This document shows, in pieces, positions 1 through 47,199 of a DNA stretch of 47,199 bases; the stretch's first letter is position 1, and every line of letters begins with the position of its first letter. Below the pieces are notes generated by a model. It saw nothing but the letters and a program-made list of their open reading frames with translations. It was not told the origin of the DNA and did not search any database. Both the position numbers and the translations under genes were made by a program. The stretch comes from Verrucomicrobiota bacterium. GTDB lineage: Bacteria > Verrucomicrobiota > Verrucomicrobiia > Chthoniobacterales > Terrimicrobiaceae. The stretch covers positions 1-47,199 of the forward strand of contig JAPLTF010000010.1 of NCBI GenBank assembly GCA_026398275.1. Reading direction: 5' to 3'.

Positions 1-2
1 CC

Positions 3-116
3 GAAAAAGTCCTCGCTTTCCGTTGCATCAACGCGAGCCGCAGACTCGATTCCTTCTGGAAAGACCGCCTCAACTCTCAGGCCGCGCAGAACCACTTGCT
101 ACCCCTTGCTGCCTGA
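3..116 (+). CDS. C-terminal end of an unidentified protein (partial)
   Basis: An open frame runs in from the left edge and ends at a TGA at 114-116, giving 37 residues that end in HLLPLAA. The composition is protein-like (RRLDSFWKDRLN), but the fragment is too short to assign a family. The start lies outside the window. The initiator tRNA follows 90 bases downstream on the same strand. It could be a chance open frame. Confidence 0.3.
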   Translation, partial: EKVLAFRCINASRRLDSFWKDRLNSQAAQNHLLPLAA

Positions 117-206
117 CGGAAGATTTTTGTCCTGCACCCAGAAAGTTCCCCATCCAGAAGTTTGTCTTGCATCCCAGTCAGATCCCGATAGATTGTTCAT
201 TCTAAT

Positions 207-283
<77 letters not shown>

Positions 284-310
284 CTTTCAATAAACAACTT
301 ACGAAAAGTC

Positions 311-337
311 AAAGACTCGGATTTTCCGAGTCTTTTT
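311..337 (+). terminator. Rho-independent terminator of the tRNA gene
   Basis: A perfect 10-bp stem (AAAGACTCGG pairing with CCGAGTCTTT), a 5-base loop ATTTT and a trailing T run form a classic intrinsic terminator just after the initiator tRNA. Confidence 0.9.
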
Positions 338-444
338 CATTTTGGAACACTTTTGTGACAACTGGTTCCAAAGTTTTGGTTTTGTAGCTCGCTCCACTCG
401 GAGAAACTGGCTGTCCTCTGCACCCTCTTTGCACCCCCCATTAA

Positions 445-747
445 ATGGACTTCGGCGTGGTCAGGCTGGCAGCTTTGGGAGAAATGGATTCCTCTATCTT
501 TGACACGCCGGACGACGGCATGCGTGAAGTCAGATTTTCCGTATGGCCGCACAACCAGCCAACTGGCAAAGGACCCTTCCAACAAGTCAAGGTCGGGCAG
601 GTTGTGATTCCCATCTACCGCTCGGAGGCACAGGGCTTCCCCCGCTTCTTCGTTGTCTATTACGAAAAGGGATTCCGGATTCGCCGCAGTTTCACCGATT
701 TTGAGGAGGCGAAGCGGGAGGCTCGGCTGGCCGGGGAGCGTGTGGTC
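445..747 (+). pseudogene. Tyrosine-integrase N-terminal remnant
   Basis: The frame from 445 encodes about 100 residues with segments VKVGQVVIPIYRSEAQG, RFFVVYYEKGFRIRR and FTDFEEAKREARLAGERV. This pattern resembles the N-terminal arm-binding region of site-specific tyrosine integrases as I remember them from Verrucomicrobia, where a valine-rich strand is followed by DFxEAxxxA. No core-binding or catalytic domain (R-H-R-Y) follows. From about 750 the similarity switches to a transposase in another frame, so this is a truncated gene. The family assignment rests on pattern memory only. Confidence 0.45.
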
Positions 748-754
748 GCCGGTC

Positions 755-946
755 GGACACACCCACTTGCTGCGCACGACGCTGCGTTCCGTGCCGATCG
801 CGGAAAAAAGCAACGAGATCCCGGCCATCACCCCTTTGCTCGCAGGCATGAAGCTGGAAGGTTCTCTCATCACCGCCGACGCCATGCACTGCCAGCAGGA
901 AAGCGCCCGCTTGATCACTCAGGACCATGGTGCCGACTACAGCCAC
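755..946 (+). pseudogene. ISAs1-like DDE transposase remnant
   Basis: In the frame of 755, about 64 residues read GHTHLLRTTLRSVPIAEKS, NEIPAITPLLAGMKLEGSLI, TADAMHCQQESARLI and GADY. The core [SK]NEIxAIPxLL...GxxxTxDAMxxQ...GADY is typical of ISAs1/IS4-group (H-repeat) transposases, where the D of TADAM is a catalytic aspartate. Both ends are missing: upstream lies the integrase fragment and downstream the frame closes at 961. This is a small relic of an insertion sequence, not a functional element. Confidence 0.65.
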
Positions 947-1049
947 GGAGAAATCAGATGAAACGGCTCTGAGTTGTTCCTAGGTTGAGTTGGATTAAGG
1001 CTCGACAATTCCACATTTTCATCTTTCCGCACCCTTGCAATTCAGCCTG

Positions 1050-1107
1050 CTTGCAAAAACGAGACATCGCTTGCAAAAACGAGACATCGCTTGCAAAAAA
1101 CGGACAT
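1050..1107. repeat. 20-bp tandem repeat, about 2.8 copies
   Basis: The unit CTTGCAAAAACGAGACATCG occurs at 1050-1069 and 1070-1089, perfectly repeated, with a third degenerate copy at 1090-1107. No spacer lies between the units, so it is not a CRISPR. It sits just left of the 145-bp inverted-repeat element. Confidence 0.8.
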
Positions 1108-1134
1108 TGGGGGGCGTTTTCGGTGGTTGGGACC

Positions 1135-1279
1135 GGGTGCGATCAAAACTGGGTGAGGTTGGACGCAATGCCTGGCAGGGAGGGACGTCCCCGGCCCGCC
1201 GCGTGGGGAACGGTCAGCCCGGAGGTCTGCCCCTACCTTTCGCGCACCAAGGAAGCCGCACCCACATTTGATCACACCC
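1135..1279 (+). mobile_element. 145-bp MITE-like inverted-repeat element, copy 1
   Basis: The ends are 21-bp inverted repeats (1135-1155 and 1259-1279) matching at 18 of 21 positions, outer bases GGGTG/CACCC. The element is bracketed by the 10-bp direct repeat GGTTGGGACC at 1125-1134 and 1280-1289, interpreted as a target-site duplication. A 21-bp internal core at 1182-1202 (beginning GGGACGTCCCC) is identical to one in copy 2 at 46839-46989, which lies in the opposite orientation. There is no room for a transposase, so mobilisation would be in trans. The element lies 13 bases beyond the hipA stop codon and may also act as its transcription end. Confidence 0.85.
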
Positions 1280-1292
1280 GGTTGGGACCGGG

Positions 1293-2573
1293 TCACGCCT
1301 GTCGGGCGGCGTCCCGTTCCGGGTGTTCGAAGGCCTCGGCGAATTGCTCGAGATCCCGATCCGACATCCTGAGTGCGCGGCCTGCCTCGCGCCATTTTGA
1401 AACAGCGTTTTCGACCGCGCCCAAAATTTCCCTGGCCCGCGCGGGCGTGATTCGGAAGTAGGCGATGACCGAGAGGAGTGCTTCAATCGTGGCCTCGGGG
1501 CCGGTTTCTTCGGAGATCCATGTCTTGAGCTCCCGCACGCGTTCCGGGAAGGGGTTGATGTCAAAGGCTGGTGCCAGGCGCCATTGTCCACGGTGCGAGT
1601 GGAGGAATCCGTGGTTGTGCAGATGGTCATCCACGTTGGAGATGAGGATGGAAAATGCCATGCGCCGCCAGAGTTCCTCGATGTCGGCCCGCGTGTCGGC
1701 ACCATGCACCCGGATGGCGTCCACGATTTCCGTGTAGAAATGATCCCGCGTCCCGCCGGAATCCGCGCCCAAAAGCGTGGCGGCCGAAATATACATGAGC
1801 CTTCCGCCATCGGCCGTGCGGTCAAAACGCCGGATCAAGGCGACCGGCAGCCCGTTGCTTTCCACCAGGCGGGTCTCGGCCGCGTTGATGCCGGCGGCCC
1901 TGGCAAGGGTCATGGCGAGCACCTCGCCCTTGGTCACCGGACGCTCATCCTGCACGCTGGGAAACTTCCCGATCGCCAGCCATCCGTCGAGATCGACGAC
2001 GGTGCATTTCGGTCGCATTCCCCCCAAAGAAGTGCCGCGCCCGCGAAGGTAGGCGAGGTCGGCGGCGGTTTCACTTTCCGTTTCGACCGCACGGGTCGCG
2101 GACAGCAAGTGACCGAGTTCCACCAAAGGCGGAACGCTGCGGCGGCCTGCTTCGAATGCCTGACAAAAAACACCGGCCTCGTCTTTGAAACGCAAGGCGC
2201 CGACGCGGCTCGAATCGTCCACCGCCAACAGGAAATCCATGCCGTTGAGCGGAATGTGCCCGGAATCCTGCCCAATCCTGCGCGCCTCCTGGCGGCGCTT
2301 GGCATGATCGCGAAGAATCACCCGTTTTGCCCATCCGTCGGGCTCGGTGTCCGCGATCGCTGAGGGAAAAATAGATCCTTCGCTGGATTTTCGATGAAAC
2401 TGCGGACCGGCCACCAGCGGAAGGGCGGGATCGATCGCGAAGCTGTCCGCTGCCTTCAGCCAGGAATCGTCGTAGGCGAAAGCGGAATGTTCCCGGGCAC
2501 CGACCGCATCGTAATGCAGGGTTCCCACCCGCCTTGCGTCAGTTCCCACATAGACCTCGATCGTTCGTTTCAC
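1293..2573 (-). CDS. hipA: HipA-family serine/threonine kinase toxin
   Basis: The 426-residue protein has the hallmarks of HipA kinases. There is a glycine-rich ATP loop GTSLGGMRPK (about 180-189), a lysine-bearing strand IGKF (201-204), the catalytic motif SNVDDHLHNHGF (312-323), matching the family N-x-DDH-xxN pattern, and the metal-binding AFDINP (336-341). HipA toxins phosphorylate translation components such as glutamyl-tRNA synthetase and are held in check by HipB. The length is normal and all motifs are intact, so it is probably active. The start overlaps the hipB stop by four bases (ATGA), giving translational coupling. An inverted-repeat mobile element begins 13 bases after its stop. 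Confidence 0.93.
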   Translation of the reverse strand: MKRTIEVYVGTDARRVGTLHYDAVGAREHSAFAYDDSWLKAADSFAIDPALPLVAGPQFHRKSSEGSIFPSAIADTEPDGWAKRVILRDHAKRRQEARRIGQDSGHIPLNGMDFLLAVDDSSRVGALRFKDEAGVFCQAFEAGRRSVPPLVELGHLLSATRAVETESETAADLAYLRGRGTSLGGMRPKCTVVDLDGWLAIGKFPSVQDERPVTKGEVLAMTLARAAGINAAETRLVESNGLPVALIRRFDRTADGGRLMYISAATLLGADSGGTRDHFYTEIVDAIRVHGADTRADIEELWRRMAFSILISNVDDHLHNHGFLHSHRGQWRLAPAFDINPFPERVRELKTWISEETGPEATIEALLSVIAYFRITPARAREILGAVENAVSKWREAGRALRMSDRDLEQFAEAFEHPERDAARQA

Positions 2574-2902
2574 AGCGAGGCGGGGGATTTCCTGATTCTG
2601 ACCCGCTTTGGCAGCCGTTCCTGGTCGAGAAGAAGCCCGTGGTCGTCGCGACGCATGTCCGCCAGATCGCCCAACGGATCTCCCAAGCCCAACACAAAAA
2701 GCGCCATCGCATAAGCTCCCATGGCAACCGTCGGGTCGCCTTTTTCGATTCGGGCATAGGTGCCCTTGGCCACACCGATTCGCTCGGCCATCATCTCCAT
2801 GGTAAGATGGCGTTTGCGGCGCGCTGCAGTCAGATCCGCGCCGAATTTGGACAACGAACGACGCACGGCAGAAGGCAGAAGGTCATGAAGAGCTGATCGC
2901 AT
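2570..2902 (-). CDS. hipB: HipB-like HTH antitoxin
   Basis: A 110-residue protein carries an Xre/Cro helix-turn-helix: LTAARRKRHLTMEMMAERIG then VAKGTYARIEKGDPTVAMG. It is the expected antitoxin and autorepressor partner of the HipA kinase downstream, with which it overlaps by ATGA. I chose the ATG at 2902; a TTG three codons upstream (2911) is also possible. No clear Shine-Dalgarno sequence precedes either. A long AT-rich palindrome directly upstream (2918-2941) is the likely operator. The C-terminal tail is rich in arginine and lysine. Confidence 0.88.
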   Translation of the reverse strand: MRSALHDLLPSAVRRSLSKFGADLTAARRKRHLTMEMMAERIGVAKGTYARIEKGDPTVAMGAYAMALFVLGLGDPLGDLADMRRDDHGLLLDQERLPKRVRIRKSPASL

Positions 2903-2917
2903 AGAAATCAATATATG

Positions 2918-2941
2918 GATTCTTATTTAAGATTAAGAATC
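2918..2941. promoter_or_regulatory. Palindromic operator upstream of hipBA
   Basis: GATTCTTA (2918-2925) and TAAGAATC (2934-2941) are perfect inverted repeats with an 8-bp AT-rich spacer, placed 16 bases upstream of the chosen hipB start. This is where a HipB dimer would autoregulate the operon. The function is inferred from position and symmetry. Confidence 0.6.
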
Positions 2942-3006
2942 AATGCATGAGTATCTATGTAATGTCAACCTCTTTCTATATCTCTCAAAAAACCAGCCTC
3001 GTTCCG

Positions 3007-3279
3007 TCAGCGGACGACTTTGCGTGCGGCATAAACGCTGGGCGAGACGCCTTGGCTTTTCTTGAAGGCCGATGTGAAATGCGAGGCCGATGAGAATCCG
3101 CAGTCGTAGGCAAGCACCTTGATCGGGGTTGCGGGTTCCTTGTCGAGGATCGCTCGTGCAGCCTTCAGGCGCAGCCGCAAGACATAGCTGTGGGGGGGCT
3201 CACCGTCATGCTGGATGAAAATTCGCGTGAGATGCCGGAAACTGACCCCGGCCTGAAGGGCCAGTGCGCGGGCATTCAA
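3007..3279 (-). pseudogene. AraC-family regulator, C-terminal HTH fragment
   Basis: Ninety residues form a near-complete AraC-type DNA-binding domain: first helix-turn-helix ALALQAGVSFRHLTRIFIQ, linker, and second HTH with the signature AYDCGFSSASHFTSAFKKSQ, ending GVSPSVYAARK. The N-terminal effector domain is absent: upstream of 3279 the sequence changes abruptly to an unrelated fragment on the other strand. A short product starting at the internal ATG might still be made, but the gene is truncated. Confidence 0.8.
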
Positions 3280-3746
3280 GGAATGGCCCAGATTGCTTCT
3301 ACGCTCCCGGCCGCAACCGCATCAAGGGCGCCCTCGCCCCGCAAACCGAAGCGGATTTTGCGCGCCGCTGGGCCGAGCTTTCTCGGGTCGGCGCCGTGCT
3401 GCGCGAACTCGAACCCTTCCTCCTCGCAGACAAGCCCGCCCCGGAACTCAAATTGGAAGTCGAGAAAGGCGAGGTCGTAGCCCGCGAGTTCCGCGATACG
3501 GAGGGCAACGTGCGCATCCTCATCGCCGGCGTCGGCCCGGGCGAAAGCCAGGCTCTCATCACCACCTCCGCTGAGCCGCCGCTCAAATCTTCCGGCACTT
3601 TCTGGAGCCGGTTTCTCTCCTTCCTCTCCAAACCCGCGCCACAGCCGCTCCAATCCCGCTACGGCAAATGCCTCCCGCTCGGCGACAATAAATACCGGTT
3701 CACCGGCACCGGCATCTGTTCGGATATCCTTGCAGGGGGAAAATAG
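3280..3746 (+). pseudogene. 5'-truncated gene fragment, possibly the C-terminus of a glycosidase
   Basis: The frame ending at 3746 gives about 150 protein-like residues: DFARRWAELSRVGAVLRELE, PFLLADKPAPELKLEVEKG, REFRDTEGNVRILIAGVGPG and KYRFTGTGICSDIL. The mix of a helical segment and beta strands, with charged turns, resembles the C-terminal module of large carbohydrate-active enzymes, but I do not recognise a named family. The 5' part is missing at the junction with the AraC fragment. It lies just upstream of an intact glycosidase on the same strand, which supports a former sugar-degradation locus. Confidence 0.45.
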
Positions 3747-3806
3747 AGAGGTTTGAACGGCATTGCCTCCAGCCGATGTCTGGCCGCGCGTATCTATCCG
3801 AGGCAG

Positions 3807-3820
3807 ATGCAAGATTGCAT
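3807..3820. promoter_or_regulatory. Palindrome upstream of the glycosidase gene
   Basis: ATGCAAGATTGCAT is a 6+2+6 perfect inverted repeat, 49 bases upstream of the chosen glycosidase start. The size and symmetry suit a dimeric repressor of the LacI or GntR kind. Binding is inferred; no regulator gene adjoins it. Confidence 0.35.
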
Positions 3821-3868
3821 GACTTTTATCTACAAATTGCAGATCAGTTAGCAACATCGCCCAATATC

Positions 3869-5920
3869 ATGAATCAAGATCGTCACCAGCTCCGCTACCG
3901 TCAAATCCACCTCGACTTCCATACCTCCCCGCACATTCCGGGCATCGGGCAGAAATTCAACAAAAAGCGCTGGCAGGAAACCCTGCAGGCGGCCGCTGTA
4001 GATTCGATCACGCTCTTTTCAAAATGCCACCATGGCTGGAGCTACCATCCGACCAAAGTTGGGAAAATCCACCCGCACCTTTCCTTCGACCTGCTGCGCC
4101 AGCAATACGATGCAACCAAAGAGGCGGGGATCAACGCGCCGGTTTACCTCTCCGCAGGCGTGGACAACCTCGCATCCTACGAACACCCCGAATGGCGCGA
4201 GGTCAACAAGGACGGCACCTATACCGGTTGGGCCCAGCGCTCGCTCCAGGCCGGGTTCCACATGATGGATTTCCACAGCCCCTACCTCGACTATCTCTGC
4301 GAGCAGATCCGCGAGGCGGTGCTCCTGTTCCCGGACTGCGATGGCATCTTTCTCGACATCATCAGCCAATACCAGTCCTGCGGACGCTGGAGCCTGGACT
4401 TCATGAAGGCCAACGGGCTGGATCCCGAGAAGGAGGAGGACCGCAAGGAGTCCTCCCGGCTTGCCTTGGAAAAATACTACCAGCGCACCACCGAGGCGGC
4501 AAAGTCGCTGCGTGCGGATATGCCGATCATCCACAATGCCGGCCATATCCCGCGCGGGCGCCATGACATTTTTCCCTTCTTCAGCCACCTTGAACTCGAA
4601 TCGCTACCCACCGGCGGCTGGGGCTACGACCACTTCCCGATGTCGGCCAAATATGCCTGCAACCTGCCGCTCGACTTCCTCGGGATGACCGGAAAATTCC
4701 ACACGACGTGGGGCGAGTTCGGCGGCTACAAGCACCCGAACGCCCTGCGCTACGAGTGCGCGGCGATGCTGGCCTATGGCGCGAAATGCAGCGTCGGCGA
4801 CCAGCTTCACCCGAACGGCACGCTCGACCCTTCGACCTACGAAATCATCGGCGAGGCCTACCGCGAGGTCGAGGCCAAGGAGCCATGGTGCCAAGGCGCC
4901 GAGCAGGTCTTCGACCTCGCCATCCTCTCCAGCGAGGCCGAGAGCCATACCCACCGCGATGCGCCCTCCGACGAGGGCGCGTGCCGCGTCCTGCTGGAAG
5001 GCCATTTCCTTTTCGGGCTCATCGACCGCACGATGGACTTCGCCCGCTACAAGGCGCTCGTCCTGCCGGACGACATTCGCATCGACGCGGAACTCAAACC
5101 CAAACTGGACGCCTACCTCGCCCAAGGCGGCAGGCTCATCCTCTCGGGCGACAGCGGGCTCTGGAAAGACCGCGCGGAATTCGCCTTCGATCTCGGGGCC
5201 GCATACGACGGGCTCAGCCCGTATTATCCGCCGGACAACGAGCCCAACCGCGGCCACGACTACCTGCTGCCCGTGCCGGAATTGCGGGTGCCCTTCGTCA
5301 ACATGCCGCAGGTGATGTATGAGCGCTCGCACCGCATCCGCGTGACGAAAGGTGAATCGCTCGGGCAGATCTTTGACCCGTATTTCAACCGCACCTGGGA
5401 TCATTTCTGCAGCCACCAGCACACGCCGAACCAGGAGCAGCCCTCCGGCTTTGACTGCGGCGTGCGCCATGGAAACATTCTCTACTTCGCTCACCCGGTT
5501 TTCCGCCACTACCGCGCCTACGGAGCCGTGGCCTACCGCGAGTTCATCGCGAAGGCGATACGCGCCTTCCTCGGCAACGCGCTGACCCTCAGCACCAACC
5601 TACCCTCGACGGCACGCCTTTCGCTCACCACCCAGCCGAGCAAGAACCGCCACATCCTCCATCTGCTCTACGCGCCGACCGTGAGCCGCGGCGGGGTGAT
5701 GCAGCTCTCCGGCGGGAACACCTCCGGCGGCAAGAGCGTGGAAGTCATCGAAGAGCTGCCGCCCCTGCATGAGGTCGAGGTCACGCTCCGCCCGCCCGCC
5801 CCGGTCAGCTCCGCTCGTCTTGTCCCATGCGGAACTGCTTTGCCGCTTGAGCGCCAGGGAGACCGGGTGACAATCCGCCTGCCCAAGTTCTCCTGCCACG
5901 CCGTGGTCGAGATTTCTTGA
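3869..5920 (+). CDS. Glycoside hydrolase, GH151-like (putative alpha-L-fucosidase type)
   Basis: The protein has 683 residues from the ATG at 3869; an upstream in-frame ATG at 3776 would add 31 residues unlike the family. It opens with RQIHLDFHTSPHIPGIG, then CHHGWSYHPTKVG, AGVDNLASYEHPEWREV and CDGIFLDIISQ, a TIM-barrel glycosidase pattern of the kind placed with GH151 fucosidases and related enzymes. A middle segment LVLPDDIRIDAELKPKLDAY followed by GGRLILSGDSGL is typical of the class-I-glutamine-amidotransferase-like (beta-galactosidase trimerisation) domain after such barrels. There is no signal peptide, so it probably acts in the cytoplasm on imported oligosaccharides. The exact substrate and catalytic residues cannot be fixed from sequence alone. 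Confidence 0.7.
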   Translation: MNQDRHQLRYRQIHLDFHTSPHIPGIGQKFNKKRWQETLQAAAVDSITLFSKCHHGWSYHPTKVGKIHPHLSFDLLRQQYDATKEAGINAPVYLSAGVDNLASYEHPEWREVNKDGTYTGWAQRSLQAGFHMMDFHSPYLDYLCEQIREAVLLFPDCDGIFLDIISQYQSCGRWSLDFMKANGLDPEKEEDRKESSRLALEKYYQRTTEAAKSLRADMPIIHNAGHIPRGRHDIFPFFSHLELESLPTGGWGYDHFPMSAKYACNLPLDFLGMTGKFHTTWGEFGGYKHPNALRYECAAMLAYGAKCSVGDQLHPNGTLDPSTYEIIGEAYREVEAKEPWCQGAEQVFDLAILSSEAESHTHRDAPSDEGACRVLLEGHFLFGLIDRTMDFARYKALVLPDDIRIDAELKPKLDAYLAQGGRLILSGDSGLWKDRAEFAFDLGAAYDGLSPYYPPDNEPNRGHDYLLPVPELRVPFVNMPQVMYERSHRIRVTKGESLGQIFDPYFNRTWDHFCSHQHTPNQEQPSGFDCGVRHGNILYFAHPVFRHYRAYGAVAYREFIAKAIRAFLGNALTLSTNLPSTARLSLTTQPSKNRHILHLLYAPTVSRGGVMQLSGGNTSGGKSVEVIEELPPLHEVEVTLRPPAPVSSARLVPCGTALPLERQGDRVTIRLPKFSCHAVVEIS

Positions 5921-6691
5921 GGCGAGAGGCGAGAGCTTTGATCTCAAGCTCAAGGGCGACCTGATCCCTGAATGGGCAGCATCCCAAATTAGCGATTCAT
6001 GGGGGTGAAGTGATATGCGGACACTTTTCTTTGGGGAGGGGTGTCTGCTGGGGCCGCACCATTTTTCCGAGCGCCGAGCACCCGTGTCAACTGGCAGAGC
6101 GAAAAATTGGGCGTGACGAGCAAGGAAATCTATTACTATCAATGACTTAGGCCATGGGGGGAGCGACCACCCCTTAATTCCATGAGAACCTGTTTTTTCA
6201 GCTTTACACTATTTTTCGAGGCACCCCCTCAACCCTCATGATTGTGCTTGTGCCTGATAATGAGCATCCTAAGCTCACAATACGCCCGATTTTTAACCCT
6301 CCAAAACCCCTTTTTCGATGTAAAGTTGGGCCGCAACTATACATTGCTGAAGGGATTTCAGGCAGCGCGAGCGAATGACGGGATTGAGACAATCGTCTCC
6401 CGAAAAACTGGGATTTCGGACTATGGCTGTATGGGCGTATGGCGATACATCCACTTGGCGAGGCAATCTTGGTGACCGGCGAGAAAATCGGCTCGCTTTT
6501 GGTGCCGTCAGACCCGTGTTTCGGACATGAAGAATGGGAGGCGCATGGAGCCTGGGCATTGCCCGGAGCAGCAACGCATTGGCAGGATGCCGTTGCCACA
6601 AACATGGATGGAGGAATGCCAAAACATGTGGCGAATCGGAATAAATCAAGCGCTCGACTTTTGCATTTGGTTGATGCAGATTGAAGCTTAA
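5921..6691. other. Long non-coding or decayed stretch
   Basis: No convincing gene lies in these 771 bases. Around 6055-6140 one plus-strand frame reads RVNWQSEKLGVTSKEIYYYQ before a stop, which could be the end of an eroded gene. Elsewhere the open frames on both strands have no recognisable protein pattern. Base composition falls relative to the flanking genes near 6180-6330. It is probably a graveyard between acquired genes. Confidence 0.4.
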
Positions 6692-6892
6692 GTGAGTTCA
6701 CTTGCTGAAATCGAAAGAGCTGCCGATGTCCTCCAGACTGAGGAGAAACAGGAACTGGTGATGTTCCTGCTCACTCGCCTGCGTGGCGAAGGTGGGGTTC
6801 TTCCCCCAGTCCGGGACATCCCCAAGGAGCAGATCGAGAAGTGGGTTGCGGAGGATGAGGCCGGATACCAGAAGTTTCTGGCCGGAGCGTGA
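6692..6892 (+). CDS. Small antitoxin-like protein (partner of PIN toxin)
   Basis: A 66-residue acidic protein begins at a GTG (6692): SSLAEIERAADVLQTEEKQE then LVMFLLTRLR, and ends KWVAEDEAGYQKFLAGA. Short proteins with a helical ELxxFLxxRL core followed by a flexible acidic tail are common antitoxins of PIN-domain ribonucleases. Its stop overlaps the start of the PIN gene by four bases (GTGA), supporting a coupled antitoxin-toxin pair. The assignment is by context and pattern, not by a defined family. Confidence 0.65.
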   Translation: MSSLAEIERAADVLQTEEKQELVMFLLTRLRGEGGVLPPVRDIPKEQIEKWVAEDEAGYQKFLAGA

Positions 6893-7281
6893 AGCTGTTT
6901 CTTGACACAAGCGTTCTGTTGGCTGGATGCAATTCCGCGAGTGGGGCATCCACGGCCATCTGCAGTATGGCCAGCCCATGGGTCCTGGAGGAGGTGACGA
7001 GGAATCTTCGGAAGTTTTCCGTTACGGCAACCATCACATGGGCCGGACTCAGGCAGAGGATTTCCGTGGTGGATGATGTCGTGAGCTTGGATCGTGCGCT
7101 GGTCTTTCCTGTCAGCAAAGACCGACCGGTTCTCATCACCGCCCTGGCTTGGGCAGACGTCCTTCTCACGCTGGACAGCGGAGATTTTATGGGGCTCCTC
7201 GGTTCCTCCTGCTACGGGATGCCGATTCTGTTGCCTTCCGATTTTTTGATTCGCGAGCGGGCCGCTGGTCGCCTGGGGTAG
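6889..7281 (+). CDS. PIN-domain ribonuclease toxin (VapC-like)
   Basis: The 130-residue protein begins (GTG) MKLFLDTSVLLAG with the first catalytic aspartate D6. It continues with WVLEEVTRNL (acidic E34/E35) and ends with the paired aspartates of ALAWADVLLTLDSGDF (D90, D96, D99), then PILLPSDFL. These are the acidic residues of PIN nucleases that bind magnesium and cleave RNA. The segment between helix 1 (STAICSMA) and PWVLEEV looks short compared with related PIN proteins I recall, so a small in-frame deletion is possible. It is coupled by overlap to the antitoxin-like gene before it. Confidence 0.78.
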   Translation: MKLFLDTSVLLAGCNSASGASTAICSMASPWVLEEVTRNLRKFSVTATITWAGLRQRISVVDDVVSLDRALVFPVSKDRPVLITALAWADVLLTLDSGDFMGLLGSSCYGMPILLPSDFLIRERAAGRLG

Positions 7282-7300
7282 AAAACCCTGCGAAGCGGAT

Positions 7301-7490
7301 TTATTCCTGCCGGAACGATTTCAGCAGCCCCACGGAATCCAGCCCGCCGAAGCCCTGGGATTCGAGGTGTTCGCGGAGCGACTTCAAGGCGGCGTCGGCA
7401 ATTTTGTGGACGCCCTGCTTCGTCATGCCGAGCTGGTCGCCGATTTCCGAATAGCTGTGGCCCTGACCGTAGGCGGTGAAGTCGCTTTTC
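7301..7490 (-). pseudogene. Fragment with sigma-70 region 4-like helix-turn-helix
   Basis: In the frame ending at the TAA at 7301-7303, the minus strand reads TAYGQGHSYSEIGDQLGMTK then QGVHKIADAALKSLREHLES. This is a helix-turn-helix of the region-4 kind (SxxEIGxxLGxxxxxVxxIxxxAL). The upstream part of the gene is lost: beyond about 7490 the frame becomes low-complexity and out of phase. It is a small 3' remnant of a regulatory gene. Confidence 0.6.
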
Positions 7491-7579
7491 GGGATCGAAC
7501 TGGCGGCCAGCGGCAGCGAGCGCCTCCATGCGCCTACCTTCCAAGCGAAAGCCGCTGGGCGGTGAAGCGGGGGAGTGCG

Positions 7580-7717
7580 GCGCGGATGGTTTTTCTCTTG
7601 GTTCGCTTGATGTCGTATTCGATGCGGCGGAACTCGACGCCTGCGGTGGCCGTATCAAGGCGGAACGAGTTTCCATTTCTCCGGTTCCGGCAGCTCCGGG
7701 CTGTTGTTCCGGCGCAT
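7580..7717 (-). pseudogene. Short scrap resembling the N-terminus of a YgjP-like metal hydrolase
   Basis: From an ATG at 7717 the strand reads MRRNNSPELPEPEKWKLVPP and stops. In an adjoining frame it continues GVEFRRIEYDIKRTKRKTI. The last segment resembles the start of YgjP/DUF45-type proteins (YxIKRSKRKTI), but the rest is missing and the frames do not join. The evidence is weak; it may simply be unrelated debris. Confidence 0.3.
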
Positions 7718-7741
7718 GATTTTCTTCCCTTTTTGCGACGC

Positions 7742-8728
7742 TCATAGAGCGCCGCTACAGCCTGACCCCATATCCAGGACCTGAAAGGCTTCGCCGGCTT
7801 CGGCAATTTGGCTGTCGAGAGCCGCTCGCGGGCATTGCGAGCGGATGAAACCGGTCAGGGAGGAACGGTTGATTTTCTTCCAGCCGAGCCCGTTTCCCCA
7901 GTTTTCCAGATCGGTGAAATTGACGTCTGCCGTGATGTCGCGGTGGCCGAACGATGCGTAAACATCAGCACCAATGAGGCGTTGGTGGTGGGCGTAGGCA
8001 CGCAGAGTTCCTGCGGGCCGGCGGTGATAGAGGCCGGGCATGACGGACCCGTAGTCGATGGTGAGCATCCGTCCGCGTTTCCAGGATCCGGCCCAGGAGC
8101 CGAGCCATCGGCGATAGGACTCATGGACCTCGACGCGCGATCCATCCGGCGGGTCGCCCTGCAGAGAGGAGGAGTCCGGAAGCTCGCAGTCGCACAGCAC
8201 CTCGCGGGCGGAGTTACCGTCGATCTTCAGCCCGAGCTCTTTCCATTGGCCGTCGGCGCGAACGAAGACCCGGCAGGGGAACGCATCGGGAAGCTCGTTG
8301 GAATAGATGTTCGCGCAGCCGTCCGCCGCAGCCAGCGCCGCGTTCATATCGCGATGCCATCTCACGCGTTTTCCCTTGAGGAGCTTTTCCTGGGCGGCAC
8401 GGAGGACCGGGGAGATTTCCACGATGTGCAGCGTGGTTCGGAGCCGCTGAAAAAAGCCGAGGTGTTTCAGGACGCCGGCGGCGAGTTCCCCGGTGCCGGC
8501 ACCGGCTTCGATGACATGCCTCGAGGGGCTTGCGCGAAGCCATGCGGCAATCGCGCGGGCTAGCGAGGAATGCAGCTCCGGCCACGTCGAGAAGTCGCCC
8601 GCGCGCCCAATGCCGCGCACCCGTTTCGTGTAGTAGCCGAAATCCGGATGGTAGAGGGCCGCCTCCATGAACCGCTCGAACGGGATGCTCCCGCCGCATT
8701 CCAGACTGCGCAGGAATTCCCCGATCAC
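7742..8728 (-). CDS. MidA-family SAM-dependent methyltransferase
   Basis: The 328-residue protein matches the MidA/NDUFAF7 family of class I methyltransferases. The N-terminal motif is IPFERFMEAALYHPDFGYYT, followed by the SAM-binding loop EAGAGTGELA, the family motif YSNELPDAFP, IDYG, and GTLRAYAHHQ. The mitochondrial member dimethylates an arginine in a complex I subunit; bacterial targets are mostly unknown. Here it is the last gene of an operon, its start overlapping the TPR gene by four bases (ATGA). The family motifs are present, so activity is expected, but the substrate is open. Confidence 0.88.
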   Translation of the reverse strand: MIGEFLRSLECGGSIPFERFMEAALYHPDFGYYTKRVRGIGRAGDFSTWPELHSSLARAIAAWLRASPSRHVIEAGAGTGELAAGVLKHLGFFQRLRTTLHIVEISPVLRAAQEKLLKGKRVRWHRDMNAALAAADGCANIYSNELPDAFPCRVFVRADGQWKELGLKIDGNSAREVLCDCELPDSSSLQGDPPDGSRVEVHESYRRWLGSWAGSWKRGRMLTIDYGSVMPGLYHRRPAGTLRAYAHHQRLIGADVYASFGHRDITADVNFTDLENWGNGLGWKKINRSSLTGFIRSQCPRAALDSQIAEAGEAFQVLDMGSGCSGAL

Positions 8729-9993
8729 AGCTTCGTCAGCGACTCATCCTGCTGCACGAGCGCCTGCCAGGCCTCTTTGTAATCGGGCTCGTAGCGCTGG
8801 TCCTGAAAATCCGCCATCTGCTCGCGGTGGAGCACGATTTTTTCAATCCGGGGAAGCAGCTCGCTGTAGACCTCCCGCAGCAGCCGGAGTGCGCCCGGCT
8901 CCTTGTCCCAGAGGACGGCATACGACTCGACGAATTCCGCGGCGTAGTTCGGCTCCGCGCGATCGTTCGGCAGATACAGGCTCCGCGGCGGCTCGTCGAG
9001 CTCCAGCAGCATCGGAGCCAGGTAAATATTTTTCAGGATGCCCTCGCTGTATTTTGCGCGGGCCTCGGCCTCGCGGCCTTCGAGCGAGTAGGTGAGCGCC
9101 CAGCCAAAGAGAAACGAGGGCTCGGAAAAATCGCGGGGATACTGCCCGGCATACTTGTCGAAATACGCCGCAGCCCGCTCGGGGGATTCCGCCAGCAGGT
9201 GGAGCATGGGGATGAGAAATCGGGCGCCCTGGTTGTCCTTGGGGTTGAGCCGGAGCAGGTCCTCGAGCGTCTTGGCGGCGGGGGCAAACCGGCCGAGATG
9301 CCACTGCGTCATGGAGCGGCCGTAGATTGCGCGCAGGTAGGGCCTCGTCTCGCGGTCGATCCACCATAACGCCTGCTTCGAATGCCACCGCGTGGATTCC
9401 TTGTCGGCAAGCTCCTCGTAGGCCTGCAGGCAGGCTTTGAAATTCCCGGCCTGAAAATCGAGGTCGGCGAGCTCGATCCGGGCCTCCGGGCAGTCGGAAT
9501 CCTGCGCGACCGCGAGCCGGAGAAGGGCGGACTTTTTGGTCCGGGACCGCACGCGCAGGGCGGTTCTCACGAGGCCGCGTGCCATCTCGCGGGCATGGAC
9601 CGGCCCCTGAGGCTCGCGCCCGACCCTCATCACCAAAGTCTTCGTCAGCGCCCGGAGGTCGTCCGGCGTCCGCTTGTCAAAATTCTGAAACCGGATGTCG
9701 AGCTTGCAATCGGCCGAAAAGCTCTGCCATGCCTCGGAATCCCAATCGTCGCTCGCCGCGATGGACAGGCGGTCCGGGGTGCCGATCTGGTCGAAGGTCT
9801 TGTAGAGGTAGTTCTCCACGCGCGTCTGATCGAGCTCCTCAAGGATCTCGGGCGGGGCGACCGGCGTGCCGGATTGGTCGCAGACGATGACGATCGTGGG
9901 AAGGAACCAGTCCTTGCCGGACGGGAGCGGCTCCTCGAGATCGACCCAGTAGAGGAACCAGTTGTTTTTCGGGGATTTGAGCGGCTGGATCAT
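8725..9993 (-). CDS. TPR-repeat protein with unrecognised N-terminal domain
   Basis: The 422-residue protein starts at the ATG at 9993, which overlaps the preceding stop as ATGA; an ATG three codons earlier is less likely. The N-terminal 130 residues (WFLYWVDLEEPLPSGKDWFL and LEELDQTRVENYLYKTFDQI) form a mixed domain I cannot name. From about 160 to 370 helical repeats fit tetratricopeptide motifs (ARIELADLDFQAGNFKACLQ, AYEELA; LGRFAPAAKTLEDLLRLNPK). There is no signal peptide or membrane segment. The context, between an exonuclease and a MidA methyltransferase, suggests a scaffold or adaptor, which is inference only. Confidence 0.75.
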   Translation of the reverse strand: MIQPLKSPKNNWFLYWVDLEEPLPSGKDWFLPTIVIVCDQSGTPVAPPEILEELDQTRVENYLYKTFDQIGTPDRLSIAASDDWDSEAWQSFSADCKLDIRFQNFDKRTPDDLRALTKTLVMRVGREPQGPVHAREMARGLVRTALRVRSRTKKSALLRLAVAQDSDCPEARIELADLDFQAGNFKACLQAYEELADKESTRWHSKQALWWIDRETRPYLRAIYGRSMTQWHLGRFAPAAKTLEDLLRLNPKDNQGARFLIPMLHLLAESPERAAAYFDKYAGQYPRDFSEPSFLFGWALTYSLEGREAEARAKYSEGILKNIYLAPMLLELDEPPRSLYLPNDRAEPNYAAEFVESYAVLWDKEPGALRLLREVYSELLPRIEKIVLHREQMADFQDQRYEPDYKEAWQALVQQDESLTKL

Positions 9994-10529
9994 GCGCTCC
10001 ACTGGATTTCCAACCGCTGCTTGCGGCCGAAGCGGTCGTTGAAAAACAGCTCCTTGTTCGCGGCAGCGTATTCATGGACGAGCTTCGTCACCTTCACATC
10101 GAAGCAACAATACTCCGCGACGTCCAGCACCCGGCCCTCCCGCCACCAGCGGATGGCGTCGAGCCCCTCCGCGATTTTGCCCACGCCGAGCGTCCCCTGC
10201 GCGACGTCCTCCAGCTTGAGCCGGTGGCCTGCGGATTTTTCGATATCGACAAGGAGATCGAGCGTCCGGAGCTGCTCGGGCAGCGAGAGAACCGTGTAGC
10301 CCATCAGCACCTCGTAGTCGAAGCGGATCACGTTGTATCCCACAACCAGATCCGCACGCTGCAGGCGCTTGATCAGGTCGTCCACCCGGCTCTCCGGAAA
10401 AATCTCATACTTGTTCTCGGCCGAGCTGAACGTCACGCCGACCGACATCCCCATCTCGTGCTTTTTGTCCCAGCCGCCGACATCGTTCGCCGTCCGCTGG
10501 GTCTCAAGATCGAAATAGACAATATCCAT
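9990..10529 (-). CDS. DEDD-type 3'-5' exonuclease / RNase H-like protein
   Basis: Starting at the ATG at 10529, the 179-residue protein begins MDIVYFDLETQRTANDVGGW, with DxE of exonuclease motif I (DLET). It continues with VVGYNVIRFDYEVLMG (motif II, N-xxx-FD) and ends with DVAEYCCFDVKVTKLVHEYA (motif III, final aspartate). This order is that of DnaQ-fold nucleases of the YprB-like ribonuclease H group. An upstream start at 10616 would add a basic tail with no family support. It is the first gene of an operon with the TPR and MidA genes, all joined by ATGA overlaps. Confidence 0.8.
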   Translation of the reverse strand: MDIVYFDLETQRTANDVGGWDKKHEMGMSVGVTFSSAENKYEIFPESRVDDLIKRLQRADLVVGYNVIRFDYEVLMGYTVLSLPEQLRTLDLLVDIEKSAGHRLKLEDVAQGTLGVGKIAEGLDAIRWWREGRVLDVAEYCCFDVKVTKLVHEYAAANKELFFNDRFGRKQRLEIQWSA

Positions 10530-10674
10530 GAATGGCGAAGGATGCCGTGAATCGCTGGAATTCTCAAATGAAACCGCAGGGGGGATCCGGGAGAATTTTT
10601 CATCCCGTTGCTCCAAAGATGGTTGCGGACCGGCAGGAAAGATGCTTATTGGATAACCACAATCCTTTCAAATC

Positions 10675-10995
10675 ATGGCCAACCTCACCAAACGCGATCT
10701 CGTGATGCAGATCAGCAAAGACACAGGGATCATCCAGCAACAGGTTTTTGCCGTCCTCCAGCAAACCCTGGATCTCATCACCGATGCCCTGGCATCCGGC
10801 CGCGATGTCGAGCTCCGGAACTTCGGGGTTTTTGAGGTCCGGCTGACGAAATCCCGGGTCGGCCGCAATCCCCACAAGCCGGAGAAGGACGTGATCATTC
10901 CGGCGCGGGCAACGGTCAAATTCAAATCCGGAAAAATCATGCGCCAGCGGGTGCTGTTGCGCACGGACGAGCTCCGCGCCTCCACAAAAAACTAA
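10675..10995 (+). CDS. HU/IHF-family nucleoid DNA-binding protein
   Basis: The 106-residue protein is a complete HU/IHF homologue: N-terminal helices (NLTKRDLVMQISKDTGIIQQ), VELRNFGVFEVRLTKSRVGR, and the DNA-contacting arm with GRNPHKPEKDVIIPARATV ending FKSGK. The intercalating proline of RNP is present. Such proteins bend and compact DNA and assist repair and recombination. The C-terminal extension after FKSGK (about 20 residues) is basic. It lies 27 bases upstream of uvrA on the same strand and may be co-transcribed. Confidence 0.93.
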   Translation: MANLTKRDLVMQISKDTGIIQQQVFAVLQQTLDLITDALASGRDVELRNFGVFEVRLTKSRVGRNPHKPEKDVIIPARATVKFKSGKIMRQRVLLRTDELRASTKN

Positions 10996-11022
10996 GTTCT
11001 GAAACCGCTCGTATCTTCGCGG

Positions 11023-14000
11023 GTGGAATCCATTCGTATTCGCGGCGCGCGTCAGAATAATCTGCGCGGCATGGATTTGGAGCTGCCTCTTGGGCAACTC
11101 ATCGTCGTGACCGGGCCCAGCGGATGCGGCAAGTCGAGCCTGGCTTTTGACACCGTCTACGCCGAGGGCCAGCGCCGGTATGTGGAGACGTTCAGCCCGT
11201 ATACCCGGCAGTTTCTCGACCGGATGGACAAGCCGCTTGTGGATTCGATCGAGGGGATCCCGCCAGCGATTGCGATCGAGCAGGCGAACAACGTCCGCAC
11301 CACCCGCTCGACGGTGGGCACGATCACCGAGATCAACGATTATCTCAAGCTCCTCTTCCCGCGGATCGCGCGCGGATTCTGCCCCTCCTGCTCGAGAGAG
11401 GTCCGGCCAGAATCCGCGACCTCGATCGTGGAGCTGGTGCTGGGCCGGTTCCAGGGCGCGACCGTTCTCGTGACCTTCGGCGTCCCGGTCCCCGCCGGCA
11501 CAAAACCGGCCGACTTTTTCGCGTTTTTGCAGCAGCAGGGATACCTGCGTGTCTGGCTCGATGGAAAAATCGTCCGCACCGACGAAGCGCCCCCGGTCAA
11601 GCGGCTCCCGGCGCGCGTGCCCGTGGTCCAGGACCGCATCGAAGTCGAGCGATCCCAGCGCTCTCGCCTGGCCGAGGCGGTGGAAAACGCGCTTCGCCTC
11701 GGCAGCGACAAGATCGCCATCGTGGTTCCGGACTCGCTGGAATCGCATCCGTTTTCCTCAGGCTGGCACTGCGCGCATTGCGACACGGATATCCGTCCGC
11801 CGTCCCCCGGCCTCTTCAGTTTCAACAACCCGCTGGGAGCCTGCCCGGAATGCCGCGGGTTCGGGCGGATCATCGGCATCGACTATCAGCGGGTCATGCC
11901 GGACCGCTCGCTCTCGATCTCCGAGGGCGTCGTCAAGCCGTTCCAGGGCGGACAATCCCGCGAGTGCCAGGACGATCTGATGCGCCACGCGCTGCGCAAC
12001 GACGTGGATGTCAGCACCCCGTTCGAGGAGCTTCCGAGGAAGGATCAGGACTGGGTGATCAACGGGGAAAAATCCGGGACCGCGCAGGAGGCCTGGGACA
12101 GCGGCCAGTGGTATGGAGTGAAGGGGTATTTCGAGTGGCTCGAATCGAAGACCTACAAGATGCACGTCCGCGTGCTGCTCAGCCGCTACCGGAGCTACCA
12201 GCCATGCCCGGCCTGCAATGGCGGGCGGTTCCAGCCGGAGACGCTGAATTTCCGCATCGAGCCCGCCGACCTCACGATCGCGGATGTCGCCTCGAAGTCG
12301 GTCTCAGAGCTGTCCGGCATCTTCTCGGCGATCTCGCTTCCCAAGTCGGACAGCAGCGCGCATCTCGTCCACGAGCAGGTGGTGGCCCGCCTGCATTATT
12401 TGAAGGAAGTCGGGCTCGGCTACCTGACGCTCGACCGCCCGACCCGGTCGCTTTCCGGCGGCGAGCTCCAGCGCGTCAACCTCACCACCTGCCTCGGGGC
12501 TTCGCTGGTGAACACGCTTTTCGTCCTCGATGAGCCGAGCGTCGGTCTCCATCCGCGGGACACCGGCCAGCTGCTCCACGTTCTTTGCGGGCTGCGGGAC
12601 AAGGGCAACACCCTGCTCGTGGTCGAGCACGAGGAGGCGGTGATCCGGACGGCTGACCACCTCGTGGACATCGGGCCCGGGCGCGGAGCGGATGGAGGCC
12701 TGCTTCTCTACAGCGGCCCGGCGGACAAATTTAAAAAAGTGGATTCACTCACGTCCGACTACCTCGATGGCCGGAGGTCGATCCCGGTTCCGAAGAAGCG
12801 GCGGAAGCCAACGAACTTCATCGAGCTGCGCGGCGTCCGCCACCACAACCTGCGCGGGCTGGATGTCAAATTTCCCACCGGCGTCCTCTGCGCGGTGACC
12901 GGCGTCTCCGGCTCCGGAAAAACTTCTCTCGTCCGCGACGTTCTCCACCGCCACCTTGCAGGCCATGAGCCGGGCGAGGACGAGGCGGCGGGGTTTGTAA
13001 AATCCATCCGCGGCGACGAGGACATCGGGGACGTGGTCATGGTTGACCAATCACCGCTGGCCCGCAGCCCGCGCTCGACGCCGGCAGTTTACCTCGGCGC
13101 CTATGACGGGATCCGCGAGATGTTCGGCACGACGAAGGAGGCGCTCGCCGGCGGTTATTCGCCGGGCTCGTTCTCGTTCAACTCCGGCCAGGGCCGTTGC
13201 GAGCGGTGCGGCGGCCTGGGATTTGAAAAGGTGGAGATGCAGTTTCTCAGCGATCTTTACCTCCGCTGCCCGGAGTGCGAAGGCAAGCGGTTCCGGACGC
13301 CGGTCCTCAACATCAAGGTCAAAGGCAAATCGATCCACGATGTGCTGGAGATGACCGCCGGGGAGGCCATCAAATTCTTTGATCCGCTCGACGCGCGCGG
13401 GGCGATCACCCGGCCGCTGCGGCTCCTGTCGGAGGTCGGGCTCGACTACCTGCGCCTCGGCCAGCCGGTGAACGCGCTGAGCGGCGGCGAATCCCAGCGG
13501 CTGAAGCTCGTGCACCATCTGATCCAGAAGCACGAGGACGGCGCGCTTCTGATTTTCGACGAGCCGACGACCGGCCTGCATTTCGACGATGTGGCCCTCC
13601 TGCTCAAGGTCTTTCACCGTCTCGTCGAAGAGGGCAACAGCGTCATCGTGATCGAGCACAATCTCGAAGTCGTCAAATCCGCGGACTGGGTCGTGGACCT
13701 CGGACCCGAGGGCGGGGACGAGGGAGGAAAAGTCATCGCCACCGGAACCCCGGAAAAGATCGCCGCCTGCGCGGCCTCCCACACCGGGCGGTTTTTGGTG
13801 CCGCTTCTCGAGGGCCGCGCCGCCCGCGTCGCGGACGCCCCCTCGAAACCATTTGTCGCGCGAAAGGACAGCGGAGTCATCGCGGTCCGCGGCGCCCGCG
13901 AGCACAACCTGAAAAATCTTTCGGTCGACATTCCCCGCGACGGGATGGTCGTGGTCACCGGCCTCAGCGGCTCGGGAAAATCGACCCTCGCGTTCGACAT

Positions 14001-16467
14001 TCTTTTTGCCGAAGGCCAGCGACGGTTCCTCGACAGCATGTCCCCGTATGCCCGGCAGTTCGTCGAGCAGATGGAAAAGCCGGATGTCGATTCGATCGAG
14101 GGACTCCCCCCAAGCGTCGCGATCGAGCAGCGGGTCACCCGCGGCGGGGGAAAATCCACGGTCGCCACGGTCACCGAGATCTACCATTTCCTCCGGCTTC
14201 TCTTCTCGAAGCTCGGCACCCAGCACTGCCCGGATTGCCATGTGCCGGTCGAAAGCCGGACTCCGACGGCCATCGCGGAGGAGGTCAACAAGCTCGCCGC
14301 GAAAGGGTCGGTGAAGGTTTACGCGAACCTCGTCAAAGCCCGCAAAGGCTTCCACACCGATGTCGCCCGCGCCGCAGCCAGACACGGGATCGTGACGCTC
14401 ATCGTGGACGGCAAGCCGGTGCCGGTCGAAGGGTTTCAAAAGCTCGAACGCTTCAAGGAGCACACGATCGACGCCCTCGTGGGAGAGCTCGCGAAGCCGG
14501 ATTCCAAAGCCACCGACGAGGTTGTCCGCCGCGCGCTCGCGCTCGGCCGCGGCACCGCGCGCATCGTGGATGCCAAAGGCCGCGCATCGGTTCTCAGCAC
14601 AGAGATGAACTGCCCGTCGTGCAGCCGGGCCTTCGAAGCGCTCGATCCCCGGTTGTTTTCGTTCAACTCCCCGCACGGCTGGTGCCTGCACTGCCGCGGA
14701 TTCGGGGAAGTCTGGAGCGAGCTGGGGGCCGCCGGAAAAGAATTTGATTCCCAGATCGAGGCCGAGCTCGATGAGGAGCGCCGGCACGAAAACCTGGAGG
14801 ACACGGAGCCCCGCCAGTGCCCGGTCTGCAAGGGTTCGCGCCTGAATGAGACGGCCTCGAATGTTCTCATCGGCGACCACTCGATCAATAATTTCACGCG
14901 CGCCGCCGCCGCGGATTCCCTCGGGCTCACAGAAAAACTCCGCTTCACCGGACCGCGCGCCGGGATCGCGAAGGAGGTCGTCTCGGAGATCCAGCAGCGG
15001 CTCAAGTTCCTGGCGACGGTCGGCCTGGATTACCTCTCGCTCGACCGCAGCGCCAAGACGCTGAGCGGCGGCGAGGCCCAGCGGATCCGGCTGGCCGCGC
15101 AACTCGGCTCGAACCTCCGCGGGGTTCTCTACGTCCTCGATGAGCCGACGATCGGCCTCCACCCTCGCGACAATGCGCGCCTGCTCGACGCGCTCGAAGT
15201 CCTCACCAAAAAGGGCAACTCGCTCGTCGTCGTCGAACATGACGAGGAGACCATGCGGCGGGCGGATCGGATTCTCGACCTTGGACCGGGTGCCGGACGG
15301 CGCGGCGGAGAAATCGTCGCCTCGGGCACCCTTGAGGAAATCATCAACTCGCCCCAGTCGCTCACCGGCCAATCCCTCCGCGCGCCGGCCAAACATCCCT
15401 CGCGCGGATCAAGGCGCCCTCCCGCGACCGACTGGCTCACCGTTCGCGGCATCACGCTGCATAATGTCACAAATGTCGATGCGAGGATCCCGATCAACCG
15501 CCTCACCGCGATCAGCGGCGTCTCCGGCTCGGGCAAGAGCACGGTCCTTCGCGGGGTCGTGGTGCCGGCCGTTCGCGATTCGCTGTCGCGCACGAAATCC
15601 AAGACGATATTCGACCACTGCAAATCCATCGAGGGGCTCGAATGGCTCGGTGGAGTTCTTGAGGTCGACCAGTCACCGATTGGAAAGACGTCCCGATCCA
15701 CGCCAGCGACATACGTCAAGGTCCTCGATGACATCCGCGCCCTCTTCGCGACCCTCCCCGCCTCGCGGATGCGCGGCTACACGAACAGCCGGTTTTCCTT
15801 CAACAACGAAGGCGGACGCTGCGAGGCCTGCCTCGGGCAGGGAGTGATCAAGCTGGAGATGAATTTCCTCCCGCCGAGCTACATGCCGTGCCAGGACTGC
15901 CTCGGCCGCCGCTACAATCCCGCCACGCTCGAGGTCGAATACAATGGCAAGTCGATCGGGGATGTCATGGACATGACGATCGAGCAGGCAGCGGAATTCT
16001 TTTCCGCGCACCCGAAAATCAAGCGCCCGCTCGCCCTCCTTGTCGAGACCGGACTCGGATACCTCCAGCTCGGCCAGCCGAGCCCGACGCTCAGTGGCGG
16101 CGAGGCCCAGCGGATCAAGCTCGTCACCCAGCTCGCCCGCCGACCGACCGCCCGCGCGGAGGAGGTCCGAACGACCCGCCGCGGCAAGTCCACCCTCTAT
16201 GTCCTCGAGGAACCGACGATCGGGCTTCATGCCCACGACGTCGCCCAGCTCATCGCCGTCCTCCACCGCCTCGTGGACGAAGGCGGAACGGTCGTCGTCA
16301 TCGAGCACCACCTCGACGTCATCGCCGAGGCGGACCACGTCATCGACATCGGCCCCGAGGCCGGTGCGGCCGGCGGAAAAATCGTCGCCGAAGGCACCCC
16401 CGAACACATCGCCAAATCCAAGACCAGCCGCACCGCCCCTTTTCTCAAGGGGTTGCTGCCTTTTTAG
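11023..16467 (+). CDS. uvrA: Double-length UvrA (two tandem UvrA units)
   Basis: The 1,814-residue protein from a GTG start contains four ABC ATPase modules in place of two. Walker A loops lie at about 31 (GPSGCGKSS), 627 (GVSGSGKTS), 980 (GLSGSGKST) and 1499 (GVSGSGKST). ABC signatures lie at about 477 (LSGGELQR), 819 (LSGGESQR), 1347 (LSGGEAQR) and 1690 (LSGGEAQR). Each half has the insertion and zinc-finger cysteines (CPSC...[14 protein letters not shown]...[14 protein letters not shown]...CQDC). UvrA recognises bulky DNA lesions with UvrB in nucleotide excision repair, normally as a dimer of about 940-residue subunits. Here the dimer is covalent, as in Chlamydia, and all motifs are intact. 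The 3' end overlaps the convergent cobA-hemD by 23 bp. Confidence 0.97.
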
Positions 16468-17980
16468 AAAAGGGCTTCATGTAAAATTTCACGATGGCGG
16501 ACACCAGCCCCGGAACGTCATGCGACCGGGCCTCGACATCAACTGCCAGGCCGAGCTTTTGCATCGTGCGGGAGGTGACCGGACCGATGCTGGCATAACA
16601 AACCCCCTCCGGAGCCGGGAGCTTCAGCGCGTGAAAATTTTCTGCGGTTGACGAGCTGGTGAAGACGACCAGATCCGCCCCCTCCTCGCGGAACCTGCGG
16701 ATCCCGCCGGACACATCCCCGGTCTCGGGGACCGTGCGATAGGCGGGGATGTCGTCGACGATCGCGCCGAGCCGGGTGAGCTCGGTGGCCAGCACATCGC
16801 GGGCACCCTCCGCCCTCGCCAGCAGGATCTTCAAATTCTCCACGCTGGTTTCCTTCTGGAGCGCCTTGATGATCTCCTCGGCCACAAACTTTTCCGGCTG
16901 CACATCGACCTGAAGGTGGTAGGAGCGGACCCTGGCCGCCGTCTCCGGCCCGACGGCGGCGATGCGGGCGGCACCCAGGTCGCGGGCATCGTGGTAGATC
17001 TCAAAGAACGCCTTGAAAAATGCATCGACACCGTTCGCGCTGGTGAAAACGATCCATTCGTAGGCATGGCTGTAGGCGACGGCCTCGTAAAACTCCCGCT
17101 TGTCCGGCGCGGGCTCGATCCGGATGGTCGGCATCTCGAACGCCTCCGCCCCGAGCGCCCGCAGCCGCGAGATCAGGTCTCCGGATTGCTGCCGGGCGCG
17201 GGTGACGGCGATGCGCCTGCCGAAAAGCGGAAGCGCCTCGAACCAGTTCAGCTTGTCCCGGAGGTCCACTACGGACCCGAAAACGGCAACCGCCGGGGGC
17301 TTGAAATCCACCGCCGCCGCCTTGGCCGCGATATCATGGAGCCTTCCCGCAAGCGTCTCCTGCCGGCCGGTCGTCGCCCAGCGGATCAGCGCCACCGGCA
17401 CTTCCCGGTCCATGCCGGCCGCCATGAGGCCGGTCGCGATGTGCTCCAGCCGCTTGATCCCCATGAGCATGACCTTGGTGCCCGGCGCGCGGGCGATCGC
17501 GGAGTAGTCCACGGAGGTCTCGGGCTTGGAAGGGTCCTCATGCCCGGTAAAAATTGTGAGCACGGTGTTGTGGTCGCGATGGGTGACCGGGATGCCCGCG
17601 TAGGCCGGGCCGGCAATCGCGGAGCTCACTCCGGGAACAACCTCGAAGGCGCAGCGGGCATCGGCCAGCGCAACCGCCTCCTCGCCTCCCCTTCCAAATA
17701 AAAAGGGATCGCCCCCCTTCAGTCTCACGACAACTTTTCCCGCCTTGGTTTTTTCCACGAGGAGCGCATTGATCTCCTGCTGCGGCAGCGTGTGCGTGCC
17801 CGCTGTCTTGCCGGCGTAAAGAATTTCGGCCCCCTCTTTCGCGTATTTGAGAAATGCCGGGTTGCTCAGATAGTCATACACCACCACGTCCGCGATCCCG
17901 AGGCACTGGCGGCCTTTCAGGGTCAGGAGAAGCGGGTCGCCGGGACCGGCCCCGACAAGATAACAGATTCCATGGGTCAT
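16445..17980 (-). CDS. cobA-hemD: Fused uroporphyrinogen-III methyltransferase / synthase (CobA-HemD)
   Basis: The 511-residue protein has two enzymes. Residues 1 to about 240 are the SAM-dependent uroporphyrinogen-III C-methyltransferase: YLVGAGPGDPLLLTLKG, VVRLKGGDPFLFGRGGEE, VPGVSSA, and GIPVTHRD. Residues from about 255 to the end are uroporphyrinogen-III synthase: GRRIAVTRARQQSGDLISRL, WIVFTSANGVDAFF and DLVVFTSSSTAENF. HemD closes the tetrapyrrole ring and CobA methylates the product toward siroheme and cobalamin, so the fusion sits at the branch point. It overlaps the end of uvrA by 23 bp on the opposite strand, which leaves no separate terminator for either gene. Confidence 0.95.
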   Translation of the reverse strand: MTHGICYLVGAGPGDPLLLTLKGRQCLGIADVVVYDYLSNPAFLKYAKEGAEILYAGKTAGTHTLPQQEINALLVEKTKAGKVVVRLKGGDPFLFGRGGEEAVALADARCAFEVVPGVSSAIAGPAYAGIPVTHRDHNTVLTIFTGHEDPSKPETSVDYSAIARAPGTKVMLMGIKRLEHIATGLMAAGMDREVPVALIRWATTGRQETLAGRLHDIAAKAAAVDFKPPAVAVFGSVVDLRDKLNWFEALPLFGRRIAVTRARQQSGDLISRLRALGAEAFEMPTIRIEPAPDKREFYEAVAYSHAYEWIVFTSANGVDAFFKAFFEIYHDARDLGAARIAAVGPETAARVRSYHLQVDVQPEKFVAEEIIKALQKETSVENLKILLARAEGARDVLATELTRLGAIVDDIPAYRTVPETGDVSGGIRRFREEGADLVVFTSSSTAENFHALKLPAPEGVCYASIGPVTSRTMQKLGLAVDVEARSHDVPGLVSAIVKFYMKPFSKKAATP

Positions 17981-18024
17981 CCGCAGAGGATGCAGAGAAA
18001 TCCGGCGGGGATCAAGGCAAGGCA

Positions 18025-18076
18025 GGGCGAGGCTCCGTCCGAGCCGTTATATTTGGGTTCGGGCGGAGCCTCACCC
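18025..18076. repeat. Palindromic REP-like hairpin between two minus-strand genes
   Basis: Left arm GGGCGAGGCTCCGTCCGAGC (from 18025) pairs with a right arm ending GGAGCCTCACCC (18076), with a short AT-rich loop. It lies 6 bases downstream of the EAL gene stop and about 45 bases upstream of the cobA-hemD start, so it may end the EAL transcript. The GC-rich, near-perfect stem without a T run is more like a dispersed repetitive palindrome than an intrinsic terminator. Confidence 0.7.
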
Positions 18077-18082
18077 TCCCGG

Positions 18083-19693
18083 CTACAGCAGACACTTCTC
18101 GCCCTCGGCGTTCCGGGCGAGCCATTCGATCAGCTCGTTGATGGGGGCCGGTTTCGCGAAGAAAAACCCCTGGCCGAACTCCACGCCGAGATTGCGCAGG
18201 TAGTCCACCTGCGCGGAGTGTTCGATGCCCTCGGCGATCAGTTCGAGCCCGCAGGCCCGGCCGATGGAGACGATCTGGTCAACGAGCCCGGAGCTCTTGG
18301 CTTCGTTCGTGATGCCGTCCACAAACGCCTTGTCGATCTTGAGGAAATCGAACGGGAACAGCGAGAGGTAGCGGAGGTTGGAGTAGCCGGTCCCGAAGTC
18401 ATCCACCGCCAGGCGGATGCCGAGATCCTTCATCACGCGGAGCTGCCCGAGCGCCGCGTCGGTCAGCGACGTGCTCTCCGTGAGCTCGAAGGAAATATTC
18501 TCATAGCTGAACTTCCCCTTGATGAGCCGGTCGACGTGCGCGGGAAAGGACGGGTTCGTCAGCGTCTGCACCGGGATGTTGATTGCGGCATGCAGGTGGG
18601 GGAATTCCTTGAACACCGGCACCAGCTCCTCAAAAGCGCGGACCATCATGCATTCGGTCAGCTCGGTGATCACGCCGGTGCGCTCGGCCTCCGGGATGAA
18701 GGCGAGCGGAGGGACAAGCCCGCGCTTGGGATGCTGCCAGCGCATGAGCACCTCCAGCCCCTCGCATTTTCCCGTCTCAAGATTCAGGATCGGCTGGTAG
18801 TGGGCAACCACCTGCCGGAGGCGGGCAGCCTCACGGAGCTCGGACTCCAGGGAGAGCGACTGCGCGTTCGCCACCCAGGCGGCCACAAAGAAACAGAGCG
18901 CCAGCACAAGCGCCAGGCCGCCGTAAAGCGGAAGGCTCTGCCCCCAGAGCGCCCAAAGCGCACCCTTGGGCAAAACGGCGACCACCGCGTAGTTGTATCC
19001 GGGAACAATCTGCGAATACACAAGCTCGCTCTCGGTCTCGGAAAGTCCGGGGGGCGGCACCTTGCCGGGAGGGGCTGCGTTGATCGAGGCATTCACAGAG
19101 CGGTCCAGAACCACCCCGTCCTGGCGCATGAAATAGACCGCATCGCCACCTTTGCGGTCCCCGTATCGCATCAGCTCACCGATCGTCTGCGTCGGGATCG
19201 AAAGCCCGTAGAGATAGTTTTTCCCGGAGTTGTAGTTGATGATCATCGCATCGGCCCGGTCCCCATGGCTGGGACGCGGGAGGAGCCGGACCTCGCCGAC
19301 CGGACCGAGCTGGCAAAGGGCGGGATCCATGGGGGACGGCGGCTCGATGAGCCCGACATCCGTGCAAACAAGCTGCCCGTCTTTGACCATCCACGCCTCG
19401 CGGAAGATGGTGCTTTCCAAAACCAGCCGCCTCAGCGCCGCAGCAGTCTGGGTGGAGACAGCCCCCTGGTTTGCCTGGTCCAGAAGCTGCAATTTGGAGC
19501 GCGCGCCGTTGACGAGGCGGCCGATCGCATCGGCCCACAGGCCGGTCTTTTCCGCCATCGAATCCACGGCCGTCATGCGGGTCTGCCGGTAGGAAAGCGA
19601 GGCCGACCCGCCGATGGCTGCCAGGGCGCCCAGGATGGCAACACCCATCATCAATATCCGGAAAGTGCGGTTCTGAAGGGCGGGCAATGGCAT
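18083..19693 (-). CDS. Membrane c-di-GMP phosphodiesterase with CSS-like sensor (EAL domain)
   Basis: The 536-residue protein has a membrane segment near 12-33, an extracytoplasmic region to about 254, a second membrane segment near 255-277, and a C-terminal EAL domain. Catalytic elements are present: EGLEVLMRW (E311; EGL in place of EAL, an accepted variant), N372, E405, AVDDFGTGYSN (D431, D432), K452, AEGIEH (E488) and GQGFFFAKP (Q508). The sensor resembles the CSS-motif domain of PdeC-type enzymes but reads Cys110-Thr-Asp, with a second cysteine at 127. In that family the cysteine pair senses periplasmic redox state. It should hydrolyse cyclic di-GMP, favouring motility over surface growth. 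Confidence 0.9.
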   Translation of the reverse strand: MPLPALQNRTFRILMMGVAILGALAAIGGSASLSYRQTRMTAVDSMAEKTGLWADAIGRLVNGARSKLQLLDQANQGAVSTQTAAALRRLVLESTIFREAWMVKDGQLVCTDVGLIEPPSPMDPALCQLGPVGEVRLLPRPSHGDRADAMIINYNSGKNYLYGLSIPTQTIGELMRYGDRKGGDAVYFMRQDGVVLDRSVNASINAAPPGKVPPPGLSETESELVYSQIVPGYNYAVVAVLPKGALWALWGQSLPLYGGLALVLALCFFVAAWVANAQSLSLESELREAARLRQVVAHYQPILNLETGKCEGLEVLMRWQHPKRGLVPPLAFIPEAERTGVITELTECMMVRAFEELVPVFKEFPHLHAAINIPVQTLTNPSFPAHVDRLIKGKFSYENISFELTESTSLTDAALGQLRVMKDLGIRLAVDDFGTGYSNLRYLSLFPFDFLKIDKAFVDGITNEAKSSGLVDQIVSIGRACGLELIAEGIEHSAQVDYLRNLGVEFGQGFFFAKPAPINELIEWLARNAEGEKCLL

Positions 19694-22385
19694 GGCAAAT
19701 CACGGGGAGGGCAAGCTCGCCGCCCGGCAGTTCTATCACGATCATCGGTTGCTGAAAAGCCCGGAGAAAGTAAGATTCCTGCGTTTACCAATTGCGTGCG
19801 GAGCTCTGGCGTGGAAAATATGCCCCATCAGCAAGAGATACTACAGTTGGGAGAAAAGGAAGCGCCGGCCAAGGACCCCGCTCTACAAGCGCAAGCTGCT
19901 TTGGATTCCGCTCGGGCTCCTCTGCCTCGGAGCGTTTGCCGCGTGGGTGGCGTTCGGGGTTCTGACCTTCAATTTCGAGAAGCGCGCCGGGGAGTTCGAT
20001 CTCACGAAGGTCGGCAGCATGGAGGCGGCCTCGATCCTCTACGACCGAAACGGACACGATTTCGGAAAGATCTTCATCCAGAACCGGCAGCCGGTGCCCT
20101 ACGACCGGATCGCCCCGATGCTCACGAAGGCGGTCATCGCCGCGGAGGACAACAAATTCTACGAGCACGACGGGGTGGATTACTTCGGAATTGTGCGGGC
20201 CATGATCGCCAATTACCGGCGGGGCAAAATCTCCCAGGGCGCCAGCACGGTCACCCAGCAGCTCGCGCGGAATTCCTTCGAGCTGCACGAGCGGACCTAC
20301 CAGAGAAAAATCATGGAGATGTTTCTCTCCTGGCGGATCGAGAAAAATTTCTCGAAGGAGCGGATCATGGAGCTTTATCTGAACCGGGTTTACTTCGGGA
20401 GCGGGTTTTACGGGGCCGAGGCTGCGGCGCGCGGGTATTTCGGCCGGCCCGCCAAGGATCTCGACATCGGCCAGTGCGCGATGCTCGCGGGCCTGCTCAA
20501 AAGTCCGCAGGCCCTCTCGCCATGGAACAACATCGAGGGCGCCACCGACGTCCGGAACTTCGTGCTCAAGCGCATGCGCGAGATGGGGTTCATCACCAAA
20601 GACCAGCTGAAGGAGCAGACCGAGATGAAGCTCTACGCGGTCAAGCGCATGAACCCGTTCAAGCTCTCCTATGCGGTGGATATGATCCGCCAGCAGGCGA
20701 TCAAGGCGCTGGGATTCGACCGCGCGATGAACGGCGGATACCGGATCGAGACGACGCTCGACTCGGAAATGCAGCGGGCCGCCGAGCGGGCCACAAGGGA
20801 TTTTCTCTCGCAGCTTGAGTCAAACCCCGGCTACACCCACCCGACATTTGCCCAATACCGCGACTCCACAAAGAATATCGAGGACGCGATCAACAAGGGG
20901 AACATGGCGGCCAAGATGCCGGAGCCGAAATACATCCAGGGGGCGGCCCTGGCCCTGGACAATTCAACGGGCGGGGTCCTTGCTGTGGTCGGCGGACGGG
21001 ATTTCAAGCACAGCGAATACAACCGCGCGTTCCAGGGCACCCGCCCGATCGGCACCGCGTTTACGCCGCTTGTCTTCGCCTCCGCCTACGAGTCCGGACT
21101 GTTTCCCGGCGAAATTGTCCAGGACGCCTGCATCGACAACCGCTACGTGATGGTCGGCGGCGAGACCGGCATCCTCGGAGAGTGGGGGGTCGAGAAGGCG
21201 GACAACGAATACGAGGGCCCGATGACGACCCACGACGCCCTCGTGAAGGGGAAAAATGCGGCAACCATCCGGCTCGGGATGAAAACCGGTCTGGAGGCGC
21301 TGAAAAAGACGGTCGCCGCCGCAGGCATCACCTCCCCGCTGCGGGACTATTCAAACAGCTTCCTGGGAAGCAGCGAAATCACCCTGGACGAGATGACGCT
21401 CGCCTTCACGATCTTCCCGAACGGCGGGCAGCGCCCGAGCGAGGCGCACATCATCAAGCGGATTCTGGACGCCGACGGCGGCATCATCTACGAGGCCCCG
21501 CGCTCGATGGTGAAGGCGATTTCCCCGGCGGCCGCATTCCAGGTCCATGCGGCATTGGAAGACATCATGAAACGCGGCGCGGGCGCTGCGGCGGCGACGG
21601 AGTTCGGGCTCGGCGCGTTCCCCGTGGCTGGCAAGTCCGGCACGTCCTACAATTTCATGGACACCTACTTTTTCGGCTACACCAGCGCCGTCACCTGCGG
21701 GGTGTGGGTCGGATTCGACAAGCCGACCAAAATCTACCGCGGCGCGTTCGGAAAGGACCTCGCCCTCCCGATCTGGTCGAAAATCATGAACGTCGCCGCA
21801 ACCGCATTTCCCCCTCAGCCGTTCCCGAAGCCGCCCGACATCCGCGACGTCGAGATCTGCCGGACATCCGGCCTGCTCGCCACCCCGCGGTGCAAGCTGG
21901 ATTTTACCGACGCCTCGGGCGGGATCTCAAGCTCGCAGCCTCTCTCCTACACCGAATACGCCACCGAAGCCGAGGTGCCGCAGATCCGCTGCGACATCCA
22001 TGGCGGCGGAGTGAGGAACTATGCAAAGCAATACGACGAAGCCGAATGGCCGCGCGCCGCGGCGGCGGTGGACTCGGCAACGATCCGCCCGATCGCGGTG
22101 ATCGCCCCCACCCTGCTGGGCTTCAACGATGTTTACCAATCCATCCGCCCGGGCATGGAAACGCTCGACGACGGCTCGATCCCGGTCGCCAAGGCGATCC
22201 CGGTCACCCCGGAGAACAAGGAAGCAGGCCAGGATGCCGCGCAGAATGCGCCCGCGCCCGAGGCCACGCCGCTCCCGCCCGCCGCAGAGCCCGAGGTCCG
22301 GAAGGCCGAGAGCATCGCCCCGCTCGACTCCCCGCTGGACAAGCCGGCCATCCAGCTTCCCCCACCCGCATCGATGGATTTCTGA
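19692..22385 (+). CDS. Class A PBP-like peptidoglycan glycosyltransferase with degenerate transpeptidase domain
   Basis: The 897-residue protein has a basic tail, one membrane anchor (about 68-93), and a GT51 domain with intact motifs AEDNKFYEHDG (E152) and SQGASTVTQQLARN (181-194), plus LNRVYFGSGFYGAEAAARGY. This would polymerise lipid II glycan chains. The transpeptidase domain keeps KSGT (648-651), but the SxxK motif reads T455-A-F-T458 and the SxN motif reads G520-K-N522, so the acylated serine and the general-base lysine are both replaced. The C-terminal tail is proline-rich. The true start is uncertain: 19692 overlaps the divergent EAL gene start. It is followed at once (TGATG) by a TolC-like gene. 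Confidence 0.88.
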   Translation: MANHGEGKLAARQFYHDHRLLKSPEKVRFLRLPIACGALAWKICPISKRYYSWEKRKRRPRTPLYKRKLLWIPLGLLCLGAFAAWVAFGVLTFNFEKRAGEFDLTKVGSMEAASILYDRNGHDFGKIFIQNRQPVPYDRIAPMLTKAVIAAEDNKFYEHDGVDYFGIVRAMIANYRRGKISQGASTVTQQLARNSFELHERTYQRKIMEMFLSWRIEKNFSKERIMELYLNRVYFGSGFYGAEAAARGYFGRPAKDLDIGQCAMLAGLLKSPQALSPWNNIEGATDVRNFVLKRMREMGFITKDQLKEQTEMKLYAVKRMNPFKLSYAVDMIRQQAIKALGFDRAMNGGYRIETTLDSEMQRAAERATRDFLSQLESNPGYTHPTFAQYRDSTKNIEDAINKGNMAAKMPEPKYIQGAALALDNSTGGVLAVVGGRDFKHSEYNRAFQGTRPIGTAFTPLVFASAYESGLFPGEIVQDACIDNRYVMVGGETGILGEWGVEKADNEYEGPMTTHDALVKGKNAATIRLGMKTGLEALKKTVAAAGITSPLRDYSNSFLGSSEITLDEMTLAFTIFPNGGQRPSEAHIIKRILDADGGIIYEAPRSMVKAISPAAAFQVHAALEDIMKRGAGAAAATEFGLGAFPVAGKSGTSYNFMDTYFFGYTSAVTCGVWVGFDKPTKIYRGAFGKDLALPIWSKIMNVAATAFPPQPFPKPPDIRDVEICRTSGLLATPRCKLDFTDASGGISSSQPLSYTEYATEAEVPQIRCDIHGGGVRNYAKQYDEAEWPRAAAAVDSATIRPIAVIAPTLLGFNDVYQSIRPGMETLDDGSIPVAKAIPVTPENKEAGQDAAQNAPAPEATPLPPAAEPEVRKAESIAPLDSPLDKPAIQLPPPASMDF

Positions 22386-23890
22386 TGCAACCCGCTTTCC
22401 GCATCGCCCTCGCCCTGTTCGCGGCCCTCGCCGCCGCGTCGGCGAACGACACCCTCTCGCTGAACCTCCAGGACGCGATCCGCATGGCCCTCGGAAAAAA
22501 TTTCCAGATCCGGGCCGAGCGCTTCACCCCCCAGATCGCCCGGGCCAAGCAGCTCTCGGCCTCGGGAAAATTCGATCCCATCGCCGAGGTATCGGTGACC
22601 TACGACGAGAACAACCAGGAGCAGCGCACGCTCAACAGCGAGCTCAACACGCCGACCGCCGTCCCCGGCGGTGACACGCCGCTCCTCTTCGCCCGCACCT
22701 CGGGCCTCGAGGTGGATACCAGCATCGCCGGCCTGACCCCGTGGGGCCTCACCTACGACATCGGAGCCTCGACCACAAAAAACACGGACAACCGGCTCAC
22801 GAATGACAAATACAATTCGTTTCTCGGAATCAATTTCACCCAGCCGCTGCTGAAAAATTTCGGGACGGACGTGAACCTCGCGCAGCTCCGGATCGCGCGG
22901 GCCGACCGGGCGATCTCGGAGTGGACGCTGCGCGAGAGCATCATCCGCGTGGTCACAGACACGGTGAACATCTATTGCGAACTCTATTTCACGAAGGAAA
23001 ACCTCGGCGTCGAGGAGCGCTCCCGCGGGCTCGCCGCGCAGCTCCTCGCGGACAACCTCAAACGCGCGGAGATCGGGGTCATGTCCCCGCTCGATGTCAT
23101 GCAGGCGCGCGCCGACCTCGCCGCCCGCGAGGAGCGCGTGCTCGTCGCCACCCGCAACATGCTCGATAACGAAAATTTCCTCAAGCAGCTCGTCACGAAC
23201 GAGGTCTTTCGCGTCCTCCAGACCCACATCGAGATCGCCAACCTGCCGGATCTTCCCAATGTCAAAGCCGACCGCGAAAAGGATTTTCCTCTCGCGTTTC
23301 AGATGCGCCCGGACTACCGCCAGGCCCTCCTGGATCTGCAGAAGCGCCAGATCAACGTCGTCTTCTCCCGCAACCAGGCCCTCCCGCGCCTCGACCTTGT
23401 CGCGAGCTTCGGAGTCAACGGCATCGACACCTCGCTGGCGGACAGCTTCCAGCGCGTCTCGGGCCAGGCGAACAACAACTATTCCTGGACGACGGGCGTC
23501 GTGGGCAGCCTGCCGATCCCGAACCGCGAGGCGCGAGGCCAGCTCGAAGCCAACAAACTCGAAGTCGCCAAGGCCCTGGTCGAGCTCAAGCGACTCGAGC
23601 AAGCGATCCTCATCGAGGCGGACAATGCGGCCGGCCAGATCGAGACGACCCGCAAGCGCATCGAGGCGACGACCGCCGCCCGCGATTTCGCCGCGAAGAC
23701 GCTCGAAGCCGCCCAGGCGCGCCTCGCCAGCGGCACCACCACCACGTTCGAGGTCCTCCAGTTCCAGCGCGACCTCGCCACCGCCGAGATCAACCAGATC
23801 CGCGCGCGCGCCGACCACATCCGCGCGATTGCCGATTATGCGCGCGTCACCGGCCTCACCCTCGCCAGGAACGGCATCAGCATCGAGTGA
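22385..23890 (+). CDS. TolC-like outer-membrane efflux protein
   Basis: The 501-residue protein begins with a signal peptide (FRIALALFAALAAASA) and carries the two-fold repeated outer-membrane efflux pattern: SLNLQDAIRMALGKNFQIRA, FTQPLLKNFGTDVNLAQL, VMSPLDVMQARADLAAREER, and in the second half LPIPNREARGQLEANKLEV and ASGTTTTFEVLQFQRDLATA. TolC family trimers form an outer-membrane barrel with a periplasmic alpha-helical tunnel. No inner-membrane pump or adaptor adjoins it. The start ATG shares one base with the PBP stop (TGATG), so it is co-translated with a cell-wall enzyme and a methyltransferase. Confidence 0.9.
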   Translation: MQPAFRIALALFAALAAASANDTLSLNLQDAIRMALGKNFQIRAERFTPQIARAKQLSASGKFDPIAEVSVTYDENNQEQRTLNSELNTPTAVPGGDTPLLFARTSGLEVDTSIAGLTPWGLTYDIGASTTKNTDNRLTNDKYNSFLGINFTQPLLKNFGTDVNLAQLRIARADRAISEWTLRESIIRVVTDTVNIYCELYFTKENLGVEERSRGLAAQLLADNLKRAEIGVMSPLDVMQARADLAAREERVLVATRNMLDNENFLKQLVTNEVFRVLQTHIEIANLPDLPNVKADREKDFPLAFQMRPDYRQALLDLQKRQINVVFSRNQALPRLDLVASFGVNGIDTSLADSFQRVSGQANNNYSWTTGVVGSLPIPNREARGQLEANKLEVAKALVELKRLEQAILIEADNAAGQIETTRKRIEATTAARDFAAKTLEAAQARLASGTTTTFEVLQFQRDLATAEINQIRARADHIRAIADYARVTGLTLARNGISIE

Positions 23891-24483
23891 TGGCCGCCTA
23901 CGACAAGGCCTACTTCGACAAATGGTATCGGCATCCTGAGCACCGCGTCATCACCGCGGCCAAAACCGCGCGCAAGGCACACCTCGCACTCGCCGTGGCG
24001 GAATACTACCTCGAGCGCCCGGTCCGCACCGTCCTGGATGTCGGATGCGGCGAAGGTCAGTGGCAGCCGGTCCTGAAAAAACTCCGCCCCCGCCTCCGCT
24101 ACACCGGCATCGATCCCAGCCCGTATGCCGTCCGGCGGTTTGGAAAGCGCCGGCATATCCTGCTGGGCTCGTTCGGCAACCTCCCGGACCTTGAGGAGTC
24201 CTACGACCTCATCATCTGCAGCGACAGCCTTTACTACATCCCGGACGACGAACTGATCATGGGCCTCCATATCCTGGCCCCCCGCCTCGCCGGCGTCGCC
24301 TTCCTCGAAGCCTATCCGCAGGAGGCCGACCTCCGCGGCGACACATCGGGCATGCACCCGCGCTCCGCCGCCTTCTACCGGAAAATCTTCCGCAACGCCG
24401 GCCTTCGCCCGTGCGGCTCCCACTGCTACGTCGGCCCGCCCCTCCACGGTGCCGTCACCGCATTGGAATACGGAGCGCTGTAG
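23890..24483 (+). CDS. Class I SAM-dependent methyltransferase
   Basis: The 197-residue protein starts at the ATG at 23890, sharing one base with the TolC stop (TGATG); a GTG three bases earlier is possible. It has the Rossmann methyltransferase motif I VLDVGCGEGQW, the acidic second strand YTGIDPSPYAV, and motif IV-like YDLIICSDSLYYI. There is no signal peptide or membrane segment, so it is cytoplasmic. The substrate cannot be told. It is the last gene of the PBP-TolC operon and meets the convergent GH1 gene 17 bases on. Confidence 0.83.
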   Translation: MAAYDKAYFDKWYRHPEHRVITAAKTARKAHLALAVAEYYLERPVRTVLDVGCGEGQWQPVLKKLRPRLRYTGIDPSPYAVRRFGKRRHILLGSFGNLPDLEESYDLIICSDSLYYIPDDELIMGLHILAPRLAGVAFLEAYPQEADLRGDTSGMHPRSAAFYRKIFRNAGLRPCGSHCYVGPPLHGAVTALEYGAL

Positions 24484-24500
24484 AACGGTCCTTGCCGGCT

Positions 24501-25895
24501 CTACTTCTTCAGCGGTGTAAAATTCGCCTGCGGCTGGATCGTGGTGACGGATTTCACAGTCGGGTAGGCCTTGATGATTTCCGCAAATTTTCCAGCTGAG
24601 GGCTTGAAGACCCGGTCGTAGGTCTTCGGGTCCATGGTGGACAGGCCGAAGAGCGCCTTGTATCCGAAGTGCCACTCGTAGTTGTCCGCGAGCGACCAGG
24701 TAAAGTAGCCGCGCATGTCGTAGCCGTCGCGGATCGCGCGCCCGATCGCGGCGATATGGTTGCGCATATACCAGACGCGCTTCGAGTCATTCTTCGTCGC
24801 GATGCCGTTCTCGGTGATCATCATCGGCTTTCCGTAGCGGTCCCCGACCCGCCGGATCTCCTTGTAGAGACCGCCCGGATCGATGCGCCATCCCATCATC
24901 GTGAAGTTGTGGCCGCGGCGCGCGTTCTCGGAGAGCAGGGAGATCGGACCGGGCGCCTGCGAGTAGTAATAGTTGAAGCCGACGATGTCGCACACGTCGT
25001 AAACCCGGTCGAGGTGGTCCACATTTCCGTGGATCATCGTGTTGTAGATGAGCCCGCCCGGATCGAGCGGAGCGCGCTCCCACCAGGGAAGGGCCTCGAC
25101 GCTCACAACCTTCGCGGACGGCTTGATCTTTTTGATCCGGGAGGCCGCATCGCGGAACATCCCGGTGCTCGCATCAATCGCTTTCCAGTAATGCCCGAAG
25201 GCCAGTGTCATGCACGGCGGCCATTGCGCGACAATGTAGGCGGTCGTGATCTGGCCGTTGGGCTCGTTTTGCGGGGCGTAGTAGTTTGTGTAGGGAGCCG
25301 TGGCCCGGACCATTTTGTTCACGTAGGCATTCCACCTCTCGCGGGCGAGCGGGTGCAGCCAGTTCGAGTTGCCGGGGTTCTTTTTGTCGTAGAGCCAGGC
25401 CGGAAACGTGAAGTGCCACAGGCAGATCACCGGTTCGATGCCCGCCTCCTTCAGGCGCCTGGCCATGCCGACGTAGCGGCGGATGACTTCCTCGTCATAG
25501 ACGCCGGGATTCGGCTCAACCCTCGCCCACTCGATGCTGAACCGGTAGTGGGTCACCCCGATTTTCTTCAGCGCATCGAGGTCCTTCTCAAATTTCGTCC
25601 ACGTGTAGAGCGCGTTCCCCTTCTCCGGCGCCTTCTTCTGCGAAACCAGAATATCCCAGTCCGTTGAAAAATCATCCTTCTGCCCGGGCTTCACCGCAGG
25701 GTCTTCGTATTGGTAGCTGGCCGTCGAAATCCCCCAGGCAAATTTGTCCGCAAGCTGCGGCTTCGACCGGGCGGGGCGCGGCACGGGCCCCTTGCCCACC
25801 GGCCCGAGCGGGTCGATCGGATTGACGCAGCCTGATAGCAGGAGGGCAGAGAGAAGAATCGACGGCAGAAATTTCAATTTTGCGGAATGGCTCAT
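24501..25895 (-). CDS. GH1 beta-glycosidase lipoprotein
   Basis: From the ATG at 25895 the 464-residue protein begins with a lipoprotein signal (FLPSILLSALLLSGC, lipid-modified Cys23). It continues with the GH1 N-terminal motif FAWGISTASYQYE, then the acid/base motif YAPQNEPNG (E211) and the nucleophile motif MMITENG (E362), ending GYFTWSLADNYEW. These are the two catalytic glutamates of retaining GH1 beta-glucosidases, galactosidases and 6-phospho relatives. Membrane anchoring is unusual, as most GH1 enzymes are cytoplasmic or secreted. An upstream in-frame start would give a 50-residue extension ahead of the signal, which is implausible. Confidence 0.92.
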   Translation of the reverse strand: MSHSAKLKFLPSILLSALLLSGCVNPIDPLGPVGKGPVPRPARSKPQLADKFAWGISTASYQYEDPAVKPGQKDDFSTDWDILVSQKKAPEKGNALYTWTKFEKDLDALKKIGVTHYRFSIEWARVEPNPGVYDEEVIRRYVGMARRLKEAGIEPVICLWHFTFPAWLYDKKNPGNSNWLHPLARERWNAYVNKMVRATAPYTNYYAPQNEPNGQITTAYIVAQWPPCMTLAFGHYWKAIDASTGMFRDAASRIKKIKPSAKVVSVEALPWWERAPLDPGGLIYNTMIHGNVDHLDRVYDVCDIVGFNYYYSQAPGPISLLSENARRGHNFTMMGWRIDPGGLYKEIRRVGDRYGKPMMITENGIATKNDSKRVWYMRNHIAAIGRAIRDGYDMRGYFTWSLADNYEWHFGYKALFGLSTMDPKTYDRVFKPSAGKFAEIIKAYPTVKSVTTIQPQANFTPLKK

Positions 25896-25995
25896 AAGGA
25901 TCGGCCTGCCATACAGGATTCCTGGCGGGATGGCCAGCGGGAGAATCGATTTTTTCCGCTTTCCGGGGCAGATTGGTATTGCGAGTCTCAACCCC

Positions 25996-26216
25996 ATGCC
26001 GACCTCCCAAAAAACCATCCTCGGACAGGAAACCTCACTCATCAAAACCCGCGACGTGGAGGCCGGGTCACGAGCCTCGGCGGCCAGCTCTGGCCGGCAA
26101 AATTCCGCGTGGGCGTCATGTGGATCCCCCCGCTCTCGGCGGCTCCGTGGGCAATGGAAAAACAGCCTCTGCCGAACATCCTCAAAGTCCCGCTGGATTT
26201 TCTCTTCAATCGCTAG
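25996..26216 (+). pseudogene. Frameshifted gene remnant (possible epimerase-like N-terminus)
   Basis: The strand reads MPTSQKTILGQETSLIKTRD in one frame, then switches frame at about 26066 to VTSLGGQLWPAKFRVG, PPLSAAPWAMEKQPLPNILK and VPLDFLFNR with a stop at 26216. The segments join naturally into one protein start with a lost base near 26066. The pattern (VTSxGGxLxPxxF, APWA, ILKV) reminds me of N-termini of aldose-epimerase-like proteins, but I cannot confirm it. It is much shorter than such genes. The GH1 gene lies on the opposite strand and shares the region between them. Confidence 0.4.
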
Positions 26217-26763
26217 CCTGCAGAAATCCGACCACGGCCTTGTGGATCGCCGGTGAGATCACCGGCCACGCATGCGCGGGAACCGGGCTTTGAATCGTGG
26301 TCGTCGCAGCCTTCCAGCAGGCGGACTGGCCGGGCACGACGACCGCATCGAGCGCGCACCATGTCGCAAGCGTGGGGATGTTCCACGGCCCCTCATTCAA
26401 CCTTGTGAGAAATGCGCTGCCGGGCCGCATCTCCCTGCAGGCCGGAAGATCGTAGGCGTGCGCGAAGAGCGATCCCCGGTGCGGGGAGTGGAGGAAGACG
26501 GCGCGCCGCACAGGAAGCTCGTGCGGCATGCGCAAGGCCTCGCGGATCACCAGCCCACCCATGCTGTAGCCGACCACGTTCAGCGGGCCGCCGGCCGCGT
26601 GCAGTTCCTCGCGCAATCCCGCTCCGAGCGCTTCCAGCGAGGTGTGCCCGGAATTGTCGTAACGCCAGATCCGGCAGGGGCCGATGGATTTTTCGATGCG
26701 GCTCCGCAGGCGCTCCCAGCGCGAGTGCCCGCCCCAGATTCCATCGAGAATGAATGTCGTCAT
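26206..26763 (-). CDS. Alpha/beta hydrolase (lipase/esterase-like)
   Basis: A 185-residue alpha/beta hydrolase has the nucleophile elbow NVVGYSMGGLVI (S67), an aspartate candidate in CALDAVVVPG and a histidine in PVPAHAWPVI. It has an early GIWGG oxyanion-type turn. No signal peptide is evident. It is coupled by a four-base overlap (ATGA) to the preceding three-domain transporter-acyltransferase-ligase gene, so a role in acyl-ester turnover (lysophospholipid or acyl-donor recycling) is a fair inference. It is short for the family, with little lid region. Confidence 0.78.
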   Translation of the reverse strand: MTTFILDGIWGGHSRWERLRSRIEKSIGPCRIWRYDNSGHTSLEALGAGLREELHAAGGPLNVVGYSMGGLVIREALRMPHELPVRRAVFLHSPHRGSLFAHAYDLPACREMRPGSAFLTRLNEGPWNIPTLATWCALDAVVVPGQSACWKAATTTIQSPVPAHAWPVISPAIHKAVVGFLQASD

Positions 26764-29700
26764 GCCACGGCTGCGGCATCATTGACCAGGGCCCGACAGG
26801 CGGCAAGATCGAGCTTGCCGGTGATCAGGATCGGGAGGTGGTCGAGGTGAAGGACATGGCGCGGGATCCAAAGATTCGGGACGTCGAGCTCGCGGCACAA
26901 ATCCTCGCGCGTCAGATCGCGGGTGGTCAGCAGCACGAGCTCCTCGCCTTTCTCAATGCTCGGGCGGCCGAGAACGCAATCGTGGGCGCGACCGGTGGAA
27001 TCCGGAAACGCCCGCGCGATCGCCTCCTCAACGGCCCCGTGCGAAACCATCTCCCCGCCGACTTTCGAAAACCTCGAAAGCCTTCCTTCGAGAAAAAGAA
27101 ACCCCTCGGCATCCACGCGGACAATGTCGCCGGTGACCAGCCATCCGTCGCGGAACTTTTCCGGCGACTGGCCGTCGAGATAAGCCGAGATGATATTGGC
27201 CCCGCGCACCGCAAGCACGCCCCTCGAACCGCCCGGACATTCCTCGCCGGTCTCGGGATCAAGCAAGCGCATGGCAACTCCCGGCAGGAGTCGTCCGGTG
27301 CTGCCTTCGCGCCAGCCTTTCTGCAACGAGTCCGCCCCGAACCCGCGCGCCGGATCGGGCATATTAAAGCTCATCACCGGCGCGGCCTCGGTGAGCCCGT
27401 AGCCCGCAAAGACCTCGCATCCGAAGCGCGACCGGAACGCCGCCGCAGTCTCTGCAGGAAGCCGCTCCGCGCCTGTGGCTGCCAACCTCAGCGTGCCGAA
27501 CGCATCGCGGGGGATCCTACGCGCATACGCCCGCAGGAATGTGGGCGTGGTCAGCAGAACGGTGGCCACGCATTCGCGCGCGGCATCGGCCAGCTTTTCG
27601 CAATCCAGCGGCGACGGGGATGTGATCAGGGTGCGCCCGCTCATCAGCGGGGCGAGCATGCCCATCGTCAGCCCGAAGCTGTGAAACAGGGGCAGCGCGC
27701 TCAGCAGGCGGTCGTCGGGACGAAGGAATCCGGTCTCGCAGACCTGATGGAAATTTCCCATCACCTGGCGGTGGCTCAGGGAGACACCTTTTGGCAGACC
27801 GCTGGTGCCGCTCGTGAAGAGGACAATCGCCTCATCGTCAGGCTTCACCCGGGGCAGGCGCATGCGACGCTCGATCAGAAACGCGTGAAGAACGAGGCCT
27901 TCCAGCCATGTCCAGGCACGGCTCACGGAGGAAATCCCCTTCAGCTCGCGCTCGATGAAGACCAGGTTGTCCGGCCACGGAAAGTTCGGGATCTTCTTTA
28001 CGACGGCCTCTGCGGTGATCACGGCCTGCAATCCGGCCAGCTCCAGGCACGAGCGTGCGGCTTCGGGCGTGAGCGTGGGGTTCAGGTTGACCGGAACTTT
28101 TCCCGCGAGGATAACGGCCAGATTGGCGAGCGTCCCGGGAATCCCCGGCGGCAGCAGGATCCCGATGCGCCGCTGCGGCATGCTCCGGAGCCGGCGGGCG
28201 AGCAGCCGACCTCCCGCAAGAAGCTCGCCCCTGCGCAACATCTTCGGCCGCGAAACTGGATCGTGGATGGCAATTTTCCACGGCTCGGAATCCAGAGTGC
28301 GGATCAGGCAGGATGCCAGCGTGCGCTTGAGGGGGCGGGCGCGGAACGCCTGCTCGCCGAGTTCCAGCAGGGTTTCACGCACGCGGGATGCCGTGGCCTC
28401 CGCGACGCTGAGCGGCTTGGCAAAGGAAACCGTGACGTTGCGGCGGAGCCGGTGCGGGCACTTCGTGAAATACCGCCCGCCCTCGAACGAGTAGATCGAT
28501 CCCCACAAGCCGTCGAGATGCGCGACCACCACCGGGCACTGCGCCCGCCGCGCGATCAGCTCGAACCCGCTCTTGAGCTCCATCAGGCAGCCGGTGCGGG
28601 TCAGCTGGCCCTCGGGAAAAATGCAGACCACCTCGCCGGCCCGGATGCAGTCGGACGCCCGGACGATCGCATCCCGCGCCTTGGTCGAGGACACCGGGAT
28701 CGCGCCGAAGATGCGGAGGATTTTCCCGAGGAACAGCGCCTGGAAAAATGCGTCATACGAAAGGAACCGGATCGGCCGCGGAGAGGCGAGCGACAGGACG
28801 ATCGTGTCCACATACGTCACATGATTGCAGACCATCAGGACGCCGCCCTTGGACGGAATGTTTTCAAAGCCGGGGTTCCTCACGTCGTAGCGCCAGCGGG
28901 CGAGGAAGAACGTCACGATCCGCAACACATCCTGCGGCAACATGCTCGTGGCGAATATCGCGGTCAGAAAAAAGAGGACCGAGAGGCACAGGAACTGGCC
29001 GTGGAGCCCGAAGTGACAGACGCCTGCCACCAGCGCGTGAAGCGCCACCGCCAGAACGCCGGCGATGCTGGAGAGCATGCTGGATCCCGCGAGGATGGAC
29101 CCGCGGTGCTCCTCGGGAGCCCGGTCCACGAGAAACGCGCCGAGCGGCACGAGATACAATCCCCCGCACACGCCAAGCGCAAAGAGCCCGGCGAAGGAAA
29201 AGAAACCGCCGGCCTTCAGGTTGGCCAGCACGAAAAGAACCCCTGCAAGCCCCATGGCGGAAACTGGAACCAGCCCCATGATGATCCGGTAGCGGCAGAT
29301 GCGGGCGGCGGAAACGCTCCCGACAGCAATCCCCGCTCCCATCGTGGCCAGCATCAGCCCGGTCATCCTCGCCGCCCCCAGCCCACCGGGAAACAAGGCG
29401 CGGCCGGCCTCGGAAAGCGTCAGCAGGAGGAATCCCCCGGCCAGGTAGAACACCGCATCGCCCCACGCGGCACGACGGATGCCCGGATCCCGGCGCAGTG
29501 CCTGGATCAGAGCCCCGTGGCCGAAAACCACCCGGAGCCCGAACGGCACCCTGTTGGAGGAGGCATGCGCGGGGACCCGTCGGAAAAACCAGATCGCCAC
29601 CGCGCAACTCACCGCAAGGAGAACAAACGAGATCCCCGCCGCCTGCCACGGGCCGCCGGCGGATGCAGCAAGACCGTCGATCAACTGCCCGCCCGCGAGG

Positions 29701-30161
29701 CTCCCCGCAAGGATCGCTGCGATGCAGAACATCTCCATCCACCCCACGACCTCGCCGACGGACTCGCCGGCCAGCTCTTTGATCATGCCGCGCCGCGCGG
29801 GCGACATCAGGCTGGATTGGATCCCCAGCAGAAAAAATCCCCCCACCGCAACCGGCAGCGAGCGGATGGCAGCGGCGCCCACCAGCGCGACCATCACGGC
29901 CAGCTGCAGCCAGAGGCTGGCGGACAGCACATTCCGTTTGGGAAAGCGGTCGGACAGCCATCCGCTCACCGGCGCGAAGAGCACGAACGGGGTGACGAGC
30001 AGAAGCGCGATCAGGCTCACCACCCGGGACGCCGCATCGGCGGGAAGCAGCATCTGCACCAGGCCGATCAGGGCGAGCTTGGTGGCGTTGTCATTGAAGG
30101 CGACCTGCGTCTGCGCAAACAGCAGCCCGCCGATGCCTTTGTGTCGAAGGATTGTTTTCAT
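26760..30161 (-). CDS. Three-domain MFS transporter / PlsC acyltransferase / acyl-AMP ligase (LplT-Aas-like fusion)
   Basis: The 1,133-residue protein has three modules. Residues 1 to about 410 form an MFS transporter (SGWLSDRFPKRNVL loop) like the lysophospholipid flippase LplT. About 430-620 is a PlsC-type 1-acyl-glycerophosphate acyltransferase with NHVTYVD (His448, Asp453) and FPEGQ (516). About 630 to the end is an AMP-forming acyl ligase with LFTSGTSGLPKGVSLSHRQ (783 on), GYGLTE and WLVTGD. In Enterobacteria LplT imports lysophosphatidylethanolamine and the separate Aas protein, with the last two modules, re-acylates it. Here one chain does all. The ATG follows a GTG (30164). It is divergent from a LysR regulator and coupled to an alpha/beta hydrolase. 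Confidence 0.9.
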   Translation of the reverse strand: MKTILRHKGIGGLLFAQTQVAFNDNATKLALIGLVQMLLPADAASRVVSLIALLLVTPFVLFAPVSGWLSDRFPKRNVLSASLWLQLAVMVALVGAAAIRSLPVAVGGFFLLGIQSSLMSPARRGMIKELAGESVGEVVGWMEMFCIAAILAGSLAGGQLIDGLAASAGGPWQAAGISFVLLAVSCAVAIWFFRRVPAHASSNRVPFGLRVVFGHGALIQALRRDPGIRRAAWGDAVFYLAGGFLLLTLSEAGRALFPGGLGAARMTGLMLATMGAGIAVGSVSAARICRYRIIMGLVPVSAMGLAGVLFVLANLKAGGFFSFAGLFALGVCGGLYLVPLGAFLVDRAPEEHRGSILAGSSMLSSIAGVLAVALHALVAGVCHFGLHGQFLCLSVLFFLTAIFATSMLPQDVLRIVTFFLARWRYDVRNPGFENIPSKGGVLMVCNHVTYVDTIVLSLASPRPIRFLSYDAFFQALFLGKILRIFGAIPVSSTKARDAIVRASDCIRAGEVVCIFPEGQLTRTGCLMELKSGFELIARRAQCPVVVAHLDGLWGSIYSFEGGRYFTKCPHRLRRNVTVSFAKPLSVAEATASRVRETLLELGEQAFRARPLKRTLASCLIRTLDSEPWKIAIHDPVSRPKMLRRGELLAGGRLLARRLRSMPQRRIGILLPPGIPGTLANLAVILAGKVPVNLNPTLTPEAARSCLELAGLQAVITAEAVVKKIPNFPWPDNLVFIERELKGISSVSRAWTWLEGLVLHAFLIERRMRLPRVKPDDEAIVLFTSGTSGLPKGVSLSHRQVMGNFHQVCETGFLRPDDRLLSALPLFHSFGLTMGMLAPLMSGRTLITSPSPLDCEKLADAARECVATVLLTTPTFLRAYARRIPRDAFGTLRLAATGAERLPAETAAAFRSRFGCEVFAGYGLTEAAPVMSFNMPDPARGFGADSLQKGWREGSTGRLLPGVAMRLLDPETGEECPGGSRGVLAVRGANIISAYLDGQSPEKFRDGWLVTGDIVRVDAEGFLFLEGRLSRFSKVGGEMVSHGAVEEAIARAFPDSTGRAHDCVLGRPSIEKGEELVLLTTRDLTREDLCRELDVPNLWIPRHVLHLDHLPILITGKLDLAACRALVNDAAAVA

Positions 30162-30197
30162 CACGGGCGAGGATGGCTCGGGATTGAGAATTTACAT

Positions 30198-30226
30198 AAT
30201 CGATAATTTTTTGTCATATATCGATT
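30198..30226. promoter_or_regulatory. Inverted-repeat operator between the divergent LysR and fusion genes
   Basis: AATCGATA (30198-30205) and TATCGATT (30219-30226) are perfect inverted repeats with a 13-bp spacer in a 67-base AT-rich intergenic space. Divergent promoters with a T-N(11-13)-A palindrome are the standard LysR arrangement, so this is the probable regulator binding site. Confidence 0.55.
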
Positions 30227-30228
30227 TT

Positions 30229-31191
30229 ATGAATGTTCACCATCTGGAGCTTTTCTACCATGTCGCACGCCACGAGGGGATCGTCGCCGCCTGCCGGCAG
30301 ATGCCCTACGGAATCCAGCAGCCGGCGGTCAGCTCGCAGGTTGCCCGCCTGGAGGCGGATCTCGGAACCACCCTCTTCGAACGGCGCCCGTTCCAGCTCA
30401 CTCCGGCAGGGCGCGCGCTTTATGACTTCATCAGCCCGTTCTTCGGACGGCTCGGGGAAATGGAGGACGTGATTCGCGGAAAGGTGGCGAATGTCATCCG
30501 GCTGGCCGGATTGACCGAAGTGATGCGCGAGCACGTCCCCGCCTTGCTGGCCGGGCTGCGCGGGAGGTTTCCCGGACTCAAGGTGACGTTGCAGGAGATC
30601 GACCAGCGCGGGGCCGAACGCCTGATCGGCCAGGGCGAGGCCGACCTTGCGATCACGGTGCTCGAGTCCCGGCTGCCGGCCGGTTTTCATTCGGTCATCC
30701 TGGCGCGGCTTCCGCTCTGCCTTCTGGTGCCTGCCGCGAGCGGCCACCGGCGCGCGTCGGAACTGCTGAAAGCGGGAGCGGCGGGCCACGTGCCGCTCAT
30801 CAGCCTCCCTCCCCACGAGATGCTGCCGCGGATTTTCCAAAAAGAGCTCGCCCGCAGGGGCGTGCAGTGGCGGACGGAATTGGAAACCAGCTCGCAGGAT
30901 CTCGTCGCCATCTACGTGCGGAATACCCTCGGCGTCGGCCTGGCGGTGCGCACCCCCCAGCTCGAAAGCGATCCGACGCTCCGCATGCTGCCGCTCCGGG
31001 GATTCCCCACCCTCCCCATCGGCGCCTTCTGGCGCGGCAAGCCCGGCGAAATCTCCCGGGCCCTGATCGATGACCTCGTCCGCCACTCCCGCAGGTTTCT
31101 CGATGCGCATCAGGATGGGCCACCTAAAGCCGGGTTACCTTCAAGCGCGCAAACTTCCGGTCGCCTGACCCGAGCGACACGGAAGCTTTGA
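30229..31191 (+). CDS. LysR-family transcriptional regulator
   Basis: From the ATG at 30229 the 320-residue protein has an N-terminal helix-turn-helix, MNVHHLELFYHVARHEGIV, then IQQPAVSSQVARLEADLGTT, LFERRPFQLTPAGRALY, followed by a periplasmic-binding-like co-inducer domain (VIRLAGLTEVMREHVPALLA). The first recognition helix is preceded by a short insertion (CRQMPYGIQQ), seen in some LysR subgroups. It is divergent from the transporter-acyltransferase-ligase gene and likely regulates it. Its 3' end overlaps the convergent protease gene by 68 bp; the last 20 or so residues lie past the usual LysR end. Confidence 0.9.
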   Translation: MNVHHLELFYHVARHEGIVAACRQMPYGIQQPAVSSQVARLEADLGTTLFERRPFQLTPAGRALYDFISPFFGRLGEMEDVIRGKVANVIRLAGLTEVMREHVPALLAGLRGRFPGLKVTLQEIDQRGAERLIGQGEADLAITVLESRLPAGFHSVILARLPLCLLVPAASGHRRASELLKAGAAGHVPLISLPPHEMLPRIFQKELARRGVQWRTELETSSQDLVAIYVRNTLGVGLAVRTPQLESDPTLRMLPLRGFPTLPIGAFWRGKPGEISRALIDDLVRHSRRFLDAHQDGPPKAGLPSSAQTSGRLTRATRKL

Positions 31192-32320
31192 CCTTCTGAA
31201 AAACGGTCGCGCCATCCAAAACGGTGATGGCCGCAGGCTCAACCACCCAGTCTCCCGCCCGCAGCGTGGCGGAAGTCTCCACTTCGACTTTGATGTCGGT
31301 TGTTGAGGCCAGACGACTGTAAGTGAGAACAAGATTCTCACCCTCGATTGACGCGAGGGGCACCCCCTCCGTCGATCGGATGGTGGGATTCAGACCCAGC
31401 GCATATTCCATCAGCAGCGGAATCCCGTCGCCATCGGAGTCATCGGAGTCCGCCGTGGCCTGCGCAACGACATATTTCGCCTTCCAAGCGTCGTAGCGCA
31501 GGACCCAGGAATACTCGCGCAGCCGCACGAAGTAGGCCGTGTCGGAGGGAAAGTATTTCGAGGAGTTAAGAGTCGAAACCACAGTGGTTATCCCGCTCAA
31601 GGCCCATGTTCCAGACGAGGACTGGAAAAGCGCGCTACCGGAGTCGCCGAGCGTCGCCGTTGCCTCACTTGGCCCCTTGCTGGAATTGAATGCCACGCTG
31701 AGCGCCGTGTAGCCCATCGTGGTGTTGCCAACAGCATATGTCATGGCAGATGTGAAAAGGGACGTCGTGTTCGTTCCCCACCGAAATGCCCGGCTCGCGT
31801 CATCGCCCCAATTCCATCCCTGGGCGCTGATCACAGTCCCCTTCCCCACTCCCCATCCGACAAGCACGGAGGAAGCGGATGTGTCAGCAGTCGCAGACTG
31901 GGCGAGAGGCAGTAAGCTCAAGCCCGGATCTCCCGAGATTCGCTGAAGCTGAAGATCCACATTGATTGCAGGCTGTCCCGGGACAGTGATGGGCAAAGGC
32001 GAAAACGAGGTGTCACGATTGTAAATCGTCCCCTGGATGAGAAGCCCCGTGTCCGAGGTTCCCACATGCCTTGCGGTGAGAAGATAGCCGTTGCCAATGT
32101 AAACGGCCGATGCATTGTTCGCGCCGTAACGAACAACATATTGCCATGGGACGCCGAGGGCGGGCGATACCGGATATGTCGCAGAGTTCGCCGGATCGAT
32201 GACGTTCTTCGTGTTGCCGGTCGAGGCTGCCGTATCGTAAACGATCAGCGCCCTGGCATTTGCCGAAATGACGAGGAGGGCGGAAACAACGAAAAACTTC
32301 AAGCGGTTTGCGTGGGCCAT
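31124..32320 (-). CDS. Secreted trypsin-like serine protease
   Basis: From the ATG at 32320 the 398-residue protein starts with a signal peptide (FFVVSALLVISANARA) and has the trypsin-fold triad: LLTARHVG (His85), NVDLQLQRI (Asp122) and LGDSGSALF (Ser227). A C-terminal region with DSDGDGIPLLMEYALGLNPT, a calcium-binding thrombospondin-type-3-like repeat common at the end of verrucomicrobial secreted proteins, is followed by a beta-rich tail. It would be exported to the periplasm or surface. Its gene overlaps the convergent LysR gene by 68 bp. The substrate is unknown. Confidence 0.85.
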   Translation of the reverse strand: MAHANRLKFFVVSALLVISANARALIVYDTAASTGNTKNVIDPANSATYPVSPALGVPWQYVVRYGANNASAVYIGNGYLLTARHVGTSDTGLLIQGTIYNRDTSFSPLPITVPGQPAINVDLQLQRISGDPGLSLLPLAQSATADTSASSVLVGWGVGKGTVISAQGWNWGDDASRAFRWGTNTTSLFTSAMTYAVGNTTMGYTALSVAFNSSKGPSEATATLGDSGSALFQSSSGTWALSGITTVVSTLNSSKYFPSDTAYFVRLREYSWVLRYDAWKAKYVVAQATADSDDSDGDGIPLLMEYALGLNPTIRSTEGVPLASIEGENLVLTYSRLASTTDIKVEVETSATLRAGDWVVEPAAITVLDGATVFQKVKASVSLGSGDRKFARLKVTRL

Positions 32321-32380
32321 TGCCGGAAATCCAGTTCGGAACCATGCACCGGACTGCGTCGTCATGCAACCGGCGATGTG

Positions 32381-32794
32381 CTATTTCCGCGAGGGATCGA
32401 GCAGCCGGTTCAGCAGGGCGGCGATCCGGTAGCCTGCGAGCGTGATGCGCTTTTCGGCGCAGTCCCGCGAGGCCCCGACCTGTCCGTCCTTGAACTCCCG
32501 GCGGCAGGCACTGTCCCAGAAAAAGTGGAGGTTCCCGCCCTTGGAAAAAAGCAGGTCCACCCCCGCGTCCCTCAGGTTGGAGATCTTCGTCCGGTTGCCG
32601 CCCGTGTCGCTGTGCTCGGTCGCGTGGAGCGGCTGGTGGTGAACCGCGCGATCGCCGCGTCCAACTCCGCGCGCTTTCGGCGTCAGCTCCCCATACGCAA
32701 TCCTCATTGTCAGCATGTGCCCGAGAGGATCCGACGCCCTCGCAAATGGCATGATGCAAAGAAAAGCCAACACGGCAATCAGATGACGAAACAT
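32381..32794 (-). pseudogene. S1/P1 nuclease gene with large internal deletion
   Basis: The 137-residue frame from the ATG at 32794 has a signal peptide (LIAVLAFLCIMPFARA) and the N-terminal family region IAYGELTPKAR. It then jumps to the zinc-ligand motif HHQPLHATEHSD followed by GGN, NLHFFWDSA and AEKRITLAGYRIAALLN. S1/P1 nucleases are about 250-300 residues and have well over 100 residues between those N- and C-terminal segments, with zinc-binding histidines. The join at about 32655 leaves the frame open, but the protein lacks the central zinc ligands and should be inactive. Confidence 0.75.
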
Positions 32795-32848
32795 GCGCGG
32801 AATCTGCTCCGCGCCCCGCGCTTTGTCGCGGACTTCGTGGAAAATCTC

Positions 32849-33190
32849 AGAACCTGTGAAATAATTAGGAAAAGCCGCGCGAGAGTAGAAAAGGCCGGAT
32901 GGCAAGGCGCTCGCGAAGGCGCATCCCCTCAGCGGGCTGTAACTGAGCGAGCAACGCCGCCAGACGGCCTTTTCTGCTCTCGCCCGCCCAGAGGGTTGCG
33001 TGTCTTTTTGGCTTGGCCTGCGTTGCTCAGGCGGGGCAGCCGACCGATGGGAGACAGCCTGCCGCAGGCAGCCCGGAGGGCGATGCGAAGCATCGGCAAG
33101 ACCGCTGTGGGTATTGCCGCCGCCTTCGTGCCTTGGCCAAGCCAAAAATCCTCAGCAACGCGGCTTTTTCCTAATTATTTCACAGGTTCT
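32849..33190. mobile_element. 342-bp inverted-repeat element with ~31-bp ends (MITE-like)
   Basis: Left end AGAACCTGTGAAATAATT (from 32849) and right end AATTATTTCACAGGTTCT (to 33190) are perfect over the outer part; the full 31/32-bp arms (32849-32879, 33159-33190) differ only by one extra base. Internal palindromes include AGAAAAGGCC/GGCCTTTTCT and TTTTTGGCTTGGCC/GGCCAAGCCAAAAA. No transposase is encoded, and no clear target duplication is visible. It lies 55 bases upstream of the nuclease remnant. The element could carry promoters or form strong hairpins. Confidence 0.8.
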
Positions 33191-33258
33191 CAGCGCATTC
33201 CGCGGAGCTGAAGCGATTGGGCGCTGAGCGGGGGGGCGCTTGCCGGGGCGGAGAAAAT

Positions 33259-33714
33259 TCAAATTCCGTCGCCATTCAGGCCGGCGATTTCTGCATCAGC
33301 GACCGGCGCCCCCTTGAGAACATCTGCAAGCGTCGCCGTATCCATGAGTTCGGCCACGGTATCGCGGGCCTGGAGTAGCACCCGGCGGAAGCGACAAACG
33401 GATTCCTGTGAGCACCGCTTGTAGTCGGTGACCGAAACGCAGGCAATCGGAGCAAGATACCCGTCAAAATGCCTCACGACTTCGCCCATCGTGATTTTTG
33501 CCGGGTTTTTCTTCAGCATGTAGCCGCCCCGCTTGCCCGGGAGGCTCTGCACCCAGCCGCGCGCCTTGAGGTCGAGCATGATGTGCTCCAGAAACCGCTT
33601 GGGAACATCATTTCTGCGAGCCAGCTCGCCGATCGGGATCGGTTTTCCCCCGTGATGCTCCACAAGGGTAAAGAGCGCCCGCAGGGCGTAATCTGTTCGC
33701 ATTGAGAGCTGCAT
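33259..33714 (-). CDS. Rrf2-family regulator with three cysteines (possible Fe-S sensor)
   Basis: The 151-residue protein has the Rrf2 winged helix: MQLSMRTDYALRALFTLVEH, IGELARRNDVPKRFLEHIML and GGYMLKKNPAKITMGEVVRH. It then has Cys92, Cys101 and Cys107 (IACVS, KRCSQ, VCRF) in the position of the Fe-S ligands of IscR and NsrR (Cys92/98/104 in IscR), with a slightly wider first spacing. It could therefore sense iron-sulfur status, nitric oxide or oxygen. No Fe-S biogenesis genes adjoin it, so the target is not evident. It stands alone upstream of nothing in the same direction. Confidence 0.88.
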   Translation of the reverse strand: MQLSMRTDYALRALFTLVEHHGGKPIPIGELARRNDVPKRFLEHIMLDLKARGWVQSLPGKRGGYMLKKNPAKITMGEVVRHFDGYLAPIACVSVTDYKRCSQESVCRFRRVLLQARDTVAELMDTATLADVLKGAPVADAEIAGLNGDGI

Positions 33715-33784
33715 AGACGACAGGCTAGGGCGGGATTACGCGGAGATCAAGAGCGCGGGTTGCCGCAGAGTCGTTTTGAGAAAG

Positions 33785-34939
33785 TTAAAGAGCCTTCTCG
33801 AAAATTTTCCAGATCCTCTCCCACTCCCCGCCGACGATCTCGCAGTTTCTCAGGATCTCGGAGTTTGTGTCCTCCATCCAACCCAGTGTGGCATTGGCAT
33901 AGCGCTCCTGGGCTCGGACGAACTGCTCGTGGATCAGCCATGCGTGAAGCCCGCGATCCCTGCAGCCCGGGACGACCCCGAGCACGGTCTGGCGGCAGGA
34001 GTTGATTTTGTGTGTCTTCATCAACAAAAAGATATGGGGAAGACGGAGCCAGTGGGGCGTCCTTTTCACCCTGGCGAGGATTTCGTTGAAATTCGGAAGG
34101 GTGAGCGCCACGCCGGCATCCCTGCCATCCATCTCGGCAATCAGGAGGAGCTTGGGATCGGCGATGGCGCGGATATCATCGGCGGCACCAAGCAGGTCTT
34201 CCATCGAGATCGGAACGAACCCCCAGTTCCGCTCCAGGGTCGCGTTGTAAACCTCCCGCACGATCTTCAGCTCCTCCGGCAGCCGGGAAATGTCCATCGT
34301 CCGCATCTTCAGGTGCGAGCGCGAGGCGACCCGGTCGACGATGCGTGCCAGCCGCGCCGGCTGCGGCAGGCGGTGCATCGGGAGGTTCATCCCGTGCAGG
34401 GTGCGGACATCGGCGAACCCCTCGCCGGCGAGCAGGCTCAGATAGTATTCCGGATTCCAGGTCAGTCCGATCACCGGCGGAAGGTCAAACCGGCTGGCGA
34501 GCATTCCGCACTCGTCGTTGATGCTGGGATTGTAGGGGCCGCGGACGCGATCCATGCCGGAGGCCTTCAATACCCCGGCCACCTTCCCGAACAAAGCTGC
34601 GGCGGTTGCGGGATTGTCCTCGCATTCAAAGAATCCAAAGAATCCCGTCCTGTCCGAGTAGCGCTCGTTGTGCGAGCGGTTGATGATCGCGGCGATCCGT
34701 CCGACCGGACGGCCGTCGCGGGTGGCGATGAACCCGGTGATTTCTCCGTGCCGGAGGAGGAACGCCGACTTCGCGGAAAGGTATTTTGCGACGCTACCGG
34801 GAAACGGCGGGATGAATGCCGGATCCGTTCCGTGCAGTTTCTCCGCCACCCTCTCGAACAGCTTCCTCTCCCGCGGAGTGCGGCAGGCGGAAATCAAACA
34901 CGTTTTTTCTGCGCGTGGGGTTGACGTAGGCGGGATCAT
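33785..34939 (-). CDS. GNAT-like acyltransferase, candidate bacterial ceramide synthase partner
   Basis: The frame from the ATG at 34939 gives 384 residues; a TTG at 34897 is an alternative start. It has the pattern RERKLFERVAEKLHGTDPAF, RDGRPVGRIAAIINRSHNE, GPYNPSINDECGMLASRFDL and PPVIGLTWNPEYYLSLLAGE, characteristic of a conserved GNAT-superfamily family often found beside serine-palmitoyltransferase-like genes. In Caulobacter, a GNAT-like enzyme (bCerS) acylates sphingoid bases. By position and fold this is a candidate for that role. It overlaps the Spt-like gene by 146 bp, which is odd and may reflect a frameshift (see findings). The function is inferred. Confidence 0.7.
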   Translation of the reverse strand: MIPPTSTPRAEKTCLISACRTPRERKLFERVAEKLHGTDPAFIPPFPGSVAKYLSAKSAFLLRHGEITGFIATRDGRPVGRIAAIINRSHNERYSDRTGFFGFFECEDNPATAAALFGKVAGVLKASGMDRVRGPYNPSINDECGMLASRFDLPPVIGLTWNPEYYLSLLAGEGFADVRTLHGMNLPMHRLPQPARLARIVDRVASRSHLKMRTMDISRLPEELKIVREVYNATLERNWGFVPISMEDLLGAADDIRAIADPKLLLIAEMDGRDAGVALTLPNFNEILARVKRTPHWLRLPHIFLLMKTHKINSCRQTVLGVVPGCRDRGLHAWLIHEQFVRAQERYANATLGWMEDTNSEILRNCEIVGGEWERIWKIFEKAL

Positions 34940-36125
34940 CGAAGGTTCCAAGCTCGCGCGCGAGTTTCTCAAAAATCTCAAGCACGCGATCGAGATCGGA
35001 GTCCGTGTGGGTGGCCATGAAGCTGGTGCGGACGATCGCTTCGCCGTAGCGGACTGCCGGATAGATGGCAGGCGTGGCAAAGATCCCCTCCTCGTAGAGC
35101 CGCTGGGTGAAGACGAATGCCTTGGCCTCGCTGCCGATGAGGATGGGGACGATCGGGGTCTGGGTGGTTCCGATTTTGAAGCCGATGCGCTTGAACCCTT
35201 CGTGCATTTTGCGGGTATTCCGCCAGAGCTGGTCGATCCGTTCGGGCTCGGCCTGCATGATCTCGAGCGCTTTGAGGACCGCGCCCGCGACGGCCGGCGC
35301 AAGCGAGGCGGTGAAGATGAAGCACCGGGCCCGGTGTTTCAGGTATTCCACCATCTGGGCGTCACCCGCGATAAATCCCCCCATGGACCCGAGGGATTTC
35401 GAGAACGTGCCCATGACGATATCCACCTCTTTGTTCAAACCAAAATGATGCACGGTCCCCCTGCCCTGCGGCCCGAGAACTCCGAGCGAGTGCGCCTCGT
35501 CGACATAGAAGAGCGCGCCGTATTCCTTGGCGGTCTCGATGAGCGGAGGCAGGTCGGCAATGTCGCCCGACATGCTGAAGACCCCGTCCATGACGACCAG
35601 CCGGCCCGCATCCTCGGGCAGACGCTTCAGGCGGTTGCGGAGCGAGTTCGCGGAGTTGTGCCGGTAAGGAACCAGCTTCGCATCGGCAAACTGGCAGCCA
35701 TCGATGATGCTCGCATGGTTTTCCCGGTCGCAGAGAATGGCGTCGCCCTCCTCGGTCAGGGATGCCAGCGCCCCCTGGTTTGCAAAAAATCCCGTGGAGA
35801 ACAGGACGACCGACTCCCTCTGGAGAAAGGCGGCCAGGGCTTCCTCCAGCTCGACATGAAGCTTGATGGTGCCATTGAGAAGCCGGGATCCCGTGCAGCC
35901 GGCCCCGTAGCGCCGGGTCGCCTCGCAGGCGGCTTCAATGACACGGGGGTCCTGAGCGAGCCCGAGGTAATTGTTTGAGCCGATCATGATCTTCGGCTGG
36001 CCTTCGCAGACCACATAGTTTCCATGGGGTTCCTCGATGCAGCGGAAGTAAGGGTAAAATCCCTGTGCCCGCGCATCCGCGCTATCCCGGTATTCCCGGC
36101 ATTTTTGGTATAAATCTCGTGCCAC
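34794..36125 (-). CDS. Serine palmitoyltransferase-like alpha-oxoamine synthase (PLP enzyme)
   Basis: From a GTG at 36125 the 443-residue protein shows the alpha-oxoamine synthase fold: GFYPYFRCIEE, MIGSNNYLGLAQDPRV, YGAGCTGSRLLNGTIKLHVE, FSTGFFANQGALASL, YVDEAHSLGVLGPQGRGTV and the PLP lysine in GTFSKSLGSMGG (K243). This family joins an amino acid to an acyl thioester: BioF, Kbl or Spt. The YPYF/IEE start and the GNAT-like neighbour fit serine palmitoyltransferase best, which makes 3-ketosphinganine for bacterial sphingolipids. No ATG lies in a sensible position. An AT-rich promoter-like region lies upstream (36126-36200). Product specificity is inferred. Confidence 0.82.
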   Translation of the reverse strand: MARDLYQKCREYRDSADARAQGFYPYFRCIEEPHGNYVVCEGQPKIMIGSNNYLGLAQDPRVIEAACEATRRYGAGCTGSRLLNGTIKLHVELEEALAAFLQRESVVLFSTGFFANQGALASLTEEGDAILCDRENHASIIDGCQFADAKLVPYRHNSANSLRNRLKRLPEDAGRLVVMDGVFSMSGDIADLPPLIETAKEYGALFYVDEAHSLGVLGPQGRGTVHHFGLNKEVDIVMGTFSKSLGSMGGFIAGDAQMVEYLKHRARCFIFTASLAPAVAGAVLKALEIMQAEPERIDQLWRNTRKMHEGFKRIGFKIGTTQTPIVPILIGSEAKAFVFTQRLYEEGIFATPAIYPAVRYGEAIVRTSFMATHTDSDLDRVLEIFEKLARELGTFDDPAYVNPTRRKNVFDFRLPHSAGEEAVREGGGETARNGSGIHPAVSR

Positions 36126-36288
36126 AGCAGGCTGGTTCCTTAAACAGTTCAGATTTGCAGGTGTGCTTTTAAAGTAAATTCTTTTTACAGACTTCCGAAG
36201 ACGACACAATCCTAGGCCATGCCGGGTGAAATAGCTTCGACTATTTTTCGGCGCTTGAAAGAAGGCGGGTATTGGAAAGACTGCCCGC

Positions 36289-37047
36289 ATGAAATGGCTC
36301 CTGCCTCTTGTCCTGACCGCAGCGTTCTCCGCCTCGCTGCCAGCCTGGGAAATCACGGGAACCGGGGACCTGGGAAGGCTCCCCGGCGGCGGCTTCGTGC
36401 GGCGCGCGGAACTCACTGACAACGGGGTCAGCGCGCAGCTCACCGCCATCGTTTTCTCCTCGAAGTCGTATTCGCTTCGCGTCGTGGACAGCAGTTCCCC
36501 CGGGAACACGAAGGTGGCGGCCGCCCTGCCGGAAGCCGGCTGCGTGGCGGGCGTCAACGGCAGCTATTTTCAGGCGGACTACCGGCCTGTCGGGCTCATG
36601 GTGGCCGGCGGTCAGGAAATCCACCCGTTTGAACAAGCCAGGCTGCTGGCCGGCATCCTCACCGCTCGCGGGGCGAAGTTGGAAATCGTCAGGTCCTCGA
36701 AGTTCAGCAAATCCCCGGACATCCGCGAGGCGGTCCAGTGCGGGCCCATGCTTGTCGATGGGGAACATCCCACCACGGGCCTGAACTCCGGGCGCTCCGC
36801 ACGCCGGACGATTGTCGCCACCGACGGCCACGGCCGCTGGGCCTTGATTTATCTGACATCCGTCACGCTGGCCGATGCGGCCCGGATTCTCACGACCCCC
36901 GGTGCCATCGGCGACTGGCTGCCATCCACGGCGCTGAACCTCGATGGAGGATCGTCGAGCGGGCTTTGGGCGGCAACCAGCCCGGCCCCGGTATCGCTTC
37001 CGGAATTCGGCCATGTGAGAAACTACATCGGCATCGTGCCGCGATAG
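36289..37047 (+). CDS. Secreted phosphodiester glycosidase (NAGPA-domain) protein
   Basis: The 252-residue protein has a signal peptide (WLLPLVLTAAFSASLPAW) and the phosphodiester glycosidase (NAGPA) domain with GVNGSYFQADYRPVG, VQCGPMLVDGEHPTTG, SARRTIVATDGHGRWAL and ALNLDGGSSSGLW. Mammalian NAGPA removes a covering N-acetylglucosamine from mannose-6-phosphate. Bacterial members act on glycosylated phosphodiesters in the envelope or on exopolysaccharide. It should be periplasmic. The 3' end overlaps the convergent MFS fragment by 25 bp. It stands beside a sugar locus with a mannosidase-like gene. Confidence 0.88.
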   Translation: MKWLLPLVLTAAFSASLPAWEITGTGDLGRLPGGGFVRRAELTDNGVSAQLTAIVFSSKSYSLRVVDSSSPGNTKVAAALPEAGCVAGVNGSYFQADYRPVGLMVAGGQEIHPFEQARLLAGILTARGAKLEIVRSSKFSKSPDIREAVQCGPMLVDGEHPTTGLNSGRSARRTIVATDGHGRWALIYLTSVTLADAARILTTPGAIGDWLPSTALNLDGGSSSGLWAATSPAPVSLPEFGHVRNYIGIVPR

Positions 37048-37553
37048 TCCCGATTCCAAAGCCGCAGGGATTGGATGAGGGCGGCCAGGCACAGGAGGAG
37101 GGCCCCGCCCTGGCCCACCGGGGCGAACGCCCACGAGGCCTTCTGGCCGAACCAGGCAATGATCCCGGCTGTGATCGTGCCCGCGACGAGGCCGCCTGCC
37201 ATCGAGGACAGGGCGTTGAGCATCGCGAGCGAACCGCAGAACTGCCCGTATTGCTTCGCCGGCAACACATACATATGCAGAGGCATGGCCGCGCCTTGGA
37301 AAACGCTCAGGCCAACAGTGGTCACGACTACAGCGGCACCCATGATCGGAAATGCTGCGGGGCCGCACGCCGGAATGAACAGCGGCATATAAAGAAGCTG
37401 CCCGGCAATGAGCAGCACCATCCCGCCAATCGCGACAACGAAGGGGCGGAAGCGATCCACCAGCACTCCCACCGGATACGAGCTGGCAAAGTGTCGCCGG
37501 GCCGGATCTTCCTCCCGGGCGATTTCCCTGCCCAGGGCGGTCAATCGATCCAT
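37023..37553 (-). pseudogene. Chimeric remnant: beta-mannosidase piece joined in frame to an MFS C-terminal half
   Basis: The 176-residue frame begins MDRLTALGREIAREEDPARR and HFASSY, which matches residues around MDVLTTLGGEIAGQEDPGRR of the intact mannosidase (39546-42239). It then switches to PVGVLVDRFRPF through to RLWNRDYRG, matching the C-terminal half (PVGALVDRFRPF ... RLWQARRE) of the intact MFS protein (38200-39549). The two intact genes occur in that order and strand 1-2 kb away. This is a second, decayed copy of the operon in which a deletion fused the two genes near an ASSY/ASY coincidence. The product is unlikely to transport. Confidence 0.85.
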
Positions 37554-37578
37554 CGGGCTGACCGGGCGATTGCCCGGA

Positions 37579-38031
37579 TCAAGCCCCCTTGTTTTGAAAT
37601 TTGAGCACCTGGCGGATGATCGGGATGTGGGCCAGATCCTTCGGACGCGCGACGGCGGTTTTGGTTTTGATGAGCGATTCCAGGGGAAGCACGGGAACGC
37701 GCATGCCCTGCCACCGGATGATTTTTGCTCCGCGAAACTCCTTGTCGAAGTCGCCGAGCCCGTCCACGCGCGGCAGGAAATTCACCAGGGAATCGTCGGC
37801 GAGAGCGCCGACCGTCGGGGCCAGCATCACCCCTCCCTGGGCGAGCACGATGGCCGTGAGTCGCCCGAAGCTCCGCACGGGCAGATCGACCCAGATATCG
37901 GTATCGATGGTGGTGGCTGGGACCCCTTGCAGGATCGCCGCCGACATCCCCGCTATTTGAAACCGAATGCCTTCCTTGCGGAGTGCCCGAACAAGCCGTG
38001 CGAGCGGAGGAAGTTCTCGTGGCGCTGCCAC
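37579..38031 (-). CDS. Nucleotidyltransferase-fold protein (MNT/toxin-like)
   Basis: From a GTG at 38031 the 150-residue protein reads PPLARLVRALRKEGIRFQIA, GMSAAILQGVPATTIDTDIW, VDLPVRSFG. The segment GMSA...TIDTDIW has the position and pattern of a polymerase-beta-like nucleotidyltransferase active site (GS...DxD). It ends in a basic helix (ESLIKTKTAVARPKDL) typical of AbiEii/MNT-type proteins. The gene overlaps a 63-codon gene in another frame by 79 bases. Together they look like a toxin-antitoxin-type pair. The choice of start is uncertain. Confidence 0.6.
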   Translation of the reverse strand: MAAPRELPPLARLVRALRKEGIRFQIAGMSAAILQGVPATTIDTDIWVDLPVRSFGRLTAIVLAQGGVMLAPTVGALADDSLVNFLPRVDGLGDFDKEFRGAKIIRWQGMRVPVLPLESLIKTKTAVARPKDLAHIPIIRQVLKFQNKGA

Positions 38032-38144
38032 CGTTCGTCGGGCGTCGCGCTCAGGCTCATCGCGAACAATACCCGCTCGTCCGCAGACAGCTCCGGAAAC
38101 TTTTCCAGACGCCGCCACTCGAGAAGATATTTTTTTTTATCCAC
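37953..38144 (-). CDS. Small protein preceding the nucleotidyltransferase
   Basis: A 63-residue reading frame from the ATG at 38144 gives MDKKKYLLEWRRLEKFPELS, ADERVLFAMSLSATPDERWQ, ending RKAFGFK. The amphipathic helices and charged ends suit a small antitoxin or DNA-binding partner, but I do not recognise a family. It overlaps the start of the nucleotidyltransferase gene out of frame, a common arrangement for coupled toxin-antitoxin genes. Confidence 0.55.
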   Translation of the reverse strand: MDKKKYLLEWRRLEKFPELSADERVLFAMSLSATPDERWQRHENFLRSHGLFGHSARKAFGFK

Positions 38145-38199
38145 GCAGCCAGCCTACCCCGGCCGGCTCCCCCGAGAAAGCCCATTTTTCTTTCGTCGC

Positions 38200-39549
38200 T
38201 TACTCCCTGCGAGCTTGCCACAGCCGTTGGGAGCGGAGCAGGAGGGTCAGGCAGACGGCGAGCGAAGCCAGCATTCCGATCGGGGCGAAGGCCCAGGCGC
38301 ATCGCTCTCCCCACAATCCTTGAACCGCTGATGTGAGGCCGCCTGCCACGAGTCCGCCGAGCATCGAGGAGAGGGCGTTGAGCATTCCGAGGGCACCGCA
38401 GAACTGTCCGTAGCGATCCTTGGGAAAGACATACATGTGCAATGGCATCGCCGCTCCTTGGAACACACCCAGCCCGAGTGTGGTCACCAAAACCGCGACA
38501 CCCATGACCCAGAAAGCCGAGCCGGCGGGCAGCCGAACAGCAAAAAGGGGAAGGTAGAGGAACTGGCCCGCCGCAAGCAAAATCATCCCCGCAATCGCGA
38601 TGGCAAATGGACGGAAACGATCAACCAATGCTCCCACGGGATAGGATGCGAGCGCGGAAACCCCGCTGGCAACGCCCATCAGAATGCCGATGTCTGCGTA
38701 GCTCAGGCCGACATTCACCTGCATTACCTGCATAAAGGCATTCCACGCCATCGCGAAGGTGAAGGCCCCGTTGAAAAGAGCATAGGTTCGAAAAAAGCGG
38801 GTGCTGAAGCATTCCTTCAGAAGCACGAATGCCATGTGGGCTGGATGCCGTGCGTCGAGGGATTCCGGCTCGGGATATTCGCCTTCGCGCACGTTCAGGC
38901 ACATGAGTCCGAATCCCGCACCGTAAAGCAGTGCGCTCCATGCAAAGATTGCCGGCGCATGCTTGTCGGCATGGGAGAACACAAAGAAGTGAAAGCAGGC
39001 TGCCGCCGCGATGGAAACGATCCGGAACAAGCCGAGAAAGCGCCCCATGCGCGGTTCGGGCACCACATCGTTGAACAGGTAGTAGTAGATCGAGGAGACG
39101 ATCATGTTGGCGATCTGAAAGGCCACGATCATCACTCCCAACACGAGCATGCGGCAGGCATCGAAGGTCCAGGCCTCTCCCGCCAGCCGTTGGATCAGGT
39201 GCGCGACATGCTCGGTCCCGGCGATCCCCAAAAGAAAAAGAACAACAAACGGCGTGGGGATGAGCAGGAACGGAATCCGGCGCCCCCATTTTCCCCGGTG
39301 ACGGTCGGACCAGACGCTCACGAGCGGGGTGATCAGGAAATTCAAGAGGGCCGGGATTGTGGTGACGAAGAGTCCGATGAAGATGGCAGGAGCTTTCCAT
39401 TGCGTCATCAGGAGCGGCAGCACGCTCGCCACGACGACCCCCATGAACTGCAGGCAGAAGTCGCCCCAGAGAACCCAGAAAAACAACGAGAGCAGCGTCT
39501 TTTTGTTATAAACGAGGGTGCCCCGGGTGAACCCGGAATCCGGGCTCAT
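38200..39549 (-). CDS. MFS sugar transporter (GPH/SLC45-like)
   Basis: The 449-residue protein from the ATG at 39549 (overlapping the mannosidase stop by ATGA) is a 12-segment MFS transporter. The first cytoplasmic loop reads VWSDRHRGKWGRRIPF, the SDR...GRR pattern of GPH/SLC45-type sugar:proton or sodium symporters. It has many hydrophobic segments (for example FMGVVVASVLPLLM and GVMIVAFQIANMIVSSIYYY). Its partner is a beta-mannosidase-like enzyme, so it probably imports mannosides or short manno-oligosaccharides. Repression by the divergent LacI protein is likely. A decayed paralogue of its C-terminal half lies at 37023-37553. Confidence 0.88.
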   Translation of the reverse strand: MSPDSGFTRGTLVYNKKTLLSLFFWVLWGDFCLQFMGVVVASVLPLLMTQWKAPAIFIGLFVTTIPALLNFLITPLVSVWSDRHRGKWGRRIPFLLIPTPFVVLFLLGIAGTEHVAHLIQRLAGEAWTFDACRMLVLGVMIVAFQIANMIVSSIYYYLFNDVVPEPRMGRFLGLFRIVSIAAAACFHFFVFSHADKHAPAIFAWSALLYGAGFGLMCLNVREGEYPEPESLDARHPAHMAFVLLKECFSTRFFRTYALFNGAFTFAMAWNAFMQVMQVNVGLSYADIGILMGVASGVSALASYPVGALVDRFRPFAIAIAGMILLAAGQFLYLPLFAVRLPAGSAFWVMGVAVLVTTLGLGVFQGAAMPLHMYVFPKDRYGQFCGALGMLNALSSMLGGLVAGGLTSAVQGLWGERCAWAFAPIGMLASLAVCLTLLLRSQRLWQARRE

Positions 39550-42239
39550 GGACGGAACTCCGAGCCGGCGCAATTCACGCCGCGCCAGCGGAGGCGCAGA
39601 GATTCCGGCGGCAGCGAATGCCTGGGGCGGATTTTCAAAGTCGTGCTTTCATTTGGCAGGATGCTGATCCAGTTCTCATCAAAGTGGTAGGATTCCGGCG
39701 GAACATCCTCCAGTGAAAACCGCGTCCACAGGCTGGGCACATCGGAAGTGTTCGTCACCCGGCACGTAAGTCCGTCCCACGCGACCGAGAGCTGCGCCTG
39801 CGGCAAGGCGCGCACGTCTTCGCTGTCGTGCCACGCGAAGTTGAAGGGGTAAAATTCCCGGCTTACCAGGCGATCTTCTGCATCATAAAGCGAAGTGATG
39901 ATGCCAAAGAATCTCCTGTCCGGTTTTTGCTCGAAGTCGAGGTCGCAGGGAGTGAGGCCGCATTGTTCGAAGAGCGGAAAAAGGTAGCCGACCCCGTTGA
40001 GGTCGATCGTTTCCAAGGATGATCCCGTCACTATAGGCCGGTTCGAGGTGGAAAGTTTGACCCTTGCGCCGGAGCGGATCGTCGTCCCATTCTCTTCAGG
40101 CCCAATCTCCATGATCGGGCGAAGATCGCTTCCGTAGATAGCGACCCGGACGGAGTAATCCCGGAGCGTCTGGCCGGACTCGTTGACGACCCAGACTCCC
40201 GAGCGGATGCGTTCGCGGAAATCGAGTTCGGGCGTGAGGTAACGAAAATTGACGGCGACCGGCGCGAACGCCCGCTTGAGGAAATAGTAGAGCGCCCGGG
40301 GCGCGCCGAAATAATCGACCGCCGCCCATCCGAACATCGCCTGCTGGTCGTTCCAGCACCAGATCAGCGCGCCCGCGCAGTGGAAGAGCCGGCTCCGCCA
40401 GTTGCCGATCTGGGCGCGGATGGCAAAGCCATTAAAGAGATCCGAGTAGTAGGAAATCTCCTCCCAGGAACGATACGGGGAGGCAGCCGCATTGACTTCG
40501 CGCGCGGGCAGTGAGCCGGCCTTGAACTCTTGGGACCAAACGGAGGTATTGATCTTGCGGAGGTGGACTTTTGCTGGCGGCGGCCATGCCTTCACCGTTT
40601 TAGGGAACAGTTTTTCCGCCAATCCTCCGGAGGCAACAAATGCGGTGTGCAACCCGCTGTTGAACTCGACGCTGAATTTCGGCTCCGATGCCAGTGGGCC
40701 CACCAGCGCATCCAGTGCCTCCGAGTTCCTTCCGAAGTGACCATATTCATCTGTCAGTCCCCCGCTGAGCAGGTAGGAGCTTGCAAAGTATCGGCGCCCC
40801 GGGTCCTCCTGTCCTGCAATCTCCCCGCCAAGAGTCGTAAGAACATCCATGGGGCTCGCAGGAATCTCACATTGGCGGAGTTCATTGCCGCCGATCCACG
40901 CTGCAATGCATGCGTGCGAACGCAGTTGACGGATTAGCGTCCGCACCTGGCGGGAGTAGAGCTTGTGGTCCACATTCTGCGCCTGAACGGTATTCGACAC
41001 TGGAAAGTCGTGAAGAACGAGTATTCCGAACCGGTCGCAAACAGTGTAAAAGGATTCGAGTTCTCTGGCGTAACCTCCCCAGAAGCGGATGACGTTGACA
41101 TTGGCTTCCCTCGCCAGGCGGAGTCCCCATTCGTAGCGTTCCTCGGCATGGGTAAAATCCAGCGTCTTATCCAATGTGGGCCAATTTCCCCCGCGGGCGA
41201 AAATCGGATTCCCGTTGACGACGAGCGTGAGTTCGACATCCGTGCCCGGGTTGCGCCGCCATTCGACCGTTCGGATGCCAACGTGGCGATGAACAGGTTC
41301 TCCGGTTGCGCTTACTGCCGCCAGCCGGTAAAGCGGCTGTTCGCCTGAGCCATTGGGCCACCAGAGCTGCGCGGACTGGATGGAAGCGGTCAGTTGGAAA
41401 TGCCCCGAGGGATCTGTGGTGGCGACTCCCTCCCAGGACATCCTGCCATCGGGATCATGGAGTCGAATGTCCACCGGTTCATCACCGAGGGAGCCGTGCA
41501 GGGTTCCCCGAATCAGCAGATCCGCCGTTTCTCCCTCAATCCTTATCGTCTCCATCCAGACGTCCGCCACAGCCTCAGCCGCACGCACTTCTACGCGCAC
41601 CGGCTGCCAGATGCCTGCGGTGATGACCCGGGGAAAATCATTTCCGCCCAGTAGTTGCGCCGGCTTCAGATAGTTGTCACCCAAGGGATGGTCGAGTTGT
41701 TTCGGGCAGCCCGCGAGGAGCGATTGCCGGGTAACTTCGGTCGCGACCTCCTCGGGCAGAATATGCACCAGAATTTCATTCGGGCCCTCTTGCAAAATAT
41801 TGGTCACGTCAACACTCGGGCCACCAAACATCCCGCGATACGAAGCAACCAAACGTCCGTTCAGGTGAATCTCACAGAGCGGATCAACCCCTTCGAAAAC
41901 CAGCCAGACCGGATCAGTGCCATCGGTCGCCTCCCAGTCGAACGTCCGATGCAGCCACTTGTGCTTTCCCTCCCATTCCATCGCCTCGATAAACCCGAGT
42001 TCCTCGTTAATGCTGACCAGCTTTCCGGACTTCATCAACGCCGCGTGAATTCCCCCCGGCACCTGGCAGGGAATCGCGCCGTCTTGACTCGGGCAAATAC
42101 CATCATCGGAAAACAAAAGCGCCCACTCTCCGCACAGACTGAGGGTTGCGATGGGGACGTGTCGCCGCAGGCGCGAACTCGGACGCGGTCGCTCCGCACG
42201 CCCCGGGGCGAGTTCAGTGGCATTCATTTCGATGGACAT
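39546..42239 (-). CDS. GH2 beta-mannosidase-like glycosidase
   Basis: The 897-residue protein from the ATG at 42239 has a GH2 layout. A jelly-roll begins with LSLCGEWALLFSDDG then HRTFDWEATDGTDPVWLVFE and CEIHLNGRLVASYRGMF; an immunoglobulin-like sandwich and a TIM barrel follow with RFWGGYARELESFYTVCDRF. The acid/base motif is AAWIGGNE (E453) and the nucleophile candidate is KFSVEFNSG (E525). WxGNE with an SEF-type nucleophile is the beta-mannosidase form of GH2. It has no signal peptide, so it acts in the cytoplasm on imported sugar with the MFS transporter downstream. A further upstream start would run into the promoter repeats. Confidence 0.87.
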   Translation of the reverse strand: MSIEMNATELAPGRAERPRPSSRLRRHVPIATLSLCGEWALLFSDDGICPSQDGAIPCQVPGGIHAALMKSGKLVSINEELGFIEAMEWEGKHKWLHRTFDWEATDGTDPVWLVFEGVDPLCEIHLNGRLVASYRGMFGGPSVDVTNILQEGPNEILVHILPEEVATEVTRQSLLAGCPKQLDHPLGDNYLKPAQLLGGNDFPRVITAGIWQPVRVEVRAAEAVADVWMETIRIEGETADLLIRGTLHGSLGDEPVDIRLHDPDGRMSWEGVATTDPSGHFQLTASIQSAQLWWPNGSGEQPLYRLAAVSATGEPVHRHVGIRTVEWRRNPGTDVELTLVVNGNPIFARGGNWPTLDKTLDFTHAEERYEWGLRLAREANVNVIRFWGGYARELESFYTVCDRFGILVLHDFPVSNTVQAQNVDHKLYSRQVRTLIRQLRSHACIAAWIGGNELRQCEIPASPMDVLTTLGGEIAGQEDPGRRYFASSYLLSGGLTDEYGHFGRNSEALDALVGPLASEPKFSVEFNSGLHTAFVASGGLAEKLFPKTVKAWPPPAKVHLRKINTSVWSQEFKAGSLPAREVNAAASPYRSWEEISYYSDLFNGFAIRAQIGNWRSRLFHCAGALIWCWNDQQAMFGWAAVDYFGAPRALYYFLKRAFAPVAVNFRYLTPELDFRERIRSGVWVVNESGQTLRDYSVRVAIYGSDLRPIMEIGPEENGTTIRSGARVKLSTSNRPIVTGSSLETIDLNGVGYLFPLFEQCGLTPCDLDFEQKPDRRFFGIITSLYDAEDRLVSREFYPFNFAWHDSEDVRALPQAQLSVAWDGLTCRVTNTSDVPSLWTRFSLEDVPPESYHFDENWISILPNESTTLKIRPRHSLPPESLRLRWRGVNCAGSEFRP

Positions 42240-42422
42240 GCAGGGAAGTGGACGGAGACCGGTTGGTGGAGCGCTCGATGTTGACGTATGATGTGGCGCG
42301 GTTAAGATATCAGCCATGTTGCAGGCAACAGCTCTCGCCACATTCTGATTTGGAGTATTGTTCAGCACAATGATTACGTCAACATTTTCTCTAAGCGGAG
42401 CTGCTTGGAGGCTTTCCTCGCC
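42240..42422. promoter_or_regulatory. Divergent promoter region with inverted repeat pair
   Basis: ATGTTGACGTA (42278-42288) and TACGTCAACAT (42375-42385) are an 11-bp perfect inverted pair 86 bases apart, between the divergent mannosidase and lacI genes. Each contains the central CG step common in LacI-family operators (for example TGATTACGTCAACA). Two operators allow looping repression. The Shine-Dalgarno TGGAGG lies 11 bases before the lacI ATG. Confidence 0.6.
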
Positions 42423-43445
42423 ATGAAATCGCGCCCGACAATCCGGGATGTGGCCGAGCTGGCCAAGGTTTCCGACATGACGGTTTCCCGCGTCCTCGCG
42501 GGGAAAGCCAAACATGGCGTGGCGACCACAGAACGTGTGCTGAAGGCAGCGGAGGTTCTTGGTTATCGTCCGAACGGATTTGCCCGGCAGCTCAGGAACA
42601 AGGACCAGCCTATTGTGGGCGTCATTTTTACCCGGATGCCGGACAGTTCGGCCACCCTCGATCTAATCGAGTCCAAAATCCTTGGAGCATTGGAGGCGGA
42701 ACTCATCCGGAACCGCGTCCCCGTCCTGCTTTCCTCGGTCAGTGCTGAAGAGATCGAGGCGGGCACGATGCCCGACATCGTGAGTCAGGGCTACGTGGAC
42801 ACGGTTGTTTGCCTATTTCTTGAGAACCCTGCCTATGTGGCGGCTCTGAAAAGCCGGACGCGACACCTCATCCACATCGGGCGCACCGACGCCTCGGTCG
42901 CCCAGGTGGACACGGACAACCGCTCCGGTGCCCAGATGGCGGCCCGCCATCTCCATGCGCTCGGGCACCGGGACATCGTGCTCGTGCGCCCGAAGGAATA
43001 TGTGATCGACCACATCGAGCGCATGGAGGTTTTTGTTTCCGAGTTTGTCGCGCTGGCCGGTGCCGAGGGTCGCATCCGTTTTGCCGAGTGCAGCGTCTGG
43101 AACGATGACTTTACGGAATCGGCCCTGGAACAAATCCTGAATCCCAAATTGCCCGACGCGATTTTTTGCACCAACGATTTCCTCGCCCTCCAGATCCTTC
43201 GCGGATTGAAGCGCCATGGGGTCGCCGTCCCGGGCGACGTCTCGCTCATGGGCTTCGACGACATGGAGCTCGCGGCATATTCCGACCCGCCGCTGACGAC
43301 CATCGGGATCGACAAGTTAGCCATCGGAAAGAAGGCAGCCGAACTCGCCCTGGGCTGCCTGAGAGGAGAGTCCGCGCCCCCCGCCGGCCCGAGCATCCTC
43401 CCCGTCCACCTCATCGAGCGCGCCTCAACGGTTAGGCGAGCGTGA
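42423..43445 (+). CDS. LacI-family transcriptional regulator
   Basis: The 340-residue protein from the ATG at 42423 (preceded by TGGAGG; a TTG at 42405 is an alternative) has the LacI helix-turn-helix RPTIRDVAELAKVSDMTVSR, VLAGK, hinge helix region, and the sugar-binding domain with GVIFTRMPDSSA, CTNDFLALQILRGLKRHG and MGFDDMELAAYSDPPLTTIG. It is divergent from the mannosidase-MFS operon, which it probably represses until a mannoside inducer is present. The last 80 or so codons are duplicated 2 kb downstream. The gene end overlaps a remnant of the convergent ATPase gene. Confidence 0.93.
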   Translation: MKSRPTIRDVAELAKVSDMTVSRVLAGKAKHGVATTERVLKAAEVLGYRPNGFARQLRNKDQPIVGVIFTRMPDSSATLDLIESKILGALEAELIRNRVPVLLSSVSAEEIEAGTMPDIVSQGYVDTVVCLFLENPAYVAALKSRTRHLIHIGRTDASVAQVDTDNRSGAQMAARHLHALGHRDIVLVRPKEYVIDHIERMEVFVSEFVALAGAEGRIRFAECSVWNDDFTESALEQILNPKLPDAIFCTNDFLALQILRGLKRHGVAVPGDVSLMGFDDMELAAYSDPPLTTIGIDKLAIGKKAAELALGCLRGESAPPAGPSILPVHLIERASTVRRA

Positions 43446-43540
43446 CGCGGACGGACCGACGGACAGCAGCCACGTTCGGAAAAACGGACTGATGAACGAG
43501 TATCCCTGGGGATCGCGGAAAATCAAGCCCTCGCGTTCCA
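43425..43540 (-). pseudogene. Duplicated 3' end of the convergent ATPase gene
   Basis: The minus strand encodes the last residues of the ATPase at 45478-46626, including PFFRTWLLSVGPS and ending SPNR with a TGA at 43425-43427. Nucleotide identity with 45478-45594 is high. The rest of the ATPase is absent here. The tail overlaps the 3' end of the intact lacI, as the intact ATPase overlaps a lacI remnant at 45340-45498. It marks one side of a segmental duplication. Confidence 0.8.
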
Positions 43541-43593
43541 TCGCGTTCCAGCAGCCTTGATCCCATGTCCGACCTTGGATAGGATGGACGCTC

Positions 43594-44145
43594 ATGGATA
43601 AGGCTGGGCTGACATCCTATTTGGAGAAAATCGACCGGGAGTTAAAATCCCCGACGGTCCTGTGTGTCTATGGCAGCGGGGCTTTGATCCTGATGGATGA
43701 ACCTGGACGCACCAGCCTGGATCTGGATATCGCCAGCCCCTACTCCATCGCCGATTACACGGATCTCGAACAAGCCGCCAAAAGTGCCGGGCTGCCAGTA
43801 AATCCCCCCGAAGACTACCAGGGCGACCATATCGAGTGGATTCCTGCGCTGCGCTTATGTCTTTCCGCCCCGGATCCGCTGAGCATAACAACCCTGTGGC
43901 GCGGGCGAAACCTGACCTTAACGACCGTTTCGCCAGCCCAACTTGTCGCCAGCAAACTCATTCGCTACGATGAAATCGATCAGGCGGATATCCTTTTTTT
44001 GTGCACTCAGGCACGCGTGACGCATGTCGCTGTGGAAGCCGCAGTTCGAAAATTGCCTCCTCCTTTCGATACGGATTCCTTGGTGCTGGAGAATCTCGCA
44101 AATCTCAAAGTGGACCTCAAGCAGTGGGGGGGAGGAGACCCATGA
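43594..44145 (+). CDS. Nucleotidyltransferase-like protein (DUF6036-type)
   Basis: A 183-residue protein has the nucleotidyltransferase active-site pattern VLCVYGSGALILMDEPGRT then SLDLDIASPYS (G27-S28, D43, D45) and a helical tail ending NLKVDLKQWG. Similar proteins (DUF6036) are paired with small partners and are regarded as toxin-like. It overlaps the next gene by four bases (ATGA), so the two form a coupled pair. It lies in an island flanked by lacI/ATPase repeats. The substrate is unknown. Confidence 0.68.
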   Translation: MDKAGLTSYLEKIDRELKSPTVLCVYGSGALILMDEPGRTSLDLDIASPYSIADYTDLEQAAKSAGLPVNPPEDYQGDHIEWIPALRLCLSAPDPLSITTLWRGRNLTLTTVSPAQLVASKLIRYDEIDQADILFLCTQARVTHVAVEAAVRKLPPPFDTDSLVLENLANLKVDLKQWGGGDP

Positions 44146-44516
44146 CCGGGCGGGACAAGCTTCAGCTTTGTTATGAATTGGCGTTCTTTCCGCCCCGCCT
44201 GAACAATTTCTGGGCAAGGGTGAAGTCAGGCGAGGTGACGGCGACGGCTGATGTCGTGGAGTTGCTGGATATCGCGCTTCAGTTGCACCAGGCTCTCCCG
44301 GAGGGCGGCTACGCTTCTCAGCGGGCACTCAGGCGCCTGGCCTGCTACCAGGCGGATGCACGGGCGTTTAACATGCCTCGATTTCTGCGCAATATCCGGA
44401 CATCCCTCGGCTGTCCGCCATTCCTGCCCAGCCCGGTCCCCGGAAACCTCGTGCGCGACATTGGCTTGCCAGCGCTCTCACATCACCCACCTTCAGAAAA
44501 ACCGCAGAAGGGTTAG
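44142..44516 (+). CDS. Small partner gene of the nucleotidyltransferase
   Basis: From the ATG at 44142 (overlapping the previous stop as ATGA), 124 residues read MTGRDKLQLCYELAFFPPRL, NNFWARVKSGEVTATADVVE and ALRRLACYQADARAFNMPRF. It is mainly helical with no recognised domain. Coupling to the DUF6036-type gene suggests an antitoxin or cofactor. The C-terminal end (PPSEKPQKG) lies in a less protein-like stretch, and the real gene may have been cut short there. Confidence 0.55.
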   Translation: MTGRDKLQLCYELAFFPPRLNNFWARVKSGEVTATADVVELLDIALQLHQALPEGGYASQRALRRLACYQADARAFNMPRFLRNIRTSLGCPPFLPSPVPGNLVRDIGLPALSHHPPSEKPQKG

Positions 44517-44597
44517 CCGCAGATTCAAAGGATTACCGCAGATTGCTGCCGAAAGGACCGTGAGCGTCCGGCCCGCATGCCTGCGGCAAAAAGATGG

Positions 44598-44815
44598 TTA
44601 CATCGAGGAATCGCTGGCCCTTGTCCATAGCGGGATATCCGAGCACCGGGCGGCATAACCGGACAGCAGGGCTTTCAGTGTTTTGGGAAGCTGCGACACA
44701 TCACCGCCCTCAAAATAGGAAAGTGCCCGCAGGGCCACGGATACCGGGAAGCCCGGATAGAGAGCGCAAGCTGGGCCGGTGGAAGAATCTCCAGTTTGGG
44801 CAGGAGCGTTGGCAT
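44598..44815 (-). pseudogene. AbiEii-like nucleotidyltransferase toxin with most of the gene deleted
   Basis: Read from the ATG at 44815, the minus strand gives MPTLLPKLEILPPAQLAL, the characteristic start of an AbiEii/AbiGii-type nucleotidyltransferase (LPKLEILPPAQxxLWPEL). After a two-base change (CTCTCT at the joint) it continues in another frame as FPVSVALRALSYFEGGDVSQ and LPKTLKALL, typical of that family's C-terminal end. The whole active-site portion is missing. The gene lies just downstream of a small intact gene that is its normal partner. Confidence 0.72.
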
Positions 44816-44827
44816 CGCTTCTCAGGA

Positions 44828-45115
44828 TCACAAAACTTTGCGTGGCATCTCGGGCACTTCCGTCCACCCCAGCCGGTAGTGCCAGTAGTGCCAGGACGCA
44901 GGATCAAACACCCCGGCCGCCGCTCCGCGCAACGCGTCCCGCAGAATCTCTGCCGCGAAGTGCTTCTCAACCCAAGATTGGTCCGCCCACGTCGCCCGGT
45001 TCATGACATGTCCAAGAAAGAAATCCGGAGCAACCTCCCTCGCGGGCTTCCACCAGACATATTTTTCGGCGAGTTTCAGCCACCCCTCGGCGACAGGATC
45101 ATCACCCGTGCTCAT
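44828..45115 (-). CDS. Small conserved partner (antitoxin-like) of AbiEii-type nucleotidyltransferase
   Basis: The 95-residue protein from the ATG at 45115 ends FDPASWHYWHYRLGWTEVPE and MPRKVL. The segments MNRATWADQSWVEKHFA and WHYWHYRLGxxxxPxxPxR belong to a small conserved family that I recall immediately upstream of AbiEii-type nucleotidyltransferases, which act as abortive-infection or growth-inhibiting toxins. It appears intact, but its partner here is a deleted pseudogene, so an orphan antitoxin is likely. The role is inferred from neighbour order. Confidence 0.6.
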   Translation of the reverse strand: MSTGDDPVAEGWLKLAEKYVWWKPAREVAPDFFLGHVMNRATWADQSWVEKHFAAEILRDALRGAAAGVFDPASWHYWHYRLGWTEVPEMPRKVL

Positions 45116-45176
45116 CGGTCCAAAATACCACAAAACCAACGATGAAACCACCCATTGTTTGAGTTTGTCGGCGCTC

Positions 45177-45325
45177 GCGCATCTCCGATAGTTGCAACTT
45201 CGCGGATCTTCACAGGGGGCATGGGCGTCCCGCCCGTGTGAGGCACATCACTCCGATGCGATTTCCAGTCTCTAAACGGGCGGGACGCCCGTTCCCCCTG
45301 TGCTCTGCAACTTTCGGAGATGCGC
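45177..45325. repeat. 149-bp palindromic element, possible MITE
   Basis: The ends GCGCATCTCCGATAGTTGCA (45177-45196) and TGCAACTTTCGGAGATGCGC (45306-45325) are near-perfect inverted repeats with one mismatch. A second inner palindrome pairs ACAGGGGG/CCCCCTGT and GGGCGTCCCGCCCGT/ACGGGCGGGACGCCC. No target duplication adjoins it. It lies directly before the lacI remnant. Confidence 0.75.
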
Positions 45326-45339
45326 CCCGTCGGCATGGG

Positions 45340-45498
45340 TGCAGTGTCTGGAACGATGATTTCACGGAATCGGCCGTGGAACAAATTCTGAATCCGAAAT
45401 TGCCTAAGAACCTGAGAGGAGAGTCCGCGCCCCTCGCCGGCCCGAGCATCCTCCCCGTCCATCTCATCGGGCGCGCCTCAACGGCCAGGCGAGCCTGA
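45340..45498 (+). pseudogene. lacI C-terminal remnant with an internal in-frame deletion
   Basis: 45340-45404 matches 43089-43153 of lacI and 45411-45498 matches 43358-43445, with 204 bases of lacI missing and replaced by 6, so the frame is kept (SVWNDDFTESAVEQILNPKL, then RGESAPLAGPSILPVHLIGR). There is no 5' part, promoter or HTH, so it cannot function. It ends over the 3' end of the ATPase gene, as the real lacI ends over the ATPase remnant. Confidence 0.85.
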
Positions 45499-46626
45499 CC
45501 CGGACGGACCGACGGACAGCAGCCACGTTCGGAAAAACGGGCTGAAGAACTGGTATCCCTGGGGATCGCGGAAAATCAAGCCCTCGCGTTCCAGACGGGA
45601 AATCGCCTTTGTCACGGAGGAGGGCTGGCTGACACCCGATGCTTGGAGGAATGTTTTCGATGTCGGCTGTGAGCCGCCGACTCTGGCCAGCCCGACGAGG
45701 ACTTTGACCTGTCCGGGTGTGAGGATATCGATGATGCGCGTGTTGGATTCGTTTTCGGTTTGGTGGATCCGCGCTAGCCCCCGCCGGACGTCATCCTCCC
45801 CGATTTTCTGGCCCGCTTCCGTGCAGTTCCAGATCGCCGAGCAGAGCTGCTGCACATCGCCCGTGGTGTCGCAGGCCATATCAAAGATCATGGAGAGTGC
45901 CCCGTCGCTCGCGCGCCTCCGATCCGTGAAGAACTTCTCCCGCAAATACGCCGAGTAGGACACCCGCTCAATGGGGCCCACCGAAACGGACGCTGCCGAC
46001 TTGAAAAACGGCTGGCGCGGATCGTTGAACAGCGCATCCATGAGGTTGCGCACGCTGCCGAGATAAAAATATGTCACCTGAGGCTGCAACTGGATCGCCC
46101 CCCGCAGCGTCGCGATGACAGCCTCATGCTCCTCCATGCGCATCAGTGCCTGAAATTCGTCGAAAACCACCACAAGCGGATGCCTCCCCCCTTCCTCACC
46201 GATCGGGTCCAGCACGTGTTCGAGAGACTTGGGTGGGAATTTTCGACCGCCCGCCAAGTCCACCGTAAATGACGGTTGGCCGGTTTGCGGGTCTACGGTT
46301 GCCTGAGGTCGCAGATGGGCGAACCCGCCGAGAATTCGCTTCAGCGACAGCCCCCGGCGGCTTTGATACGCCAGAAACGCCTCCGCGATCGCCTCCGCCA
46401 AGCCTGCCGGACTCGTTTTCCCCCAACAGTTCACCAGCACGCATCCCGCTTTCCGCCGTGAGCGGATCGCCTCCAATACCGCCGATGTCTTGCCCATCCT
46501 TCTCCCGCCACGGATCACGCAATTCTGCCGCGCCTCGATGTGCCCGCACAATTCGCGCAAGAGTTCCGGACGCGGGCAAAAATCGTTCCCGGATACCACC
46601 ACCCCATGCTGGAAAGGGTTCATCAT
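45478..46626 (-). CDS. STAND-like ATPase (ATPase_2 type) with C-terminal winged helix
   Basis: The 382-residue protein has Walker A CVIRGGRRMGKTSAV (G40 to T47) and Walker B PLVVVFDEFQ. It continues with LRGAIQLQPQVTYFYLGSVR and a C-terminal winged helix TPGQVKVLVGLARVGGSQPT, VSQPSSVTKAISRLEREGLI. This is the plan of the archaeal-type ATPase_2 group, an AAA+/STAND family linked to DNA-associated or defence-like roles in many genomes. It has no partner in the same direction. The gene ends over a lacI remnant and its 3' portion is duplicated at 43425-43540. Two start ATGs are adjacent (46626 and 46623). Confidence 0.8.
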   Translation of the reverse strand: MMNPFQHGVVVSGNDFCPRPELLRELCGHIEARQNCVIRGGRRMGKTSAVLEAIRSRRKAGCVLVNCWGKTSPAGLAEAIAEAFLAYQSRRGLSLKRILGGFAHLRPQATVDPQTGQPSFTVDLAGGRKFPPKSLEHVLDPIGEEGGRHPLVVVFDEFQALMRMEEHEAVIATLRGAIQLQPQVTYFYLGSVRNLMDALFNDPRQPFFKSAASVSVGPIERVSYSAYLREKFFTDRRRASDGALSMIFDMACDTTGDVQQLCSAIWNCTEAGQKIGEDDVRRGLARIHQTENESNTRIIDILTPGQVKVLVGLARVGGSQPTSKTFLQASGVSQPSSVTKAISRLEREGLIFRDPQGYQFFSPFFRTWLLSVGPSGSGSPGR

Positions 46627-46644
46627 GCCGGTAGTATTACGCCA

Positions 46645-46838
46645 TCAGCGAAACGCTGCAAGAAAAACCGGTTCCGCTGCACGGATATCTGCGCGTCGAA
46701 CACTTTCCAATACCGGTGCGGCCCGCTTCCAAGCCTCGACCGACCGTTGTATGTCTGCCCGCTGCAAAGCCGCCATGCCGTCAGCATGCCACCTTTCCGG
46801 CTCCCGAGCACCATTTTTTTGTTCCGCCTGAACCCTTG
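46645..46838 (-). other. Possible short gene fragment cut by the inverted-repeat element
   Basis: The minus strand encodes MAALQRADIQRSVEAWKRAA, PVLESVRRADIRA, then EPVFLAAFR before a stop at 46645. It is helical and protein-like but unassigned. Its frame runs upstream into the 151-bp element at 46839-46989, suggesting that the element's insertion displaced the original 5' part. Confidence is low, as short helical frames are common. Confidence 0.25.
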
Positions 46839-46989
46839 GGGTGTGATTAAATGTGGGTGAGGTTCCATGGGGCAATACGAGGCAGGGTTGGGCCTCCGGA
46901 CCGACCGCGGAAAGAAGCTGCGGCGGGCCGGGGACGTCCCGCCCTACCAAAAAAATGGCATTCAACCGCACCCACATTTAATCACACCC
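46839..46989 (-). mobile_element. 151-bp MITE-like inverted-repeat element, copy 2
   Basis: The ends are perfect 21-bp inverted repeats (46839-46859 and 46969-46989) beginning GGGTGTGATTAAATG and ending CATTTAATCACACCC. A perfect 9-bp direct repeat GAACCCTTG flanks it (46830-46838, 46990-46998), a clear target-site duplication. The internal core at 46920-46940 is the exact complement of 21 bases in copy 1 (1182-1202). There is no transposase. Perfect ends and an intact target duplication point to a recent insertion. Confidence 0.92.
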
Positions 46990-46998
46990 GAACCCTTG

Positions 46999-47199
46999 AC
47001 CCTATGCCCGGATGTGGTCTTGAGGCAGATCGCAATTCTGGAGCGTCTGGAGGTTGTTTCTCAAACCCCAGGCCCGAGATTCCGGCATCTCATATCGGTT
47101 TTTAACCCTTGTGAATCGCCTGGGGATCCCTCGCCGTTTCCCATCGGAAAAATCAGCGGGGCAAAAAATATTGGAAAAAAGTTAAAAATATTTCTTGCA
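46999..47199. other. Right-edge non-coding stretch
   Basis: No gene or conserved motif is recognised beyond the element. The final 50 bases are AT-rich (AAAAAATATTGGAAAAAAG) and may belong to a promoter of a gene beyond the window. Confidence 0.3.

Follow-up and report, generated by a model that had tools for sequence, protein, structure and literature searches.

A Verrucomicrobiota class A penicillin-binding protein subfamily whose conserved transpeptidase domain lacks the catalytic serine and, in most members, the lysine

The analysed window, a 47,199-nucleotide stretch of a Verrucomicrobiota genome, encodes an 897-aa class A PBP-type protein in which all catalytic residues of the transpeptidase (TP) domain are replaced except for the KTG motif and the SxN Asn, while the motif residues of the GT51 glycosyltransferase (GT) domain are retained. 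It belongs to a group of single origin in which the nucleophile position is Thr throughout and purifying selection acts on the dead TP domain as strongly as on an active paralogue.

Protein architecture and replaced motifs

By descent the 897-aa protein belongs to the class A PBPs, with PBP_1a_fam and not mono_pep_trsgly as its top full-length NCBIfam model and a match of 495 bits to TIGR02074 (PBP1A-type; cut-off 508.75). Pfam places PF00912 at residues 129–295 (210 bits) and PF00905 at residues 417–666 (57.7 bits), so that GT51 with its catalytic motif residues and a following TP fold (PF00905, structure model, Foldseek) are both present, and the PF00905 domain sets the protein apart from an MGT, which is defined by having no TP domain. 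As the conserved homology of orthologues begins only at about residue 42–57 of the ORF, its start codon is uncertain and the annotated start may be misplaced. The annotated start overlaps by 2 bases with a divergent gene encoding an EAL/CSS-motif protein (18083–19693, minus strand). Coordinates are collected in Table 1; the structure model begins at residue 62, and the N-terminal helix comprises model residues 7–39.

Table 1. Position of the gene and its parts in the window, with the basis of each assignment.
Feature	Position	Strand	Basis or remark
Class A PBP-type gene, 897 aa	19692..22385	+	Start codon may lie downstream of 19692
N-terminal helix, presumed membrane anchor, residues 68–100	19893..19991	+	Predicted structure model
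GT51 glycosyltransferase domain	20076..20576	+	PF00912
Transpeptidase-fold domain without catalytic residues	20940..21689	+	PF00905, AlphaFold, Foldseek
Motif 1 position, T455-A-F-T458 in place of SxxK	21054..21065	+	Alignment
Group-specific insert, residues 483–501 NRYVMVGGETGILGEWGVE, between motifs 1 and 2	21138..21194	+	
Motif 2 position, G520-K-N522 in place of SxN	21249..21257	+	Alignment
Motif 3, K648-S-G-T, kept	21633..21644	+	Alignment

Aligned to Pseudomonas aeruginosa PBP1A (4oon), TAFT at 455–458 falls on SSFK, GKN at 520–522 on SRN and KSGT at 648–651 on KTGT, which bears out the claim of an earlier note on this DNA that SxxK and SxN had been replaced while the fold and KSGT were kept; the note's coordinates for the ORF likewise proved exact. 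Of the three class A motifs, the SxxK tetrad and SxN are thus absent and KTG is present. A real SxxK placed elsewhere in the domain, which the note had named as a possible refutation, was not found: the sole S..K is S605MVK, and it is not conserved in orthologues. Chance or an assembly error is ruled out by the occurrence of T455 and GKN in 23/23 readable orthologues of the same family, and a sequencing error or young pseudogene by the orthologues together with the dN/dS values given below. Because the catalytic Ser and Lys are absent, acylation by substrate or penicillin would not be expected.

The AlphaFold model has a mean pLDDT of 88, with the TP domain mostly above 90, and its top Foldseek matches are PBP1b/PBP1A; the TP fold is thus predicted to be retained. 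The sole segment with pLDDT below 50 is residues 489–496 of the insert. Due to this low-confidence modelling, a location of the insert near the old active-site groove is a guess. Conservation combined with low-confidence placement is what one would expect of a binding element, as which we tentatively regard the insert.

The pattern was followed in an alignment of 150 proteins, consisting of 119 with Thr at the nucleophile position (the group) and 31 others that are paralogues from the same lineages. While Thr is found in 119/119 group members, position 458 is still Lys in eight of them (TAFK, TVFK, TAIK), and motif 2 reads GKN in 89, SKN in 16 and SKI in 7. Motif 3 is KTGT or KSGT in most members, with few altered (KGG, WGG). 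Retained are the KTG Lys (K648, 117/118), G650 (118/118) and the SxN Asn (N522, 109/119), the latter being lost in members from family f15 (SKI), and Lys521 is near-invariant, with Arg or His in some members from family f33. All 31 paralogues have intact SxxK and KTGT, and SxN is present in all but one (SDD). At motif 3 the group has KTGTAY and the paralogues KTGTTN. The insert, a diagnostic feature that the earlier note had overlooked, has at its end the signature G-[ILVF]-LGEWG, which occurs in 119/119 pseudo-TP proteins versus 0/31 canonical ones, in which the insert columns are mostly gaps, and its residues E497 and W498 are invariant across the group.

In the GT half, E152, D153, H159, K206 and E209 are conserved in 118/118 readable group members, so the perfect GT51 motifs described for the single protein hold for the group. 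As these residues are invariant, lipid II polymerisation by the predicted GT51 domain is likely. At the sequence level, the description of the protein as a glycosyltransferase with a retained pseudo-transpeptidase is right.

Distribution, origin and selection

In the same GTDB family, 25/26 genomes contain the gene in whole or in part, and 26/26 the canonical paralogue. The motif 1 pattern of the 23 readable cases from this family is T-[AIV]-F-[TV], with GKN at motif 2 in every case; the orthologue alignment proposed earlier as a check on TAFT conservation therefore shows T455 fixed in the family as in the whole group. A strong match is present in most sampled genomes across Chthoniobacterales. 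Two complete 0.9-Mb genomes of the same order (G031 and G040) gave no match or one of E = 4e-6 for the gene; they may be endosymbionts whose class A PBPs have been lost. Outside Chthoniobacterales, the degenerate type was seen only in f15 and f33 among the sampled class and phylum genomes whose matches were read. Both families look Verrucomicrobiales-like and f15 Akkermansiaceae-like. As loci named Verrucomicrobiales and Akkermansiaceae have the same degenerate type, the gut bacterium Akkermansia very probably has an orthologue too. When 84,980 species were scanned, 79 loci came up, nearly every one with a Verrucomicrobiota label; unrelated bacteria were scanned with insert-region peptides only, so that independent dead class A PBPs there could be missed. 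One MAG among the 79 is labelled Proteobacteria, and its sequence lies near Spartobacteria. The suspected lineage trait is hence real, with orthologues across Chthoniobacterales and also in Verrucomicrobiales.

The pseudo-TP group has a single origin. In a tree of the GT domain alone, 52/53 pseudo-TP proteins form one clade (SH-aLRT 98) that adjoins canonical SRN-type paralogues, and in a tree of GT plus TP from which the catalytic and insert columns and one protein (L151) were removed, clade support is 100; supports are SH-aLRT values, not bootstrap, and the root was placed by the PBP1C-like outgroup of the GT-domain tree. Ser-to-Thr maps to the tree as one change, and the state changes at Lys, Ser520 and Asn522 number 3, 7 and 4, respectively. 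The exception in the GT-domain tree is L151 (G249:C1:362400-367400), whose placement is unsure on a very long branch. Its genome also encodes the main pseudo-transpeptidase orthologue, so that L151 is a second class A PBP of this kind there; its motifs have decayed further (TAFL, GKT, WGGT), and it has the insert (GVLGEWG).

Purifying selection on the dead TP domain is as strong as on the active paralogue, with no sign of relaxed decay. NG86 dN/dS for the pseudo-TP domain among close orthologues is about 0.02–0.17, compared to 0.09–0.14 for the active paralogue TP (pairs with unsaturated dS), these ratios being rough given that dS often approaches or exceeds 1. In a matched comparison of the window genome with its nearest relative, the pseudo-TP has a dN of 0.094 and the active TP one of 0.090.

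Genome context and cell wall toolkit

The host genome (4.66 Mb, 98.7% complete) encodes three class A PBPs. The two besides the 897-aa protein both have intact TP motifs, one being PBP1A-type (STVK, SRN, KTGT) and the other PBP1C-like (STLK/SLN). Three class B-type transpeptidase proteins, two SEDS proteins and eleven YkuD L,D-transpeptidase-type proteins are encoded as well, and given this full toolkit, wall synthesis is not reduced in this genome. In the relative Verrucomicrobium spinosum, canonical peptidoglycan and essential SEDS and class B PBP genes have been reported (PMC12283558). The link drawn in the earlier note to the reduced or unusual peptidoglycan of PVC bacteria is consequently not supported, and a PVC-wide reduced-wall explanation was rejected, as the type is confined to Chthoniobacterales, f15 and f33 in the genomes read and the toolkit is complete.

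Beside the orthologues, we found no conserved neighbour gene hinting at a partner; the adjoining genes (EAL, outer-membrane efflux) do not recur there and were dismissed as operon partners. Elsewhere in the window, positions 11023–16467 (plus strand) encode a 1814-aa double-length UvrA with two UvrA_inter matches, which resembles the double-length UvrA of Chlamydia, and an antisense pair of ORFs longer than 1130 aa lies at 26754–30206 (plus strand, without Pfam match) and 26760–30164 (minus strand).

Proposed function and related systems

The explanation we regard as best, and probably correct, is a GT polymerase with a docking or regulatory pseudo-TP domain and cross-linking in trans. The paralogue would stem from a single, ancient duplication within Verrucomicrobiota of a PBP1A-type gene. 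Ser-to-Thr at the nucleophile would have come first and become fixed, and the Lys general base and the Ser of SxN would have been lost several times afterwards. The membrane-anchored protein would still polymerise lipid II via GT51, neither cross-linking strands nor being acylated by penicillin. Its TP domain would have been retained as a docking or regulatory module, in which the TP shell, the KTG strand and the new, conserved insert (GILGEWG) may bind nascent peptidoglycan or a partner protein. Cross-linking of the strands would fall to intact PBPs or L,D-transpeptidases acting in trans. We favour this reading because the GT motifs are invariant, the catalytic Ser and Lys are lost and precedents exist: Escherichia coli PBP1b S510A still polymerises lipid II in partnership with an L,D-transpeptidase that forms the cross-links (PMC5089857), and Clostridioides difficile PBP3 is reported to support division independently of its own catalytic activity (PMC12539705).

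The retention of K648, G650 and N522 in nearly all members although nucleophile and base are gone may point to some ligand binding or residual chemistry. It would suit a TP pocket acting as a non-covalent peptidoglycan sensor, with the KTG strand and the Asn binding D-Ala-D-Ala stems and gating the GT domain. We nevertheless consider such a sensor unlikely, as f15 members lack the Asn and a few members have a changed KTG, whereas every member keeps the insert. In the eight TxxK members Thr could conceivably act as nucleophile, and the full conservation of Thr455, Glu497 and Trp498 with a near-invariant Lys521 could be taken to suggest new or altered TP catalysis through Thr455, Lys521 or the insert residues. 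With the Lys base missing in 111/119 members and Lys521 not invariant in f33 (Arg or His in some), this appears very improbable, and we know of no precedent for new catalytic activity of such a TP domain. Least credible of all is a decaying, functionless duplicate TP tolerated next to a needed GT domain: the repeated independent alterations of Lys, Ser and Asn would fit decay, but it is contradicted by purifying selection equal to that on the active paralogue, by the invariant group-specific insert and by the strong matches found in the majority of Chthoniobacterales genomes sampled.

In the open-access literature searched, we found no description of an inactive or pseudo-transpeptidase class A PBP subfamily; a survey that counts Akkermansia as having an aPBP leaves a dead TP domain unmentioned (PMC8406291). 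Going beyond the docking or regulatory pseudo-TP domain favoured above, it is possible, if somewhat doubtful, that in this ancient Verrucomicrobiota-specific subfamily GILGEWG recruits a lineage-specific partner or cross-linker and the pseudo-TP domain is a dedicated receptor or regulator. If true, these bacteria, Akkermansia included, would have a beta-lactam-insensitive glycan polymerase of a kind unseen in model organisms. One predicted wall polymerase in these species should escape penicillin probes, and the annotation "bifunctional PBP" is misleading for the group. The non-chemical role of the TP half is usually probed by engineered mutants, of which a deep lineage here offers a natural equivalent. 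With targeted mutagenesis available for V. spinosum (PMC12283558), the lineage has a tractable member.

Compared to known systems, the 897-aa protein shares GT51 plus TP architecture, fold and KTG with PBP1A-type class A PBPs (TIGR02074; 4oon), but differs from them in lacking the catalytic Ser and Lys, in GKN replacing SxN and in the extra GILGEWG insert. The predicted GT-only activity resembles that of the monofunctional glycosyltransferases MtgA and SgtB, whereas the complete, conserved TP fold does not. The likeness to C. difficile PBP3 (PMC12539705) is a PBP role independent of catalysis; that protein is class B, its non-catalytic role was established by experiment, and it is no case of natural loss of catalytic residues. 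A further related case is E. coli PBP1b S510A (PMC5089857), in which the TP domain of a class A PBP is likewise dead and to which the group here would correspond in its predicted GT competence and proposed separate cross-linker. That protein is an engineered laboratory point mutant, whereas the group described here is a natural, conserved subfamily.
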